Positions 1 through 64,000 of a stretch of 64,000 nucleotides of DNA are shown here, piece after piece. The DNA comes from Bacteroidota bacterium (GTDB lineage Bacteria; Bacteroidota; Bacteroidia; Palsa-948): contig JACQAL010000013.1 of NCBI GenBank assembly GCA_016195025.1, positions 1-64,000 of the forward strand. The letters run 5' to 3'. Under the pieces are notes generated by a model that saw nothing but the letters and a program-made list of their open reading frames with translations, searched no databases and was not told the origin of the DNA. Positions within the stretch are counted from its first letter, which is position 1. Each line of letters begins with the position of its first letter. A program made the translations under genes and the position numbers.

Positions 1-117
1 CTTCACTTAGGAATGAACAACAAAGGAAAAATTCTTTATATGTTCCTGCAGTGGAATGATTCTAAAAACCCGAACCGCATAGGTCCGGCAAATAACCTGA
101 TTACGATTGTGATTTGA
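1..117 (+). CDS. C-terminal end of an unidentified protein (partial)
   Basis: Reading frame 1 is open from the window edge to a TGA at 115-117. It gives 38 residues ending in NNLITIVI, with an aromatic patch (LYMFLQW). The start lies outside the window, so no family can be assigned. A strong hairpin terminator follows 13 bases later, which supports this as a genuine gene end. It could be the last strand of a beta-rich domain, but nothing in the fragment decides this. Confidence 0.5.
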   Translation, partial: LHLGMNNKGKILYMFLQWNDSKNPNRIGPANNLITIVI

Positions 118-130
118 GGCACTCTGCAAT

Positions 131-165
131 AAAAAAGCCCCGCAAAAATCTTGCAGGGCTTTTTT
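131..165. terminator. Bidirectional rho-independent terminator
   Basis: AAAAAAGCCC pairs with GGGCTTTTTT, and an inner GCAA/TTGC extends the stem. There are A and T runs on either side. It lies between the end of the first gene on plus and the end of the lipoprotein gene on minus, so it can serve both convergent transcripts. Confidence 0.85.
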
Positions 166-185
166 AGTTTTATGTGGAAAAAATT

Positions 186-719
186 TCAGGAAGCCGCCTT
201 CACTTCTTTCATGCGAATGGTTTTTGCGGCATCGAGCATCTGCACGGCTGATTTTTCGGAAAACACTTCGCCTTCCACATCGCGCACTTCAAACGATTTA
301 GCGCCCGCTTTCACCACGGCATAAAAATGAAACTCGGGTTCCATGCCTTCAATCTGCCATTCCCATATAATTGCGTTCGCGTCTTCCATTACGTACTTCA
401 CAAATTTTCTCACGTCATCGTGTGTAACATCTTTCTTTTTTGTCTCCATATCGCCTGCGCCTTCCATCACCGCCATTTGAAAACTCTTTCCCACTTTCAC
501 ATCGGCTCCGCCCTGCGAGTTGGCGGAAACCTGCAGCGGTCCCACCGTTGAATCGGGAACATTCATCAGCACGGGCATTCTTCCTTCGCTCACCGCGCTT
601 AAATCGGCCGCCACCATTCCTTTGGGAACATTTGCATTCACATCCTCTTTTTTTGCGCCACCGCAGGAAGCAAAAATGAAAAGAGAAAAAACTCCGAATG
701 ATAAAAATATTTTTTTCAT
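186..719 (-). CDS. Predicted outer- or inner-membrane lipoprotein of unknown function
   Basis: This is a 177-residue protein. I start it at MKKIFLSF because that begins a textbook lipoprotein signal: positive n-region, hydrophobic core and lipobox FASC with Cys19; upstream codons in this frame overlap the promoter. The mature part has a short linker rich in small residues, then a mixed alpha/beta region with many acidic residues (MEDANAIIWEW, FEVRDVEGEVF) and no enzyme motif I recognise. It is likely lipidated and held in the periplasm or at the outer membrane. It is divergent from the dipeptide epimerase gene, with both promoters in the 107-base gap. The function is unknown. Confidence 0.8.
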   Translation of the reverse strand: MKKIFLSFGVFSLFIFASCGGAKKEDVNANVPKGMVAADLSAVSEGRMPVLMNVPDSTVGPLQVSANSQGGADVKVGKSFQMAVMEGAGDMETKKKDVTHDDVRKFVKYVMEDANAIIWEWQIEGMEPEFHFYAVVKAGAKSFEVRDVEGEVFSEKSAVQMLDAAKTIRMKEVKAAS

Positions 720-743
720 ATCTATATTTATTGTTGTTTTGTG

Positions 744-751
744 CAAACTTA
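744..751 (-). promoter_or_regulatory. Bacteroidota -7 box for the lipoprotein gene
   Basis: On minus this reads TAAGTTTG, matching the TAnnTTTG -7 consensus of Bacteroidota primary promoters, 24 bases before the start codon. No well-placed -33 TTG is seen. Confidence 0.5.
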
Positions 752-826
752 CAAAAAAGCAAACACGGGAACGATGGAAAGTTGGCTGTTTCCCATTCAT
801 CCGCTATTCCATTCTTCCAGCAGAAA

Positions 827-1861
827 ATGAACCTTTCTTTTATTCCGCATACCTTAACATTCAAGCGCCCGTTTTCCATTGCGCACGGAAGCAGAAATTC
901 AACGCCTGTTGTCTTTACAAAACTTATATATAATGGAATTACAGGATATGGCGAAGCATCCATGCCGCCTTATCTCGGAGAAAACCATGAATCGGTTTTG
1001 AAGTTTCTGTCGAAGGCGAAAAAGGTTCTTGAAAAATTTTCTCCTTCAGAAAATACAGAAGAAATTCTTTCAGCGGTGGATCAAATTGAAAAAGAAAACA
1101 CGGCTGCAAAAGCATCGGTGGATATTGCGCTTCACGATTTGCTCGGAAAAATACAAAACAAACCCTGTCGTGAAATTTTCGGAGCGGATAAAACAAAAAA
1201 TCTTTTCACCGCTTATACTATTCCTATGGATGAACCCGCAGGAATTAAAAAAAGATTGGAAGAAGCGAAGGAATATAAAATTCTGAAAGTGAAACTGGGC
1301 GCTGCGAATGATAAAAAAATCATAGAAGAAATCAGAAAACATTCCGACAAAGAAATTATTGCCGATGCAAACGAAGGATGGACTGACAAGCACTTTGCAC
1401 TCGACAGGATTCATTGGCTGGCAGAGAAAAATGTCTTGCTCGTGGAACAGCCCCTGCCCAAAGAAATGACAGATGAAACCGCGTGGCTCACGGAAAAATC
1501 TCCCATTCCCATTATTGCCGATGAAGCGGTGAAGCGTGCAGCCGATTTGGAAAAAGCAAAAAATGTTTACAGCGGAATAAATATTAAACTGATGAAGTGC
1601 ACCGGGCTGAACGAAGCGCTGAAAATGATTTCACTCGCGCGCGACTATAAAATGAAAATCATGCTCGGCTGCATGTCTGAAACTTCGTGCGCGGTTTCTG
1701 CCGCAGCGCAGATTGCTCACTTTGCCGATTGGATTGATTTGGACGGACCACTACTTATCAAAGAAGATTATTTTGAAGGCGTAAATTTTTCAGAAGGAAA
1801 AATTATCCTGAATGAGTTGCCGGGAATAGGCGTGAAACCCAAAGGGCTGGTCGGGATTTAA
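827..1861 (+). CDS. Dipeptide epimerase (L-Ala-D/L-Glu epimerase type), enolase superfamily
   Basis: 344 residues, the usual length. The start MNLSFIPHTLTFKRPF matches the typical beta-strand beginning of the capping domain, whereas the longer frame overlaps the promoter region. Enolase-superfamily landmarks are present: the KxK acid/base pair (Lys154, Lys156), metal ligands Asp180, Glu207 and Asp232, the second lysine region INIKLMKC, and the DxD motif (Asp304/Asp306, IDLDGPLL) that marks dipeptide epimerases. The protein probably epimerises L-Ala-D-Glu or related dipeptides released from peptidoglycan in the cytoplasm. The last codons and the stop lie inside a 23-bp palindrome (1849-1871), so the C-terminus LVGI is repeat-derived. 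Exact dipeptide specificity cannot be read from sequence. Confidence 0.88.
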   Translation: MNLSFIPHTLTFKRPFSIAHGSRNSTPVVFTKLIYNGITGYGEASMPPYLGENHESVLKFLSKAKKVLEKFSPSENTEEILSAVDQIEKENTAAKASVDIALHDLLGKIQNKPCREIFGADKTKNLFTAYTIPMDEPAGIKKRLEEAKEYKILKVKLGAANDKKIIEEIRKHSDKEIIADANEGWTDKHFALDRIHWLAEKNVLLVEQPLPKEMTDETAWLTEKSPIPIIADEAVKRAADLEKAKNVYSGINIKLMKCTGLNEALKMISLARDYKMKIMLGCMSETSCAVSAAAQIAHFADWIDLDGPLLIKEDYFEGVNFSEGKIILNELPGIGVKPKGLVGI

Positions 1862-1871
1862 AATCCCGACC
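1849..1871. repeat. Palindromic element A, copy 1 (GGTCGGGATTT arms)
   Basis: Perfect 11-bp arms GGTCGGGATTT / AAATCCCGACC around one base. The stop codon of the epimerase gene falls in the centre. The same element recurs inside the ABC transporter gene at 7599-7621. There is no T-run, so it is not a standard terminator. Confidence 0.9.
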
Positions 1872-1886
1872 GGCAGTGGGGTGAGG

Positions 1887-2483
1887 TTATTGCTTCACAA
1901 TTTTTTTCGTTTCAATAATTACTCCTTCTTTGAGCACCGCGTAAAAATAAATTCCCGCCTGCAAATCCTGCATGTCAATTTCGGTTTTGATTTGTCCCTG
2001 CGGCACAGCAATGCTTTTAATGTTTTCTCCCACTGCATTGTAAATGGAAATTAAATTCGCCTGCGAAGTTTCAATCGTTAGTTTTGACGAAAACGGATTC
2101 GGATAGGCGGCAGAAAAATAATGGCTTGCAATAATCGGCACGTTGTTCGTGCAGGTCGCCACAATGGTTCCCACCATTCCCATAGCAGCATGAGGCGTGC
2201 ACTGATAACTATACGTGCCCGCGCAGGGAATCGTAATAGCGTAGACAGTGCTGGTTGAATTAATGTTGGCGTTCCAGGCAGTGGCGCAGGCAGGAATATT
2301 AGTCGAAGTGGTAGTGTGTGAACCGGCACCCCATTGCCATATAACTGTATCTCCGCATACAGCGGTAATGTTTGCAGGGTTGAATACGTTGCTGGTCGGA
2401 GTGCCAACAGTAATGAAATGAATCGTTGCGTTTCCGAGAAGAGCGATGAACGAAAATGAAAGGAGAGTAAAAATTTTTTTCAT
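1887..2483 (-). CDS. Cupredoxin-like secreted protein with T9SS type A sorting domain
   Basis: 198 residues, starting at MKKIFTLLSFSF after the promoter. A Sec signal peptide (about 1-22) is followed by a plastocyanin-like domain: IHFITVGTPTSNVFNP, the His ligand in GAGSHTT, and the C-terminal loop Cys-x2-His-x4-Met (YQCTPHAAMGM). These are the four ligands of a type 1 copper site. After a short linker, the last 70 residues form a T9SS type A domain (AYPNPFSSKLTIE, GIYFYAVLKEG, KKIVKQ), so the protein is exported to the surface or medium. It is probably a small electron carrier or copper-binding protein. No redox partner gene is adjacent, although a heme/copper cargo lies 7 kb away. Confidence 0.85.
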   Translation of the reverse strand: MKKIFTLLSFSFIALLGNATIHFITVGTPTSNVFNPANITAVCGDTVIWQWGAGSHTTTSTNIPACATAWNANINSTSTVYAITIPCAGTYSYQCTPHAAMGMVGTIVATCTNNVPIIASHYFSAAYPNPFSSKLTIETSQANLISIYNAVGENIKSIAVPQGQIKTEIDMQDLQAGIYFYAVLKEGVIIETKKIVKQ

Positions 2484-2510
2484 GGTAAAAGTTGTTAGTG
2501 ATTGTTTGTG

Positions 2511-2539
2511 CAAACCTACATAAAATTTTCCTTATGCAA
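2511..2539 (-). promoter_or_regulatory. Bacteroidota promoter for the cupredoxin gene
   Basis: On minus: TTG (2537-2539), 18 bases, then TAGGTTTG (2511-2518). This is a good -33/-7 pair for Bacteroidota, 27 bases upstream of the start codon. It lies within 21 bases of the recO stop. Confidence 0.6.
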
Positions 2540-3257
2540 GAATTTGCTCCAGCACTTTATGCGAAACAATTTTTCCGAACTGCGAAAGATGCAGTTCGTA
2601 ATAGCGCAGTAAAATATCAAGAAGGGTTTTTCTTTCCCTGGCAGACAGCGTCAATTTCTCCATTGAATAATAATTGCTGAGGATAAGTTTGCTCAGGAGT
2701 TTGCTGTTTTCTTTTGAGAGAAAATCGTGATGCAAAGGTTCTGCGTTTGTAAATTTCCCTTCTCGCAAATCAAACAGGGAATTCGTCTCGGAAAATTTTC
2801 CCTGCGGATAAAATCCCAAAAACCGCGAGAAGCGTACAAGGAAAATCAAATGCAGATGACTGAAATGTTTTTCCGAAGAATCCAACGTTTGAATGGTTTC
2901 GTGCAGGAAAGAAAAAAGTTCAGGATTATGTTCTTCTTCGTGCAAACACTTTACTAAAACTTCATCCAGAAAAAAAAGAATGGATGTCTTTGAAAAGTCA
3001 TGCGGAATGGAAACGAAATGAATTTCGGGCTTTGCTTCTTTCAGCGTTTGCAATTGTTTCTTTTCCTTTTTATATACTACCAAATCGAGAAGCGATAACG
3101 GCTGAAACAAATTTGCTTTGACGCTTGCTTTTTTCCGCTTCGCGCCTTTTATCAAATAACTCTGAATGCCGAACTGCTCGGTATAAATTTTTGCAATGAT
3201 GCTGGTATCGGAAAAATTTGTGGTGCGGAGAACGATGCCTCTTGTTTTGTACAACAT
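2532..3257 (-). CDS. recO: DNA repair protein RecO
   Basis: 241 residues. The N-terminus MLYKTRGIVLRTTNFSDTS followed by an SYLIKGAKRKK segment is the OB-fold of RecO, and the remainder is the helical C-terminal domain. RecO loads RecA on SSB-coated single-stranded DNA in the RecF pathway. The C-terminal domain lacks an obvious four-cysteine zinc motif, as in many Bacteroidota RecO proteins. It follows the fabH gene on the same strand after 72 bases and may be cotranscribed. The stop is close to the promoter of the next gene. Confidence 0.9.
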   Translation of the reverse strand: MLYKTRGIVLRTTNFSDTSIIAKIYTEQFGIQSYLIKGAKRKKASVKANLFQPLSLLDLVVYKKEKKQLQTLKEAKPEIHFVSIPHDFSKTSILFFLDEVLVKCLHEEEHNPELFSFLHETIQTLDSSEKHFSHLHLIFLVRFSRFLGFYPQGKFSETNSLFDLREGKFTNAEPLHHDFLSKENSKLLSKLILSNYYSMEKLTLSARERKTLLDILLRYYELHLSQFGKIVSHKVLEQILA

Positions 3258-3329
3258 CCAGATTTGAGAATTTAGATTTGAGAGACATCTACTAATTTAC
3301 CAATCTGTACTAATAATGTAAGTTGCCAC

Positions 3330-4442
3330 CTATTGAATGATAGGAATTGATAAAATAATGCAAATGCCGCGAACAAATGCGAACACCGCGAATTTTTCTT
3401 TGCATTTTGTTCGCAGTGTTCGCATACATTCGCATTTTTCGCATGATGTTATCCTATTATAAGCCCACTTCACATAAATTGCTCCCCAGGTAAATCCTCC
3501 TCCGAAAGCCGAGAGAATAATATTGTCTCCGCGCTTGAGTTGTTTTTCATAATCCCAGAGGCAAAGCGGAATGGTGGCGGCAGTGGTGTTCCCGTAGCGC
3601 TGAATGTTCAGCATAACTTTTTCGGAACCCACGCCCATGCGGTTTGCCGTTGCGTCAATGATTCGTTTATTCGCCTGGTGCGGAACAAGCCACGCCACAT
3701 CTTCGCCTTTCAGATTATTTCGCGCCATGATTTCTGCCGACACATCAGCCATTCCCTTCACTGCAAATTTGAAAACCGCCTGTCCTTCCTGGTAAATAAA
3801 ATGTTCTTTATTGGCAACTGAATGAAGTGTGGGCGGCTGAACGGAGCCACCGCCTTTCTGGTGAAGATATTTTTTCCCGCTTCCATCCACATGCAGAATG
3901 GAATCCATGATTCCGAAATTTTCAGTAGTCGGTTCAAGAAGAACGGCTCCCGCTCCATCGCCAAAAATTATGCAGGTGGCGCGGTCGGAATAATCTACAA
4001 TGGCAGACATTTTATCCGCACCCACCACGATTACCTTTTTATATTTTCCCGATTCAACAAATTGTTTTCCCGTTTCCAGCGCAAAAAGAAATCCCGAACA
4101 CGCGGCAGAAATATCGAAACCCCACGCATTCTTGATGCCAACTTTATCGCTGATGATATTTGAAGTGGAAGGAAAAATATGGTCGGGCGTAACGGTGCCG
4201 ACAATGAGCAAATCAATTTCTTCGGGAGAAATATTTTTTTTCTTCAGCAACTCCTTCACGGCTTCCACGCCCATATCGGAAGAGCCAAGCCCTTTGCCTT
4301 TCAGAATTCTTCTTTCCTTAACTCCGGTTCTGGTTTCAATCCATTCGCTGTTGGTGTCCACCATTTTTTCCAGTTCTTTGTTCGAAAGAACAAAATCCGG
4401 AACGTATCCCTGAACTCCGGTTATTGCGGCTTGAATTTTCAT
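3330..4442 (-). CDS. fabH: 3-oxoacyl-ACP synthase III (KAS III) with repeat-derived C-terminal tail
   Basis: FabH condenses acetyl-CoA (or a branched acyl-CoA) with malonyl-ACP to start fatty acid synthesis. The catalytic triad is visible as Cys115 (AACSGF), His255 (PHQAN) and Asn285 (YGNTTAA). The start [15 protein letters not shown] is typical; an ATG four codons upstream is less likely. The family ends at about [13 protein letters not shown] (Trp326). This protein continues for 44 residues ([16 protein letters not shown]...) encoded by a hairpin-forming TTCGCA-rich repeat. The tail is cysteine- and basic-rich and has no counterpart in the family, so it probably arose by insertion over the original stop. 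The gene is in the conserved order yceD-rpmF-plsX-fabH. Confidence 0.95.
3360..3446. repeat. TTCGCA-rich inverted repeat in the fabH 3' end
   Basis: TGCGAACACCGCGAA (3378-3392) pairs with TTCGCAGTGTTCGCA (3410-3424) with one mismatch. Extra GCGAA/TTCGC units lie on both sides. It encodes most of the non-family tail of FabH and may also act as an operon-end hairpin. Confidence 0.8.
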
Positions 4443-4496
4443 AGTAAGAAGCACGAATGTAATAACAAAAAGGAAATGAAAAGGGAAAGAAAAATC

Positions 4497-5441
4497 TTAA
4501 ACGTATTCAAATGCATTGCGGATTTTTTCAGAAAGTTTTGTCTCCGCAAGATTTTTGGAAAGCATGACCATATTCTTAATCGCCACTTCATTCGCAATGC
4601 CGTGATTGACCACCACCGCGCCATTCACGCCAAGAATCGGGCTTCCTCCGTAAATTTCATAGTTGAAGCGGTGAAAAAATGAATCGAGCAAATGGCGCTT
4701 GCTCATGATTTCAAAAATTGCTTCTGCCTGCTTAATAATTACATTTCCGACAAAGCCTTCACACACCACCACATCGGCTTTCGCGTTGAACAAATCTCTT
4801 CCTTCAATATTTCCCGCGAAATGAAATTGTTTGGTCGTCTTCATTATTTCATACGCTGCCTGCGTAACTAAATTTCCTTTTCCGCCTTCTTCGCCAATAT
4901 TCATTAACCCTACGCGCGGATTTTTTATTCCGTAAACATGTTCCGCGAAAAGAGAACCGAGAATTCCAAACTGGTAAAGCACATCGGGCTTGCAATCTGC
5001 GTTGGCGCCCACATCAAGGAGTACTCCCATTTTTCCATTTTCTTTTGGAAGAATAGAGGTTACGCACGGGCGAATCACACCCGGAATTGTTTTGATGGAA
5101 TACATGGAGCCGACTAACATTGCTCCGGTGTTTCCCGCGCTTGCAAATGCAGAAATTTTTTTCTCCATCAGAAGATGAAACCCAACGGCAATGCTCGAAT
5201 GGGGTTTTTGCGTAAATGCTTTGATGGGAGATTCCGCCATGCCGATTACATCGGGCGCATGAACAATTTCATATTTATCGGAAGGCGCGTCAAACTTTTT
5301 TAATTCTTCGTGAATTCTTTTTTTATCGCCAATCAGCACGATGACGGAACCCCTGTGAAGTTCTTTCATGGCAAGAACAGCGCCTGCAATTACCGCTCGT
5401 GGCGCATAATCACCGCCCATTACATCAAGACCGATTCGCAT
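4497..5441 (-). CDS. plsX: Phosphate acyltransferase PlsX
   Basis: 314 residues, full length. MRIGLDVMGGDYAPRAVIAGA is the conserved PlsX start, followed by family motifs (SGNTGA-like ASAGNTGAMLVGS, LLDVGANADCKP, NIGEEGGKGN, CEGFVGNVIIKQAE). PlsX makes acyl-phosphate from acyl-ACP, feeding glycerol-3-phosphate acylation in phospholipid synthesis, and acts peripherally at the inner membrane. It lies 54 bases upstream of fabH on the same strand, the usual fatty acid/phospholipid operon. The spacer towards rpmF carries degenerate GCGGATT repeats. Confidence 0.96.
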   Translation of the reverse strand: MRIGLDVMGGDYAPRAVIAGAVLAMKELHRGSVIVLIGDKKRIHEELKKFDAPSDKYEIVHAPDVIGMAESPIKAFTQKPHSSIAVGFHLLMEKKISAFASAGNTGAMLVGSMYSIKTIPGVIRPCVTSILPKENGKMGVLLDVGANADCKPDVLYQFGILGSLFAEHVYGIKNPRVGLMNIGEEGGKGNLVTQAAYEIMKTTKQFHFAGNIEGRDLFNAKADVVVCEGFVGNVIIKQAEAIFEIMSKRHLLDSFFHRFNYEIYGGSPILGVNGAVVVNHGIANEVAIKNMVMLSKNLAETKLSEKIRNAFEYV

Positions 5442-5450
5442 AGAAAAATA

Positions 5451-5519
5451 TTGCGGATTGCGGATTTGCGATTGCGGATTTTTGAATCCGAAATTTTGGC
5501 AATCCGAAATCCGAAATTA
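5451..5519. repeat. GCGGATT/AATCCG low-complexity repeat between rpmF and plsX
   Basis: Imperfect tandem GCGGATT units (5453-5480) are followed by inverted AATCCGAAAT units (5485-5517), able to fold into a long imperfect hairpin. This type of heptamer-like spacer resembles others in the window, including those that enter genes. Confidence 0.7.
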
Positions 5520-5520
5520 A

Positions 5521-5706
5521 TTACGCTGCAATTGTTTTTTCAATCACCTGCTTGCCGCGGTAGTAGCCGCATGCCTGGCACACGCGGTGCATCAGGATGG
5601 GCGCTCCGCAGTTGGAACAATTTGTTAATGTTGGTGCAGATGCTTTGTAATGTGTTCTGCGTTTGCGCGAGCGGCTTTTTGAGTGTCTTCGTTTTGGATT
5701 TGGCAT
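5521..5706 (-). CDS. rpmF: 50S ribosomal protein L32
   Basis: 61 residues, MPNPKRRHSKSRSRKRRTHY being the conserved L32 start. It keeps a zinc-ribbon pair, CSNCG and CQACG. L32 is a structural protein of the large subunit. It sits between the DUF177 gene and plsX, the order found in most bacteria. The C-terminal VIEKTIAA tail is short and normal for the group. Confidence 0.97.
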   Translation of the reverse strand: MPNPKRRHSKSRSRKRRTHYKASAPTLTNCSNCGAPILMHRVCQACGYYRGKQVIEKTIAA

Positions 5707-5747
5707 GGGAAATAGAAATTATAGATTTAAAATTATGAATTATAAAT

Positions 5748-6281
5748 TCAGTTGTTCTTGATTTTAGATTTAAGTTCTTCCCAGATGGGATTTATTTTTT
5801 TCTCCTGTTCTTCTTCCGAAAGTTTGTTCAGCATTTTAAGCGCTTCAGGATTGCAGGCGGGGGTGCCGTCTTCTTTGTCAGGATGAACTCTTCTTTGCGG
5901 AAGAAGCATGTAAATATATTCGTATAAATAGTGCGAGATGTCAATTTCAGATGAATCAATCGGAATCGAAATAATATCTGTTTCGCCTTCGAATCTATCA
6001 TTGGTCAAACTCACAATCAGTTTATTTTCTCCCCACACAGGCAAATCAAAATTTTCTCCGCAGCGGTCGCACATCACATTCATAGCGCCTTCCATTTTAA
6101 TATCGAAAACAAGAAGGTTCGTTTCTTTGCGAAGCGTTACCTGCGTACTAATTTTCGCCTTCTGAATTTCAGAATAGTCGCGGCTTTTGAAAAAAGAATC
6201 ATCAATCAGATAATTGAAAACATGCTCGCCAGTTTTTAAACCCGCGAACGGAATCAAATATGGATTGCTTAATTTTTTCAC
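5748..6281 (-). CDS. DUF177/YceD family protein
   Basis: 177 residues. The family pattern is present: an N-terminal beta region (NPYLIPFAGLKTGEHVFNYLI), a central CDRCGENF motif near residue 72 and the acidic ISHYLYEYIYMLLP segment. Only two cysteines of the family's usual set are kept (CDRC), and a further Cys lies in TPACNPEAL. YceD proteins affect 23S rRNA accumulation and are nearly always encoded next to rpmF, as here. The protein is cytoplasmic; its biochemical activity is not established. It is probably the first gene of the yceD-rpmF-plsX-fabH(-recO) transcript. Confidence 0.9.
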   Translation of the reverse strand: MKKLSNPYLIPFAGLKTGEHVFNYLIDDSFFKSRDYSEIQKAKISTQVTLRKETNLLVFDIKMEGAMNVMCDRCGENFDLPVWGENKLIVSLTNDRFEGETDIISIPIDSSEIDISHYLYEYIYMLLPQRRVHPDKEDGTPACNPEALKMLNKLSEEEQEKKINPIWEELKSKIKNN

Positions 6282-6324
6282 TTGAATTGAAAATAAGAAT
6301 CGTGTAAAAAATTATCACAAACAA

Positions 6325-6483
6325 TCAGCGTTTATGGCGCTTCTCGCTTGAAACTGTAAGGCGTTTTCTTCCTCTTCTTCTGCGCGCGGCAAGAACGCGT
6401 CTGCCGTTGGGAGTTGACATGCGCTCACGGAATCCGTGCTTGTTGCTTCTTTTTCTGCGCGAGGGCTGAAATGTGCGTTTCAT
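6325..6483 (-). CDS. rpmH: 50S ribosomal protein L34
   Basis: 52 residues starting at [20 protein letters not shown], the invariant L34 beginning; the eight preceding codons are leader. The ...[19 protein letters not shown] core is unmistakable, and the tail SEKRHKR is slightly longer than in Escherichia coli. rnpA and dnaA, often neighbours of rpmH, are not here. A TATCTTTG box lies 21 bases upstream of the start. Confidence 0.97.
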
Positions 6484-6504
6484 AATATTCGTTTTTAAGG
6501 GGAG

Positions 6505-6512
6505 CAAAGATA
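6505..6512 (-). promoter_or_regulatory. Bacteroidota -7 box for rpmH
   Basis: Minus strand TATCTTTG, a match to TAnnTTTG, 21 bases before the L34 start. It lies back to back with the ABC exporter promoter at 6544-6551. Confidence 0.55.
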
Positions 6513-6543
6513 GAAATGTTTTCCAACCAAAGCCGATTTCAGA

Positions 6544-6551
6544 TACATTTG
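6544..6551 (+). promoter_or_regulatory. Bacteroidota -7 box just upstream of the ABC exporter start
   Basis: TACATTTG ends nine bases before the ATG at 6561. A transcript started from this box would have almost no 5' leader. Confidence 0.5.
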
Positions 6552-6560
6552 CAATCTCCT

Positions 6561-8378
6561 ATGGCAGCAGTAAAAAAAGAGGACTTACCCAAAGCAAAAC
6601 TGACGAAGGAATCGCTTTCAAAAGCAGTTCGCATTTTCAAATTCATCGGTCCGCATAAATGGAAATTTGTTTGGGGATTATTTTTTCTTGCAGGCACAGG
6701 AGCAGTCGCGCTGATTTTTCCGCGATTGATGGGAGATTTAATGGGGCTGGTCGGAAAAAATGAATCGGACGAAGTGCTTTTGAAAACTGCCAACGAAGTC
6801 GGAATAAAACTACTTGTTCTTTTTTCTTTCCAGGCGGTGTGTTCTTTTTTCCGGGTTTTATTTTTTGTGAACGTAACGGAAAACATGGTGGCAGGAATCC
6901 GGCAGGCAACTTACAACCGGCTCATCCGGATGCCGATGAGTTTTTTTTCGAGCCGGCAGGTTTCAGAATTGAACAGCCGTGTGAGCGCAGATATTTCGCA
7001 GATACAGGAAACATTCACTACCGGCATTGCGGAATTTATCCGCCAGACGATAATTGTCATAGGAGGAATCACTATTATATGTATCACCTCGCTGAATCTT
7101 GCGCTGGTCATGCTTGCCATTATTCCGGTGCTGGCGCTGCTCGCGGTTTTTTTCGGAAGAAAAATCCGGAAAATTTCCCGGAGCGTTCAGGATAAAGTTG
7201 CCGATTCAAATATTATTGTGGGAGAAACGCTGCAGGGAATTGCCAATGTGAAATCATTCACGAATGAATCGTACGAAAACAGGCGATACAAAAATACAAC
7301 GGTTGAAATTGTGAAGCAGGCAATCAAAGGCGGATTTGCGCGCGGTTCTTTTTTCGCGTTCATTCTTTTTTTTCTTGGCGGTGGAATTGTTTATTTGGTT
7401 TATTATGTTGTCACTTTAAAAATTCATCACGGCATTCAGCCCGAATCCATGATGACATTTTTATTTTTATGCGTGATGGTTGCCGCTTCCATAGGAGGAT
7501 TGCCCGAACAATACGCACAGATTCAGCGCGCGGTGGGCGCAACCGAACGGGTTTTTGATTTGCTGGATGAACCGGTTGAAGAAATAAATTTAGAAGTTGG
7601 TCGGGATTTGAAATCCCGACCAGCGCCTCGTTTTGATGGCGAAGTTATTTTTGAAAATATTTCTTTCTCTTATCCATCGCGAAAAGATTTCCAGGTGCTG
7701 AAAAATGTTTCATTCAAAGCAAGGAAAGGAGAAACCATTGCAATTGTGGGACCGAGCGGTGCAGGAAAATCCACCATCACAAATCTTATTTTAAGATTTT
7801 ATGACCCCGACAAGTCGGGGAATATTTTCATTGACGGAAAAGATTCAAAAGAATATTCGCTCACCGAACTTCGTTCTCAGATGGCAATTGTTCCGCAGGA
7901 TGTTTTGCTTTTTGGCGGAAGCATAAAAGAAAATATCGGCTATGGAAAACCAAATGCTTCGATGGAAGAAATTATGGATGCTGCGCGAAAAGCAAATGCA
8001 CTTTCCTTCATTGAAAGTTTTCCCGATAAATTTGAAACGCGCGTGGGAGAAAGAGGAATTCAACTTTCAGGCGGGCAACGGCAAAGAATCGCAATCGCGC
8101 GTGCGGTACTGAAAAATCCTTCTATCCTTTTATTAGACGAAGCCACTTCTTCTCTCGACAGCGAAAGTGAGCGCCTTGTGCAGGAAGCGCTGGAAAAACT
8201 TATGGAGGGAAGAACTTCGTTTGTAATTGCTCACCGCCTCAGCACAATTCGCAAAGCGGATAAAATAATTGTGATTGACCATGGCGAAGTAAAAGAAAGC
8301 GGGACACACGAAGAACTAATCACCATCACGGATGGACTCTACAGAAGTTTGAGCAAATTACAATTTGAACTCAACTAA
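6561..8378 (+). CDS. ABC exporter, fused membrane and ATPase domains (MsbA-like)
   Basis: 605 residues. The start MAAVKKEDLPK is chosen because the -7 box lies inside the upstream extension of the frame. Six membrane helices (about 45-325) form a type I exporter domain. The nucleotide-binding domain follows with Walker A GPSGAGKST, signature LSGGQRQR, Walker B ILLLDEAT and the H-loop IAHRLSTI. It probably works as a homodimer in the inner membrane exporting lipid or drug-like substrates; the substrate is unknown. Two palindromes lie in the gene. One at the membrane/ATPase linker encodes VGRDLKSRPAP. Another, after the Walker A helix, encodes DPDKSGN, one residue longer than the usual FYDPxSGxI. 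Ten bases separate it from the next gene. Confidence 0.93.
   Translation: MAAVKKEDLPKAKLTKESLSKAVRIFKFIGPHKWKFVWGLFFLAGTGAVALIFPRLMGDLMGLVGKNESDEVLLKTANEVGIKLLVLFSFQAVCSFFRVLFFVNVTENMVAGIRQATYNRLIRMPMSFFSSRQVSELNSRVSADISQIQETFTTGIAEFIRQTIIVIGGITIICITSLNLALVMLAIIPVLALLAVFFGRKIRKISRSVQDKVADSNIIVGETLQGIANVKSFTNESYENRRYKNTTVEIVKQAIKGGFARGSFFAFILFFLGGGIVYLVYYVVTLKIHHGIQPESMMTFLFLCVMVAASIGGLPEQYAQIQRAVGATERVFDLLDEPVEEINLEVGRDLKSRPAPRFDGEVIFENISFSYPSRKDFQVLKNVSFKARKGETIAIVGPSGAGKSTITNLILRFYDPDKSGNIFIDGKDSKEYSLTELRSQMAIVPQDVLLFGGSIKENIGYGKPNASMEEIMDAARKANALSFIESFPDKFETRVGERGIQLSGGQRQRIAIARAVLKNPSILLLDEATSSLDSESERLVQEALEKLMEGRTSFVIAHRLSTIRKADKIIVIDHGEVKESGTHEELITITDGLYRSLSKLQFELN
7599..7621. repeat. 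Palindromic element A, copy 2, inside the ABC exporter gene
   Basis: GGTCGGGATTT (7599-7609) and AAATCCCGACC (7611-7621) around one base, identical in both arms to 1849-1871. It is read as VGRDLKSRPA in the linker before the ATPase domain. Confidence 0.95.
7805..7820. repeat. Short palindrome inside the ABC exporter gene
   Basis: CCCCGAC / GTCGGGG with a two-base loop, encoding the D-P-D-K-S-G turn after Walker A. It shares the CCCGAC core of element A. Confidence 0.8.
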
Positions 8379-8387
8379 AAATTTCTA

Positions 8388-8933
8388 ATGAAAATATTTT
8401 TACTTCCTTTAATTGTCATGCTGAGCGTAGTCGAAGCATCTTTTGCGCAAAAACCTGCCGATACGCTTCACTGGAAAGAAAACAAACCGCTTGCGTGGGG
8501 GGATTTTAAAGGCAAACCCAAAAACGGAATGAGCGGAGAAGCGTTCTGCCTGATTGATGCGAAATATGAAAAACCAAATCCGTTGAAGAAAACCAAGTTT
8601 AAAATTTTTGCCGTGTGGGATAAAAGCAAATCGTGGGTTGCGCCTGCTTCAAAAACTGCGGATGAACTTTTATATTATCAAGTACTCTTCAATATTTATG
8701 AAGTTCATGCGCGGCAACTGCGCAAAGAATTTTCAGAAACAAAATTCGGAATTGATCCGGAAAAAACTTTTCGCGCAAAGTATAATGAAGCCGATGCCTC
8801 GCTCACCGAAGACACGCATGACTTCCGCGATGAAACCGATGAAGGTGCAAACATTGAAGAATTGAAGAAATGGGATGAGAAAGTCAAAAAGGAATTGAAA
8901 GAGTTAGAACAGTTTCACGAATTAGGAATGTAA
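8388..8933 (+). CDS. Secreted DUF922-like protein with degenerate protease motif
   Basis: 181 residues with a signal peptide cut after ASFAQ (about residue 21). The mature part follows the DUF922 pattern: LHWKENKPLAWGDFKGKP, KIFAVWDKSKSWV, then the helix LLYYQVLFNIYEVHARQLRK, and later the HDFRDETDEGANIEELKKW segment. In the family the helix normally carries HExxH, a presumed zinc-protease site. Here the aligned residues are Tyr97, Gln98 and Phe101, so the site is lost. It is probably a periplasmic or surface protein without protease activity. The signal peptide includes the GCTGAGCG..TCGAAGC repeat (8415-8438). The family assignment is from memory of the pattern. It overlaps rsmG tail-to-tail by 19 bases. 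Confidence 0.65.
   Translation: MKIFLLPLIVMLSVVEASFAQKPADTLHWKENKPLAWGDFKGKPKNGMSGEAFCLIDAKYEKPNPLKKTKFKIFAVWDKSKSWVAPASKTADELLYYQVLFNIYEVHARQLRKEFSETKFGIDPEKTFRAKYNEADASLTEDTHDFRDETDEGANIEELKKWDEKVKKELKELEQFHELGM
8415..8438 (+). repeat. GCTGAGCGNAGTCGAAGC element in a signal peptide, copy 1
   Basis: Read as VMLSVVEA within the signal peptide of the DUF922-like protein. Other copies are at 11519, 14055 and 29043, with decayed or variant copies at 30593 and 43953. Confidence 0.9.
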
Positions 8934-9520
8934 ACTACTTTCTTCGATTCAAAAAAATCTTCCGAGAAATAATTTTTCAGTTCGTAAATTTTATTACCCT
9001 CTCCTTCTCCACGCAGATATAAAATTCCATTCGGCAAATCATTGAAACTTTCAGAAATAAATTTTCCTTTCACCCATTTTTGAAATTCGGAAAGTTCAGC
9101 AACTGCGCGGCTCACTATAAAATGATATTTCTCTTTCAGTTCTTCTGCCCGCGACCAGATTCCTTTTACATTTTTTAATTCTAAACTTTCCGCCACCGCA
9201 TTCACTACTTTTATTTTTTTACCGATTGAATCTGCCAGATGAAATTCGCAATCGGGAAATAATATTGCCAGTGGAATTCCGGGAAATCCTCCTCCGGTTC
9301 CCACATCCAGAATTTTTGTTTTCGGCTTGAATGAAATTATTTTTGCGATACCGAGCGAGTGAAGCGCGTGCCGTTCGTAAAAGTTATTAATGTCTTTCCT
9401 CGATATGACATTTATTTTTGAATTCCAATCCGAATATAACTTTCCCATTCGGGAAAACTGTTCTTTCTGTTTCTCGGAAAGATTTGGAAAGTACTTAAAA
9501 ATAATTTGCGGGCTATCCAT
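8915..9520 (-). CDS. rsmG: 16S rRNA m7G527 methyltransferase RsmG
   Basis: 201 residues from MDSPQIIFKYFPNLSEKQ; codons upstream overlap the promoter. The SAM-binding motif I is LDVGTGGGFPGIPLAILFPD, and FIVSRAVAEL and the N-terminal helix with YERHALHSLGI are typical of RsmG/GidB. It methylates G527 of 16S rRNA in the cytoplasm. The C-terminal ESKKVVYIPNS strand overlaps the convergent DUF922-like gene by 19 bases. Confidence 0.95.
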   Translation of the reverse strand: MDSPQIIFKYFPNLSEKQKEQFSRMGKLYSDWNSKINVISRKDINNFYERHALHSLGIAKIISFKPKTKILDVGTGGGFPGIPLAILFPDCEFHLADSIGKKIKVVNAVAESLELKNVKGIWSRAEELKEKYHFIVSRAVAELSEFQKWVKGKFISESFNDLPNGILYLRGEGEGNKIYELKNYFSEDFFESKKVVYIPNS

Positions 9521-9538
9521 AGTTAAAATGAATGCCCG

Positions 9539-9546
9539 CAAACCTA
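9539..9546 (-). promoter_or_regulatory. Bacteroidota -7 box for rsmG
   Basis: Minus strand TAGGTTTG, 18 bases before the RsmG start, with TTG 22 bases further upstream (9569-9571). It overlaps only the intergenic stretch before the stop of the upstream gene. Confidence 0.5.
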
Positions 9547-9560
9547 CGACAAAATTTTTT

Positions 9561-11201
9561 CTATTCGGCAATTACAATTTTCCCTGAAGAAAGAGAAGAA
9601 TTTTTTTCGTCAAAAAGTTTGTAAAGATAAATTCCGCCTGCCAGATTTCCCCTGTGAATAACTGCAGAATTGGAATTATGAATTGCGTAAGAAGAAACTT
9701 CTTTGCCGAACATATCGTATAATTTCAACTGGTAATTTCCCGTGTTATTAATGAGCACATTTGAAATTTCAGTGAACGGATTCGGAAAAAATTTTACAAA
9801 CTGATTTTTATTCATCTCATTTATTCCCGATTGAGGAATGGGCGGACCATTGGTATATTCAAATCCCATCACCATCATTTCATCCAGAGAGGTCAGTCCG
9901 AAGTAAGCCGTATCGGTTCCGTAATTGTACCAGGTGGCTTTGTGTATTAATCCTTCCAGCGGATTTATTTCTAAGAATGGATTTTGAAAATGCTCCTGCG
10001 GTGCATGAATGCCCCATCCGTAATATCCCTGATTGAAAGTGTAACTCCAGTCCATCCATCCTTCATACACTTGGTTTCCCTGCGAGCCGTCCGGATTTCT
10101 TTGCCACACATCGTAATCAATTCCGAAGCGGTGCGTGTGCGTGTAGAGAATCCAGATTTCCCATAAGTTGCTTGCAGATGAATCGGTAGCAATATCGTTA
10201 TAAGAAGTGGTGTCGCCCGGAGGAAGCACTATGGAAAGATCGGGAAAGTTGCGCCTGTACATATATTTTTGCGCGGTGCCTACAGGTTGAGTGTACATGT
10301 TAAAATAAATTTCTGCCGCGAGAACAGAATCGGGGCTTGGATTTAAAATATGCAGGTTCAGATCAAAGATGGCTTTCTTCTCAAGCAAATAAGCGGTGGT
10401 TGGAGGAAGGGTGTGAAGCGTTTGTTGTGGCGCAAAAGCACATAACGCATCCGCGCTTCCATGAGAAGGTCCATTGGGTCCGGTGCCGCTGTTGTATCTG
10501 AATCCCTGAGCAAAATTAATATCCTGGCCGGGGAAGAACTTATAAATAACAAAGTGGTGCGATTGTGGCGGCTGCGCCAACGCGAGTTGTATTACTTCAG
10601 TAGTATCAGGAAGTTTTGGATTGTACTTGATGAAAATTTCTGTTTCGGTTCCCTTCGGAACAAAAATTTTTCCGAGATGCACCTGAAACCCGGTGCCGGC
10701 TGCAGGAGGAGCAAGAGCAGTTACATTATTGATTCCACCTATAGTGTAGTATTCATTAATGACAGCCGTGTCAACTAACATACCTGTTTGCGGTGCACCT
10801 GCAAATATCCACTGGCGCACCAGTTCAATTTCATATTTTGAAAGCGCAGGATTCGGAGGCGAAGGCATTACATCTCCTTCCTGCGGTTTTACAATTCCAT
10901 TATCCATGTCAAGCGAATCATTGATTTTTCTCAATAGAAAACTACGGTGCGGATCGCCAGGTGCAATTCTTTTATCTCCTTTACTGAGCGCGGCAGGGTT
11001 CACCGGATTTTTATTTACAATGGCAGTGTAGGTTGCCGCAAGCCCGGCAGAAAGATTTAACTGCCCGGAAAAATTGCTTTGGTTATGGCAGCCGGAACAT
11101 TTCGCCTGAAAAATATTGTATACCTGCTGCCATGTGCTTTGCGCATTTAAAAAATGTGCACCGCAAAAAATGATTGCTGAAAGGAGTAAATTTTTTTTCA
11201 T
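9561..11201 (-). CDS. T9SS-exported heme/copper oxidoreductase-like protein
   Basis: 546 residues from the second of two adjacent ATGs. A signal peptide ends near FLNAQ. A c-type heme site CSGCH (Cys35, Cys38, His39) follows in a short cytochrome domain like those fused to planctomycete-type surface proteins. The middle resembles copper type II ascorbate-dependent monooxygenases: the His pair in QPPQSHHFVIYKF, FDLNLHILNP, the HxH in YTHTHRFG, and a downstream Met-rich segment (DEMMVMGFEY). The end is a T9SS type A domain (FFPNPFTEISNV, GIYLYKLFDEKNSS). It likely acts at the cell surface on small molecules or copper. The substrate is not readable, and the monooxygenase assignment rests on motif spacing. 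Confidence 0.75.
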   Translation of the reverse strand: MKKNLLLSAIIFCGAHFLNAQSTWQQVYNIFQAKCSGCHNQSNFSGQLNLSAGLAATYTAIVNKNPVNPAALSKGDKRIAPGDPHRSFLLRKINDSLDMDNGIVKPQEGDVMPSPPNPALSKYEIELVRQWIFAGAPQTGMLVDTAVINEYYTIGGINNVTALAPPAAGTGFQVHLGKIFVPKGTETEIFIKYNPKLPDTTEVIQLALAQPPQSHHFVIYKFFPGQDINFAQGFRYNSGTGPNGPSHGSADALCAFAPQQTLHTLPPTTAYLLEKKAIFDLNLHILNPSPDSVLAAEIYFNMYTQPVGTAQKYMYRRNFPDLSIVLPPGDTTSYNDIATDSSASNLWEIWILYTHTHRFGIDYDVWQRNPDGSQGNQVYEGWMDWSYTFNQGYYGWGIHAPQEHFQNPFLEINPLEGLIHKATWYNYGTDTAYFGLTSLDEMMVMGFEYTNGPPIPQSGINEMNKNQFVKFFPNPFTEISNVLINNTGNYQLKLYDMFGKEVSSYAIHNSNSAVIHRGNLAGGIYLYKLFDEKNSSLSSGKIVIAE

Positions 11202-11479
11202 CATATATAATAAGTTATTTTTTTTTGAATTTTTTCCCAAAGGTACTCTTCAAAAATGATTTTGCAAATACAATCACAGAAATTTTTTCTCTTCAAAATT
11301 GAGTAGGGAACTAATTTATGGTTCACTTTTTCGGAATCCACAGTTGATTCTATGCTATTAAATCAGGCATAAAAAGAAAATTAGATTGCTAATAATCCCC
11401 CGAACAAAAAATTGTTTTATCCTTGCAACTGCCTTTCCTTTACAATGAAATTAAAATCCAAACCAAAAATTATTTTATC

Positions 11480-12382
11480 ATGAAAAAACTTTTACTTTTT
11501 TCCGCATCAACAATTTTTGTCACGCTGAGCGTAATCGAAGCGCTTGCGCAAAACGCCATTCCCAATCCGGGGTTTGAGAACTGGACGAACCAGGGAAGTT
11601 ACGATGACCCAAGCGGTGGCTGGGGAACCATTGCAGATATATCGGGAGGATTTGTGGTGAATTGTTATAAAGCTCCAAGCCCCGATATGCATAGCGGAAC
11701 TTACGCCTGCAAACTTATTACAAAAAATATTCCTTTCCAGGGCGAAGCCCCCGGCATTGTGGTAACCGGAACCATCAACCAGTCAACAATGGGAGTTGAT
11801 GGCGGAGTTCTATTTAACCTGAAACCCGATTCAATGGCGGGCTGGTATAAATATTCTCCGGTGGGAGTTGATACCGCTTCTGTGGATGTGCGGTTAAGTT
11901 ACTGGAACGGGACTTCGCGTGTGCAGGTGGCAGAGGCGCGGTTTGAAAAAACAACTGCTGTTTCTTCTTATGCGCGGTTTTCAGTGCCGTTTATTTATGC
12001 AGTGCCCAACACGCCCGATACGATGGTGATTGTTTTAATGTCGAGTTACGGAGGTGCAACCAGCGCCAACACAAACAGCACCGCATATTATGATGATCTC
12101 GATTTGATTTATAATACAACAGCAGTTAATGAACAAATTTTAAATGCTTCTGTTTCTGTTTATCCGAATCCTTCCAGCGAGTTTGTAATTTTTTCCGGTA
12201 CTTGCCAAAAATTCATGCTGAAGATTTCTGACGAAATGGGAAAACAAATTATGATTGCAGAAAGCGATAGCCGGAATTATAAACTGGATGTGTCAACTTT
12301 TCCCAAAGGAATTTATTTTTATGAACTACTCTCCGGAGAAGCGGGAAAAATTCAGCGCGGAAAATTCATAGTGCAGAAATAG
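11480..12382 (+). CDS. T9SS type A cargo with PCMD-like beta domain
   Basis: 300 residues, starting MKKLLLFSASTIF. The signal peptide contains the repeat-encoded VTLSVIEALAQ. The mature domain begins NAIPNPGFENWTNQG and runs through WYKYSPVGVDTASVDVRLSYW and YYDDLDLIY, the layout of PCMD/carbohydrate-binding-like jelly rolls in Bacteroidota surface proteins. The C-terminal 75 residues are a type A sorting domain (VYPNPSSEFVIF, FPKGIYFYELLSGE, GKFIVQK). It is likely exported by the T9SS and bound at the surface; a glycan ligand is plausible but not shown. A terminator follows. Confidence 0.8.
   Translation: MKKLLLFSASTIFVTLSVIEALAQNAIPNPGFENWTNQGSYDDPSGGWGTIADISGGFVVNCYKAPSPDMHSGTYACKLITKNIPFQGEAPGIVVTGTINQSTMGVDGGVLFNLKPDSMAGWYKYSPVGVDTASVDVRLSYWNGTSRVQVAEARFEKTTAVSSYARFSVPFIYAVPNTPDTMVIVLMSSYGGATSANTNSTAYYDDLDLIYNTTAVNEQILNASVSVYPNPSSEFVIFSGTCQKFMLKISDEMGKQIMIAESDSRNYKLDVSTFPKGIYFYELLSGEAGKIQRGKFIVQK
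11519..11542 (+). repeat. GCTGAGCGNAGTCGAAGC element in a signal peptide, copy 2
   Basis: Read as VTLSVIEA; one base differs in the TCGAAGC side (AATCGAAGC) from the other copies. Confidence 0.9.
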
Positions 12383-12411
12383 TTGTTGGTTGATTGAGGT
12401 TTTGCAAATCG

Positions 12412-12442
12412 CCCTCTCTGAAAAATTCGGAGGGGGTTTTTT
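12412..12442 (+). terminator. Rho-independent terminator after the PCMD-like gene
   Basis: CCCTC pairs with GAGGG across a loop, followed by a run of six T. It separates the cargo gene from thiG. Confidence 0.75.
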
Positions 12443-12485
12443 GTTTTGTGAATTTCTCTTTTGCAATTATTCTTAAATTCGTGCC

Positions 12486-13253
12486 ATGAGCAAATTAAAA
12501 ATAGCAGATAAAATTTTTTCTTCCCGCCTTTTCACCGGCACCGGCAAGTTCGGTGCAAATGCCTTAATGGAAGAAGCATTGCTTGCTTCGGGCTCGGAAT
12601 TAGTAACTGTTGCTTTAAAACGCGTGGACATGCACAACGAAAACGATGACATACTGAAACATCTTTCACATCCGCAGTTTACTTTGCTTCCGAATACTTC
12701 AGGCGTGCGCACCGCACGCGAAGCAATTTTTGCCGCACAAATGGCGCGCGAAGCGCTCGGAACAAACTGGCTCAAACTTGAAATTCACCCCGACCCGAAA
12801 TATCTTTTGCCCGACCCGATTGAAACATTGAAAGCCGCTGAGGACTTGGTAAAACTTGGTTTCATTGTTCTTCCCTATTGCGGAGCCGATGCCGTACTGT
12901 GCAAACGACTGGAAGAAGTTGGCTGCGCTGCGGTGATGCCACTCGGTTCTCCTATCGGAAGCAACAACGGATTGCAGACAAAAGCCATGCTTGAAATAAT
13001 TATTTCGCAAAGTAAAATTCCTGTTGTGGTGGATGCAGGCATTGGCGCGCCATCTCATGCGGCAGAAGCAATGGAACTGGGTGCGGATGCAGTTCTTGTG
13101 AATACAGCAATCGCTATTGCGAACAATCCTGTTCAAATGGGAATTGCTTTCAAACTTGGAGTGGAAGCAGGAAGAATTGCCTATGAATCAAAATTAGGTG
13201 CGAAGAAAAAAACTGCAGAAGCATCCAGCCCGCTCACAGCATTCCTTGACTGA
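12486..13253 (+). CDS. thiG: Thiazole synthase ThiG
   Basis: 255 residues, full length, TIM barrel. ThiG joins deoxyxylulose phosphate, dehydroglycine and the ThiS thiocarboxylate to make the thiazole of thiamine. Hallmarks are [10 protein letters not shown] at the start, the Schiff-base lysine in [47 protein letters not shown] and the phosphate loop [27 protein letters not shown]. No thiS, thiH/thiO, thiC or thiE is nearby, and I see no TPP riboswitch in the roughly 100 bases upstream, so it stands alone here. That is unusual because the genes are normally clustered. Confidence 0.96.
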
Positions 13254-13257
13254 AATA

Positions 13258-13370
13258 ACAAATCTCAATTTTCAAATCCCAAATAATTTCCAATGACCAA
13301 ATTCAAATTTCGAAAATTGAAATTTAGATTTTGTGATTTGTTTGATATTTGTTTTTTTGTAATTTGAAAT
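13258..13370. repeat. AT-rich AAATTTGAAA-type repeat between thiG and the MBL gene
   Basis: Irregular repeats of CAAATyyCAAAT and their inverse (TTTCGAAAATTGAAATTT near 13306-13326) fill the whole gap. I see no clear promoter. Confidence 0.55.
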
Positions 13371-13372
13371 TT

Positions 13373-14011
13373 ATGATTTCAATTCAGGGTTTCACGTTCA
13401 ATCCTTTTGAAGAGAACACCTATATTTTGTTTGACGAAACAAAAGAGTGCATCCTCATTGACCCGGGTTGCAGCAACCCATCAGAGCAAAAAGAACTTTC
13501 TGATTTTATCTCAGAAGAAAATCTGAAACCGGTCCGGCTACTGAACACGCATTGCCATATTGACCATGTGTTCGGAAATTCCTTCATCGCAAAAAAATAT
13601 AATCTCGAACTGGAAATCCATAAAGAAGATTTGGAAGTGCTTCATTCGCTTCCGCAGGTTTCACACTTATATGGATTGAATGCCGAAGAATCAGTAGAGC
13701 CGTCAAAGTTTCTGGAAGAAGGAAGTAAATTAACTTTTGGAAATTCTTCGCTGGATATTCTTTTCATTCCCGGTCATTCTCCGGGAAGCGTTTGTTTTGT
13801 TTCACACGCAGATAAATTTGTGATTGGCGGAGATGTTTTATTTCAGGGAAGCATCGGCAGAACGGATTTGCCGGGAGGAAATCACGAAGGGCTTCTTGCA
13901 AACATTCGCGAAAAATTATTTACGCTGGATGATGACTATACAGTTTTTCCCGGGCACGGAGGAGAAACCACTATTGGGTTTGAGAAAAAGAACAATCCTT
14001 TTTTAATTTAG
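13373..14011 (+). CDS. MBL-fold hydrolase, glyoxalase II-like
   Basis: 212 residues from MISIQGFTFNPFEENTY, the typical first strand; the upstream extension is repeat DNA. The metallo-beta-lactamase metal motif is THCHIDHVFGN (HxHxDH), with later ligands in IPGHSPGS, IGGDVLFQGSIGR (Asp) and VFPGHGGET (His). The small size and the GSIGRTDLPGG segment fit the YcbL/GloB2 subgroup, which hydrolyses S-lactoylglutathione or other thioesters in the cytoplasm. The substrate is uncertain in an organism that may lack glutathione. The stop is five bases before the cyclase start, so the two are probably cotranscribed. Confidence 0.88.
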   Translation: MISIQGFTFNPFEENTYILFDETKECILIDPGCSNPSEQKELSDFISEENLKPVRLLNTHCHIDHVFGNSFIAKKYNLELEIHKEDLEVLHSLPQVSHLYGLNAEESVEPSKFLEEGSKLTFGNSSLDILFIPGHSPGSVCFVSHADKFVIGGDVLFQGSIGRTDLPGGNHEGLLANIREKLFTLDDDYTVFPGHGGETTIGFEKKNNPFLI

Positions 14012-14015
14012 CGCG

Positions 14016-15827
14016 ATGAGAAAAATCTTTTTTGCGCTTTTGTTTTTTTCAATTGTCGTGCTGAGCGCAGTCGAAGCATCTTTCGCGCAGCGCGCAAAAA
14101 TAGATTCCCTCTTCACGGTTATTAAAACAGATAAAGAAGACACCAATCAGGTTCTTCACCTGGCAGACCTTTCCGCGAAATTGATGCACGTGGGAGCATA
14201 CGACAGCGCGGCTGTATATGGAGAAAAAGGAATTGCGCTCGCTGAAAAAATTTCTTACGACCTCGGGCTTATCAAAGCACTCAACAATTCAGGAGAAGCA
14301 TATCGCAACCTGGGAAATTTTCCCAAGGCATTGTCGTTTGAACTCCGCGCGCTTGGCATCAGTGAAAAACTTGGCGACAAAAACTGGATGGCGGGAAGTT
14401 ATTCGAATATCGGAAGCGTTTACCGCGCGCAGGGAAATAATAAAAAGTTTCTCGAATACCAGCAGTCAGCTTTAAAGTTGTATGAAGAAACCAGTAATAA
14501 AATAGGAATCGGATGGTGTTACAATAACATCGGGCTCGCGTACCAGGATTTGGGAGATTTGGACAAGGCGCTGGAAAATCTTTTTCAATCGGCAAAAGTT
14601 TTTAAAGAGGCAGGAAATAAAAAAGGGCTTCTCTTTAATTACAACAACATCGGAGCAATTTATGAAGACAAAAAAAATTTATCCGAAGCGCTGAAATATT
14701 TTCTTCTCTCCATGGAGATGAACAAAGAGTTTGGCGACAAGGGATGGATGGCGCTGCATAGTTCCAACATCGGCACCATTTATTTCAAGCAGGGAAAATA
14801 CAAAGAGGCGGAAGAATATCTTAAGAGGGCTGAAAAAATTTCAAAAGAAATTTTTCACAAAGAGCATTTGCGTGATGCTTCGGGCGCGCTGGCGCAGTTG
14901 TATGATTCGCTGCACGACTATAAATCCGCCTATGAATATCACAAGCAATTCAGCGATGTAAAAGACAGTTTGCTGAACGAAGAAAGCGCGAAACAGATTG
15001 CCGAAATGCAAACCAAGTATGAAACCGAAAAGAAAGAACAACAAATCACTTTGCTGAATAAGGACAAACAACTTCAGGATGCGCAGCTGAATCGCCAGAA
15101 AATAATTATCTGGTCGGTGGCAGGAGGATTATTAGTGGTGCTGACACTTTCCATTTTCATTTTCCGCGAAAGAAGAAAGAGCGAAAAACTTTTGCTGAAT
15201 ATTTTGCCAGCAGAAACAGCAAAAGAATTAAAAGCAAAAGGCAAAGCATCGCCAAAATATTATGAGAGCGTAACCGTAATGTTCACCGACTTTAAAGGAT
15301 TCACCAACATTGCCGAAAAACTTTCGGCAGAAGAATTGGTTTCCGAACTGGATTTTCTTTTCAAAAAGTTTGATGAAATAATTTCAAAATACAACATTGA
15401 AAAAATAAAAACCATTGGAGATGCTTACATGTGCGCCAGCGGATTGCCGACTCCTAATTCTAATCATGCAGAAGAAATTGTAAAAGCCGGAATCGAAATC
15501 CAGTCATGGATGAAAGAGCAGAACAATAAATGGAGTTTAAGAATGGGAATCCATTCAGGCCCCGTCACAGCCGGAGTGGTTGGCGATAAAAAGTTTGCTT
15601 ACGATATCTGGGGAGATACAGTGAATACTGCATCGCGCATGGAATCATCAGGCGAACCAGGGAAAATAAATATTTCGGGGACAACTTACCAAATCCTTCA
15701 AGGTTTTCAAAACCTTGAAGGATTAGAATTCAAGTTCCGCGGAAAAATTCCTGCCAAAAACAAAGGAGAAATTGAGATGTATTTTGTTGAGCGCAGCGAA
15801 ATGCGAAGCATTCACGAACACAATTGA
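14016..15827 (+). CDS. Membrane class III adenylate cyclase with periplasmic TPR domain
   Basis: 603 residues: signal peptide (1-25, including repeat-encoded VVLSAVEASFAQ), about six TPR units (50-310), a coiled coil (315-362), one membrane helix (363-383) and a cytoplasmic cyclase domain (about 410-595). Catalytic residues are present: metal-binding Asp425 (FTDFKGFT) and Asp469, adenine-specifying Lys465 and Asp530, and transition-state Asn537 and Arg541 (NTASRMES). It should therefore make cAMP rather than cGMP. The TPR half likely senses a protein or ligand in the periplasm. A 33-bp palindrome near the C-terminus encodes [11 protein letters not shown] (560-570) in a variable strand before RGKIPAKNKGE. 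Confidence 0.92.
   Translation: MRKIFFALLFFSIVVLSAVEASFAQRAKIDSLFTVIKTDKEDTNQVLHLADLSAKLMHVGAYDSAAVYGEKGIALAEKISYDLGLIKALNNSGEAYRNLGNFPKALSFELRALGISEKLGDKNWMAGSYSNIGSVYRAQGNNKKFLEYQQSALKLYEETSNKIGIGWCYNNIGLAYQDLGDLDKALENLFQSAKVFKEAGNKKGLLFNYNNIGAIYEDKKNLSEALKYFLLSMEMNKEFGDKGWMALHSSNIGTIYFKQGKYKEAEEYLKRAEKISKEIFHKEHLRDASGALAQLYDSLHDYKSAYEYHKQFSDVKDSLLNEESAKQIAEMQTKYETEKKEQQITLLNKDKQLQDAQLNRQKIIIWSVAGGLLVVLTLSIFIFRERRKSEKLLLNILPAETAKELKAKGKASPKYYESVTVMFTDFKGFTNIAEKLSAEELVSELDFLFKKFDEIISKYNIEKIKTIGDAYMCASGLPTPNSNHAEEIVKAGIEIQSWMKEQNNKWSLRMGIHSGPVTAGVVGDKKFAYDIWGDTVNTASRMESSGEPGKINISGTTYQILQGFQNLEGLEFKFRGKIPAKNKGEIEMYFVERSEMRSIHEHN
14055..14078 (+). repeat. GCTGAGCGNAGTCGAAGC element in a signal peptide, copy 3
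   Basis: Read as VVLSAVEA in the adenylate cyclase signal peptide. Confidence 0.9.
15692..15724. repeat. Palindromic element B, copy 1, inside the adenylate cyclase gene
   Basis: Perfect 16-bp arms (AATCCTTCAAGGTTTT and its complement) around one C; 33 bp, exactly 11 codons. It encodes [11 protein letters not shown]. The 27-bp core is identical to that at 42018-42044 in miaB. Confidence 0.97.
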
Positions 15828-16077
15828 AAAAAATAAAAAAGCCGTGAGTAAACCCCAATGGGTGTGGAAAAAATTGCCTGAAAACTATTTCTTTCCAGAT
15901 TTTTTGGGGATTTTCCCTATGAAATTTCATTAGACGAAGAAATCCTCCCATTCGTCCATGTTTTTGTTTTATTCGTTTCAGAAAACTGCCGGTTCGTCTA
16001 AATAAGCAGATTAATTCCAACCGCAATTTTTTATTCACGTTCAATGTATAAGAAAGCAATGCCAAAAATAAATAATT
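15828..16077. other. Intergenic stretch before the first adhesin
   Basis: 250 bases. AT-rich, with AAAAAAGCC at the cyclase end and scattered short inverted pieces. I see no gene and no consensus promoter, although the upstream region of the adhesin must lie here. Confidence 0.5.
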
Positions 16078-19000
16078 ATGAAAAGAATTTACACCAAATC
16101 GAAAATCCTCATTGAACAGAAGAAATTTTTGATTTCATTATTTTGCCTTTTTTGCTTACAAATTTTTTCTGACAAAATTATTGCACAAAATAACTGCGGG
16201 CAAAACACTCCAAGCTTTGTAGTGAACCTTACCGGAAATCCAAACGGAAGCTGGATAAGCCCTTATGTGGTGCGCAACGATACTTGCTGCGGTGCACAAG
16301 CACCTGATGCCTGCGTTCAGTTTGAAATTACGCTTGACTCCGCTTCACAGGGAATTTCTTTCAATATTTATTCAGGTGCAATTCCTTCCGGAGCGATGTA
16401 CTACCAGGTGAATTGCGGTCCGCCCGTAGCAGTCGGAACGCCACTTTGCCTTACCGGAGTAGGTCCATTCTATCTTACTTTCTGCAAGCCGGGAAATAAT
16501 TCAAACCAGTATATTATCACTTCAATTGCTAAACCATCAGTTTCAGCAAATATTGTTCTCAACCAGGGATGCTCCGGAAAAATATATGCGACCGGATACA
16601 ATATTTCAACCATCACCTGGACTTCTGTTTATCCCGGTCCGCAGGGAAGTTATGATTCATACCTGAGTTGCAAAAGCGCATGCGACACAACTATTGTCAC
16701 CGCACAACCGGGTTACCCGCCTTATGTGGATTATATGGTTTGCGGAATTCCTGCAGGCGGATGCAGCACTTTGCCTGTATGCGATACAGTGCGCGTATTT
16801 TTTAATCCCACATTGTTTGCAAATATTATTCCGGCAAATCCTACAATATGTTTCGGATATACATCCAAAACCATTACGGCAAGCGCAAGCGGGGGAACAG
16901 TTCCCTACACATATTTGTGGAGCACAGGCGCAACATCGCAAACAATCACTGTGGGAGTGGGAAGTTATACCGTAACAGTTCACGATGCAACCAACTGCCC
17001 GCCAACAACTGCGACCGTAACCGTAACTTCATTTGCAAATCCTATTACTGCCAATGCAGGAAATGACATAACTGTTTGTGGGCAGAATCCAACTGTTGTA
17101 CTGAACGGAAATGTAACCGGTGCCAGCGGAGGAATTTGGACCAACGGTTCCGGAACTTTTAATCCGAATAACACCACGCTGAATGCAAGTTATACTCCTT
17201 CTTCTTCAGAAATAAATAATGGAATTGCAATGCTGATTCTCATCACGACCGGAAACGGAACCTGTCCTCCGGATTCTGATACACTTGTAATCCACATTGC
17301 GGTGAGCCCGAATATTTCAGTGAGCCCGACAAATGTTTTATGCTATGGAATGAACACCGGTTCGGCAACTGCAAATGTGAGCGGAGGAAATCCGCCCTAT
17401 ACTTATCAATGGCTTCCCTGCGGATGCACTGTTAATCCGCTTGGAAATCTTTATTCAGGAACTTACACGGCAATTGTTACCGATGCAAACGGATGTTCTT
17501 CTTCCGCTCCTACAATAATTACTCAGCCATCTGTTCTTTCTGCTACAGCATCGGTGAATGGAAATGTTTCTTGCTATGGCGGAAGCAATGGTTCGGCTTC
17601 TGTATCGGCATCGGGAGGAATTTCTCCTTACACTTATTCGTGGAGCAGCGGACAAACGACTTCATCCGTGAGCGGATTAACTGCCGGAAATTATTCTGTA
17701 GTTATTACTGATAACAATGGTTGTACAAAAACAGATGTGATAAACATTGTTCAGCCTTCAACACTTGCAGTTTCAGTTTCGCAGCAGGATGTGCAATGCT
17801 ACGGAATGAGCAACGGCTCGGCTTCTGTTTCTGCAAACGGAGGAACATCTCCTTATTCTTACCAGTGGAATACAGGGCAAACTACTTCGTCAATCACAGG
17901 GCTTTCATCCGGAAATTATTTTGTGACTGTGACTGACAGTAAGGGCTGTATAAATGTTCAGAATATTTTTATCAGCCAGCCATCGCAGGTGATGCTGAGT
18001 ATTTTTTCAATGGTAAATGTTTCGTGCTTCGGGGGAAGCAATGGAACAGCAACAGCAGTTACTTACGGAGGAATTCCGCCTTACACGTATATGTGGAATA
18101 CAATGCCTTCACAAACTTCCGCAAATGCCACCGGACTTTCTGCCGGAAATTATATTGTAACTGTTTTGGACAGCAACGGATGTTCCATGATGATTGCTGT
18201 AAATATTACGGAACCGCCTGCGCTTTCTTTAATCATGAATTGGGTGAATGCAAAATGTTACGGAACAAATTCCGGCTCGGCATCTGTGAGTGTTTCGGGC
18301 GGAACTCCTCCGTATTCTTATTCGTGGAGCAACAATCAAACTTCTTCTTCGGCAACAAATCTTTCTGCAGGAAATTATTCTGTAACAATTACCGATGCGA
18401 ACGGATGCACGCACACGAACACGGTTTCTATTTCTCAGCCGGCAGTTTTGAATGCGGTTGTTGCAAACGTGCAGAATGTTTCCTGCTATGGAATGCAAAA
18501 CGGTTCGGCTTCGGTGAATGCGAGCGGAGGAACTTCTCCCTATTATTATCAATGGAGCAACGGACAAACCACTTCTTCGGCAACTAATTTTTCTGCCGGA
18601 AATTATTCTGTTATGATTTCTGATGCAAACGGATGCACTGCACCTGCAACCGTAACTATTTCTCAACCCAATGCGATTGCAGTTTCTGTTTCACCCGATG
18701 ATACTGTTTGTCCCGGACAAAATACAACCATCAGCGCAAACGCTTCGGGCGGAACTTCTCCGTTCACTTATTTCTGGCAGCCGAGTGTGGGCTTCGGAAA
18801 TTCTCAAATCGTTCATCCCACTTCTTCCACTACCTACACTGCGATTGTAACCGATGCGCACGGCTGCACGAACACAGGAATCGTAAATATTCTTGTGTAC
18901 GATTTAACCATTGCGCTTGCCGTGAATGCAACGCCTCATATCTGCGAAGGGCAGGTGGCAACTGTTTCTGCTTCGGTAACCGGAAATTATATTACAAATT

Positions 19001-19917
19001 ATTACTGGAGCAATAATCTTGGAAACGGTGCGGGACCTTATGTGGTTTCTCCTTCGGGAACAACGACCTATTCTGTAACGGTTACAAATATGTGCGGGGC
19101 CACTGCCACTGCATCGGCAACGGTGATTGTTTATCCGTTGCCGCAAATACATCTTGCTCCGCAATCCGCGAGCGGATGCGATAATGTTGCGCTTCAGTTC
19201 AGCGATACAAGTTCCGCAAATGCGGGCTCAACTTATTTCTGGAATTTTGGTGACGGCTTCACTTCTTCGCAAGCGAATCCTTCGCATACGTATTCATCAA
19301 GCGGCAATTATGCCGTTACGGTAACAGTGACCACGCATAACGGATGTTCTTCTTCCGCGCAAACCTATTGCACGGTGACTGTCATTCCTTCGCCCGATGC
19401 AGAATTTACTTCCGACCCCCCGCTCGAAACTTCGATTATCAATCCCGGTTTTCATTTCTACGATGCTTCAAAAAATGCAACGCAGTGGAAATGGAGTTTT
19501 GGCGATGGCGCGAACTCTTCGCTCGAAAATCCTGTGCATACGTATGCCCAAACAGGAATCTATGTTGTGAAACTTATTACGCTGAACAATGGCGGGTGCA
19601 TTGACTCCATAATTAAAACGGTGGAAGTGAAACCTGAATTCGCGTTTTATATTCCGAATACTTTTTCTCCCAACGGAGACCATCTGAACGATGTGTTCAG
19701 CGGAAAGGGAATGGAGATTACCCAATACGACATGCAGATTTTTGACCACTGGGGAGAAATTATTTTTGAAACCACCGAACTGGAAAAAGGATGGGACGGC
19801 ACTGCGAAAGGCGGCAGCGAAATTTCTCCCGAAGGCGTGTACGTTTACAAAGTCCAACTCCGCGATTTTGAAAACAAAGAACATAACTACGTGGGAAATG
19901 TAAACCTTATCAAATGA
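16078..19917 (+). CDS. SprB-repeat/PKD adhesin with T9SS type B sorting domain (1279 aa)
   Basis: A signal peptide ends near IIAQ37. An N-terminal beta domain with several Cys pairs is followed by an Ig-like unit (ICFGYTSKTITASASGGTVPY), six SprB-type repeats of about 75 residues (VSCYGGSNGSASVSASGG ... GNYSVVITDNNGC), further Ig-like units, two PKD domains (FWNFGDGFTSSQANPSHTYSS and WKWSFGDG), and a C-terminal CHU_C/type B sorting domain (YIPNTFSPNGDHLNDVF ... GWDGTAKGG ... YVYKVQLRDF). The architecture is that of cell-surface adhesins moved or secreted by the T9SS. Repeats are more diverged than in the next adhesin. No PorP/SprF gene follows directly. The ligand is unknown. Confidence 0.9.
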   Translation: MKRIYTKSKILIEQKKFLISLFCLFCLQIFSDKIIAQNNCGQNTPSFVVNLTGNPNGSWISPYVVRNDTCCGAQAPDACVQFEITLDSASQGISFNIYSGAIPSGAMYYQVNCGPPVAVGTPLCLTGVGPFYLTFCKPGNNSNQYIITSIAKPSVSANIVLNQGCSGKIYATGYNISTITWTSVYPGPQGSYDSYLSCKSACDTTIVTAQPGYPPYVDYMVCGIPAGGCSTLPVCDTVRVFFNPTLFANIIPANPTICFGYTSKTITASASGGTVPYTYLWSTGATSQTITVGVGSYTVTVHDATNCPPTTATVTVTSFANPITANAGNDITVCGQNPTVVLNGNVTGASGGIWTNGSGTFNPNNTTLNASYTPSSSEINNGIAMLILITTGNGTCPPDSDTLVIHIAVSPNISVSPTNVLCYGMNTGSATANVSGGNPPYTYQWLPCGCTVNPLGNLYSGTYTAIVTDANGCSSSAPTIITQPSVLSATASVNGNVSCYGGSNGSASVSASGGISPYTYSWSSGQTTSSVSGLTAGNYSVVITDNNGCTKTDVINIVQPSTLAVSVSQQDVQCYGMSNGSASVSANGGTSPYSYQWNTGQTTSSITGLSSGNYFVTVTDSKGCINVQNIFISQPSQVMLSIFSMVNVSCFGGSNGTATAVTYGGIPPYTYMWNTMPSQTSANATGLSAGNYIVTVLDSNGCSMMIAVNITEPPALSLIMNWVNAKCYGTNSGSASVSVSGGTPPYSYSWSNNQTSSSATNLSAGNYSVTITDANGCTHTNTVSISQPAVLNAVVANVQNVSCYGMQNGSASVNASGGTSPYYYQWSNGQTTSSATNFSAGNYSVMISDANGCTAPATVTISQPNAIAVSVSPDDTVCPGQNTTISANASGGTSPFTYFWQPSVGFGNSQIVHPTSSTTYTAIVTDAHGCTNTGIVNILVYDLTIALAVNATPHICEGQVATVSASVTGNYITNYYWSNNLGNGAGPYVVSPSGTTTYSVTVTNMCGATATASATVIVYPLPQIHLAPQSASGCDNVALQFSDTSSANAGSTYFWNFGDGFTSSQANPSHTYSSSGNYAVTVTVTTHNGCSSSAQTYCTVTVIPSPDAEFTSDPPLETSIINPGFHFYDASKNATQWKWSFGDGANSSLENPVHTYAQTGIYVVKLITLNNGGCIDSIIKTVEVKPEFAFYIPNTFSPNGDHLNDVFSGKGMEITQYDMQIFDHWGEIIFETTELEKGWDGTAKGGSEISPEGVYVYKVQLRDFENKEHNYVGNVNLIK
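17335..18666 (+). repeat. Six SprB-type repeats in adhesin 1
   Basis: Units start at each V/A-x-C-Y/F-G motif followed by G-S-A and end at NGC plus an xISQP linker. The period is about 220-230 bp and the copies are clearly diverged in DNA. Confidence 0.85.
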
Positions 19918-20003
19918 TTTAAAACTCTTACTGCACCCTCCCGATATTCATCGGTACAGGCATACTTTCTCCATAAAAACCTTCAAACAAACTCTCCCTC
20001 TTT

Positions 20004-20046
20004 CCCTCTCTTTGCAAAGAGAGGGATGTCCGGCAACTGACGGACA
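20004..20046. repeat. Double hairpin of the CCCTCTC...GGGTGAG family
   Basis: A perfect 22-bp palindrome with half-site CCCTCTCTTTG (20004-20025) is followed by TGTCCG/CGGACA arms (20027-20032, 20041-20046) and then AGGGTGAG. It resembles the CCTCTCC...GGGGTGAGG repeat inside miaB. Confidence 0.8.
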
Positions 20047-20053
20047 GGGTGAG

Positions 20054-20150
20054 TTACTGTATCTCCACTTTTTCAGTATAAATCTTGCTCTCGCTCTGCA
20101 CCTTCACAAAATAAATTCCTTTGGGCTGGGAACTCAAATCAATAGTGAGA
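20054..20150 (-). pseudogene. Remnant of a T9SS type A sorting domain
   Basis: On minus the last 31 codons before a stop at 20054 read LTIDLSSQPKGIYFVKVQSE then SKIYTEKVEIQ. This is the characteristic end of a type A sorting domain. Immediately upstream the frame runs into the palindrome at 20156-20176 (read LPDRQAG) and then unrelated repeat DNA. The rest of the cargo gene is gone, leaving a relic cut off by a repeat. Confidence 0.75.
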
Positions 20151-20155
20151 TTCCC

Positions 20156-20176
20156 TGCCTGCCGGTCAGGCAGGCA
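20156..20176. repeat. TGCCTGCC/GGCAGGCA palindrome
   Basis: Eight-bp arms TGCCTGCC and GGCAGGCA around GGTCA. On minus it is read LPDRQAG, a peptide I associate with palindrome insertions in Bacteroidota genes. Confidence 0.85.
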
Positions 20177-20269
20177 TTCCTCCTTCTTCGGCTGCATAGC
20201 GGCTGTTATTGTTTTTTTTCTTTGGCTGCTCATTCGAATATCCGCAGCCGATTCGCTATCCGCACCCCT

Positions 20270-20329
20270 GTTCACGAGAAAACACCCGCGCTCACGAGAA
20301 TTTACCCGAGTTCACGAGAAAAAATAAAA
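20270..20329. repeat. Three tandem 20-bp GTTCACGAGAA units
   Basis: Units at 20270, 20290 and 20310 share G(T/C)TCACGAGAA with varied ends ACACCCGC, TTTACCCGA and AAAATAAAA. Confidence 0.8.
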
Positions 20330-20496
20330 CCTTTTCTCCGCTTATTGCGTCTAATATCCAGAATCAGGAAACAACCTCAAATAAAAAAATGAGAAATATC
20401 AAAACATACACAGCGCAAATAAAGGCATCCGCAACTGCTGCCGGAAAAAGCAACGCGGTTTCCGAAACTGCGCAGGCGCATGCCGAAAAGAGTACA

Positions 20497-20664
20497 GCGC
20501 ATTCCCTTTTTAGTACTGCGCCTTCCATGTTTCGTACCGCGCCTTACCTTTTTAGTACCGCGCCTTCCGTGTTTCGTACCGCGCCTTCCCTTTTTCGGCA
20601 ACCGCGCGCCCTTTTTCGTACCGCGCCTTACCTTTCTCGGCAACCGCGCGCCCTTTTTCGTACC
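20497..20664. repeat. 21-bp minisatellite, eight units
   Basis: Eight units beginning GCGC, of 21, 21, 21, 21, 23, 19, 23 and 19 bp; the 23+19 pairs restore a 42-bp period. They alternate CTTTTTAGTACC and (A/G)TGTTTCGTACC endings. All are multiples of three in sum, so several frames stay open on both strands: plus LFRTAPS-like, minus GTKKGRR-like. I treat it as a noncoding repeat, but a 99-residue basic minus frame (20377-20676) is possible. Confidence 0.85.
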
Positions 20665-20741
20665 GCGGTGTTTCATAGCAGAAAATCGAAATTTTTAACA
20701 TTTATCCTGTTGAACCCTCGCTCTGAGGGCGGTGCGGCAAT

Positions 20742-20777
20742 AAAAAATGCGCTTCGAAATTCCGGAGCGCATTTTTT
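20742..20777. terminator. Strong hairpin with flanking A and T runs
   Basis: AAAAAATGCGCT pairs with AGCGCATTTTTT around a 12-base loop that itself holds CGAAATTCCG. It can terminate on either strand. It isolates the giant adhesin gene from the repeat region. Confidence 0.85.
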
Positions 20778-20942
20778 TGTTTTGCCTGAAATTTTTTCAG
20801 GATAACATCTGTTATTTTACTGCATTCATCTGTATTTTTGGCTGATTGGACGATTTGTCAATACTTTTTTAAAAAAAGCGAAACAAAATGAAGCAGAATT
20901 CGTAGTATAAACGTTAGGTTTAACACAAGTAAAAAAACATGT

Positions 20943-23900
20943 ATGCAAAAATTCTACAGAATATGTTTTCTGATTTTTTTAGGAATAGGGAGTAATAATG
21001 TATTTTCTCAATACAAAGATTTGCCCAATCCACCTTCCGATTTACAAACCATTCCGCAGGGCTCGCTGGTTATTCCAATGGATAACGCGCATCAGAATTT
21101 ATTTCTCACCTATCCGTTTAATCTGAAAGCATACGGGCTGGTGAATCAACTTTTACAAAATGATATTCCCGTGAAGTGGGTGATAAAAGCCGGCAAAGCA
21201 AAAGACGGAATTGATTTTTCTGCAACGGTGGAAAGAGTTTATCCTTCTTTTGTTGCCGCTTCCTTACAGGATTTCCGCGCAAGTGAATTTATTGTTGACA
21301 GTTTTTGGGTAAATAATCCCTCGCCCACAACAGGACAAACCGCCACACAGGTTATATCCACATTCGCAAACCAATGGAAAGTGGCTGTGTATCGCCTCAC
21401 AACGAATACCACAGTGGATGTCCGCTATACATTGGATCATCGCCCGAAAATTGCTCTCTTCAACAATGGCGGAAACGAAGCCATTGCCGAAACAATATTA
21501 GATACGGCAAAGTTTACAAACTATGTAGTGATTAGCGCAGGCGTTTTTCCAGGTCTGGCGCAGTGTTATACTTTTTGTTCTGAAATGCACTGGAAAATGA
21601 CGGATGCAGATACCGTCATTACGCAAAAGGTTACGGACTTTGTAAATCAGGGAGGAAATTTTTTTGCGCAGTGCCATGCAGTAGAAGGAGGAGATAATCT
21701 GGAAGGATATGAACGCAATGAGAAATTTCAAACCACGACCGGATTGAAAGAATTAGGTCTTGGCAATGCTTCCAATGAGTATTACAATCCCGATTTGGCA
21801 TTTATGCAGTTTGAAGGTTTGATGCAGCCCAACGAAAATGGTTCAGGAAAAAACTGGACATTCCATGCCGGCTCTTCGTGGAACACCGGTGTTTACCATG
21901 CTGTCAGCACACAAAATTCATTGGATACGGTGATTGCAACCGGCTCTCATCTTGCTCCTCCCGATTCCATAGGAGGAAATGTTTTTTATCTCGGTGGACA
22001 CAATTACAAACCCTACACTTCGCTGCTGCAAATTAACGCAGCGCGCCTTTATCTCAATGCCGCTCTTATTCCTTCAGCAAGACCAACGGCTTTTACCGTT
22101 AATGCCGGAAGCAATACCACTATTTGTCAGGGCAACAGCATTACGCTTGGCGGTTCACCAACAGGTCCTGTCGGAGCAACCTATATATGGTCACCTGCCT
22201 CATCTCTGAACAACAACACCTCTCCAAATCCAATTGCCACGCCAACATCGTCCACACTTTATACGGTAGTTGCAGATAATGGCGGATGCACTTCTAACGG
22301 TGCGGTTACGATTAGTGTAAGCGCTCCGCCTACTGTAACTGCATCGCAAAATAATGTTTCTTGTTTCGGAGGAAGCAATGGCACGGCAACGGTTTCCGTA
22401 TCGGGCGGAACACCTGCTTACACTTATTCGTGGAGCAACGGACAAACCACTTCATCGGCAACCGGATTGATTGCGGGAAATTATTCTGTCACCACCACCG
22501 ATGCTGCCGGTTGTACAAAAACTTCTACGGTTGCCATAACGCAACCCGCTGCCCCGCTTTCTTCTTCTGCATCGCAAAATAATGTTTCCTGTTTCGGAGG
22601 CAGCAATGGTTCAACAACCGTTTCTGTTTCTGGCGGAACTACGGCTTATACTTATTTGTGGAGCAACGGACAAACCACTTCATCAGCAACAGGATTAATT
22701 GCCGGAAATTATTCTGTCACTGTTACGGATTCCAAAGGATGTACAACCACTTCAACTTTTTCCATCACACAGCCGGTTGCTCCGCTTTCATCTTCCGCTT
22801 CTCAAACAAATGTTTCGTGCAATGGAGGAAGTAATGCAACAGCAACTGCCACTGCTTCGGGCGGAACAACGGCTTATACTTATTCCTGGAGCAACGGGCA
22901 GACCACTTCATCGGCAACAAATTTATCAGCAGGAAATTATTCGGTAACGATTACCGATTCCAAAGGATGCACAACTACAAATACTTTTTCCATCACGCAG
23001 CCAGCCGCTCCGCTCGCTTCTTCCGCTTCGCAAAATAATGTTTCCTGTTTCGGTGGAAGCAATGGTTCAACAACCGTTTCTGTTTCTGGCGGAACAACGG
23101 CTTACACTTATCTGTGGAATAATTCTCAAACTACTTCAACCATTTCAAATCTCATTGCGGGAAATTATTCAGTAACCATTACCGATGCGAATGGATGCAC
23201 CACTACCAATACATTCACCATCACGCAGCCCGTTTCTCCTTTGAGTTCTTCCGCTTCACAAAATAATGTTTCCTGTTTTGGTGGAAGCAACGCAAGCGCA
23301 AGCGTTTCTGTTTCGGGCGGAACTCCGAATTATTCATACGCATGGAGCAACGGGCAGACCACTTCATCGGCAACAAATTTATCGGCAGGAAATTATTCTG
23401 TCACTGTTACTGATTCAAAAGGATGTACAACCACTTCAACTTTTTCTATCACACAGCCAGTCGCTCCGCTTTCATCTTCCGCTTCGCAAAATAATGTTTC
23501 CTGCAATGGAGGAAGCAATGGAAATGCAACCGCCACTGCTTCTGGCGGAACAACAGCTTATACTTATTTGTGGAGCAACGGACAAACCACTTCATCGGCA
23601 ACAAATTTATCGGCAGGAAATTATTCTGTTACAATCACCGATGCGAATGGATGCACCACCACAAATACTTTTTCCATCACTCAGCCGGTAATTTTATCTT
23701 CGTCTGCCTCGCAAAATAATGTTTCGTGTTTCGGTGGAAGCAACGCAAGTGCGAGCGTTTCTGTTTCTGGCGGAACTCCGAATTATAACTATTCGTGGAG
23801 CAACGGAAATTCCACTTCTGCAATTTCAAATCTCATAGCAGGAAATTATTCCATAACAATTACCGATGCCAATGGATGCACCACCACAAATACTTTTTCC

Positions 23901-26900
23901 ATCACACAGCCGGTAATTTTATCTTCGTCCGCTTCGCAAACAAATGTTTCGTGCAACGGTGGCAGTAACGGAACCGCAACCGTTTCCGCTTCGGGCGGAA
24001 CGCCTGCTTACACTTATTCGTGGAGTAATGGACAAACCACTTCAACCGCCACAGGATTAATTGCAGGAAATTATTCTGTCACTGTTACGGATTCCAAAGG
24101 TTGTACAACCACAAATACATTTTCAATCTCACAGCCAACTATACTTACATCCACCGTTACTCAAACGGGCGTTTCGTGTTTTGGAGGAAATAATGGCACA
24201 GCAACAGCAACAGTTTCCGGAGGAACTCCATCCTACACTTATTTATGGACGAACGGGCAAACTACATCCACAGCAACCGGATTGATTGCAGGAAATTATT
24301 CTGTAACGATTACGGATGCGAATGGATGTACCACCACTTCAACTTTCTCCATCACCCAGCCATTCGCTCCGCTTTCTTCTTCCGCTTCGCAAAATAATGT
24401 TTCGTGCAATGGAGGGAATAACGGAACAGCAAATGTTTCCACTTCGGGAGGAACACCGAATTATACTTATTCGTGGAGCACTGGCGCAACAACTTCTGCT
24501 ATTTCAAATCTCACAGCAGGAAATTATTCGGTAACCATTACGGATTCCAAAGGATGCACAATCACTTCAACTTTTTCCATCACACAACCCGGTATTCTTA
24601 TTGCAAGCGCTTCGCAAACCAATGTTTCGTGCAATGGAGGAAGCAATGGAACAGCAACCGCGATGCCCGCAGGAGGCACTTCGCCTTATACTTATTACTG
24701 GAGCAACGGGCAAACCACTTCCACTGCTACCGGACTTCTCTCGGGAAATTATACCGTAACAGTTACCGATATGAATGGGTGCACCATCACAGGGGTGATT
24801 TCCATCACGCAGCCATTCATTCTTACTGCTGGCGCTTCTCAAACAAATGTTTCCTGTTTCGGAGGAAACAACGGCTCGGCAACGGTTTCTCCTTCGGGCG
24901 GAACGCCTGCTTATTCTTATCTCTGGAGCAACGGACAAACCACTTTATCGGCAACAAATTTATCGGCAGGAAATTATTCCGTAACGGTTACCGATGCAAA
25001 CGGATGCACTGCTTCTCAGACAGTAACCATCACTCAACCTGCACTGCTTACTGCTGCTGTTTCTCAGACAAATGTTTCCTGCTTCGGAGGAAATAATGGC
25101 ATAGCCGCAGTTTCTCCTTCGGGCGGAACTCCATCTTACTCCTATCTCTGGAGCAACGGGCAAACCACTGCCTTTGCAACCGGATTGCCCGCAGGAAATT
25201 ATACTGTTACTGTTACCGATTCTAAAGGATGCACAACCACTGCAACTGTTTCTATCACGCAACCCGCGCTGCTTACCGCTTCTGTTTCTGCCGCTGCTGT
25301 TTCCTGTTTCGGTGGAAGTAATGGAACAGCAACTGTCACTGCTTCGGGTGGAACAATATCTTATACTTATCTTTGGAATAACGGACAAACAACTTCTACT
25401 GCAACCGGGTTGATTGCCGGAAATTATTCTGTAACCATTACCGATGCGAATGGATGCACAACAACCAATACGGTTTCCATCACGCAGCCCGCGGCTCCGC
25501 TTTCATCCACCGCTTCGCAGACAAATGTTTCCTGCAACGGAGGAAGCAATGGAACAGCAACGGTTTTTGTTTCTGGCGGAACAATATCTTATACTTATCT
25601 CTGGAACAACGGGCAGACAACTTCAACGGCAACAAATTTATCAGCGGGAAATTATTCCGTAACGATTACCGATGCCAATGGATGCACCACAACAAATATT
25701 TTTTCCATCACCGAGCCAACGCTTCTTACTTCCACTGCTTCACAAATCAATACCTGCAGCGGCTCAAGTAATGGTTCGGCCGTGATTTCTCCTTCGGGCG
25801 GAACGCCTGCCTATACTTATTTGTGGAGCAACGGACAAACTACTCAAACGGCTACGGGATTGCCTGCAGGAAATTATTCAGCAACCATTACCGATGCCAA
25901 TGGATGTACGACAACGACAACCATTACCATCACATTATTTCCTGCCGTATCATTCTCCGCTTCTCAAACAAATGTTTCTTGTTTCGGAGGAAGCAATGGT
26001 TCAGCAGCGGACTCTGCTTTTGGCGGCACCTCTCCTTTTACTTATCTCTGGAGCAGCGGACAAACAACTTCTGCCATCACAGGATTGACTGCGGGTAATT
26101 ACACGGCAACCATCACCGATGCCAACGGCTGCACGATTGCAAATACGATAACGATTACTGAGCCCCTTCTCTTAGCAGCATCCACCAGTGTAACAGCATC
26201 GGGATGTTCTTCCTGCACAGGAACATCCACTGCAAATGCATCGGGAGGAACTTCTCCTTATAATTATTTATGGAATCCAACGGGGCAGACCACACAAACG
26301 GCAACAGGACTGTGCGCGGGAACTTATACTTATGTGGTCAGCGATGCGAACGGATGCACCGCTTCTCAAACGGTTACCATTACCGGGCAATTAACACTTC
26401 TGACCAATTCTCAGACAAATGTTTCGTGTAACGGAGGAAGCAATGGAACAGCGGCAGTAACAGCCACCGGAGGTCTTTCGCCTTACACTTATTTGTGGAG
26501 CAACGGACAGACCACTTCTTCGGCAACAGGACTTTCTGCAGGCACCTACACCTTAACAGTTATTGATGTATTGGGATGCAGCAATACGCAAACAATTACT
26601 ATTACGCAGCCCGCTGTCCTCGCTTCCACTGCCGCGCAAACGAATGTATGCAGCGGTGCAAGCACCGGCATAGCAGCGGTTTCTGCTTCGGGCGGAACTG
26701 CGCCCTACTCTTATTTGTGGAGCACAGGAGCAACCACTGTTTTCATCACGGGATTGTCAGCGGGAAGTTATACCGTTACGACCACCGATGCCAACGGCTG
26801 TTCATCCACGGCAACCGTCATTACCATTATACCATTTCCTGCTGTGTTATCCGCCACTTCTCAGACGAATGTTTTATGTTTTGGAGGAAGCAATGGTTCG

Positions 26901-28994
26901 GCAACGGATTCTGCTTTTGGCGGGACACCGGGTTTTACTTATCTCTGGAGCAGCGGGCAAACTACTTCTGCTATTGCGGGATTATCAGCGGGAAATTACA
27001 TAGCAACCATCACCGATACAAATGGCTGCACGAAAACAGATACCATTTTCATCACGCAGCCCGCTGTTCTCCTTCCCAATACTTCGCAGACAAATGTTTC
27101 TTGTTTCGGAGGGAGCAATGGAACAGCGGCAGTGGCAGCGGCAGGAGGCACGCCATCGTATTCTTATCTATGGAGCAATGGTGCGACAACTTCTCAAATC
27201 ACAAATCTCACTTCTCAAATCTATTCCGTAACTATTACTGATGCGAATGGCTGCACAACAACGGATACAATTTTAATTACTCAACCCGCTCTTCTCACCT
27301 CCACCGTTTCGCAAACAAATGTTTCGTGCAATGGAGGAAGCGATGGAACAGCAGCAGCAAATGCAAGCGGAGGAACTTCTCCCTATTCTTATCTATGGAG
27401 TAATGGACAAACCACTTCATCGGCAACAAATTTATCAGCAGGAAATTATTTTGTTACAATTACGGATACAAACGGATGCGTGACTATTGATTCGGCATTC
27501 ATTACACAGCCGCCAGTTCTCAGCGCGGTTACAAATTCCGCGCCCGACACTTGCCTGCAGGGGAATGGAACAGCAACCGTTTCTGTTTCGGGTGGAACAC
27601 CTTCTTATTCTTATTTGTGGAACAACGGACAAACTGATTCCACCGCTACCGGACTTTTGCCGGGAAATTATTCGGTTACGATTACGGATGCTAACGGCTG
27701 CACTTTTTCAACTACGGTAACGGTTAATTACACGGGCAGCGCTGTGGCAAATGCCGGTCCCGATGCGAGTATTTGTTTTGGCAGTTCCGCTTCTTTGAAT
27801 GCAAGCGGAGGAATTAGTTACACCTGGTCGCCAGTCAACGGATTGAGCAATCCGAACATTTCTAATCCAACAGCAAATCCAACCGTAACCACTATTTACA
27901 TTGTTACCGTTACCGCTTCAAACGGCTGCGCAGCGTTGGATACCGTTGCAGTAACAGTGAACCCGCTGCCCACAGCGAATGCCGGTGCCGATGCGACCAT
28001 TTGTTTTTCCGACAGCACTACGCTTAACGCAAGCGGTGGCAGCGCTTATGTATGGTCACCCGCAAGCGGATTAAACAATGCGAACATTTCTAATCCTGCC
28101 GCGTCTCCTTCGTCTGCTACAAACTATACTGTTACGGTTACGGATGCAAACGGATGCACCAACACGGATGATATTACGGTTACTGTAAATCCTTTGGCAG
28201 TGGTCTCTCTGAATTACAGTATTATAGATGGCTGCGCGGTGCCCGCCTCAGTAACTTTTATGGCGTCCAGCGATATTGGTGTTACTTACCTCTGGGATTT
28301 TGGAGACAGCACCACTGCATCGGGAGATACCGTGGTTCACATCTACACAACTTCCGGAACTTATTATGCAACCGTTACAGTCATCACGGCTGATGGCTGT
28401 TCAACCATTGTGGTAGCAAACCCTCCCATCACTATTTATCCACACCCGGTGGCCGACTTTACAACAAGTCCTTCGGTTAATCCGATGACCATCTTTCATA
28501 ACACGATTGACTTCAGCAATCAATCCTCTGGCGCCACGAGTTATTATTGGGCGTTTGGAGATGGAGGCAATTCCAACAATACAGACCCTCAACATACTTA
28601 TGCAACCATCGGAGATTATGTAATTACGCTCATCGCCACGAATCAGTATGGCTGCACGGACACATTCCGGATGAAGACCACCGCAGAAGGCGATATTATC
28701 TTTCCCAACGCATTTACTCCAAATCCGAACGGACCTAACGGAGGAGGATACAGTTGGTATAATCTTGACAACGATGTGTTCTTCCCGTATGCCGCGTATG
28801 TGGAGGATTTCAATATGCAGATTTTTGACCGATGGGGAGAACTGATTTTTGAAACCAAGGATATTAAAATTGGATGGGACGGATATTACCGCGGAAAACT
28901 TTGCCAGCAGGATGTGTATGTTTGGAAGGCATCTGTAAAATTTATTGACGGAAGAACTTTAACTAAAGCAGGCGATGTAACTTTATTACGATAA
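20943..28994 (+). CDS. Giant SprB-repeat adhesin with T9SS type B sorting domain (2683 aa)
   Basis: Signal peptide (1-23, FSQ). Residues 24-380 form a unique alpha/beta domain with KIALFNNGGNEA, YVVISAGVFPGLAQC and DFVNQGGNFFAQCHAVEGG; the AQCHAV turn (242-247) resembles the nucleophile elbow of class I glutamine amidotransferase/ThuA-like folds (inference). An Ig-like unit is followed by 24 SprB repeats (about 471-2265), two Ig-like units (ANAGPDASICFGSS, ANAGADATICFSDS), two PKD domains (YLWDFGDSTTASGD, YYWAFGDGGNSN) and a type B CHU_C sorting domain (FPNAFTPNPNGPNGGGY ... MQIFDRWGELIFETKD ... WDGYYRGK). It is likely a surface filament for gliding or adhesion carried by the T9SS. It is followed by the PD40 and PorP/SprF genes in the same direction. 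Confidence 0.92.
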   Translation: MQKFYRICFLIFLGIGSNNVFSQYKDLPNPPSDLQTIPQGSLVIPMDNAHQNLFLTYPFNLKAYGLVNQLLQNDIPVKWVIKAGKAKDGIDFSATVERVYPSFVAASLQDFRASEFIVDSFWVNNPSPTTGQTATQVISTFANQWKVAVYRLTTNTTVDVRYTLDHRPKIALFNNGGNEAIAETILDTAKFTNYVVISAGVFPGLAQCYTFCSEMHWKMTDADTVITQKVTDFVNQGGNFFAQCHAVEGGDNLEGYERNEKFQTTTGLKELGLGNASNEYYNPDLAFMQFEGLMQPNENGSGKNWTFHAGSSWNTGVYHAVSTQNSLDTVIATGSHLAPPDSIGGNVFYLGGHNYKPYTSLLQINAARLYLNAALIPSARPTAFTVNAGSNTTICQGNSITLGGSPTGPVGATYIWSPASSLNNNTSPNPIATPTSSTLYTVVADNGGCTSNGAVTISVSAPPTVTASQNNVSCFGGSNGTATVSVSGGTPAYTYSWSNGQTTSSATGLIAGNYSVTTTDAAGCTKTSTVAITQPAAPLSSSASQNNVSCFGGSNGSTTVSVSGGTTAYTYLWSNGQTTSSATGLIAGNYSVTVTDSKGCTTTSTFSITQPVAPLSSSASQTNVSCNGGSNATATATASGGTTAYTYSWSNGQTTSSATNLSAGNYSVTITDSKGCTTTNTFSITQPAAPLASSASQNNVSCFGGSNGSTTVSVSGGTTAYTYLWNNSQTTSTISNLIAGNYSVTITDANGCTTTNTFTITQPVSPLSSSASQNNVSCFGGSNASASVSVSGGTPNYSYAWSNGQTTSSATNLSAGNYSVTVTDSKGCTTTSTFSITQPVAPLSSSASQNNVSCNGGSNGNATATASGGTTAYTYLWSNGQTTSSATNLSAGNYSVTITDANGCTTTNTFSITQPVILSSSASQNNVSCFGGSNASASVSVSGGTPNYNYSWSNGNSTSAISNLIAGNYSITITDANGCTTTNTFSITQPVILSSSASQTNVSCNGGSNGTATVSASGGTPAYTYSWSNGQTTSTATGLIAGNYSVTVTDSKGCTTTNTFSISQPTILTSTVTQTGVSCFGGNNGTATATVSGGTPSYTYLWTNGQTTSTATGLIAGNYSVTITDANGCTTTSTFSITQPFAPLSSSASQNNVSCNGGNNGTANVSTSGGTPNYTYSWSTGATTSAISNLTAGNYSVTITDSKGCTITSTFSITQPGILIASASQTNVSCNGGSNGTATAMPAGGTSPYTYYWSNGQTTSTATGLLSGNYTVTVTDMNGCTITGVISITQPFILTAGASQTNVSCFGGNNGSATVSPSGGTPAYSYLWSNGQTTLSATNLSAGNYSVTVTDANGCTASQTVTITQPALLTAAVSQTNVSCFGGNNGIAAVSPSGGTPSYSYLWSNGQTTAFATGLPAGNYTVTVTDSKGCTTTATVSITQPALLTASVSAAAVSCFGGSNGTATVTASGGTISYTYLWNNGQTTSTATGLIAGNYSVTITDANGCTTTNTVSITQPAAPLSSTASQTNVSCNGGSNGTATVFVSGGTISYTYLWNNGQTTSTATNLSAGNYSVTITDANGCTTTNIFSITEPTLLTSTASQINTCSGSSNGSAVISPSGGTPAYTYLWSNGQTTQTATGLPAGNYSATITDANGCTTTTTITITLFPAVSFSASQTNVSCFGGSNGSAADSAFGGTSPFTYLWSSGQTTSAITGLTAGNYTATITDANGCTIANTITITEPLLLAASTSVTASGCSSCTGTSTANASGGTSPYNYLWNPTGQTTQTATGLCAGTYTYVVSDANGCTASQTVTITGQLTLLTNSQTNVSCNGGSNGTAAVTATGGLSPYTYLWSNGQTTSSATGLSAGTYTLTVIDVLGCSNTQTITITQPAVLASTAAQTNVCSGASTGIAAVSASGGTAPYSYLWSTGATTVFITGLSAGSYTVTTTDANGCSSTATVITIIPFPAVLSATSQTNVLCFGGSNGSATDSAFGGTPGFTYLWSSGQTTSAIAGLSAGNYIATITDTNGCTKTDTIFITQPAVLLPNTSQTNVSCFGGSNGTAAVAAAGGTPSYSYLWSNGATTSQITNLTSQIYSVTITDANGCTTTDTILITQPALLTSTVSQTNVSCNGGSDGTAAANASGGTSPYSYLWSNGQTTSSATNLSAGNYFVTITDTNGCVTIDSAFITQPPVLSAVTNSAPDTCLQGNGTATVSVSGGTPSYSYLWNNGQTDSTATGLLPGNYSVTITDANGCTFSTTVTVNYTGSAVANAGPDASICFGSSASLNASGGISYTWSPVNGLSNPNISNPTANPTVTTIYIVTVTASNGCAALDTVAVTVNPLPTANAGADATICFSDSTTLNASGGSAYVWSPASGLNNANISNPAASPSSATNYTVTVTDANGCTNTDDITVTVNPLAVVSLNYSIIDGCAVPASVTFMASSDIGVTYLWDFGDSTTASGDTVVHIYTTSGTYYATVTVITADGCSTIVVANPPITIYPHPVADFTTSPSVNPMTIFHNTIDFSNQSSGATSYYWAFGDGGNSNNTDPQHTYATIGDYVITLIATNQYGCTDTFRMKTTAEGDIIFPNAFTPNPNGPNGGGYSWYNLDNDVFFPYAAYVEDFNMQIFDRWGELIFETKDIKIGWDGYYRGKLCQQDVYVWKASVKFIDGRTLTKAGDVTLLR
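22355..27738 (+). repeat. Array of 24 SprB repeats in the giant adhesin
   Basis: Each unit of about 225 bp encodes V-S-C-F/N-G-G-S-N-G ... GGTxxYTYLWSNGQTTS ... GNYSVTITDANGC ... ITQP. Several stretches, such as those encoding GNYSVTITDANGC and SNGQTTSSAT, are near-identical in DNA between distant units. Units 16, 18, 20 and 24 are the most diverged. Such homogeneity implies recombination or gene conversion and makes copy number likely to vary. Confidence 0.9.
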
Positions 28995-29003
28995 TAGGAT
29001 AGT

Positions 29004-30557
29004 ATGAAAACAAAGATATTTTTTTTAATCCAAATTATTCTTGTCACGCTGAGCGGAGTCGAAGCGTTTTCCCAGAAAACCGCTAAGCAAAAAATCCGCG
29101 AAGGCGATGAATATTTTTATAACAACGATTATGCAAGTGCGCGGAAATATTACAAAGATGCGTGGGAACTGGATTCTTCCGATGCAACGCTTGCGTTCAG
29201 ATTAGGAGTGAGCATGTATAATCTCAGGCAGTATAAAATGCAATCACTCCGCTATTTTGAAAAAGCAAAAGCCGCAAATCCCGAATCTAAATTTTATTTG
29301 GGAAATCTTTATCATCTCAACGGAGATTTTCAGGAAGCAATCAATATGCTCACCGATTATAAAAACATAGAGAAGAAAAAAATAAAAGATGCAGAAATAA
29401 ATTCGCTCATTGAAAAATCAAAAAGCGCTATGGAAATGACTGCGCATCCCGTGAATGTGAAAATTGAAAATATGGGTTCTGTCATTAATTCTGAATATCC
29501 GGAATATGTTCCGGTAATTTCTGCCGATGAATCAGAATTGATTTTCACTTCGCGCAGAGCCGGAAGCACAGGCGGATTGCGCGATGCCAACGGAGAATTT
29601 TTTGAAGACATTTACGTGTCGTACAAAAAAAACGGGCAGTGGTCTTCGCCCGAAGGAATCAGTTCGCTCAACACGCCTACGCACGATGCCTGCGTGGGGC
29701 TTTCACCCGATGGCGAACTTCTTTTTCTCTACAAGCCGAGCAAAGATTTCCGCACAGGCAATTTATATTTTTCCACCTATGCGGGAAACGATTGGATGGC
29801 GCCCATCAAATTAAATTACCCGGTTAACATGGATAATTCCATAGAGTCCAGCGCTTCGCTTACTGCCGATGGCAACACGCTTTACTTTTCAAGCAACCGC
29901 GCGGGCGGATTCGGCAAAAAAGATATTTACCGTGTTACGCGCCTCTCGAACGGTGACTGGAGCAAGCCGATGAATTTGGGTTCAACTATCAATACGCCCG
30001 AAGACGATGACGCGCCTTTCATTCATCCCGATGGAAAAATTTTATTCTTCAGTTCGCAGGGGCACAAGAATATGGGCGGCTACGATATTTTTAAATCAAC
30101 TTATAATAAGGAAGAACAAAAATGGTCGGAGCCGGAAAATCTCGGCTGCCCAATCAATACACCCGATGATGACATTTTTTTTGTTCTGTCGGTAGATGGC
30201 AAGCGCGGTTATTATTCTTCCGCGCGCGCAGGCGGCTATGGCGAAAGCGATATTTACACCATTTATTTCCCGGAAGAAAATCTGAATTTCTCTGTGATGA
30301 AAGGAATGGTGCTGAGCGCAGATTCTTCCAAACCCATTTATGCAAAAATAACTGTGAAGGAAAAAGAATCGGAAAAGTTGCAGGGCATTTACAGCACGAA
30401 TCCGCACACAGGAAAGTTTGTAATGATTGTGCCTCCGGAAAAAAATTATTCGATAGACGTAGAAGCCATTTCAAAAAAGTATGATTCTTTTTCTGAAATA
30501 ATTTCTCCCGGAAAAACTGAAGAAGAAACCAAAGTAATCAAACTGAAAGCGAAATGA
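29004..30557 (+). CDS. TPR and PD40 beta-propeller protein (PorE-like without OmpA domain)
   Basis: 517 residues. The signal peptide includes repeat-encoded VTLSGVEAFSQ. A TPR block (25-150) is followed by a propeller of PD40/WD40-like blades (VPVISADESELIFTSRRAG, LYFSSNRAGGFGKKDIYRV, ILFFSSQGHKNMGGYDIFK, GYYSSARAGGYGESDIYTI) and a carboxypeptidase regulatory-like beta domain (about 430-517: GMVLSADSSKPIYAKITVKE). PorE, a T9SS component, has the same order plus an OmpA peptidoglycan-binding end that is missing here. The gene starts 9 bases after the adhesin stop and overlaps the PorP/SprF gene by 4 bases (ATGA), so all three are likely cotranscribed. It is probably a periplasmic partner of the adhesin system. 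Confidence 0.87.
   Translation: MKTKIFFLIQIILVTLSGVEAFSQKTAKQKIREGDEYFYNNDYASARKYYKDAWELDSSDATLAFRLGVSMYNLRQYKMQSLRYFEKAKAANPESKFYLGNLYHLNGDFQEAINMLTDYKNIEKKKIKDAEINSLIEKSKSAMEMTAHPVNVKIENMGSVINSEYPEYVPVISADESELIFTSRRAGSTGGLRDANGEFFEDIYVSYKKNGQWSSPEGISSLNTPTHDACVGLSPDGELLFLYKPSKDFRTGNLYFSTYAGNDWMAPIKLNYPVNMDNSIESSASLTADGNTLYFSSNRAGGFGKKDIYRVTRLSNGDWSKPMNLGSTINTPEDDDAPFIHPDGKILFFSSQGHKNMGGYDIFKSTYNKEEQKWSEPENLGCPINTPDDDIFFVLSVDGKRGYYSSARAGGYGESDIYTIYFPEENLNFSVMKGMVLSADSSKPIYAKITVKEKESEKLQGIYSTNPHTGKFVMIVPPEKNYSIDVEAISKKYDSFSEIISPGKTEEETKVIKLKAK
29043..29066 (+). repeat. GCTGAGCGNAGTCGAAGC element in a signal peptide, copy 4
   Basis: Read as VTLSGVEA in the PD40 protein signal peptide. A decayed copy with the GTC.TGCTGAGCGG half follows in the next gene at 30593-30612. 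Confidence 0.9.
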
Positions 30558-31555
30558 AAAAGTTTCTGATTTATATCTTTTGTTTTTTTGCCGTCCTGCT
30601 GAGCGGAAAAGAAAAAAGTTTCTCGCAGTTGATGCACTTCACACAGTTTTATGCCGCGCCAACTTTTCTTAATCCCGCTTTTGCCGGGCTTGGAACCTGC
30701 TCGCGCGTAAATACAAATTACCGCGTTCAATGGCCCGAAATTCCCGGAGCATTCGTTACCACGCTCGTTTCCTTCGACCATCAGCTTTTTAAAAACCGAA
30801 CCGGTCTTGGATTTTTATTTACCAACGATAAAGCCGGAAGCGGAAATCTTCACTCCTCCTCTTTTGCCGGGCAGTACTCGCACCAGTTTTTACTCGGGCA
30901 TGGATGGAGTGCGAATGCCGGTGCCGAAGCAGGATACGTGATTCGCGATTATAACTTTTCAAAATTTGTTTTTGGCGACATGATTGCGTATGGAACTTCC
31001 GTCTCGGTGGAACAGCCCAATGCGCTGCGTGTGCATTATCTTGATTTATCATCGGGAGTTTTATTTTACAACCGGAGAAACTGGATTGGGCTTTCTGCAC
31101 ATCACATGAACATGCCAAATCAGGCGGTGATAAGTTCGGATAGCCGCTTGCCGGTTTTATATTCGGTTCACATGGGAACAAAAATTCCTGTGGGGAAAAA
31201 AATTGACCCAAATGATAATAATCCGCAGGAAAGCATCACGCCTGCATTTAATTACCGCCATGAAAATAAATTTGACCAGGCAGATATCGGATGTTATTAC
31301 GCCCGCCTTCCGCTCGTGCTCGGAATGTGGTACCGCGGCATTCCGCTTTTCAAATCCTATCAGCGCGGCTATCAGAATAATGATATGATTTCACTGATTG
31401 CCGGAGTTGCCATTGACCGTTTCAAGTTCGGTTATAGTTATGACGTAACTATTTCGCGCCTCTGGAAAAATACGGGCGGCTCGCATGAAATTTCTTTGTC
31501 CTACCAGTTCTGCAAGCAGCAGCCGAAAAAAGCATTTGCCTGCCCGAAGTTTTAG
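30554..31555 (+). CDS. PorP/SprF family outer-membrane protein
   Basis: 333 residues. Signal peptide (about 1-25, KSFSQ), then the family start LMHFTQFYAAPTFLNPAFAG, the RVQWPEIPGAFVTTLVSFDH block, alternating beta strands of a barrel, and GVAIDRFKFGYSYDVTISRL near the end. PorP/SprF proteins are outer-membrane partners of type B T9SS substrates and are often encoded next to their adhesin, as here; SprF is needed for SprB export in Flavobacterium. The signal peptide holds a decayed GTCCTGCTGAGCGG repeat. The C-terminus YQFCKQQPKKAFACPKF is short and basic. It is distinct from the PorP of the gld cluster. Confidence 0.9.
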   Translation: MKKFLIYIFCFFAVLLSGKEKSFSQLMHFTQFYAAPTFLNPAFAGLGTCSRVNTNYRVQWPEIPGAFVTTLVSFDHQLFKNRTGLGFLFTNDKAGSGNLHSSSFAGQYSHQFLLGHGWSANAGAEAGYVIRDYNFSKFVFGDMIAYGTSVSVEQPNALRVHYLDLSSGVLFYNRRNWIGLSAHHMNMPNQAVISSDSRLPVLYSVHMGTKIPVGKKIDPNDNNPQESITPAFNYRHENKFDQADIGCYYARLPLVLGMWYRGIPLFKSYQRGYQNNDMISLIAGVAIDRFKFGYSYDVTISRLWKNTGGSHEISLSYQFCKQQPKKAFACPKF

Positions 31556-31562
31556 ATTTAAT

Positions 31563-31570
31563 TACCTTTG
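31563..31570 (+). promoter_or_regulatory. Bacteroidota -7 box for metF
   Basis: TACCTTTG ends eight bases before the metF ATG and lies just after the PorP/SprF stop. A transcript from here would be nearly leaderless. The best -33 TTG is 24 bases away, which is long. Confidence 0.45.
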
Positions 31571-31578
31571 CCGTCCTT

Positions 31579-32535
31579 ATGAAAGTTGTTGATAGTATTA
31601 AGCAAGCAAAGTCCACGCTTTTATCTATAGAAATTCTTCCTCCGCTGAAAGGGAAAAGCATTCAGTCCATTTACAATATTATTGACCCGCTGCAAGAGTT
31701 CAAACCGGCATTCATTGATGTAACGTATCATCGCGAAGAATACGTTTACAAAAAACGCGAAGGAGGTTTTCTCGAAAAAGTTTCTGTGCGCAAACGCCCG
31801 GGAACGGTAGGAATCTGCGCGGCAATAATGAACAGATATAAAATTGATACGGTGCCTCATATTATCTGCGGAGGATTTACCAAAGAAGAAACCGAAAGCG
31901 CGCTCATTGATTTACATTTTCTTGGAATCGATAATGTGCTCGTGCTTCGCGGAGATGCGGTGAAGAATGAACGAAGTTTTATTCCTGAACCGGGCGGACA
32001 TCCGTACGCGGTAGATTTAGTTCAGCAGATAGTGAAAATGAATTCGGGAAAATATTTACACGGAGATGATGTGCTCGATGTTGCGCCAACCGATTTATGC
32101 ATTGGCGTTGCCGGCTATCCCGAAAAACATTTTGAAGCGCCCAACATGATTTCTGATTTGCGTCATCTGAAAGAAAAAGTAAATGCCGGAGCAGATTATA
32201 TAGTCACACAAATGTTTTTTGACAACCAGAAATATTTTGACTTCGTGAAAAAATGCCGCGAAATGGAAATTAATGTTCCGATTATTCCCGGAATAAAAGT
32301 TCTGACTTCAAAAAACCAGGCAATGCTTCTTCCGAAAACTTTTTACATAGACATTCCCGAAGAACTTTTAGTAGCCATTGAAAATTGCAAAGATGATTCT
32401 GAAGCGAAAGAAGCCGGCATTGAATGGTGCATCAAGCAGTCGAAAGAACTTGTAAAGTTTGGCGCGCCCGTTCTTCATTTTTATACGATGGGAAGTTCCG
32501 AACCCGTGAGAAGAGTTGCTTCTAAAGTTTTTTAA
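31579..32535 (+). CDS. metF: 5,10-methylenetetrahydrofolate reductase
   Basis: 318 residues, full length. LSIEILPPLKGKSIQSIY, FIDVTYHREE, TVPHIICGGFTKEE, NVLVLRGDAVKNE (the FAD/folate-binding strand), GVAGYPEKHFEAPN and TQMFFDNQKYFDFV are the ordered motifs of MetF. It reduces methylene-THF to methyl-THF with NAD(P)H and FAD for methionine synthesis. It stands alone: no metH or metE is near, and I see no SAM riboswitch in the 24-base gap upstream. Confidence 0.95.
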   Translation: MKVVDSIKQAKSTLLSIEILPPLKGKSIQSIYNIIDPLQEFKPAFIDVTYHREEYVYKKREGGFLEKVSVRKRPGTVGICAAIMNRYKIDTVPHIICGGFTKEETESALIDLHFLGIDNVLVLRGDAVKNERSFIPEPGGHPYAVDLVQQIVKMNSGKYLHGDDVLDVAPTDLCIGVAGYPEKHFEAPNMISDLRHLKEKVNAGADYIVTQMFFDNQKYFDFVKKCREMEINVPIIPGIKVLTSKNQAMLLPKTFYIDIPEELLVAIENCKDDSEAKEAGIEWCIKQSKELVKFGAPVLHFYTMGSSEPVRRVASKVF

Positions 32536-32615
32536 ACCTCCGAAAAACGAAACAATACGAAAAATACGAAAATGTATTTTGCCTTTCAAATCCTCAATCC
32601 TAAATTTTTATTTCC

Positions 32616-33074
32616 GTGCGTCCGAGTTTCGATGATATATATATGGACTTAGCGCAAAACCTTGCGGAGCGTTCGCATTGCGTGAAAATAAAAGTGGGCG
32701 CGGTGCTCACGAAAGATACGCGCATTGTTTCGCTCGGATACAATGGTCCGCCTGCCGGAACACACAACTGCGATATAGAGTGGCCGAACGAGGGCTGCCC
32801 GCGCGACAGCAAAGGAGGTTGTTCGCTTGCGCTTCACGCGGAACAAAATGCAATCATCTACGCTTCGAAAAATAATGTGCCGCTTGAAAACTGTGTATTG
32901 TACATAACACTTGCACCTTGCCTTGCCTGCGCGAGAATAGTTTTTGCTTCGGGAATTAAAAAAATAATTTACCTGAACAGTTACGCGGAATACAAAGGAT
33001 TGAAAAGTGATGAAGGAATAGATTTTTTGCAGCGTTTCGGAATAGAAGTCGTGAAATACAAAAAGCAGCAGTAG
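32616..33074 (+). CDS. dCMP deaminase family protein
   Basis: 152 residues. I keep the GTG start because RPSFDDIYMDLAQNLAERS matches the family N-terminus; the next ATG would remove it. The zinc site is His-Ala-Glu (LHAEQNAI) plus PCLACA, and an extra Cys/His cluster (THNCDIEWPNEGCPRDSKGGC) matches the second zinc site of dCMP deaminases. It converts dCMP to dUMP for dTTP synthesis. A competence-type ComEB role is possible by name only. A hairpin terminator follows. Confidence 0.93.
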   Translation: MRPSFDDIYMDLAQNLAERSHCVKIKVGAVLTKDTRIVSLGYNGPPAGTHNCDIEWPNEGCPRDSKGGCSLALHAEQNAIIYASKNNVPLENCVLYITLAPCLACARIVFASGIKKIIYLNSYAEYKGLKSDEGIDFLQRFGIEVVKYKKQQ

Positions 33075-33082
33075 GCAGTTGC

Positions 33083-33125
33083 AGTTGGCAGTCCGCTGCT
33101 GCCTGCTGCCGCTGCCAACTTTTTC
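33083..33125 (+). terminator. Terminator-like hairpin made of GGCAGT/CTGCC repeats
   Basis: AGTTGGCAG (33083-33091) pairs with CTGCCAACT (33112-33120) and is followed by TTTTTCTT. The loop is filled with GCTGCC units. It ends two bases before the protease ATG, so it may also mask that start site. Confidence 0.65.
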
Positions 33126-33127
33126 TT

Positions 33128-34729
33128 ATGAATAACAAATTAAAAATAATTCTCCCGATAATTTTTGGAGTTCTCCTTGCTACCGGAATTTTCATCGGCT
33201 CCAAATTAAATTTTTCGGAAACGAGAATTCATTTTCTTCAGCCGGAAAAAAAATCTTCCGATAAACTGAACAGCGTTCTGAATTTTATCGAAGAGGAATA
33301 TGTGGACACGGTGAAGAAAAACGATTTGGTGGAGAAGGCGATTGTTTCCATGCTTCAGAATCTCGACCCGCATTCGGTTTATCTCACTCCGCAGGAAGTA
33401 AAAGAAATGCGCGAGCCGCTCGAAGGAAATTTTGAAGGAATCGGAATTGAATTTAATATTATCAAAGATACCATCAGAGTAATTTCCGTTATTGCCGGAG
33501 GACCCTCCGAAGCGCTTGGCATTCAGGCGGGAGATAAAATTGTGAGGATTGAAGGAAAAAATGCTGCCGGAACAAAAATAAAAAACAAAGAGGTGCTTGG
33601 AAAACTTCGCGGCAAAGGCGGAACAAAAGTTTCCATAAGCATTATGCGCGGCACTTCAAAAAAATTAATTGACTATACCATCACGCGCGGAAAAATTCCA
33701 ATCTACAGTGTTGATGCCGGCTATATGCTCAGCAAAAAAACCGGCTACATAAAAGTGAGCCGTTTTGCCGAAAACACGCACGAAGAATTTTTAGAGAAAG
33801 CATCGCATCTCCGCTCGCAGGGAATGGAAAATTTAATTTTGGATTTGCGCGGCAACGGAGGAGGATTGCTTTCTTCCGCCATAAAAATCTGTGATGAGTT
33901 CCTGGAAAAAGGAAAAGTAATTGTTTTCACCGAAGGAAAATCTCATCCGAAAGAAACCATTGAAGCAACCGATAAAGGAATTCTCACCGATACAAAATTA
34001 ATTGTGCTCATTGATGAATCATCGGCTTCTGCAAGTGAAATTGTTGCAGGCGCAATTCAGGATAATGACAGAGGAAGAATTATCGGCAGGCGTTCGTTCG
34101 GAAAAGGATTGGTGCAGCGCGAAACTATGTTTGCTGATAGTTCTGCCATTCGTTTAACGGTTGCCCGCTATTGCACGCCAACCGGCCGATGCATTCAGAA
34201 ACCTTACGGAAAAGATTTGGAAGATTATTACAGCGAAGAGTACAACCGCTATCAGCAAGGCGAGCTCATGCATGCCGACAGCATTCATCAGAAAGATACG
34301 CTGAAGTATAAAACTTCGCAGGGAAAAATTGTTTACGGTGGCGGAGGAATTACGCCCGATATTTTTGTTTCGCTTGACACAACCGGAAGAACTCCTTATC
34401 TCTCCGAACTTTTTGTGAAAGGCGCGTTCGATCAATTCGGTTTTGATTACGCGGATAAAAACAGGAAATCGCTTTCGAAAATGGATATGAAAAAATTTCA
34501 ATCATCATTTACCATTGATGAAAATCTTTTCAATGAATTTATTACTTACTCGGAAAAATTAGGAGTAAAATTAAATCCGCATGAAGCAGAAATTTCTAAA
34601 ACGCTTATCAAAAATCTTCTGAAAGCAAGCATTGCCCGGCAAATCTGGGGCAATGATGGTTTCTATCCAATACTAAACCAGGATGACAAAGCCATTTCAA
34701 AAGCAATTGAATTTTTTAATAAACAGTAG
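33128..34729 (+). CDS. S41 family C-terminal processing peptidase
   Basis: 533 residues. An N-terminal membrane anchor (5-24), a PDZ domain (about 95-180, GIGIEFNIIKDTIRVISVIA ... GLQAGD-like IQAGDKIVRIEG), and the protease core with the Ser/Lys dyad Ser301 (SSASASE) and Lys326 (SFGKG), 25 residues apart as in Prc/CtpA. It is periplasmic, inner-membrane tethered, and trims or degrades proteins from their C-termini. The C-terminal 150 residues are the helical extension common in Bacteroidota. In this setting it could act on envelope proteins; no direct tie to the T9SS is visible. Confidence 0.94.
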   Translation: MNNKLKIILPIIFGVLLATGIFIGSKLNFSETRIHFLQPEKKSSDKLNSVLNFIEEEYVDTVKKNDLVEKAIVSMLQNLDPHSVYLTPQEVKEMREPLEGNFEGIGIEFNIIKDTIRVISVIAGGPSEALGIQAGDKIVRIEGKNAAGTKIKNKEVLGKLRGKGGTKVSISIMRGTSKKLIDYTITRGKIPIYSVDAGYMLSKKTGYIKVSRFAENTHEEFLEKASHLRSQGMENLILDLRGNGGGLLSSAIKICDEFLEKGKVIVFTEGKSHPKETIEATDKGILTDTKLIVLIDESSASASEIVAGAIQDNDRGRIIGRRSFGKGLVQRETMFADSSAIRLTVARYCTPTGRCIQKPYGKDLEDYYSEEYNRYQQGELMHADSIHQKDTLKYKTSQGKIVYGGGGITPDIFVSLDTTGRTPYLSELFVKGAFDQFGFDYADKNRKSLSKMDMKKFQSSFTIDENLFNEFITYSEKLGVKLNPHEAEISKTLIKNLLKASIARQIWGNDGFYPILNQDDKAISKAIEFFNKQ

Positions 34730-34740
34730 AAAACTCTGAT

Positions 34741-36552
34741 TTATTTATAGTGTTGGAAAATTTTTTTCGCTTTTGCCTTTCCAATCACTTCCGCAATTTT
34801 TTCTTCAGATGTTTCTTTAATCTGGGCCACGGATTTGAATTCGCGCAAAAGTTTTTTAGCAGTTTTATCGCTGATTCCTTTTATCTGCGTAAGTTCTGAG
34901 CCAATACTTTCGCGCACTCTTCTTCCCCTGTGATGTTTTAATCCGAAACGGTGCGCTTCATCGCGCATCTGCTGAATAACTTTCAGCGTTTCAGATTTTT
35001 TGTTGAGATAAAGCGGAAGCGAATCTCCATGGTAAAAAATTTCTTCCAGTTTTTTTGCAATTCCAATCACAGGAATTTTTCCTGACAGCCCAAGCGTTTC
35101 TAAACTCTTTGCTGCAGCAGAAATTTGCCCTTTGCCTCCGTCAATAATAATTAATTGCGGCAAATCATTTGGAGTTTCCTCAAGCATTCGTTTGTATCTG
35201 CGATAAATTACTTCTTGCATCGAAGCAAAATCATCGGGACCTTCTACAGTTTTTATATTAAAGATTCTGTAATCTTTTTTGCTCGGTTTTACATTTCTAA
35301 AAACCACGCAGGCAGAAACCGGAAAGGTTCCCTGAATATTTGAATTGTCAAAGCACTCAATGTGCATAGGTAATTCTTTCAGGCGCAAGTCATTCATCAT
35401 TGTCCGTAAAATTCTTTCAGGATGCGTTTCTTTTTTGCTTTCGGAATATTTTTTCATCTTGTCATTCCTGTAATATTCCGCATTGCGCTCAGAAAGTTCA
35501 AGAAGTTTTTTCTTGTCACCAATTTTAGGAACTGTAATTTCTCCATCGGGAAAATTAAGGTCCAGCGGAAACGGGACAATAATTTCTTTCGTCTCGCTGT
35601 GAAAACGCTGTCGCAATTCGGCAATGGAAAGGAGAAGCAATTCCTCCTTTGTTTCTTCCAATTTCTTTTTTATTTCAAGAGTATGCGCCTGCACCACCGC
35701 TCCGTTCACAACTTTTAAATAATTTACGTAGCCGGCTTCTTCATCGGTGATGATTGAGAATACATCCGCATCTTCAATCGTAGGACTTACTATAACAGAA
35801 CGGCTCTGATATTTTTCAAGCGACTCTATTTTTTCTTTCAGCGACTGTGCGTTCTCGAAATCAAATTTTTCAGAATAGCTCCACATTAATTCTTTCAGTT
35901 GTTTTATCACCGAAGAAATATTTCCTCTGAGAATTTGTTTAATCTGGGCAATGTCGCTGTTGTATTCCTCTTCCGATTGAAATGCTTCGCATGGACCTTT
36001 GCAATTTTTCAAATGATACTCCAGACAAACTTTGAATTTCTTTTTCCCAATATTTTCTTTCGAAAGATTCAGGTTGCAGTTGCGCAGCTGATAAAGTTTA
36101 CGGATTAAATCGAGAATGGTATACATTGTTCGCAGCGAAGGATACGGGCCAAAATACTGCGAGCCATCACGGATAAAATTTCTTGTTTGAAAAATTCTCG
36201 GAAAGCGTTCGTTCTTCACACAAATCCACGGATATGTTTTATCATCCTTGAGCGCGGCATTATAGCGCGGCTGATATTTTTTTATGAGATTATTTTCCAG
36301 AAGCAACGCATCAAACTCCGTGCTTACAACTATATATTTTATTTCTGCAACGCTTGTTACGAGATAAAGAAGTTTTCCGTACGAATGATTTTTTGTGAAG
36401 TAAGATGAAACTCGTTTCCGTAAGCTCTTTGCTTTTCCTATATAAATAATTTTCCCGCGCTTGTCAAAATACTGGTAAACTCCGGGGTTGGCAGGAAGAT
36501 TTGAAAGCGTATTTCTCAGGTGAGAAAATTTATCTTTTGCTTCTTTTGGCAT
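34741..36552 (-). CDS. uvrC: Excinuclease ABC subunit C
   Basis: 603 residues, full length. The GIY-YIG nuclease is at the N-terminus (NPGVYQYFDKRGKIIYIGKA), a UVR helix pair at about 205-235, the RNase H-like nuclease with IECFDNSNIQGT and LIIIDGGKGQISAA, and helix-hairpin-helix motifs at the end (LTQIKGISDKTAKKLLREF). UvrC makes both incisions in nucleotide excision repair. It is convergent with the protease gene, 11 bases apart, and 20 bases downstream of the anti-sigma candidate on the same strand. Confidence 0.97.
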   Translation of the reverse strand: MPKEAKDKFSHLRNTLSNLPANPGVYQYFDKRGKIIYIGKAKSLRKRVSSYFTKNHSYGKLLYLVTSVAEIKYIVVSTEFDALLLENNLIKKYQPRYNAALKDDKTYPWICVKNERFPRIFQTRNFIRDGSQYFGPYPSLRTMYTILDLIRKLYQLRNCNLNLSKENIGKKKFKVCLEYHLKNCKGPCEAFQSEEEYNSDIAQIKQILRGNISSVIKQLKELMWSYSEKFDFENAQSLKEKIESLEKYQSRSVIVSPTIEDADVFSIITDEEAGYVNYLKVVNGAVVQAHTLEIKKKLEETKEELLLLSIAELRQRFHSETKEIIVPFPLDLNFPDGEITVPKIGDKKKLLELSERNAEYYRNDKMKKYSESKKETHPERILRTMMNDLRLKELPMHIECFDNSNIQGTFPVSACVVFRNVKPSKKDYRIFNIKTVEGPDDFASMQEVIYRRYKRMLEETPNDLPQLIIIDGGKGQISAAAKSLETLGLSGKIPVIGIAKKLEEIFYHGDSLPLYLNKKSETLKVIQQMRDEAHRFGLKHHRGRRVRESIGSELTQIKGISDKTAKKLLREFKSVAQIKETSEEKIAEVIGKAKAKKIFQHYK

Positions 36553-36572
36553 GAAGCACTAATTTACCAAAA

Positions 36573-37295
36573 CTATTTCAATGAATCAGGTTTTGCCGGA
36601 GCAGGAGTTTTTACTTTAGAAGAATCGGAAGAGGTTTTCCCTTTCTTGTTTTTCCTGAGTTTCTTTTCAAAAGCATTTTTATTTGCTTTTGAGGAATCAG
36701 ATGAAACAGGAGAATCCGGCTTTGCAGATGATTTATTTTTTCCGGATGTATCGGGCGGAAGAATAGTTGCGGGAGCGGGAACTGTATCTGAAATAGTTGG
36801 CGCAAGCAAAGAGATTTTAATTTTCTTTTCTTTCTTTGATTCTGCCGGATTGATTTTGGCTTTCTCTTTAAAATCCGCAATGAGAGAATCTGCTTTTCTT
36901 TCCTGCGCAGAAAGCGCAATGGTATCAACTTCTGTTTCGGCAGAAGTTTTCGGAGTATCAATTTTTACATTTGCAATTGCGGGCGAAGAATCGGCAACAA
37001 TTTTTTGCGTATCCGCCATTAATGTATTTGCAGAAACAGGAACTTCATTTTCTGCAGGAAGAGAAGAATAATATTGGATGAGTTTAAAAATTCCGAAGAC
37101 AAGAATTACTGACATCGCGGCAGCGGAAGAAATTAAAATAGTTTTCTTGCTGACTTTAACCTGCAATGTTTGACGTTCGTGCTTCAACAAAACCTCTACT
37201 TCACTCCAGTCAGCCGATGGAATATTTTTTTCGGAAGATTTCAATGTCTCAATTATAAACTTATCTAACTGCCCGGGTGTTTTCATTTTCATCAT
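36573..37295 (-). CDS. Single-pass membrane protein, candidate anti-sigma factor 2
   Basis: 240 residues. The cytoplasmic N-terminus (1-50) has PGQLDKFIIETLKSSE and the SADWSEVEVLL helix typical of small sigma-binding domains in Bacteroidota. One membrane helix lies at 51-74. The remainder is a Lys/Ser/Pro-rich, probably disordered periplasmic tail (SKKEKKIKIS, KNKKGKTSSDSSK). It overlaps the ECF sigma gene by ATGA (37292-37295), strong evidence that the two work together. No zinc anti-sigma motif (HxxxCxxC) is seen. The role as anti-sigma factor is inferred from context and topology. Confidence 0.6.
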   Translation of the reverse strand: MMKMKTPGQLDKFIIETLKSSEKNIPSADWSEVEVLLKHERQTLQVKVSKKTILISSAAAMSVILVFGIFKLIQYYSSLPAENEVPVSANTLMADTQKIVADSSPAIANVKIDTPKTSAETEVDTIALSAQERKADSLIADFKEKAKINPAESKKEKKIKISLLAPTISDTVPAPATILPPDTSGKNKSSAKPDSPVSSDSSKANKNAFEKKLRKNKKGKTSSDSSKVKTPAPAKPDSLK

Positions 37296-37873
37296 TGCGG
37301 AATCATTCGCGCAATATTTTTTCTGAGATTAAATTTTGCTTTTGATAAACTGTCTTTTGCCGTGTATTCGCTGATGTCGAGCAGTTTTGAAATTTCTCCA
37401 TACGAATAGCCGTCCATTTCATAAAGATTATATACTGCACGATATGAAGGAGATAATTGCTGAAGCGCTTTCACGATAATTTTTCTGTCTGCCGATTTCA
37501 TAATTTGTTCATCGGAAATTTCGGCAGTCACCGGTTTTTCCAAATCGCGGGCGTTCACCGTGCTGCTCACAAAATATTCCCGTTTGTTTGCGTGCATGTG
37601 GCGAATGGCTGAAGAAATTATTTCCTTTTGTATCCATTCTTCGAGAGAAATTTCGTTGCCGTCTTTTTTTCTTTTTGCATTTTCACCTGCAAAATGAGAA
37701 AAGTTGTTGAAAATATTTTTAAACCCATCCAGAAAAATTTCTTTTGCATCGGGGTGATTTTTTGAATAGCGGATGCATATCTCCATCATTCTTTCGGAAT
37801 AAATTTCACAGAGTGCGCGCTGGCTGGCGCGCTCATGTTTCATACAACCATGTATGATTTCTTCTTCGCTCAT
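37292..37873 (-). CDS. Diverged ECF-type RNA polymerase sigma factor 2
   Basis: 193 residues from the ATG at 37873; a GTG three codons upstream is the alternative. Region 4 is clear: QLSPSYRAVYNLYEMDGYSYGEISKLLDISEYTAKDSLSKA gives the helix-turn-helix with the GYSYGEIS core. Region 2 is recognisable but altered (HPDAKEIFLDGFKNIFNNFSHF). Between regions 2 and 4 there is a charged insertion (AGENAKRKKDGNEISLEEW). It should direct RNA polymerase to a small regulon. The gene is translationally coupled to the membrane partner downstream. The stimulus is unknown. Confidence 0.83.
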   Translation of the reverse strand: MSEEEIIHGCMKHERASQRALCEIYSERMMEICIRYSKNHPDAKEIFLDGFKNIFNNFSHFAGENAKRKKDGNEISLEEWIQKEIISSAIRHMHANKREYFVSSTVNARDLEKPVTAEISDEQIMKSADRKIIVKALQQLSPSYRAVYNLYEMDGYSYGEISKLLDISEYTAKDSLSKAKFNLRKNIARMIPQ

Positions 37874-37912
37874 CTGCTTCACGAAGTTATCGAATTTCCT
37901 ATTGGCGAAAAT

Positions 37913-37943
37913 AAAAAAGCCCCGAAATAAATTTCAGGGCTTT
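37913..37943 (-). terminator. Terminator after the anti-sigma 1 gene
   Basis: On minus AAAGCCCTGAAAT pairs with ATTTCGGGGCTTT with one mismatch, followed by a T-run. It separates the two sigma/partner pairs into two transcription units. Confidence 0.8.
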
Positions 37944-37959
37944 AGAAAGCATGGGTAAA

Positions 37960-38916
37960 TTACCTGTACAAGGTTACCGAACCTTTTTTTACATGTGGAA
38001 TGCCATCGGTTCCGGATGCCTGAATAAAATAAAGATAGACACCTTCTGGCGCATCGCTTCCGTTCATTAATTTTCCGTTCCAGTTTCCATCAATTGTTTT
38101 CCATTTATAAACAAACCGTCCTTTTGTATCAGTAATTGTTACTTCAATGGATGAAATGTTTTTTACTACAAGCGGATAAAAATAATCATCGTATCCGTCT
38201 CCATTCGGAGTAAATGCATTGGGAATAGAATCAATTCTTGAAACGGGTTTGGATTCGGTTTTGGAAATATCTTCCGGCTCTGAAGAATTATTTTCATTTA
38301 CATTGTTTGAACTTTCTTTACCGCTTGCAGAGGAATTATCTTTTGAGGAATTTGTTTTAGGGCTTTGATACTTATTCCATCGCACCATTCCTCCATCATC
38401 TTTTGAGGCGTTTCCATATTTATGCGATTCTGCAGACAAAGTTGCAGAAGAATTATCGGAAGAGGGAACCGTTGAGGAAGCATTTTCTCCGGAAGAAGAA
38501 TTGTTTTTTACAGAGTTATCATTAGCAGATTGATTGGAGGAATGAACAACCGGAGAATTTTTCTTTTCAGATTGTGTGGCGGAAGAATTCGCTGTTGGAT
38601 TATTTTCAGCCGTTAAATTATTTTCTGTGTTTGGAGAAGGTGAAACAACTTCGGTTTTGTTTTTACGTTCCGGCAGAGCGGTTGTAGTTTTATTTTCCGT
38701 ATGTGAAAAATACCAAACGCTGCCCGCAATTCCTGTAACAGCGACCGCTCCGGCAATAATTTTTCCCAACGCAAACTTGGCAGCAGTTCCTGCAGCGCTT
38801 CCAACTCCAGAAGAAATTCCGCTTTGAACATTTGCCCACACATTCGGGTTTACATCCGCTTCAAAATTCCGGAACTTCTCCTTAAAAAGTTTTTCTATGT
38901 TATCTTGATTCGTCAT
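37960..38916 (-). CDS. Membrane protein with anti-sigma-like N-terminus and T9SS type B-like C-terminal domain
   Basis: 318 residues, no signal peptide. The N-terminal 45 residues (NIEKLFKEKFRNFEADVNPNVW) match the short cytoplasmic segment of Bacteroidota sigma-linked membrane proteins. A single membrane helix spans about 48-70. A long Ser/Asn/Thr-rich linker (about 75-215) leads to a domain with the CHU_C/type B sorting pattern: SIPNAFTPNGDGYDDYFYPL, VTITDTKGRFVYKWKT, DGNWNGKLMNGSDAPEGVYL, KGSVTLYR. Such a domain on an inner-membrane protein is unusual, because type B domains normally target secreted proteins. The gene starts three bases after the ECF sigma stop. I infer an anti-sigma factor whose ectodomain may interact with T9SS parts. 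Confidence 0.7.
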   Translation of the reverse strand: MTNQDNIEKLFKEKFRNFEADVNPNVWANVQSGISSGVGSAAGTAAKFALGKIIAGAVAVTGIAGSVWYFSHTENKTTTALPERKNKTEVVSPSPNTENNLTAENNPTANSSATQSEKKNSPVVHSSNQSANDNSVKNNSSSGENASSTVPSSDNSSATLSAESHKYGNASKDDGGMVRWNKYQSPKTNSSKDNSSASGKESSNNVNENNSSEPEDISKTESKPVSRIDSIPNAFTPNGDGYDDYFYPLVVKNISSIEVTITDTKGRFVYKWKTIDGNWNGKLMNGSDAPEGVYLYFIQASGTDGIPHVKKGSVTLYR

Positions 38917-38919
38917 TAG

Positions 38920-39510
38920 TTAGTTGTCAGTTGATAGTTGTGTCGCTTCGTTTTTGATTTCCATTATTACTGCTCCTGCCATTGCCACTTCGCTTTTTAG
39001 CATATTCTGCAAATGAACTTTTGCGCGCGAGTATTGCGATTTAGATGTTCCTTCTGTAATTCCAAGTAACTCTCCGATTTCTTTGTGCGAATATCCTTCA
39101 ATGGCATACATATTAAAAACGGTTCTGAATCCAACGGGCAATTTCTGAATCATCCTGAGCAAATCTTTTTCATTTATTTTTTCTCCTATGTGATTATTTC
39201 CCGGAATCATATAGGTTGCATCTTCAATATCTATGTTCATTTGCATCGGTTTGTTTTTTCTCAACAGCGTAAGCGATTCGTTCATCACAATTTTCCGTAT
39301 CCATCCTTCGAGCGAGCCGCTGCCGCGAAAGGTTTCTATTTTTTCAAACACGCGGATGAAACTGTTCTGCAGCATGTCTTCAGCTTCTTCGCTTCGTTCG
39401 GCATACCTGAGGCAGATACCCATCATTTTGCGACTGAACTTTTCAAAGAGGGCTTTCTGAGCCGCTGGGTTCTTTGAAACACATCCTTTGAGAAGTTCTT
39501 CATCCGTCAT
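38920..39510 (-). CDS. ECF-type RNA polymerase sigma factor 1
   Basis: 196 residues. Region 2 is canonical (AERSEEAEDMLQNSFIRVFEKIETFRGSGSLEGWIRKIVMNE), and region 4 has KLPVGFRTVFNMYAIEGYSHKEIGELLGITEGTSKSQYSRA. The protein belongs to the sigma-70 ECF group; relatives such as SigP of Porphyromonas control T9SS genes, but orthology cannot be judged here. The last residues ATQLSTDN come from a GTTAGTTGTCAGTTGATAG-type repeat at the gene end. A -7 box TAGATTTG lies 53 bases upstream. It is paired with the membrane protein directly downstream. Confidence 0.9.
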   Translation of the reverse strand: MTDEELLKGCVSKNPAAQKALFEKFSRKMMGICLRYAERSEEAEDMLQNSFIRVFEKIETFRGSGSLEGWIRKIVMNESLTLLRKNKPMQMNIDIEDATYMIPGNNHIGEKINEKDLLRMIQKLPVGFRTVFNMYAIEGYSHKEIGELLGITEGTSKSQYSRAKVHLQNMLKSEVAMAGAVIMEIKNEATQLSTDN

Positions 39511-39563
39511 CCGACTCTGAGTTTTAGATGCAGTTTGGAAGCATTTGGTTGCATGGAATAATG

Positions 39564-39571
39564 CAAATCTA
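39564..39571 (-). promoter_or_regulatory. Bacteroidota -7 box for the ECF sigma 1 gene
   Basis: Minus strand TAGATTTG, 53 bases upstream of the start codon. No clear -33 element. Confidence 0.45.
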
Positions 39572-39632
39572 CCGATTTTAATTGAGTTTTGTTAAATAAA
39601 CCTAAAAGAGTAAATAAATTTTATTAGATTAC

Positions 39633-39662
39633 TTGACAATCTCTATTCTGAAATTACCTTTG
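39633..39662 (+). promoter_or_regulatory. Bacteroidota promoter for asd
   Basis: TTGACA (-33, 39633-39638) and TACCTTTG (-7, 39655-39662) with 19 bases between TTG and TA. This is the best consensus promoter in the window, about 43 bases upstream of the ATG. Confidence 0.75.
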
Positions 39663-39705
39663 CACGCTTAAATCATAAAAACCTCATTTTTATTCAAAAA
39701 ATCAA

Positions 39706-40695
39706 ATGAAAGTAGCAATTATAGGTGCAACAGGATTAGTTGGAAATGTAATGGTAAAAGTTCTTGAGGAAAGAACATTTCGTGTAACTGAATTTCTTCC
39801 CGTAGCATCCAAACGTTCCGTTGGAAGGGATGTAAGTTTTCGAGGACGTACTTATAAAGTAATGAGTATGGATGAAGCAATTACTCAGAAACCGCAGATT
39901 GCGTTGTTCTCTGCCGGCTCGGCAACTAGCATGGAATGGGCACATAAGTTTGCGAGCGCGGGTGCAGTGGTGATTGACAATTCTTCTGCATGGCGAATGC
40001 ACCCCGATATCAAACTCGTGATTCCTGAAATAAATGCGAATGTGATTAAGAAAAGAGACCGCATTATTGCAAATCCGAATTGCTCAACCATTCAAATGCT
40101 GATGCCTTTGTATCCGCTCTATAAAAAATATGGAATAAAAAGAATTGTTGTTTCTACTTATCAATCTGTAACAGGAACGGGTATGAGAGCCGTTGAACAA
40201 TTGATGAATGAGCGGAAAAATATTCCTTCTGAAAAAGTTTATCCTTTCCCGATTGACCTGAACATTATTCCGCAGATTGCTGATTTCAATGAAGAAGGTT
40301 ACACCAAAGAAGAAGTAAAAATGACGGAAGAAACTAAAAAAATTCTGGATGATAAAAAAGTGAAGGTTACTGCCACCTGCGTGCGCATTCCTGTAGTCGG
40401 AGGTCATAGCGAGTCAGTAAATGTGGAGTTCAAAAAAGAATTCAAAATAGAAGATGTACGCAGAATTCTTTCCGATACAAAAGGAGTAGCGCTGCAAGAT
40501 GATTTTCGCAACAGCAAATATCCCATGCCTATTTATGTTCAGAATAAGGACGATGTGTTTGTGGGAAGAATCCGCAGAGACAACACGCAACCCAAAACGC
40601 TAAACATGTGGAACTGTGCCGATAACCTTCGCAAAGGCGCTGCCACTAATGCAGTTCAGATTGCAGAATATATGGTTGCGAAAAAATTAGTTTGA
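39706..40695 (+). CDS. asd: Aspartate-semialdehyde dehydrogenase
   Basis: 329 residues. The NADP-binding loop IIGATGLVGNVMVKVL starts the protein; the catalytic Cys126 is in IANPNCSTIQM, and the substrate-binding segment VTATCVRIPVVGGHSESVNVEF contains the active-site His. It makes aspartate semialdehyde from aspartyl phosphate, feeding lysine/diaminopimelate, threonine and methionine synthesis. It has its own promoter and terminator and is a single-gene unit. Confidence 0.97.
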   Translation: MKVAIIGATGLVGNVMVKVLEERTFRVTEFLPVASKRSVGRDVSFRGRTYKVMSMDEAITQKPQIALFSAGSATSMEWAHKFASAGAVVIDNSSAWRMHPDIKLVIPEINANVIKKRDRIIANPNCSTIQMLMPLYPLYKKYGIKRIVVSTYQSVTGTGMRAVEQLMNERKNIPSEKVYPFPIDLNIIPQIADFNEEGYTKEEVKMTEETKKILDDKKVKVTATCVRIPVVGGHSESVNVEFKKEFKIEDVRRILSDTKGVALQDDFRNSKYPMPIYVQNKDDVFVGRIRRDNTQPKTLNMWNCADNLRKGAATNAVQIAEYMVAKKLV

Positions 40696-40711
40696 TAAAT
40701 TTTATTCTAAT

Positions 40712-40751
40712 AAACAGCCGCCAGTATTAAAAATATTAGCCGGCTGTTTTT
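40712..40751 (+). terminator. Rho-independent terminator after asd
   Basis: AAACAGCCG pairs with CGGCTGTTT, with inner AATATT pairing and a T-run, 16 bases after the asd stop. Confidence 0.85.
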
Positions 40752-40769
40752 ATTTAATCAAAAAATAAA

Positions 40770-41171
40770 ATGGGGCTCATAAAAGAATTCAAGCAGTTTG
40801 CCATGCGTGGCAATTTGGTTGATATGGCGGTTGCAGTGGTAATCGGAGCTTCATTCAATAAAGTAGTTTCTGCATTTATTGATGGAATGGTAATGCCGCT
40901 TATAGGAAAATTGTTTCTTGAAATAGATTTATCAAAAGTGAAATATATTCTTCAGCACGAAGTGAAGGATGGAGATAAAATTATTACTCCCGAAGTTGCT
41001 ATTCAGGTTGGAGGGTTTATGACGCAAATAATTGATTTCACCATTGTGGCATTCGCGCTGTTCTTGCTTGTAAAGGCAATGAATCGCATACGAAAAACAG
41101 AATCAACTTCAGCCACTAAAACAGAAATCCTTCTAACTGAAATTCGCGATTCAATTAAAGAGAAAAAGTAA
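40770..41171 (+). CDS. mscL: Large-conductance mechanosensitive channel MscL
   Basis: 133 residues. MGLIKEFKQFAMRGNLVDMAVAVVIG is the conserved amphipathic start and pore helix (NLVDMAVAVVIGASFNKVV). A periplasmic loop follows, then the second membrane helix (GFMTQIIDFTIVAFALFLLV) and the cytoplasmic helix with charged residues. It forms a homopentamer in the inner membrane and releases solutes on hypo-osmotic shock. The start is 18 bases after the asd terminator. Confidence 0.96.
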   Translation: MGLIKEFKQFAMRGNLVDMAVAVVIGASFNKVVSAFIDGMVMPLIGKLFLEIDLSKVKYILQHEVKDGDKIITPEVAIQVGGFMTQIIDFTIVAFALFLLVKAMNRIRKTESTSATKTEILLTEIRDSIKEKK

Positions 41172-41235
41172 AAACATCCTATCTAAATTCTAATTTTTAT
41201 AATTTTTTTAACAAACATTTATGCGTGATGACAGT

Positions 41236-41265
41236 TTGTCACACGCCCTCCTTTGATTATCTTTG
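41236..41265 (+). promoter_or_regulatory. Bacteroidota promoter for miaB, nearly leaderless
   Basis: TTG at 41236-41238, 19 bases, then TATCTTTG (41258-41265). The ATG at 41275 is only nine bases after the box, so the transcript has almost no leader. Confidence 0.65.
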
Positions 41266-41274
41266 TTCACTTTT

Positions 41275-42729
41275 ATGGATATCTACGGAAATAAAGTAAT
41301 TGAAGAAGCAAAGCAAGGCGAAGCACTGATGCTTTCTACCTCTCCTTTGGTAGAGGGTCGGGGTGAGGTCAAGAAATTATTTCTCGAAAGCTACGGATGC
41401 GCCATGAATTTTTCCGACAGCGAAATTGTGGCGAGTATTCTTTCGGGAAAGGGATATTCCACCACCGCAGATTTCAACGAAGCCGATTTAATTTTGATAA
41501 ACACCTGTGCCATCCGCGAAGGAGCCGAGCAGCGTGTGCGTGGAAGATTAAAAACTTTCAACACGCTCAAAAAGAAAAACCCGAAACTAATGATTGGCGT
41601 TTTGGGATGCATGGCAGAACGACTGAAAGAAAAATTTCTGGAACAGGAAAAAATTGTAGATATCGTTGTTGGTCCCGATGCATACCGCGACTTGCCTAAT
41701 TTAATCGAAAGTGTTGAAGGCGGACAAAAAGCCGTGAATGTTTTGCTCTCGCTTGAAGAAACCTATGCCGATATAAATCCCGTTCGCCTCGATTCAAACG
41801 GAGTAACCGCCTTCATCAGCATCACGCGCGGATGCGATAATATGTGTTCGTTTTGTGTGGTACCGTTCACGCGCGGAAGAGAAAGAAGCCGTGAGCCCGA
41901 AAGCATTGTGAACGAAGCGAAGAATTTATTTGAGCAAGGGTACAGAGAAGTAACTCTTCTCGGGCAGAATGTGGATTCTTATTTATGGGCGGGTGGAAAA
42001 GCGAAAAAAGAATTAAACCTTCAAGGTTTTCAAAACCTTGAAGGTTGTGTAACATTCGCTCAACTTTTAGAAATGGTCGCCAAAGTTTCTCCCGATTTGC
42101 GAATTCGTTTTTCTACTTCCAATCCACAGGATATGACCGATGATGTTCTGCACACGATTGTGAAAAACGAAAACATCTGCAACTATATTCATCTTCCCGT
42201 GCAGAGCGGAAGTTCAACCATGTTAGAAAGAATGAACCGTGGCTACAGAAGAGAAAAATATTTAGAACGCATTTCTGCAATCCGAAGAATTATTCCCGAC
42301 TGCGGAATTTCTACCGATATCATTACGGGCTTCTGCGGAGAAACGGATGAAGAACATGCCGATACAATTTCACTGATGAAAGAAATAAAATTTGATTTTG
42401 CATATATGTTTGCTTACAGCGAACGACCGGGAACACTCGCTCAAAAAAAATATAATGATGATGTTCCGGAAGAACTCAAGAAAAAAAGATTACAGGAGGT
42501 GATTGACTTGCAAATGGAACATTCTTCCGAGCGCACAAAAAAAGGTTTGGGGAAAATTCACAGGGTTTTAATCGAAGGGGTTTCAAAAAAATCTTCTGAA
42601 AGATTGTACGGAAGAAATTCTCAGAACACGGTGGTTGTTTTTCCAAGAGGAAATCACAATAAAGGTGAGTATGTAAACGTCTTGATAAATGAAGTGACAC
42701 CAGCAACAATGTTGGGAGAAGTTATTTAA
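41275..42729 (+). CDS. miaB: tRNA-2-methylthio-N6-dimethylallyladenosine synthase MiaB
   Basis: 484 residues from [11 protein letters not shown]; a start at 41263 would lie on the promoter. The first Fe-S cluster cysteines are in [24 protein letters not shown] and VLGCMAERL; the radical-SAM cluster is CDNMCSFC, and a TRAM domain closes the protein. It adds methylthio to i6A37 of tRNAs. Two repeat-derived inserts are present: [13 protein letters not shown] before the UPF0004 domain (repeat 41338-41369) and [12 protein letters not shown] in a loop after [13 protein letters not shown] (palindrome 42016-42046). Both keep the frame and avoid the clusters, so activity is probably kept. It is 1 base from the next gene. 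Confidence 0.95.
41338..41369. repeat. CCTCTCC...GGGGTGAGG repeat in the miaB 5' region
   Basis: ACCTCTCCTTTGGTAGAGG followed by GTCGGGGTGAGGT. ACCTC pairs with GAGGT at the ends and CTC/GAG inside. It encodes [11 protein letters not shown]. Confidence 0.8.
42016..42046. repeat. Palindromic element B, copy 2, inside miaB
   Basis: 15-bp arms AACCTTCAAGGTTTT and complement around one C; 31 bp. The central 27 bp match the copy at 15692-15724 exactly, in the same reading frame, encoding LQGFQNLEG. Confidence 0.97.
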
Positions 42730-42730
42730 A

Positions 42731-43933
42731 ATGGACATCAGAGATATAAAAAATAGATTTTCCATTATTGGAAGTTCTCCGCTTCTTGACCGGGCGATTG
42801 ATGTTGCCATGCAGGTTGCGCCTACCGATTTGAGCGTGCTGATTACGGGCGAGAGCGGAACGGGCAAGGAAGTGTTTCCGCAAATCATTCATCAACTCAG
42901 CGCACGCAAGCACGGGCCGTACATCGCGGTGAACTGCGGTGCAATTCCCGAAGGCACGATTGATTCGGAACTGTTCGGGCACGAGAAAGGTTCGTTCACC
43001 GGAGCGCACGAGGCGCGCAAAGGATATTTTGAAGTGGCGAATGGCGGGACAATTTTTTTGGATGAAGTTGCCGAAATGCCATTGGCTACGCAGGCGCGTT
43101 TGCTCCGCGTGCTGGAGAGCGGGGAGTTTATTAAAGTGGGTTCCTCGAAAGTTTTGAAAACGAATGTACGTGTGGTGGCCGCTTCGAACGTAAATATTCC
43201 TGATGCGGTTGCGAAGGGAAGGTTTCGCGAAGATTTATATTATCGGTTGAATACCGTTCCTATTGCTGTTCCATCTTTGCGCGAACGCAGGGAAGATATT
43301 CCATTGCTCTTCCGAAAATTCGCAGGAGATTTTGCAGGCAAGCATCGGATTCCTCCTGTGAAATTGAATGCGGAAGCAGAAAAATTACTGCAGGAATATT
43401 CCTGGCAGGGAAACGTGCGCCAGTTGAAAAATATTACCGAACAGATTTCCATCATTGAGAAAACACGAGACATCAATTCTGAAACACTTCAAAAATATTT
43501 ACCCGAAACCCAAGTCACAAAACATCCCACACTTTACAAAGGAGGTGACGGAGAATTCAATGAGCGGGAACTTCTCTACAAAGTTTTATTCGACATGCGG
43601 AAAGATGTTTCTGATTTAAAAAGAATTGTTTTTGGAATGCTGCAGGGAAGAAATGATTTCCATCCTGAAACAGTAGAAAATCTTTCGGACGAAACAACTA
43701 TTCTAAATGATAAGCCAGTAATACTTCATCAAAAACCAACTGCGCATATTGACGAGCATGTGGAAGAACACGAAGAAGTGGAAGAGCCACTCTCGCTTGA
43801 AGAAAAAGAAATTGAGATGATTAAAAAAGCGCTCAGCAAATACAAAGGCAGACGAAACAAAGCGGCAAAGGAATTGGGAATTTCAGAGCGCACGCTTTAC
43901 AGGAAAATTACTCGATACGGATTAGAAGAATAA
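42731..43933 (+). CDS. Sigma-54-dependent transcriptional activator without receiver domain
   Basis: 400 residues. An AAA+ domain starts almost at once: Walker A GESGTGKE (41-48), the sigma-54 contact loop GSFTGA (87-92, usually GAFTGA), Walker B GGTIFLDEVAEMP with Asp111, and GNVRQLKN. A 100-residue linker with an acidic stretch (HVEEHEEVEEPLSLEEKEIE) precedes a Fis-type helix-turn-helix (KAAKELGISERTLYRKITRYG). It lacks an N-terminal sensory domain, so control may be through abundance or a partner protein. It follows miaB by one base and is probably cotranscribed. The 3' end overlaps tsaB tail-to-tail by 37 bases. Confidence 0.93.
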   Translation: MDIRDIKNRFSIIGSSPLLDRAIDVAMQVAPTDLSVLITGESGTGKEVFPQIIHQLSARKHGPYIAVNCGAIPEGTIDSELFGHEKGSFTGAHEARKGYFEVANGGTIFLDEVAEMPLATQARLLRVLESGEFIKVGSSKVLKTNVRVVAASNVNIPDAVAKGRFREDLYYRLNTVPIAVPSLRERREDIPLLFRKFAGDFAGKHRIPPVKLNAEAEKLLQEYSWQGNVRQLKNITEQISIIEKTRDINSETLQKYLPETQVTKHPTLYKGGDGEFNERELLYKVLFDMRKDVSDLKRIVFGMLQGRNDFHPETVENLSDETTILNDKPVILHQKPTAHIDEHVEEHEEVEEPLSLEEKEIEMIKKALSKYKGRRNKAAKELGISERTLYRKITRYGLEE

Positions 43934-44652
43934 TTACTTCGCGCTGAATTTACCCTGAGCAAAGTCGAAGGGCTTACAAAATCCTTTAAGTAGAACGGCT
44001 CATAGTACGCAAGGTCTTCAAATTTATTTTCCAAAAAATATTTTTTCGCAATCGGAATCATGAATTCCGCAGAAGGAGTTGCATCATCAATGAAAACAGC
44101 ATTTGAGTGTTTGATTTGTGATTTGCATTTTGCAGAACCGTCTCCGAAAAAATAGATTTTATTTTTTCCCAATAAACCGGAAAATGAATTCTCGTCAATA
44201 ATTTCTGCAGAAGTTTTTTTGATTTCATTTAACTCTTTATCGTATACTGCGCAATAAACTTCCATTCGTTTGGCATCTATCATCGGGGCAAATAAACTTT
44301 TGACTTTTGACTTTTGACTTTTGACTTGCCCGGCCGCTATTGCTTCCAACGAATTAATTCCAATCAACGGTTTCTCCAGCGCATAACACAATCCCTTCGC
44401 AGTTGAAACTCCAATACGTAAACCGGTAAATGAGCCGGGGCCTTTGCTTACTGCAACGGCATCAATATCTTTTAAAGAAATTTTTGCTTGCGAACAAACT
44501 TCCTGAATATAAACTGTGAGATTTTCTGCGTGAGAATATTTTTCTTCAGAAGATTCTTTCAGCGCAACTACGTTTCCATTTTGTCCGAGTGCAACGGAGC
44601 AAATTTTAGTGGAAGTTTCTAAACAAAGTATAAGGGGAGATTGCTTTGGCAT
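43897..44652 (-). CDS. tsaB: tRNA threonylcarbamoyladenosine biosynthesis protein TsaB
   Basis: 251 residues. LILCLETSTKICSVALGQNG and AVSKGPGSFTGLRIGVSTAKGL are the ASKHA-fold motifs of TsaB, partner of TsaD in t6A37 synthesis. Two repeat-derived segments occur. A heptanucleotide array encodes GQVKSQKSKVKSLF in the loop before APMIDAKRMEVY. The last 22 residues (SPSTLLRVNSARSNYSS...) come from a CCCTGAGC..GTCGAAGGG element at the end, where the family normally stops soon after YYEPFYLKDF. The repeat-derived tail overlaps the sigma-54 activator gene. Confidence 0.93.
   Translation of the reverse strand: MPKQSPLILCLETSTKICSVALGQNGNVVALKESSEEKYSHAENLTVYIQEVCSQAKISLKDIDAVAVSKGPGSFTGLRIGVSTAKGLCYALEKPLIGINSLEAIAAGQVKSQKSKVKSLFAPMIDAKRMEVYCAVYDKELNEIKKTSAEIIDENSFSGLLGKNKIYFFGDGSAKCKSQIKHSNAVFIDDATPSAEFMIPIAKKYFLENKFEDLAYYEPFYLKDFVSPSTLLRVNSARSNYSSNPYRVIFL
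43953..43972. repeat. CCCTGAGC..GTCGAAGGG element in the tsaB 3' end
   Basis: CCCT...AGGG arms around GAGCAAAGTCGA, a variant of the GCTGAGCGNAGTCGAAGC element found in signal peptides. It encodes SPSTLLR on minus. Confidence 0.8.
44296..44328. repeat. Heptanucleotide tandem repeat (ACTTTTG x4) inside tsaB
   Basis: Four exact ACTTTTG units (44296-44323) plus ACTTG. Encodes VKSQKSKVKS on minus. One unit gained or lost would shift the tsaB frame. Confidence 0.9.
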
Positions 44653-44670
44653 TTCATTCGCAATGACAAA

Positions 44671-46038
44671 TTATTGCTGCTTCCACTTAGAAACAATTTC
44701 GCTCTTCTCAGATTTTTTCACAGCCATTCCGTCTTTCAGAGTTTTTGCAACTGCGTTGTACGGTCCATTCACCACTTCATCGCCTTCTTTAATTCCCTCT
44801 GTAATTTCAATTGCCAGGTTATCCTGAATCCCGGTTTTCACTTTTTGCAGACGAACCTTTCCGTTTTCAAAAACAAAAACACATTCTTGCGTCTTAAAAC
44901 TTTTTTGCAATTTATTTTCTTCCAACTTTTTTTGTTTTTCATCAACAACTTTTGCATCAAAGTTTTCTTCTTTCTTTTTTTCACTTGTATTCATAGCCGA
45001 ATCGCTGCGAGTAGTCACTGCCTGAATTGGAAGCGAAAAAACATTCACAGCGCGCTTGGTATGAATATCAACGGTGGCAGACATTCCAGGACGAAAAGGC
45101 GAAACATTTTCCTTCATCAAATCTTTATACGACTCCTGCAGTATTCGGATTTTTACTGTGAAATTTGTAACCTGGTCAGTAGCAACAGTGGTGGTTGAAG
45201 TGTTTGCGGAATTTGCAATGTCGGTAACAATACCTTTGAATTTTCTGCCAAGATAAGCATCCACTTCAATATCGGCAGTATCGTGCAGATGCACGCGCAC
45301 AATGTCATTTTCATTTACATCCACATTCACCTGCATTTCGTTCAGGTTGGCGAGAATCATAATCTCTGTTCCTTCTGCAAACTGATTTCCTGCCACGCGC
45401 TCGCCTTTTTTCTTGCTGAGTTTCGAAACCGTTCCGCTCACGGGAGCAAAAATAGATGTCTTGTTCAGATTTTCCTGCGCTTCATTCACTGATGCTTGCG
45501 CGCTGCCAATATTAAAGGCAGATGCCTTTACATTTTCTTCCGATGCTTCCACTTGCGCTTTGGCAGTTTCATAGGAAGATTTTGCATTCAGAAAATCTGC
45601 CTGTGAAATGGCTCCCTGGTCAAATAATTTTTTATTGCGCTCAAAAGTTGCTTCTGCGTTTGCGAACTGCGCTTTGATTTGTGTAAGTTGCGCTTTTGAA
45701 TTGGCAAGATTTGCCTGCATGGTGTTCATGCTCGCTTGCGCGCGGTCAAGTGCAGATTGATACGTGTTCGGTTTTATTTTTGCAACAATGTCGCCTTTCT
45801 CCACATGGTCGCCTTCTTTTATATTCAACTCAACAATTTCTCCCGATACATCTGAAGAAATTTTCAATTCAACCTCCGGCTGAATTTTCCCATTCGCAGA
45901 AACAGTTTCAACAATTGTTCTGCGCTGAACTTTTTCGATGGTAACTTCCGTTGCACCGCTGTTCGAGCAGCTTTTTATTCCCAGAATGGTTGCGATAATT
46001 ATTATTCCGCTTCCTATTAATATGAGTGGCTTTTTCAT
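44671..46038 (-). CDS. HlyD/MacA-type periplasmic adaptor of an efflux pump
   Basis: 455 residues. An N-terminal anchor (4-24) is followed by the barrel-sandwich half ETVSANGKIQPEVELKISSDVSGEI, a long coiled-coil hairpin (about 95-190, Ala/Gln-rich), the second lipoyl half NKTSIFAPVSGTVSKLSKKKGERV, and beta-barrel and membrane-proximal domains. It bridges an inner-membrane transporter to a TolC-like channel. An unusual charged insert (EKKKEENFDAKVVDEKQKKLEEN) lies in the C-terminal third. The channel gene is directly upstream, but no ABC or RND pump gene is adjacent; MacB-type partners must be elsewhere. Confidence 0.9.
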   Translation of the reverse strand: MKKPLILIGSGIIIIATILGIKSCSNSGATEVTIEKVQRRTIVETVSANGKIQPEVELKISSDVSGEIVELNIKEGDHVEKGDIVAKIKPNTYQSALDRAQASMNTMQANLANSKAQLTQIKAQFANAEATFERNKKLFDQGAISQADFLNAKSSYETAKAQVEASEENVKASAFNIGSAQASVNEAQENLNKTSIFAPVSGTVSKLSKKKGERVAGNQFAEGTEIMILANLNEMQVNVDVNENDIVRVHLHDTADIEVDAYLGRKFKGIVTDIANSANTSTTTVATDQVTNFTVKIRILQESYKDLMKENVSPFRPGMSATVDIHTKRAVNVFSLPIQAVTTRSDSAMNTSEKKKEENFDAKVVDEKQKKLEENKLQKSFKTQECVFVFENGKVRLQKVKTGIQDNLAIEITEGIKEGDEVVNGPYNAVAKTLKDGMAVKKSEKSEIVSKWKQQ

Positions 46039-46041
46039 TTG

Positions 46042-47463
46042 CTAAAGAGTTATGGGTTTCCCCTGGTAAAAATCTAAAACTTTCATTTTGAAAACTGCAT
46101 CGTATTTTGATTGCAGCAAATCCGATTTTGCTTTGATGAGTTTATTTTTTGAATCGTTGTATTCGGTGGAAGTGGCTGCGCCCACTGTAAATCGCTGTTC
46201 CATATATTTGAAAGATTCCTCCATGGCGCTGACTGCTTTTTGTGTTGCCGAAAATTTTTTCATAGCAGACATGGCATCGTTATACGATTGTTGAATGGTT
46301 TTCCGCAAATTATCTTTTTGTAATTGCAAAGTAAGTTGCGCACTTTGCATAGAAATTTTTGCGCGCTGAACTGCAGTATGCGTTTGCATATTATTAAACA
46401 GCGGAACGGAAAGATAAAATCCCACACTCTTGTTCACATTATTTTTATACTGCGTGGAATAAGGAATCGGCTGATAATCGTAAGAAAATTTTGGAGCAAG
46501 AACATATTGACCTCCGGTGGTGAAGCCGGTTGTGTCATAGCCATCGGGCACAACAGATTTTATTTCTTTGCTTGCGCCAGAATAACCCGTGCCGTAGGAT
46601 GCGCTCACGCTTAATTTGGGAAACATTCCTGCACGCGCAACCGCAATGCTTTTTTCAGAACTTCTTAGTTTGAATTCTGCACTTTTGATTTCCGGCATTT
46701 TTGAAGATGCGGCCTCATATACTTGGGCGGGTGTTGTGTTTAAAATAACATCTGCTGGCAAAGTGATTTCGGGTTTCGCAATAGAAAAATTTTTTATCGT
46801 ATCGAGATTCAGCATTTGAACAAGATTGAGCGAAGCAAGAGCCAAACTATTTTCGGCATTCACCACATTCACGCCTTCGCTGGCAAATTGCGCCTGAATG
46901 TCGAACAAATTTCCCTTCGGAAGATTTCCCACATCTACTAATTTTTGCGTGCGTTCCACCTGAAGTTTTGTAATGTCTTGCTGATTCTGGGCAACGGAAA
47001 GAAGTTCCTGTGCCAGCAGGATTTGCAAGTAGGCAGAGGCAACCTGCAAGGAAATATCATTCTGCATTTTCTGAACATCGTATTGGCTGGCGAGCGTGGT
47101 GTATTGATTCTGCTTTATAGTATTCAGATTTGAAAATCCGCTAAACAAAGTCATGCTTGTGCTGAGGGAAAAATTTTGCGAAAGAGTAAATCCGCTGCTG
47201 GTAAATTGATTGGTGAACGGATCAATTTTTTTTCCGCTGTTGTAGGAATTGGAAGCATTGCCGTTTAAGCTGGGAAGAAGCTGCGCCCGGCTTTGAAGAA
47301 GCGATTCTTCCGAAGATTTTTCATTCAGAATATTTTGTTTTACTTGAATATTGTGCTGCAATGCCCATTCAATACATTGCTGAAGATTCCATGGCTGTGC
47401 TTGCTCTTGTGCAAACAAAAATGAAAAATGAAAAATCGGAAAAAGAAAAAGAAGAATCCTCAT
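46042..47463 (-). CDS. TolC-family outer-membrane efflux channel
   Basis: 473 residues. A signal peptide (to about LFAQ) is followed by two OEP repeats of coiled helices and strands: WNLQQCIEWALQHNIQVKQN, SLNGNASNSYNSGKKIDPF, KMPEIKSAEFKLRSSEKSIAVARAGMFPKLSVSASYGTGY, and RFTVGAATSTEYNDSKNKL. It forms the outer-membrane exit duct, trimeric in the family. The stop is 3 bases before the adaptor start, so the two are one operon. Confidence 0.93.
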   Translation of the reverse strand: MRILLFLFPIFHFSFLFAQEQAQPWNLQQCIEWALQHNIQVKQNILNEKSSEESLLQSRAQLLPSLNGNASNSYNSGKKIDPFTNQFTSSGFTLSQNFSLSTSMTLFSGFSNLNTIKQNQYTTLASQYDVQKMQNDISLQVASAYLQILLAQELLSVAQNQQDITKLQVERTQKLVDVGNLPKGNLFDIQAQFASEGVNVVNAENSLALASLNLVQMLNLDTIKNFSIAKPEITLPADVILNTTPAQVYEAASSKMPEIKSAEFKLRSSEKSIAVARAGMFPKLSVSASYGTGYSGASKEIKSVVPDGYDTTGFTTGGQYVLAPKFSYDYQPIPYSTQYKNNVNKSVGFYLSVPLFNNMQTHTAVQRAKISMQSAQLTLQLQKDNLRKTIQQSYNDAMSAMKKFSATQKAVSAMEESFKYMEQRFTVGAATSTEYNDSKNKLIKAKSDLLQSKYDAVFKMKVLDFYQGKPITL

Positions 47464-47553
47464 ACCTGTTTTAAGAACAGTAAAGATAGAAAAATAGATT
47501 TCTGGTGTCTCCCTATGAAAATCTTCTCTATGAAAGAAGGAAATTACTTTTTA

Positions 47554-48339
47554 TTATCGGCTGATAATTATTTTTTTTGTAATAATTCCGGAATTTGTTT
47601 TCAATGACAGAAGATAAATTCCATCGGGATGAGACGAAGCATCAACCGGAATTGAACGTTGAGAAGAAGGAAGGAAGGAAAATATTTTTTCTCCTGCTAT
47701 AGTATATGCTTCTATGCTCTGAATTTTTTCTGACGATTCAATCCTGAAAAAACCATTCGATACTGTTGGGAAAATATTTATTTCTGAAATTGATTGCGGA
47801 GCAGAAATTCCCACAGCATTTGAAAGCACCATCACATCATCAAAAGCAACACTTCCTCCGTTAACTGTTGCGCGCTTATAAATAAACATCAAATGATTTG
47901 TGGTGGGCTGAATGGAATACGTGAGCGTTGTTCCTGCAGTTGGAAGAGAATCTTTTTCAACTACCAATGTCCAACTGCTGCTGTCAGGCGATTCATAAAT
48001 ATCAAGCGTGTCCTGCTGCTTGTAAGGAACACCTGCACCTCGGCACCAGAAAGAAACCGAGTCAGCCCCCCAGAAAGAAGGAGTAATGATGGTATCTTTT
48101 TGTCCATTCACGCCTCCTAATTTATATGCGTTGGGCGCTGCTCCCGAATAGGATGCGCTTGTATAGTAAGAAGGTCCCCCAGAAGTAGAAGCGGCAGTGT
48201 TCCACGAATAATACCATCCCTGCTGAACAGTTGCAGTTGTGCCAACATAGGAATTGAAATCGTTTTGCAAAACGGTTACCTGGGAAAATGCCGAAGTAAA
48301 AATTGCAAGAAGCGAAGCGAGAGTAAAAATATTTTTCAT
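47554..48339 (-). CDS. T9SS type A cargo with a jelly-roll domain
   Basis: 261 residues: signal peptide (FTSAFSQ), then VTVLQNDFNSYVGTTATVQQGWYYSWN and DTIITPSFWGADSVSFWCRG, a beta-sandwich of the choice-of-anchor/cleaved-adhesin type, ending FDDVMVLSN. The C-terminal 75 residues are a type A sorting domain (INIFPTVSNGFFRIES, HPDGIYLLSLKTNSG, KKIIISR). It is exported through the T9SS. The function of the sandwich domain is unknown. It lies alone between the efflux operon and pth. Confidence 0.8.
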   Translation of the reverse strand: MKNIFTLASLLAIFTSAFSQVTVLQNDFNSYVGTTATVQQGWYYSWNTAASTSGGPSYYTSASYSGAAPNAYKLGGVNGQKDTIITPSFWGADSVSFWCRGAGVPYKQQDTLDIYESPDSSSWTLVVEKDSLPTAGTTLTYSIQPTTNHLMFIYKRATVNGGSVAFDDVMVLSNAVGISAPQSISEINIFPTVSNGFFRIESSEKIQSIEAYTIAGEKIFSFLPSSQRSIPVDASSHPDGIYLLSLKTNSGIITKKIIISR

Positions 48340-48383
48340 GTATAAATTTTATTTGTGAATTTGAATTGTAAAGATAAAAAATT

Positions 48384-48968
48384 CTATTTGCTGTTGTAAG
48401 CATTCATTGTTTTTTCTATTCCCATTAACCCGAAATCTTTTATGGCTTCGGAAGCAAGTTCAATTCTCGGAGAAATAATTTTCAGTTCATCATTTGTCCA
48501 TTTTCCAAGAACGTAATTTACCTGTGCGCCTTTGGGATATTCATTGCCGATTCCGAAACGAAGCCGCGCATAATCCCGATAGCTATCGGGACCTGAAACT
48601 AAAATTTCATTAATGCTTTTTAATCCATTGTGGCCGCCATCGCTTCCTTTCGCGCGAATGCGGATTGCACCAAGCGGAAGCGCCACATCATCGGTTATCA
48701 CCAATAAATTCTGAAGGGGAATTTTTTCTTTCTGCAGATAATAATTTACCGCTTTGCCGCTCAGGTTCATAAATGTGGTTGGCTTGATGAGAAAAAAAAG
48801 TTTGTTTTTAATTTTCCCCTCCGCAATAAAAGCCAACCGGGAATTTTCAAACTGAACTTTTAGTGAATGAGCAAACGAATCTAAAATTTTGAATCCGATA
48901 TTATGGCGCGTGTTATCGTATTCTTCGCCAGGATTTCCTAAACCGAGTATGAGAAATTTATTTGACAT
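48384..48968 (-). CDS. pth: Peptidyl-tRNA hydrolase with palindrome-encoded insert
   Basis: 194 residues. LILGLGNPGEEYDNTRHNIGFKILD holds the catalytic His and Asn; KPTTFMNLSGKAV and DDVALPLGAIRIRAKGSDGGHNGLKSI are the other conserved blocks. Pth frees tRNA from stalled peptidyl-tRNA. Where the family reads NEILG-T-x-x-YxRLRFGIG, this one reads NEILVSGPDSYRDYARLRFGIG, with an insert encoded by an 18-bp palindrome (48574-48591). It follows rplY, the common ctc-pth pair, with a terminator between them. Confidence 0.95.
   Translation of the reverse strand: MSNKFLILGLGNPGEEYDNTRHNIGFKILDSFAHSLKVQFENSRLAFIAEGKIKNKLFFLIKPTTFMNLSGKAVNYYLQKEKIPLQNLLVITDDVALPLGAIRIRAKGSDGGHNGLKSINEILVSGPDSYRDYARLRFGIGNEYPKGAQVNYVLGKWTNDELKIISPRIELASEAIKDFGLMGIEKTMNAYNSK
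48574..48591. repeat. 18-bp perfect palindrome inside pth
   Basis: TCCCGATAG / CTATCGGGA with no loop. It encodes part of SGPDSYRD. It shares the TCCCGA core with element A. Confidence 0.9.
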
Positions 48969-48978
48969 TCTTAAAAAG

Positions 48979-49014
48979 AAAAAATCACAGCCCGAATATA
49001 CGAACTGTGATTTC
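48979..49014 (-). terminator. Terminator between rplY and pth
   Basis: On minus AAATCACAG pairs with CTGTGATTT, followed by TTTTCTTTTT. It lies 10 bases before the pth start, so pth may be expressed by read-through or from a promoter near the hairpin. Confidence 0.75.
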
Positions 49015-49034
49015 TTCTTTCAGGGAAAAGAAAA

Positions 49035-49730
49035 TTATTTTTTCTTTTCTTCTTTCTTTTCTTCTTTGACTGGAGTTGCGGCTTTCGCATCGGGGGCAGG
49101 CGTTGTTCCTGCGGGTGCTGCTGCTCCTGCTGCTGGCGTTGCTGCGGTTGCCGTAGTTGCGGCTGCCACCGGGGTTTCTTCTACAACAACACGAGTTGTT
49201 TTCACAGCAACAATAGTAACTGTTGGTTCATGAAGAAAAGTTACGCCATCGTATTTAATGTCTTTGATTCGGATATAGTCGCCAATTTTCAATGATTCAA
49301 CATTCAATTCAATCGTTGCGGGGATTTTTGAAATTAATCCTTTCACACGAATCTTCGTGAGTTTCTTCAGCATTTGTCCGCCTTCTCTTACGCCTGCCGC
49401 GGTTCCGTTGAACTTCACAGGAATATCCATCACCACAGGTTTGTCAGCAATCACTTCGAGAAAATCAACGTGCATGATTCCGTCAGTTACCGGATGGAAT
49501 TGAATTTCTTTCACAATGGCATCAACTTTTTTTCCTGCCACATCCAGTTTTACAAGATGAATATCGGGAGAATAAACGAGCGGCTTGAAATCTTTTTCAA
49601 TTGCTTCGAAATGGAGAACATCTTTTCCTCCGTAAAGAATGCACGGAACTTTTCCTTCTTTGCGAAGTTCATGTGTTCCTTTTTTGCCGAGAGATTTCCG
49701 CTGCGAGCCGGAGAGTGTGAGCATTTTCAT
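49035..49730 (-). CDS. rplY: 50S ribosomal protein L25/Ctc
   Basis: 231 residues. The N-terminal domain (LSGSQRKSLGKKGTHELRKEGKVPCILYGG) binds 5S rRNA; the Ctc-type C-terminal beta domain (HVDFLEVIADKPVVMDIPVKFNG) follows. The last 45 residues are an Ala/Pro/Thr-rich linker (AATTATAATPAAGAAAPAG) ending in a KEEKKEEKKK tail, a common low-complexity extension in Bacteroidota L25 proteins. It is a cytoplasmic ribosome component. Confidence 0.95.
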   Translation of the reverse strand: MKMLTLSGSQRKSLGKKGTHELRKEGKVPCILYGGKDVLHFEAIEKDFKPLVYSPDIHLVKLDVAGKKVDAIVKEIQFHPVTDGIMHVDFLEVIADKPVVMDIPVKFNGTAAGVREGGQMLKKLTKIRVKGLISKIPATIELNVESLKIGDYIRIKDIKYDGVTFLHEPTVTIVAVKTTRVVVEETPVAAATTATAATPAAGAAAPAGTTPAPDAKAATPVKEEKKEEKKK

Positions 49731-49775
49731 TTTATTAAGATTACACTGATTTATTTTTGATTACACCGATAAAAA

Positions 49776-50381
49776 TTATTTTGCTGAAGAAAATCTTTTT
49801 GCCGCTTCATCCCAGTTAATCACATTCCACCATGCATTAATGTAATCAGGCCTGCGGTTTTGATAGTTGAGATAATAAGCGTGTTCCCAAACATCCAGCC
49901 CGATAACGGGAAATCCTTTCAGGTCGGAAACATCCATCAGCGGGTTATCCTGATTAGGAGTTGAGCCGATTGCCAATTTTCCATTCTGCGAAACGAGCCA
50001 AGCCCATCCTGAACCAAAGCGGGTTGTTGCTGCATTATTAAACTGTGTTTTGAAATCGTTGAAAGAACCGAAAGCAGATTTAATTGCATCTGATAAAATT
50101 CCTGTTGGTTCACCGCCTCCGTCCTGTTTCATAATTGTCCAGAACATGGAGTGATTGTAATGCCCGCCTCCGTTGTTACGGACTGCCGGAGCATATTTTG
50201 AAACGCTCTTGCAAATTTCTTCTATGGAAAGTTTTTCCTCGGGCTTTCCTGCAATTGCATTATTCAGATTAGTGACATATGCATTGTGATGCTTGGTATG
50301 GTGAATTTCCATTGTGCGCGCATCAATATGCGGCTCAAGCGCGTTGTATGCGTAAGGTAATTTTGGTAGTTCGAATGCCAT
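49776..50381 (-). CDS. Iron/manganese superoxide dismutase
   Basis: 201 residues, no signal peptide, cytoplasmic. Metal ligands are visible: first His in [10 protein letters not shown], second His in [10 protein letters not shown], and Asp/His in [24 protein letters not shown] is the conserved core. It removes superoxide. Fe versus Mn preference cannot be settled by eye, so I give no gene symbol. A TATCTTTG box lies about 95 bases upstream. Confidence 0.96.
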
Positions 50382-50476
50382 TTTCTTTCAGGTTAATTGT
50401 TATTGTTTTTATTCGTCTTCTCTATAAAATTATGTCCGATGAATCAAAGCTTTTAACAGTTTTTCAAAAAGGGAGG

Positions 50477-50484
50477 CAAAGATA
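50477..50484 (-). promoter_or_regulatory. Bacteroidota -7 box for the superoxide dismutase gene
   Basis: Minus strand TATCTTTG, giving a leader of about 90 bases. It is back to back with the promoter of the small lipoprotein gene. Confidence 0.5.
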
Positions 50485-50505
50485 AAAAAATATTTTTGCA
50501 GATAC

Positions 50506-50537
50506 TTGCCCTTCCAAAATAAATTTATATACATTTG
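50506..50537 (+). promoter_or_regulatory. Bacteroidota promoter for the small lipoprotein gene
   Basis: TTG at 50506-50508, then 21 bases to TACATTTG (50530-50537). The ATG follows 32 bases later. Confidence 0.55.
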
Positions 50538-50569
50538 CGCCCATATTCCTTTAAAAACAAACAAACAAA

Positions 50570-50770
50570 ATGAAAAAGTTATTCGCAATCGTAACAGCAT
50601 GTGCATTCTTAGGACTCATTTCCTGCGGACCCTCTGCTGAAGAACAAAAGAAAATGGAAGAAGCGCTTCAAAAAGCCGCTGACTCTGCTGCTAACGCTCT
50701 TTTGCAGCAAGCATCAAGCGCTGCAACTGCTGATTCAACAAAAGCACCTGCAGACACTACTAAGAAGTAA
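50570..50770 (+). CDS. Small Ala-rich lipoprotein
   Basis: 66 residues: MKKLFAIVTACAFLGLISC with lipobox LISC (Cys19), then a short amphipathic, Ala/Lys/Gln-rich helix (EEQKKMEEALQKAADSAANALLQQA) and a Thr/Ala/Pro tail ending in DTTKK. It looks like a small helical lipoprotein with a Braun-lipoprotein-like design, including a terminal lysine, but sequence similarity is not claimed. It has its own promoter and terminator, suggesting good expression. Function unknown. Confidence 0.8.
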   Translation: MKKLFAIVTACAFLGLISCGPSAEEQKKMEEALQKAADSAANALLQQASSAATADSTKAPADTTKK

Positions 50771-50836
50771 TTCCAATTTTTTTTATTGAGTAGTACCTGT
50801 TGAGTAATTCTTCGGGTACTTATTTTTATTTGAAAT

Positions 50837-50871
50837 AAAAAACCCGGAACATTTTTTTGCCCGGGTTTTTT
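50837..50871. terminator. Bidirectional terminator between the small lipoprotein and gldN
   Basis: AAAAAACCCGG pairs with CCGGGTTTTTT, with A and T runs on both sides. It ends the lipoprotein transcript on plus and the porP-gldKLMN operon on minus. Confidence 0.88.
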
Positions 50872-50889
50872 CTTTTGCATGCATGGCGG

Positions 50890-51822
50890 TTAAAAATGCC
50901 ACATGTCGTGCTCGAATTTGAAAATATCATCTTTGATTCTCTCCGATTCCAGCAATTGATCCATTCCCTGCCCGGGTAAATATGCTGTAACGGTGCGGTT
51001 GTATACGTTCGATTCCATTGATATGTAACTGCTGAATAATCTTTTTTGAAAAACTTCATCGAACGTTCTCCATTCGGCATCGTTATAGGGATTGTAGCAA
51101 TAACTTTGCGCTAATATGTTACGAATGGCGGGATAGTATAACCAGAATAATGGTTTGTAGCCAAACTTTCCGCTTACCGGGTCGCTCGATTCAATAAGAG
51201 GAGCAATTCCAATTATGCGTACATCCATTACCGAACGCTGCTTGTCAAAAAACCAATCTTCCTTTATCAGATATTGCAGAACCTTGTCGGGCCGGATGGT
51301 ATCGGGTTTGTATACTTGATTTCCTAATGAATCCATAAGCGGATTGCCGGCAGAATCCTTCATTGCAAGTTGCTCGGTCATGGTCTTTACTATTTCAGGC
51401 ACAGTTAAGGTACTGCCAAACTCCATAGTAGAGGGGTCGAAGTCAAAAACTGTATTAATCTTTCCTGTATAAATTCCTTTCTGAAGAATACGGAAAAGAG
51501 AAGGGCGTTTTGCCAAATCATCATCGGGATAATACAGCGGATGATTTATTTTTTCGCGCAGGTCAATTGTTCTCCAGATTCTTTTTTGCCACATGATGTC
51601 CGCCTCCCGTTCGTATACATAGGGAATTGGTTTTCTGAAAGGCAAATGTTCAGGAGTATACACTCCATCGAGAACTCCTCCACCGGGCGGCTCTAAAATT
51701 CCACCCGAGCCGGAGGTTAATGTGGGATTGCCTTGCGTGGGCTGCTGAGCAGATGCAAGAGCAACTGCAGTGCAAAATGCTGCCATCCACAAAAACTTTG
51801 ATGCGTTCAATAATTTTTTCAT
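50890..51822 (-). CDS. gldN: T9SS ring protein GldN (PorN)
   Basis: 310 residues. A signal peptide (to about ALASAQ) is followed by a Pro/Gly linker and the GldN core: YEREADIMWQKRIWRTIDLREKINHPLYY, FRILQKGIYTGKI, LQYLIKEDWFFDKQRSVMDVRIIGIAPL and WLYYPAIRNILAQSYCYNPYNDAEWRTFDEVF. In the family GldN binds GldK to form the large periplasmic ring at the outer membrane and contacts GldM. It is the last gene of the operon, 22 bases after gldM, followed by a terminator. Confidence 0.96.
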   Translation of the reverse strand: MKKLLNASKFLWMAAFCTAVALASAQQPTQGNPTLTSGSGGILEPPGGGVLDGVYTPEHLPFRKPIPYVYEREADIMWQKRIWRTIDLREKINHPLYYPDDDLAKRPSLFRILQKGIYTGKINTVFDFDPSTMEFGSTLTVPEIVKTMTEQLAMKDSAGNPLMDSLGNQVYKPDTIRPDKVLQYLIKEDWFFDKQRSVMDVRIIGIAPLIESSDPVSGKFGYKPLFWLYYPAIRNILAQSYCYNPYNDAEWRTFDEVFQKRLFSSYISMESNVYNRTVTAYLPGQGMDQLLESERIKDDIFKFEHDMWHF

Positions 51823-51844
51823 AGTTAGTATGATTTATGACAAA

Positions 51845-53500
51845 TCAAGTGACTTTCAAGTTAACACCCGGCACATCCACTACTATTCCATCGGGCTTTT
51901 TTACTCTTACTTTTTCAATGTAAATTTTATTTCCTCTTTTTGCTTTCTTAAGAAGAGATAGTTGTTTCTCATTCATAGAAGGACCGGAAGCCGACTCGCT
52001 AACTTCCAATCCATTTATGTTCATGGAAACATCAAACGATACCACCTGGAATTTTACATCAAAGTCGAAGTTATCAAGCACGGGCACTACTGCTTTCACA
52101 AATTGTAACTCGCCCTGTTTGATAAAATCGGCATTGCGTTTTCCGTAAACTGTTGCAACGGGAGGAGGAATTGGCTTAACGCGGAATTTCACTCCTTGTC
52201 CCATTGACCTGTTGGTTCCGCCTTTCACCTGTGCAGACACATTAATGGTTGCTTCTTTGGTAGAAGCGCTGACTTTTACAGTATATTTTCCTTTCGAGCC
52301 GCTGATGCTTCCGCCCGACATAGACGGACGCAAATCTTCCGATGGAATTCCCGGAACTGAAATAGTAACGGGGTTGTCAACTCCCGCGTAAAACACAAGC
52401 ATTTTATCAGGCGAAACCACAATGGCCGGTTTTTGAGATTTATATTCTCCCTTAAATGGGAAAACTCTCGGTGACGCTTTGGGGTCGGCAGGATTTTTCA
52501 TGCGGATAATACCGGTATACTCCGTTGTGCCTTCTGCACCGGGAGCAATGGTATAGGTTCCTACTCCTTTACTAACTTTTACCGAAGTAGAATCAATGGG
52601 ACCTTTAATGTTTCCGGTAGTTGAATCATACGTTCCGAGCCAGATTTGCGGATTGGCAGTGGTGCTGAATCCCGCTGCAAAAATTTCTGCTCTGTACTGG
52701 TCTCCGATAAGTACAATTTTTGATTCGGCATTTACGCGGGCTGAAAGCGTATCGAACTTGAAGGAGTTAACATCAATGCGGTTGAAGAGTGTATTAATAA
52801 TATCTGCTTCTCCGTTCTTTACATCGTTCTGCATTTTTGTGAGCAAACACATTACGGCAATGGAAGCGTTGTGATAGAAAATATTATTCTCCCAGGTCAC
52901 TTCTTTATTTTCGTGATGGTTAAATACATTCGCTATGTCAAGCCCCAGGCGGATGTTGGCTCTGTCTCTGGTATCAATATAGGTCAGCAAATCCTCTTTG
53001 TACTTTTTTATTTTTTCTTTCAACTCAAACGCTCTTGTGCCGGGTTCTGCTTCGGCATCGGAGGTGCCCATGAAAAACCGCGTGGGCGTTGCATTGTCTT
53101 CTTTATTTTTCATGTTAAGCACATCGCTGATAATTCTTACAATGCTGTCTTTACCGTTTTTTCCTTCCACTTCAATGCTGTCCGCGTTTTCCACTTCTTT
53201 AACAAGGGAAACTTTCAGCGTTTCAATATAATCAAACATTTCCTGCGAGCGTTTTTTCACTCCCAATGCTCTGTCATAATAGGGCTTTACCTTTACAGGG
53301 TCATTCAGCATTGCGAGTTCAAAATTATTGTAGGTAATTTCGTTCTTCGCGGCAAAGGTTGTGTTGGTTTTTACCAAGCCGTTATTTACAAGCGCAAAGG
53401 AGTTAAGAACTTCTTTGGAAATATTCATTGCGAGCAGCGCCAATAGTACAAGGTACATCAGATTAATCATTTTCTGCCGCGGTGTGCCTCCTCCTGACAT
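51845..53500 (-). CDS. gldM: T9SS motor protein GldM (PorM)
   Basis: 551 residues. GGGTPRQKMINLMYLVLLAL is the conserved cytoplasmic tip and single membrane helix, followed by AMNISKEVLNSFALVNNGL. The periplasmic part has a helical D1 domain (to about 220) and Ig-like domains D2-D4 ending KPDGIVVDVPGVNLKV. GldM dimers cross the periplasm, with their helices inside the GldL pentamer, and transmit proton-driven rotation to the GldK/N ring. Confidence 0.96.
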   Translation of the reverse strand: MSGGGTPRQKMINLMYLVLLALLAMNISKEVLNSFALVNNGLVKTNTTFAAKNEITYNNFELAMLNDPVKVKPYYDRALGVKKRSQEMFDYIETLKVSLVKEVENADSIEVEGKNGKDSIVRIISDVLNMKNKEDNATPTRFFMGTSDAEAEPGTRAFELKEKIKKYKEDLLTYIDTRDRANIRLGLDIANVFNHHENKEVTWENNIFYHNASIAVMCLLTKMQNDVKNGEADIINTLFNRIDVNSFKFDTLSARVNAESKIVLIGDQYRAEIFAAGFSTTANPQIWLGTYDSTTGNIKGPIDSTSVKVSKGVGTYTIAPGAEGTTEYTGIIRMKNPADPKASPRVFPFKGEYKSQKPAIVVSPDKMLVFYAGVDNPVTISVPGIPSEDLRPSMSGGSISGSKGKYTVKVSASTKEATINVSAQVKGGTNRSMGQGVKFRVKPIPPPVATVYGKRNADFIKQGELQFVKAVVPVLDNFDFDVKFQVVSFDVSMNINGLEVSESASGPSMNEKQLSLLKKAKRGNKIYIEKVRVKKPDGIVVDVPGVNLKVT

Positions 53501-53545
53501 ATAGTTATAATCGTTTTATTCGGTTAATGTTTTGCTTTGATAAAA

Positions 53546-54574
53546 TTATTTTCTGCCAATGCTCATTGCGGTAAGCATGTTTCCGTAAATGGTATTTAAG
53601 GCAGCAAGATTATCGGTGAGTGAAGCAATCTGTTGTTTGAAACGGGTGGCATCTTCCACCGTTGAACCCAAACTTGCCATGGCTTTTTCAAAACCCTGGT
53701 ACGATTTGTTTGCGCTGCTCATGGTTTGCAACTGCAATTCATAAGCAGAGTTGAGGTTTTGAATATTGCCGGAACTTTTCTTGAGATGCTCGTTATAAGA
53801 AACCGCATCGCGCTGCGCTGCCTGCATGCTGGCTTCGAGCGAGGAAACAAGTTTCTGAATTCCTTCGTTTGCTTTTGCGGCCGCTTTGATATTCTCCTGC
53901 GAATTCTGCAGTTGAAGTTCATAGGCGCTGTTCAGCGAAGTAAGATTTTTTGAAACGCTTTTCAACTGTTCGCTGTAAGTGCCCGCCTGCTGCTGCGTGG
54001 AATTGGTAATAACGTCAAGCGCCTGCGCGGTTTTGCTCGATGCTTTTTCCAAATCGCTGATGGAGCCGCTGATGGATGTGGATGCTTTATCATATGCATC
54101 GGAAAGAGTTCCGATTTTTTGAGAAGCGGTTTTCATATTGTTGGTAAATTCATTTGAGGCAACGCTGGCATCAGACAAGTTGGAAAGTTTTGCCGTGTTG
54201 TCGCTCAAACTTTTCAATCCCGAGCCCAAACTTTCTATCAGTTCAGGACCTATTTTTGCTTCTTCCAGCATGTTGTCTAACTCCTCGGTAACTGAAAGGT
54301 TTTCGTCTTTTGCCTTATCCGGGTCTGCGCCCAGTTTTAATTCAGGATAAACCAATGACCAATCCAACTCCATGTGCACCTGCGTGGGGTCAATGGCGAA
54401 TACGGTAAACACAAACACTTCGGTTCCCATGCCCACGTTAAGCATAAGGTCAGCGCCTTTCCAGTGCTGTATTTTAAATAGAGCGCCTGCAATAACCACT
54501 GCGGCACCTAAACTGTAAATGTAGTTCATGATGGTCTTGAACTTTTTCGTCTCTGCAAATTCTGAGAATGTCAT
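53546..54574 (-). CDS. gldL: T9SS motor protein GldL (PorL)
   Basis: 342 residues. Two membrane helices lie near the N-terminus (IMNYIYSLGAAVVIAGALF and MLNVGMGTEVFVFTVFAI), with the conserved HWKGADLMLNVGMGTE carrying the membrane Glu thought to take part in proton flow. The remaining 250 residues are a cytoplasmic, Ser/Ala/Gln-rich coiled-coil region with internally repeated NLNSAYELQLQ segments, longer than in Flavobacterium GldL. GldL forms a pentamer around two GldM helices. It lies 45 bases upstream of gldM. Confidence 0.95.
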   Translation of the reverse strand: MTFSEFAETKKFKTIMNYIYSLGAAVVIAGALFKIQHWKGADLMLNVGMGTEVFVFTVFAIDPTQVHMELDWSLVYPELKLGADPDKAKDENLSVTEELDNMLEEAKIGPELIESLGSGLKSLSDNTAKLSNLSDASVASNEFTNNMKTASQKIGTLSDAYDKASTSISGSISDLEKASSKTAQALDVITNSTQQQAGTYSEQLKSVSKNLTSLNSAYELQLQNSQENIKAAAKANEGIQKLVSSLEASMQAAQRDAVSYNEHLKKSSGNIQNLNSAYELQLQTMSSANKSYQGFEKAMASLGSTVEDATRFKQQIASLTDNLAALNTIYGNMLTAMSIGRK

Positions 54575-54630
54575 AAGAATTGATTTTTTAGATTGGTTGT
54601 TTTATAGTTTAATTTATTTAAGTTATAAAT

Positions 54631-56118
54631 TTATTTCACACCGAGTTTTGCTCCTTCTTGTGCAGTGGGATCATCGCCTTTTGCACGTCCGAGATACGTC
54701 ATAACGCATCGGAAACCTATGTAACATTTAGCGGTATCCTGGTATTCGTATGTTCGGGTGCTGGTTTGAAGATAAAACCCTACATCTTTCCACGAGCCGC
54801 CACGAATAACTTTTCGCTGGCGAACGGATTGGTATTTTTCATCTTCGGTTGGTTCATATACATAGTCAGGGTTCAAATCATGGTCCATATCATACGCATC
54901 TTCTTCAAATGCATTGCTGGTCCACTCTGCAGCGTTTCCTGCCATGTTGTAAAAGCCCCATTCGTTGGGTGAATAAGAAAAAATATGCACGGTGTGAAAT
55001 CCTCCATCGTCAATATAACTTCCGCGCATGGGTTTGAAGTTTCCGAGAAAACATCCGCGTGCGTTGCGGATATACGGACCGCCCCACGGATAGGGTGACA
55101 TATCCAATCCTCCGCGGGCGCCATATTCCCATTCCGATTCGGTGGGGAGGCGGAAATCATTTACAATAGTATGCCCGATCATTCGCAGGTAACTATCCAT
55201 GTACTGGGTTCTCCACACGCAGAAGGCGCGCGCCTGCTTCCATGAAATTCCAACAACAGGATAATCATCGTAGGCAGGATGCCAGAAATAATTATTCGTC
55301 ATGGGCTCATTGAATGAATACGTAAAATCATGCACCCATGCGAGCGTGTCGGGATAAACATTAATTACATCTTTCACAATGAAAACGCTCCGGTCTTTTT
55401 TGGGCGCTTTGTTGTCAATCATATAATAGCCGAGCGCATCTTTTGACGAAGCAGAATCCATATCGTTAAATGCCGGGTGACCAGTACCATTTATAAAGGA
55501 ACGATTGGGGTCATTCGGGTCAGTAGATTTATTCGGCTGGAAACGGTTTACTTTCCGCGCGGCTTTTCTCAAATCAATTCTATAATAAAGAAAATTAAAC
55601 TTGCGGGTGTCAAATTCTTTTTTGGTATAAAACCGTTCTTTCACCGGAAGATACATATCCGCGAGCGCATTTCTTACCTCTTCATCTTTGTCGCCATAAT
55701 CCAAACGCTCCGACCAGTTCAAACTATATCCTTTGTCTTCATAAGCCGCTTCGCGCTCCGCTCCGTATTCATCTAATTTATTTCTCCATTTTTCTTCGTC
55801 TAATGTTCCGAGCAATTCGCGCGCAAGAGAGTCGCGCACCCAGTTAACAAACTGGCGGTACTCGTTGTTTGAAATTTCTGTCTGGTCCATGTAGAACGCC
55901 TGAACAGAAACCATCTTTGCTTTTTGCGTGTAGTTGTAGGGAATATCCTGGTCGCTCTGTCCCATGTGATAACTTCCCATCGGGCAATACAATGTTCCGT
56001 AAGGGTCGGGTTGAAACCAGGGGTCTCTGCCCTGCACGCCAATCAATTCTCCGTGGTCGCCCGAATCGCAGGCGGCAAGAAACAGCACCGACAATCCAGC
56101 GAAAAGAATCTTTTTCAT
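54631..56118 (-). CDS. gldK: T9SS ring lipoprotein GldK (PorK)
   Basis: 495 residues from MKKILFAGLSVLFLAAC; seven codons of upstream frame are leader. The lipobox LAAC places Cys19 as the lipid anchor at the outer membrane. The body is a formylglycine-generating-enzyme-like (SUMF1) fold: MGSYHMGQSD, VQAFYMDQTEISNNEYRQF, HPAYDDYPVVGISWKQARAFC, RLPTESEWEYGARGG, GNAAEWTSNAF and VIRGGSWKDVGFY. In GldK the fold is structural rather than enzymatic. It forms rings with GldN. Confidence 0.96.
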   Translation of the reverse strand: MKKILFAGLSVLFLAACDSGDHGELIGVQGRDPWFQPDPYGTLYCPMGSYHMGQSDQDIPYNYTQKAKMVSVQAFYMDQTEISNNEYRQFVNWVRDSLARELLGTLDEEKWRNKLDEYGAEREAAYEDKGYSLNWSERLDYGDKDEEVRNALADMYLPVKERFYTKKEFDTRKFNFLYYRIDLRKAARKVNRFQPNKSTDPNDPNRSFINGTGHPAFNDMDSASSKDALGYYMIDNKAPKKDRSVFIVKDVINVYPDTLAWVHDFTYSFNEPMTNNYFWHPAYDDYPVVGISWKQARAFCVWRTQYMDSYLRMIGHTIVNDFRLPTESEWEYGARGGLDMSPYPWGGPYIRNARGCFLGNFKPMRGSYIDDGGFHTVHIFSYSPNEWGFYNMAGNAAEWTSNAFEEDAYDMDHDLNPDYVYEPTEDEKYQSVRQRKVIRGGSWKDVGFYLQTSTRTYEYQDTAKCYIGFRCVMTYLGRAKGDDPTAQEGAKLGVK

Positions 56119-56275
56119 AGTTATATTTTTTTGTTTCATCTTCCCCGTAATTTTAATGCCAACGGAGAAGACGGAACTTTATTTTACTCGATTAAAAAAA
56201 AAATTTGTTACCAAACATACAATGCGGAAAATCAGCATGAAATAATTTCATATACTTCTTGGGAAAATTAATTTT

Positions 56276-57217
56276 TTATCTCAAAAATCTTGGGTTGATA
56301 TGACTTTGTGTTTTGGATTTGGGAGCAAGTTTCACGCAATAGTTAAGAAGTATTTCATGCGTGTTGCTGTGATATGTTTTTAATCCTGAAATTCCGAAAT
56401 CATACGCATATCCTATTTTCAGGGTTGACCTTGCATTGGGGCTCCATGCAAATCCCACCAGCGGAACAATGGCATCCTGCAGGCGGTAGGATGCGCCAAG
56501 CCATAACATATCATTATATATAAGGCGAAGGTTTGCATCGAAGGTGGTAACTGCGGCATCACTTTTCACATGCACCGAAGGACAAAGTTTTATTTTGCTT
56601 GAAAGAATAAAATCATATCCGGCTAACACATAGTAATGGCGCGCTGCCTGGTAATCAAATTTTTTAGCCTGGATGCTTTGCTGCGGAAGATGCGAAGAAG
56701 AAATTCCCACAAACAACTGGTCGGTTCTGTAATACGCGCCTAAACCCAAATCGTATGTCATTTTTCCCAAAGCGGCTGCAGGAATTGCATTATCGCTTTG
56801 CCCGTTCGTTCCATCGGGAGCAAGCCAGTTGTATTGAACAGAGGTTTGAAGAATTCCCAACTCAAGCCCGATGCCGAGCAATCCGGTTTGCCCGATTGGC
56901 TTATGAAAAGAATACGCACCGCGCGCCTGAATGAAATTAAAGTTTCCGAGTTTATCATTTATCACCGTTAATCCGGCTCCGCCATGCAACGCGGCAACGG
57001 GAGCATCGGCAGTAAATAAAATGGACTTGGGCGCACCGGGAAATCCCACCCATTGCGTGCGGTAAGCGGCAGTAGCGCAAATAGCGCCATTGGTTCCTGC
57101 AAAGCCGGGATTAATCGGAAGTTTGATAAACATGTTCTGGCTGAACTGCGGGTCTTGCTGAGCAAAGGCGAGCATTGCTGCAAAAGATAAACTAAGCGAC
57201 AGTAAAATTTTTCTCAT
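56276..57217 (-). CDS. porP: PorP/SprF family T9SS outer-membrane protein
   Basis: 313 residues. Signal peptide (LAFAQ), then QDPQFSQNMFIKLPINPGFAGTNGA, the RTQWVGFPGAPKSILFTADAP block, and barrel strands through GASYRLQDAIVPLVGFAW and LKIGYAYDFGISGLKTYHSNTHEILLNYCV. As first gene before gldKLMN it holds the usual porP position. PorP-type proteins dock type B cargo and may link the motor ring to the surface. It is a different sequence from the PorP/SprF paralogue at 30.5-31.6 kb, so the window shows at least two. Confidence 0.92.
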   Translation of the reverse strand: MRKILLSLSLSFAAMLAFAQQDPQFSQNMFIKLPINPGFAGTNGAICATAAYRTQWVGFPGAPKSILFTADAPVAALHGGAGLTVINDKLGNFNFIQARGAYSFHKPIGQTGLLGIGLELGILQTSVQYNWLAPDGTNGQSDNAIPAAALGKMTYDLGLGAYYRTDQLFVGISSSHLPQQSIQAKKFDYQAARHYYVLAGYDFILSSKIKLCPSVHVKSDAAVTTFDANLRLIYNDMLWLGASYRLQDAIVPLVGFAWSPNARSTLKIGYAYDFGISGLKTYHSNTHEILLNYCVKLAPKSKTQSHINPRFLR

Positions 57218-57335
57218 GGTGTAAAAAGCAATTTTGTTAATTACTAATTTTTGTTAAAAACTTTTTTGTGAGCATGCAACCTTACACACCCAATTTTAAT
57301 CAGGGGGCTAAGGTAAGTATTTTGAAAATTCTGTG

Positions 57336-57343
57336 CAAATATA
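57336..57343 (-). promoter_or_regulatory. Possible -7 box for the porP-gldKLMN operon
   Basis: Minus strand TATATTTG, about 118 bases upstream of porP. No matching -33 TTG is seen. Confidence 0.4.
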
Positions 57344-57407
57344 TTTTTAACCTCTTTTTTTTATTTGGTTTTTAAAGAATTTTGCAATTTGCGTCTATTA
57401 ATAATAA

Positions 57408-57455
57408 GGAAGGATGGAAGAACGGAAGAATGGAAGAATGGAAGAATGGAAAGTT
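57408..57455. repeat. 8-bp GGAAGAAT tandem repeat
   Basis: Six units GGAAGGAT, GGAAGAAC, GGAAGAAT x3 and GGAAAGTT, followed by CTTCC-rich inverted pieces up to 57493. It lies in the gap between porP and the next cargo gene. Confidence 0.85.
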
Positions 57456-57502
57456 GGGAACAACCCAATCTTCCACTCTTCCCTTCTTCTTCCAATGTGT
57501 TT

Positions 57503-58489
57503 TTATTTCGCCACCGAAAATTTGCTGGTGAGCGTTCCTTTATCTGTTCGAATAGTGTAATAATAATTTCCTGCGGAAAGATTTTTCAGCGGAACTTTTA
57601 GTTCGTGCGTGCCCTCGCTCAGATTTTCAGATGAACTGAAAAGCACACGGCCGGTTAAATCAAAAACAACTGCCGACACAGTAGCAGGAGCATCCACCCG
57701 GTATTTGATATTTGTAAATTCATTTGCCGGGTTCGGATATGCGCCAAGCAAACTTAATCCGGAAGTGGAATATTCATTCTTCACGCCTGTGGTAAGCGTT
57801 AATGTTCCTACCGGAAGAATATATAAATCCAAGTTAACGCCAAAAGCTGCTTTAGTATTCAACCACCCGCCAAAAGTAGGAAAGTCCTCATATGATAATG
57901 AATCGGCAGTGCTGCATCCCAGTTTAGTTGATACAACCGCAACTGTATCTCCTGCGGTAGTTGGAAAAACAACTGCTGCCGCAAATGAACCTGTCACAGA
58001 AACAGAAGCAGAAAAGGTATATGTGGTATAAGGCGTGAGGGTAACGCTTGCAGTGGTTACAACCGCGCTTGTGCCCAACACAGTAGCCGAAGGCCCTTTA
58101 GTGGTTGCATCAATAGAATAAAGTTTTACGGATGTGCTTCCGGTAGTTCCTGTTTTATATCCGTACCACACCAGCACTTCACTCACTGTTCCGGTTGCGT
58201 AATATTTTTCAGCGCACATAGTTTCTCCATATACATTATTACCGAAAGCGTATCCGGTATCATTGGGGGCTTTCGAGTCCAGCGTATAATACACCGGAGC
58301 CGTATCGCACATTACGGGCGAGCCGAAAGAAGGAGGACGCAATGTATCGGTTGTCATTGCCGAAGGATTTCCGGTTTTGTGAATAAGATTTTTCACAGGC
58401 ATTGGATTAATTCCGGAATTAATTACCTGCGCCTGCGCAGAAAAGCCAATGAATGCTGCAAGCAGAAAAAGAATGTAATTTTTTTTCAT
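57503..58489 (-). CDS. T9SS type A cargo, unknown beta-sandwich
   Basis: 328 residues. Signal peptide (GFSAQAQ). The middle (about 70-235) is a Thr/Ser/Val-rich beta domain (YFNNVYGE-type GNNVYGETMCAEKYYATGT, YTTYTFSASVSVTGSFAAAVVFPT). The end is a type A sorting domain (LSLLGAYPNPANEFTNIKYRV, VFDLTGRVLFSSSENLSEG, LSAGNYYYTIRTDKG, KFSVAK). It shares the general layout of the next cargo gene: a domain about an event with possible CO-type VFPTTAGD strands, then the sorting domain. Role unknown. Confidence 0.8.
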   Translation of the reverse strand: MKKNYILFLLAAFIGFSAQAQVINSGINPMPVKNLIHKTGNPSAMTTDTLRPPSFGSPVMCDTAPVYYTLDSKAPNDTGYAFGNNVYGETMCAEKYYATGTVSEVLVWYGYKTGTTGSTSVKLYSIDATTKGPSATVLGTSAVVTTASVTLTPYTTYTFSASVSVTGSFAAAVVFPTTAGDTVAVVSTKLGCSTADSLSYEDFPTFGGWLNTKAAFGVNLDLYILPVGTLTLTTGVKNEYSTSGLSLLGAYPNPANEFTNIKYRVDAPATVSAVVFDLTGRVLFSSSENLSEGTHELKVPLKNLSAGNYYYTIRTDKGTLTSKFSVAK

Positions 58490-58533
58490 GATGGTTGTGG
58501 GTTTTTTAAGTTTATGAATTTTTAATTGAGCGG

Positions 58534-58541
58534 CAAAAGTA
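58534..58541 (-). promoter_or_regulatory. Bacteroidota -7 box for the cargo gene at 57503-58489
   Basis: Minus strand TACTTTTG, 44 bases upstream of the start codon. Confidence 0.45.
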
Positions 58542-58577
58542 AAATATTATTTCATTGCGCAGAAAAGAAAAAAAGGC

Positions 58578-58708
58578 GGTAGTGTCTCAGTTTGTATTTC
58601 TTCGTGTGATTTTTCTTAGTGAATTAGTAGCAAAGAAGAGAAAAATATAGCCACAAAGGCATGAAGGCACAAAGGTTCACTAAATAAATTCTAAAGTGAG
58701 ACACTACC
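58578..58708. mobile_element. MITE-like element with 12-bp terminal inverted repeats
   Basis: GGTAGTGTCTCA at the left end and TGAGACACTACC at the right end are perfect inverses; beyond one mismatch TTT/AAA also pair. The 131-bp inside has no open frame of note and contains ACAAAGGCATGAAGGCACAAAGG. No target duplication is obvious. It may be a nonautonomous IS derivative. Confidence 0.7.
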
Positions 58709-58820
58709 GGAAAAACATTTTACTGCTACGTGCGCTGGCGCAGCAAAACCGATTCCAAATTCAATTCGCCCTGGACCAACCTGCTGCAGATTATAATTTC
58801 GTAACCAGCCGCTGCAAAAT

Positions 58821-58853
58821 AAAAAACCCTGGCGAGTACCGTCAGGGTTTTTT
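58821..58853. terminator. Terminator after the cargo gene at 58872-59939
   Basis: AAAAAACCCTG pairs with CAGGGTTTTTT around 11 bases. It lies 18 bases past the stop of the minus-strand cargo gene. Confidence 0.85.
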
Positions 58854-58871
58854 TAGCGGAGAAAAGAAAAA

Positions 58872-59939
58872 TTATTTCACCACGCTCATCTTGCCCGTCA
58901 TTTTATAATTTCCGGCAGTGAGCGTATAAAAATACATTCCGGAATTAAAATTTGAAACATCTACTTTGACTTGATGTTTGCCTTGCGCTTTTGTTCCCTG
59001 CGCCTGTGAGAAAACTTCTTTTCCGCTAAGGTCAACAATAGATAAGGAAACATTTTCAGATTCGTTCAATTCATATCGAATAGTAGTAACATCAAAAGCA
59101 GGATTGGGAGTAGCGGAAACAGAAAGCAGGTTGGAAGATAAATTATTCACTGCCGCACCGCCTCCTATTTTCGCGCCAAACCAGAAAAGAATGCTGTTAA
59201 TCGTTCCACCGGAAGTTACTCCCATGGTGGAATCAAACTTTTGAACTTTTGCAATATCGCTATAATTATTCTGGCCGGAAACATACCCTCCGCCACCCGA
59301 TTTATAAATGGTTGGAGTAACTCCGGTTGAAATATTAAGATGAACCGTTAATGTATCGGCACCCGAGGTGAGTGTTACAGCAGGAAAAATAGCATTCGCA
59401 ATATCTAATCCCCATGTATTCGTTGTGCCATCATTAAAAGAATTCCACGAGTTATCACTCCACTGTTCAAATGTATAATTCTGCGCCTGTGGAAAATCTC
59501 CTGTTGTTCCGGGCGCATCTCCGGGAGTGGCATCTTTGGATGTAACCAATCCGGCAGAATCTCCCGATGCATAATTCATAGTGAAGCCCGCCCAAAATAT
59601 ATGGTTAGCCGGAATAGTAACCGCAGAAGAAAAAACTCCCACCGTATTATAGATTGCTTCAATAGGTGAACCTATTTGCTTTAATGCGGCCACAGAAGTA
59701 TCAACTTGCGCAACCGTAAAAGCAGTTCCGGTGCCCAGCACAGTACCGGGTTTGCCGGCATTATCATCCCAAATGGTGGGCGTAAAGTCAGCAACATTTG
59801 AAGAGGAAACAGGTCCTGTTTGTTTTGCAGTTGCTGAAGATTTCTGAACCATCTTGCTTGAAGGATGTGCTGCCTGCTGCGCAAAACCGGTTGCTGCAAC
59901 AAAACCAACTGCTAAAAGTAATGTGTAAATTTTTTTCAT
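58872..59939 (-). CDS. T9SS type A cargo, unknown
   Basis: 355 residues from MKKIYTLLLAVGFV; the 21 upstream codons cover the promoter. Signal peptide (TGFAQQ), a Ser/Thr/Ala linker, then a domain with FTPTIWDDNAGKPGTVLGTG, AIYNTVGVFSSAVTIPANHIFWAGFTM and YTFEQWSDNSWNSFNDG. This resembles beta-sandwich modules found in surface proteins of the phylum. The final 75 residues are a type A sorting domain (VSATPNPAFDVTTIRYEL, IVDLSGKEVFSQAQGTKAQG, FNSGMYFYTLTAGNYK, GKMSVVK). Function unknown. Confidence 0.8.
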   Translation of the reverse strand: MKKIYTLLLAVGFVAATGFAQQAAHPSSKMVQKSSATAKQTGPVSSSNVADFTPTIWDDNAGKPGTVLGTGTAFTVAQVDTSVAALKQIGSPIEAIYNTVGVFSSAVTIPANHIFWAGFTMNYASGDSAGLVTSKDATPGDAPGTTGDFPQAQNYTFEQWSDNSWNSFNDGTTNTWGLDIANAIFPAVTLTSGADTLTVHLNISTGVTPTIYKSGGGGYVSGQNNYSDIAKVQKFDSTMGVTSGGTINSILFWFGAKIGGGAAVNNLSSNLLSVSATPNPAFDVTTIRYELNESENVSLSIVDLSGKEVFSQAQGTKAQGKHQVKVDVSNFNSGMYFYTLTAGNYKMTGKMSVVK

Positions 59940-59976
59940 AGAACTAATTTTTAATGAATGTTTATTTTTGAGTTTG

Positions 59977-59984
59977 CAAATATA
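59977..59984 (-). promoter_or_regulatory. Bacteroidota -7 box for the cargo gene at 58872-59939
   Basis: Minus strand TATATTTG, 37 bases before the start codon, in the gap after gcvP. Confidence 0.5.
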
Positions 59985-60002
59985 AATTTTTTCCTTAGCC
60001 AT

Positions 60003-62879
60003 TCACGCTTTTTCTTTCACATAACTCTCCACAGGAGGGCAGGCGCAAATTAAATTTCTGTCTCCGTATGCATTATCTATTTTGCCTACCGATGGCCAGA
60101 ATTTATTTTCACGCACCCAGTGCAAAGGATAGGCGGCTTTTTCTCTTGAGTAAGAATGTTTCCATTCATCGGCAATTAAAACTTTTGCAGTGTGCGGAGA
60201 ATTTTTCAAAACATTATCAGTTGCGTCTGCTTTTTTATTTGCGATGTCATCAATTTCTTTTTTTATGGAGATCATCGCTTCACAGAATTTATCCAGTTCT
60301 TCTTTTGATTCGCTTTCGGTTGGCTCAATCATTAATGTATCGTGCACAGGAAAAGAAACCGTTGGCGCGTGAAAACCGTAATCCATCAAACGTTTTGCAA
60401 TATCACCCACTTCAATTCCCGATGCGCGCTTAATAGCAGCGCAATCCAAAATCATTTCGTGCGCAACGCGTCCGTTTTTTCCTACATATAATATAGTATA
60501 ATGTTCCTTCAGAATTTCTTTCATGTAATTTGCATTCAGAATCGCGTAGCGCGTTGCATCTGTCACTCCTTGTTTGCCGAGCATTTTTATATAGCCGTAA
60601 GAAATTAAAAGTATAAGTGAACTTCCATAAGGCGCAGCAGAAACGGCTGTTGATTTGGGATTTGGGATTTGGGATTTGGGATTTAACATAGAATGCGATG
60701 GAAGAAACGGTGCGAGATGCGCTGCCACACCAATCGGTCCCATTCCCGGTCCTCCTCCTCCGTGAGGAATTGCAAAAGTTTTATGAAGATTCAAATGACA
60801 AACATCTGCTCCTATTGTTGCAGGACTTGTCAAACCAACCTGCGCGTTCATGTTCGCGCCATCCATATAAACTTGTCCTCCGTTATCGTGAACTATTTTT
60901 GTGATGTCAGTAATTGCTTCTTCAAAAACTCCGTGCGTGGAAGGATACGTTACCATTAAACAGGAAAGATTCGCTTTGTGTTTTTCCGCCTGCGCGCGCA
61001 AATCATTTACATCCACATTTCCGTTCGCATCGCATTTCACAATCACAATTTCCATTCCCGCCATAGCAGCGCTTGCCGGATTTGTTCCGTGTGCCGATGA
61101 AGGAATCAACACAACTTTTCTATGTGTGTTGCCTTTGCTTTGATGATATGCTTGTATCGTAAGAAGCCCTGCATACTCTCCCTGCGCACCGCTGTTCGGC
61201 TGAAATGACACGGCAGAAAATCCGGTAATCTCGCAGAGAAATTTTTCCAGTTCGCTGATTACAATTTTATATCCTTCGGTTTGTTCCGCAGGCGCGAAGG
61301 GATGAATGTTGGCGAATTCCGGCCAGGTGATGGGATAAAGTTCTGCCGCTGCATTTAATTTCATTGTACACGAACCAAGCGAAATCATCGAATGTGTGAG
61401 CGACAAATCTTTATTCTCCAATCTTTTTATGTAGCGCATCATTTCTGTTTCGGAATGAAAAGAATTGAAAACAGGATGAGTCATGTAAGATGAAGTGCGA
61501 TTGAACGGAGAATTTTTAATAACACTTTTATTTGTTTCACCGTTCAAAGAAGGAACGGAAATATTTTTTCCCAGCCCTTCTGCAAAAACCTCTACAACTT
61601 CTTTCGCGTCTTTTCCTGTTGTAGTTTCATCAACGCTGATTCCGATTTTATTTTCAGAATAATTAAAGTTGATCTGTTTTCCTTCAGCAAGCGTTTTGAT
61701 TTTCTGAATCAGAATTTTATCGGCAATAGAAATCGAAACTGTATCAAAGAAAGTTTTATTACTGAGATTCAATCCTAATTTTTCTAATTGTTCCGAAATT
61801 CCGCAGGCAAGATGATGAATTTTTTCTGCAATCGCTTTCAATCCTGCCGGGCCGTGATACACTCCGTACATGCTTGCCATGATGGCAAGCAGCGCTTGCG
61901 CTGTACAAATATTGGATGTTGCTTTTTCCCTGCGGATGTGCTGCTCGCGCGTTTGCAAAGCCATGCGCAATGCAGGATTTCCGGATGAATCAACCGATAC
62001 TCCGATAATTCTTCCCGGCAATGAACGTTTGAAATCTTCTTTGGTTGCGAAGAACGCTGCGTGCGGTCCGCCATATCCCATCGGCACTCCGAAGCGCTGG
62101 GAATTTCCCAGCACTACATCGGCTCCCCATTCTCCGGGAGGAGTTAAAAGTGTTAAAGCCATCAAATCAGAAGCAACGGCAACAAATCCTCCTGCGAAAT
62201 GAATTTTATTTACGAACTCTTTGTAATCGGAAACATTTCCGTTTGTATCTGGATATTGAATAAGCACCCCGAAAATTTTCTCCGAAGAAATTTTTGTATG
62301 ATCTCCGACAATAACTTCAATTCCTAAAGGAAGTGCGCGTGTTTTCACCACATCAATCGTTTGCGGAAAACATTTTTCGGAAACGAAAAAAGTATTTGCA
62401 CTAGAAGACTTGGGGCGTGAGTTGTGAAATAAAATCATTGCTTCTGCTGCTGCAGTTGCTTCATCGAGAAGTGATGCGTTGGCAATCGGCAATCCGGTTA
62501 AATCAATTACCATTGTTTGAAAGTTCAGAAGCGCCTCTAATCTTCCCTGTGAAATCTCGGCTTGATAAGGAGTGTAAGCAGTGTACCATCCCGGGTTTTC
62601 CAAAACATTTCGCTGCGTAACGGGAGGAATAATGCAGTTGTAATATCCTTGTCCGATGTATGATTTATAAATTTTATTTCGCGAAGCGGTTGTCTTCAGT
62701 TCTTTCAGATATTCAAACTCACTCAATCCTTCCGGAAGGTTCAGCGGTTTTTTCAATCGTATGTTGGAAGGAATTGTTTGAGAAATTAATTCATCAAGAG
62801 AATTTGCACCAACTTTTTTCAGCATTGGTTTCAAATCTTTTTCTCTGGGGCCGATGTGGCGGGATGCGAAGGTTGACAT
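60003..62879 (-). CDS. gcvP: Glycine dehydrogenase (decarboxylating), glycine cleavage P protein
   Basis: 958 residues, single-chain type. The start [17 protein letters not shown] is the family start; upstream codons cover the promoter. The PLP lysine is in [23 protein letters not shown]; other blocks are [43 protein letters not shown] and [14 protein letters not shown]. It decarboxylates glycine and passes the aminomethyl group to GcvH. A heptanucleotide array (60654-60684) encodes [13 protein letters not shown] in the loop before [10 protein letters not shown], where other P proteins have an unrelated linker of similar length. gcvT and gcvH are not nearby. I see no glycine riboswitch. Confidence 0.96.
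60654..60684. repeat. Heptanucleotide tandem repeat (TTTGGGA x4) inside gcvP
   Basis: Four exact TTTGGGA units plus TTT. On minus it encodes [12 protein letters not shown] change of one unit would shift the gcvP frame. Confidence 0.95.
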
Positions 62880-62905
62880 ATTTTCTATTCTTATTTTTAG
62901 GAGAA

Positions 62906-62913
62906 CAAATATA
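62906..62913 (-). promoter_or_regulatory. Bacteroidota -7 box for gcvP
   Basis: Minus strand TATATTTG, 26 bases before the gcvP start. Confidence 0.5.
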
Positions 62914-62919
62914 ATAACA

Positions 62920-62977
62920 AATGGAATGTTGGAATAATGGAATAAGATGAAAACACCTGGCATTCCAACATTCCATT
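62920..62977. repeat. 16-bp inverted repeat of GGAAT units between gcvP and the last gene
   Basis: AATGGAATGTTGGAAT (62920-62935) and ATTCCAACATTCCATT (62962-62977) are perfect inverses with more GGAAT/ATTCC units inside. It sits between two divergent promoters. Confidence 0.9.
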
Positions 62978-62999
62978 ATTCCATCTTTCCGCTTTCCTG

Positions 63000-63007
63000 T
63001 ATATTTG
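63000..63007 (+). promoter_or_regulatory. Bacteroidota -7 box six bases before the last gene
   Basis: TATATTTG ends six bases before the GTG start at 63014, again implying a leaderless transcript. Confidence 0.45.
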
Positions 63008-63013
63008 ATTCCC

Positions 63014-64000
63014 GTGAAAAGAAGCGATGACCTTTTTTCCCTGCTAAAATCCCTCTCGCGAAACGAAAGGCGCTACTTCCATTTGTTTTCCCAACTGCAG
63101 AAAGGCGACAAGGCGTACCTCGCGCTGTTCACCGCGATGGATAAAATGAAAGAGTACGATGAAAAAATTTTCCGCGAGAAAAATAAAGATAAGGAGTTCA
63201 TAAAAAATCTCGCGTGGCGGAAACATCATCTCTATAATTTAATTTTGAAATCACTCGGCTCGTACCACGAAAGCATTGACACGGAAGTTTACTCGCTCCT
63301 TCACCGCAACGAAGTGCTCTATGAAAAAGGATTGTACAAGCAATGCCGGAAAGTTCTGACGAAAGCAAAAACAATTGCGGTTAAGTATGAAATGTTCCAC
63401 ATCCTTTCCGAAATTCTGAACTGGGAAGATGTGATTGCAAGCAAATTATTTGAAATAGATACGCAGTTAAATGTGATTCGGGAAAGTAAAGACAATATTA
63501 AAATTCTTACCAACCTCACCGACTATAAAAATATTCTGATGGAGATTTACAACCTTCATCACGTGATTGGTGTTTTCAGAAAGCCGGAAGAGAAGAAAAA
63601 ACTTGAACACATTGTAAAATCAAAACTCTGGAAAAGCGAATCGGAAGCGCTTACGTTCAAAGCTAAAAGGCATTTTTATTACAGTCATTTTCTCTACTGC
63701 TTTATGGACGGTGATTTTGAAAAAGGATTTGCCTACACAAAAAAGTGCGTAGATTCTTTTTTCACTCAGCCCGAACAGATTGCTTATAACTCTCATTTTT
63801 ATATTACAGCCACAAATGCGTTTTTATATTGCTGCACAACGTTAAAGAAGCACGATGAAATGTTTGAAGCGATTGTGAAACTGAACGAGAACAAAAAACA
63901 TTTCACTAAACGGTCTGAGCGGGCAGCGGCAACGTTGCTTTCCTATCACGAGTTGGGCTATTACATGATGACCGGAAAAATTCAGAAAGGACTGGACGCG
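63014..64000 (+). CDS. Unknown helical protein, N-terminal 329 residues (partial)
   Basis: The frame is open from a GTG at 63014 to the window edge with no stop. The GTG start (MKRSDDLFSLLKSLSRNERRYFHLF) is preferred because it gives the SLSRNERRYFHLFSQLQKGDKAYLALF opening seen in a family of large helical Bacteroidota proteins, and no ATG comes before residue 43. No signal peptide is present, so it is cytoplasmic. The sequence is charged and alpha-helical throughout, with spaced aromatic residues suggesting TPR-like repeats (VLYEKGLYKQCRKVLTKAKT, HFLYCFMDGDFEKGFAYTKK). Function unknown. Confidence 0.75.
   Translation, partial: MKRSDDLFSLLKSLSRNERRYFHLFSQLQKGDKAYLALFTAMDKMKEYDEKIFREKNKDKEFIKNLAWRKHHLYNLILKSLGSYHESIDTEVYSLLHRNEVLYEKGLYKQCRKVLTKAKTIAVKYEMFHILSEILNWEDVIASKLFEIDTQLNVIRESKDNIKILTNLTDYKNILMEIYNLHHVIGVFRKPEEKKKLEHIVKSKLWKSESEALTFKAKRHFYYSHFLYCFMDGDFEKGFAYTKKCVDSFFTQPEQIAYNSHFYITATNAFLYCCTTLKKHDEMFEAIVKLNENKKHFTKRSERAAATLLSYHELGYYMMTGKIQKGLDA

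Follow-up and report, generated by a model that had tools for sequence, protein, structure and literature searches.

An ECF sigma factor and its membrane-anchored partner, encoded within the 64,000 nucleotides analysed here (hereafter the window), may form a switch in which a modified T9SS type B signal serves as periplasmic sensor and T9SS cargo genes are placed under control, a reading whose chances we hold to be about even. To our knowledge, little is understood, outside PorXY-SigP, of how Bacteroidota adjust the synthesis of their large surface and secreted T9SS proteins to the capacity for export. In the family described here, present in many genomes, one sigma switch brings together an altered T9SS signal and a predicted regulon of T9SS cargo, and through it the cell may match the making of exported proteins to their export. 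A specialist would be surprised that a widespread anti-sigma factor, whose sigma factor appears to control T9SS cargo, carries a T9SS signal with a specific alteration. A search of the open-access literature yielded no paper connecting an anti-sigma factor to a T9SS sorting domain; closest among published systems are Dma1-3 (PMC13088901) and the loop of PorA and PorXY-SigP (PMC7712824). The analysis also supplies exact sites for this family, namely two residues of the domain, the sequence of one promoter and a set of target genes.

The gene pair and its products

Both genes lie on the reverse strand. The sigma factor (38920-39510) is a small protein of 196 residues with Sigma70_r2 and r4_2 and nothing else, which is the make-up of an ECF factor; PF04542, PF08281 and PF04545 all score above cut-off over regions 2 and 4, and TIGR02937 reaches 91.3 bits. 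Downstream of it, after a gap of exactly three nucleotides (38917-38919), comes the partner gene (37960-38916; 318 residues), followed by a strong intrinsic terminator (37916-37943, reverse strand) made of a 12-bp stem and a T-run. The original prediction had read the partner as an anti-sigma-like start, one membrane helix, a Ser/Asn-rich linker and a CHU_C/type B-like end, and profiles, hydropathy, composition and an AF2 model confirm this order of a cytoplasmic domain, a membrane helix, a disordered linker and a type B domain, the last in modified form.

The putative anti-sigma domain (residues 1-35; 38812-38916, reverse strand) is delimited by conserved columns, the AF2 model and a profile match. 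It is made of two short helices (residues 4-20 and 24-35), modelled with low confidence (about 50 pLDDT), and its conserved alignment columns are E8, K12, F15, E19, V22 and W27. A short two-helix segment that binds sigma ahead of a membrane helix would be the layout of a Class II (CnrY-like) anti-sigma domain; the helices here are modelled at about 50 pLDDT, and this part at less than 50 in a model where the sigma factor and the N-terminus were joined as a single AF2 chain by reading through the TAA stop; that model gave no confident docking. PDB matches of the N-terminal profile were designed proteins and short chance matches, none of them meaningful. Class I anti-sigma factors neighbour few Bacteroidetes ECF factors (PMC7406223), so other anti-sigma classes are to be expected.

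About 46 residues precede the sole membrane helix (residues ~47-71; 38704-38778, reverse strand), which stands out by hydropathy in the window protein and its orthologs, and the Sec signal peptide of cargo proteins is absent. The linker that follows (residues 72-227; 38236-38703, reverse strand) is predicted to be disordered from its composition, alignment and a pLDDT below 50 across most of its length, with 34 Ser and 24 Asn among residues 81-225. Orthologs in the genus carry one PKD domain in this region and the window member none. The C-terminal type B (CHU_C/TIGR04131) domain (residues 228-318; 37963-38235, reverse strand) was delimited by profiles, AF2 and fold match, and its profile-matched part, residues 231-318 of 318, runs to the very end of the protein. 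PF13585 (CHU_C) matches residues 231-315 with an E value of 1.1e-15 and scores 57.9 against a cut-off of 27, and TIGR04131 scores 41.7 bits against 35, so that both Pfam and NCBIfam thresholds are passed. The ectodomain is also predicted to fold like a type B domain, the point on which the original prediction could have foundered: pLDDT exceeds 90 for most of residues 231-318, PorZ of the T9SS is the best PDB fold match, and PorU is among the closest solved folds. The fold is Ig-like and gives weak matches to many Ig domains.

Conservation of the pair

Conservation, the other point on which the prediction depended, holds in the genus and is widespread in the class Bacteroidia. The pair occurs in five of the six other genomes of the genus (which make up the entire order among the genomes examined), with N-terminal parts 40-46% identical, and in the loci read it lies beside the same asd-, miaB- and uvrC-like neighbours, named from a reading of their sequences. 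A paralogous pair of the genus, called group B, has two PKD domains, and directly behind it comes a large PKD/type B cargo gene in four of five readable loci, that of the host genome included. One genome of the genus (G003) has neither an SprA hit nor the pair of the window type (group A), and retains group B together with many type B cargo genes; this may be an assembly gap or a true loss.

A profile search of named genomes found the same architecture with an upstream ECF gene in MAGs labelled Flavobacteriales, Crocinitomicaceae and Bacteroidia and in one labelled Chitinophaga. A profile of the N-terminal 80 residues detected the N-terminal domain in 177 of the 395 genomes of Bacteroidia and in 98 of the 197 genera. 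The C-terminal ends are diverse: among 84 members sampled, 72 have CHU_C, 52 have PKD and about eight end in a beta-barrel, the known Dma form, the CHU_C share being biased upward because the sample was ranked by likeness to CHU_C-type members. In 106 of 107 loci (the 84 sampled members and further loci), the gene immediately upstream encodes an ECF factor, at distances of -29 to +48 nucleotides. Since sigma factor and partner are conserved together in genus and class, the pair in the window is not there by chance, and we strongly infer that the partner is the anti-sigma factor of the adjoining ECF sigma factor.

The N-termini of the CHU_C forms and of the beta-barrel (Dma-like) partners are homologous (hhalign probability 99.2%), and from this shared part the two look like a single anti-sigma family with interchangeable outer-envelope ends; Dma-type anti-sigma factors would thus occur with more than one such end. 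The host genome itself has a Dma-like pair (C57, L076:1417-3404), an ECF gene with a 469-residue partner carrying an OMP_b-brl_2 barrel. The window partner found nothing as a single-sequence query against the genome contigs, and an alignment query succeeded. Three short type B proteins of the genome (C33, C4 and C65), taken up by their length as possible further partners, proved to be ordinary secreted proteins. Co-occurrence with the T9SS is uninformative as support, since SprA is present in 385 of the 395 class genomes.

A type B domain without its Arg-Trp

In what way is the domain modified? Ninety type B domains of anti-sigma factors were set against 81 of cargo proteins, drawn from the same loci and genomes. 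Trp in the "DRWG" motif occurs in 74 of the 81 cargo domains and in none of the 90 anti-sigma domains. In the window partner, Thr-Lys (residues 264-265; 38122-38127, reverse strand) takes the place of the cargo Arg-Trp, and the protein thus reads D-T-K-G and lacks the cargo motif, whereas cargo encoded directly downstream of such pairs has RWG in 17 of 17 cases. Everything else that characterizes the signal is retained, that is the FTPNGDGxND loop, the W-x-G loop (W and G at 100%), the GxY strand and the final strand, and all 90 domains end within six residues of the protein C-terminus. One split of the tree groups 86 of the 90 anti-sigma domains with two cargo domains (support 0.7), from which the loss of the DRWG Trp was probably one ancestral event rather than several.

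Secretion of an SprB fusion was blocked when any one of five type B motifs was mutated (PMC12618676), and DRWG may correspond to one of them, "motif B". The simplest interpretation of the alignment is that the anti-sigma type B domain would not be processed as normal cargo.

Promoter and predicted regulon

A predicted autoregulatory ECF promoter, TGCAACC-N15-GCATCT (39526-39553, reverse strand), is present as a perfect match that ends 15 nucleotides before the start codon of the sigma gene, and orthologous sigma genes from other orders are likewise preceded by it, in another order with an identical layout. The looser pattern GCAAC-N15..19-[ACG][AG]TC stands ahead of 78 of the 99 CTD-type pairs, where shuffling predicts 0.9, and ahead of none of seven barrel-type loci. 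With at most one mismatch allowed, sites outnumber those of a reversed-pattern control in each of five genus genomes (23/5, 22/4, 12/2, 10/5 and 12/4). Perfect sites number 15 in these five genomes, compared with a total of four in 16 class genomes without the family, and the idea that GCAACC is a general Bacteroidota promoter motif was dropped on this count.

The genes behind the sites are mostly those of T9SS cargo. In the host genome, seven of the eight genes just behind intergenic sites (the sigma factor's own excluded) encode sorting domains, three being type B and four type A cargo, and the eighth, close to the end of a contig, encodes a long protein whose start resembles a signal peptide. 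Over the five genus genomes the count is 17 of 29 (nine type B, eight type A). Against a 16% background the binomial P is 2e-7, with 3e-9 for type B alone, values that overstate independence since orthologous sites recur among the five genomes; the host genome by itself gives 2e-5. The background was set deliberately high, counting 57 type B and up to 408 type A candidates in a genome taken to have 2,900 genes. In a second family the signal is weaker: a sorting domain was detected in three of 14 genes behind sites, and three more of these encode long secreted proteins that extend beyond the sequence examined. That the sigma factor drives its own operon together with T9SS cargo genes is a strong inference.

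In three genomes of the genus (L258, L284 and L302), TGCAACC-N15-GCRTCT also stands ahead of topA, the gene for DNA topoisomerase I, which is an unexpected member in a regulon rich in cargo. Group B type sigma genes (L063, L067, L068 and others) are preceded by a sister promoter class, GGCAACC-N16/17-CGTCNTA, which suggests that the paralogous sigma factors have distinct promoter specificities.

How the switch may work

In the mechanism that we propose, the anti-sigma N-terminus would bind the sigma factor and retain it at the inner membrane, and the modified type B domain, held in the periplasm on a flexible linker and often accompanied by PKD domains, would be the sensor. This domain may vie with genuine cargo for the T9SS, or for a cargo partner, without being normally exported itself. 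Once freed, the sigma factor would transcribe its own operon and a set of T9SS cargo genes. The likeliest logic is a feedback in which engagement or release of the domain tunes cargo transcription to export status, and it could run in either direction. Engagement of the free T9SS may release the sigma factor, in which case cargo would be made only at spare capacity; conversely, engagement may keep the sigma factor bound, and a blocked machine would then switch cargo on. The first arrangement, with cargo made at free capacity, would be the more useful loop. Sensing of T9SS or cargo status by the type B domain is a weaker proposition than the anti-sigma role itself. Bolder still, and somewhat doubtful in our judgement, is the claim that loss of a shuttle-docking Arg-Trp made the signal non-exportable and turned it into a tethered probe of free T9SS capacity, by which the export machine licenses cargo transcription in a large share of Bacteroidia.

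The original prediction had proposed a tethered decoy reporting secretion load or failure to the sigma factor. Its T9SS link is favoured by the mostly-cargo predicted regulon and by type B motifs that are all kept except Arg-Trp, as a retained decoy might keep them; the reporting of secretion load or failure by the anti-sigma factor is plausible.

Three other explanations have to be weighed. The partner may be a Dma-like trans-envelope anti-sigma factor, with a PorP/SprF-like barrel delivering or holding the type B domain at the outer membrane, a tether spanning the periplasm, and the state of the outer membrane or surface, not secretion load, being sensed. Its parts follow the same order as those reported for Dma in PMC13088901 (anti-sigma domain, helix, disordered tether, outer-membrane end), its N-terminal domain is common to CHU_C and barrel forms, the distance from membrane helix to domain is at least 123 residues, and type B domains do anchor cargo to PorP-like barrels (PMC9143113). 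Yet the Arg-Trp found in nearly all cargo is missing, mutation of a single type B motif was enough to stop secretion of an SprB fusion (PMC12618676), no PorP/SprF shuttle gene adjoins the pair at this locus, and a chain anchored in the inner membrane would stay threaded through the outer one, all of which makes this explanation rather unlikely. We consider it unlikely, too, that a type B fold taken from a cargo protein now serves as a plain Ig-like sensor in the periplasm, reading a ligand or some partner in the envelope, with the T9SS uninvolved. The lost Trp, the Ig-like fold and the presence of PKD domains, which are common binding modules, would suit such a sensor; it sits poorly, however, with remaining motifs that are kept class-wide (the invariant W-x-G loop above all), with a domain that is always C-terminal and with a predicted regulon of T9SS cargo. 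Finally, a true substrate, cleaved off the membrane and exported through the T9SS so that the sigma factor is freed as FliA is by FlgM export, would account for a signal-like C-terminal domain and a long disordered linker open to cutting, and is very improbable given the missing DRWG Trp and the fact that no cleavage signal was identified.

Comparison with known systems

In the flagellar FlgM-FliA system, the sigma factor controls the substrates of a secretion route, and its anti-sigma factor is linked to that same route. If the feedback model holds, the window anti-sigma factor would likewise be tied to the export route of its sigma factor's targets; unlike FlgM, it is membrane-anchored and concerns a different machine.

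Closer in build are Dma1, Dma2 and Dma3, which work with Das sigma factors in Bacteroides thetaiotaomicron (Pardue et al., 2024, cited after PMC13088901). They share with the window family an ECF neighbour, an N-terminal anti-sigma domain, one membrane helix, a long disordered tether and a terminal outer-envelope domain. That terminal domain is a beta-barrel in the Dma proteins and a T9SS type B domain in modified form, in many cases joined by PKD, in the window family, which moreover differs from barrel-type loci in its GCAAC promoter class and predicted T9SS cargo regulon.

In Porphyromonas gingivalis, PorA and PorXY-SigP form a loop in which a protein with a T9SS C-terminal domain acts back, by way of an ECF sigma factor, on transcription linked to the T9SS (PMC7712824). 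Here too a T9SS C-terminal domain would be tied to ECF-dependent, T9SS-linked transcription. PorA, however, stands on the surface and works via a two-component system, while the window domain is fused to a predicted anti-sigma factor, and SigP targets T9SS component genes (PMC7712824) where the predicted targets of the window sigma factor in the genus are mostly cargo genes. With type B CTD cargo (PMC9143113; PMC12618676) the partner has its C-terminal domain family in common; in contrast to such cargo and its PorP/SprF shuttles, it has an internal membrane anchor and lacks a Sec signal peptide, the Arg-Trp motif and an adjoining shuttle gene.

Related genes in the window

The window contains two PorP/SprF-like shuttle genes, at 30620-31504 on the forward strand and at 56339-57166 on the reverse strand. 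With 17 such genes in the host genome and 57 type B hits, shuttles may be shared by many type B proteins. Immediately behind the pair described here lies another ECF sigma/anti-sigma pair (36573-37882, reverse strand), whose partner has a helix and a Ser/Lys-rich tail without type B domain or barrel, and whose position is kept in five genomes of the genus.
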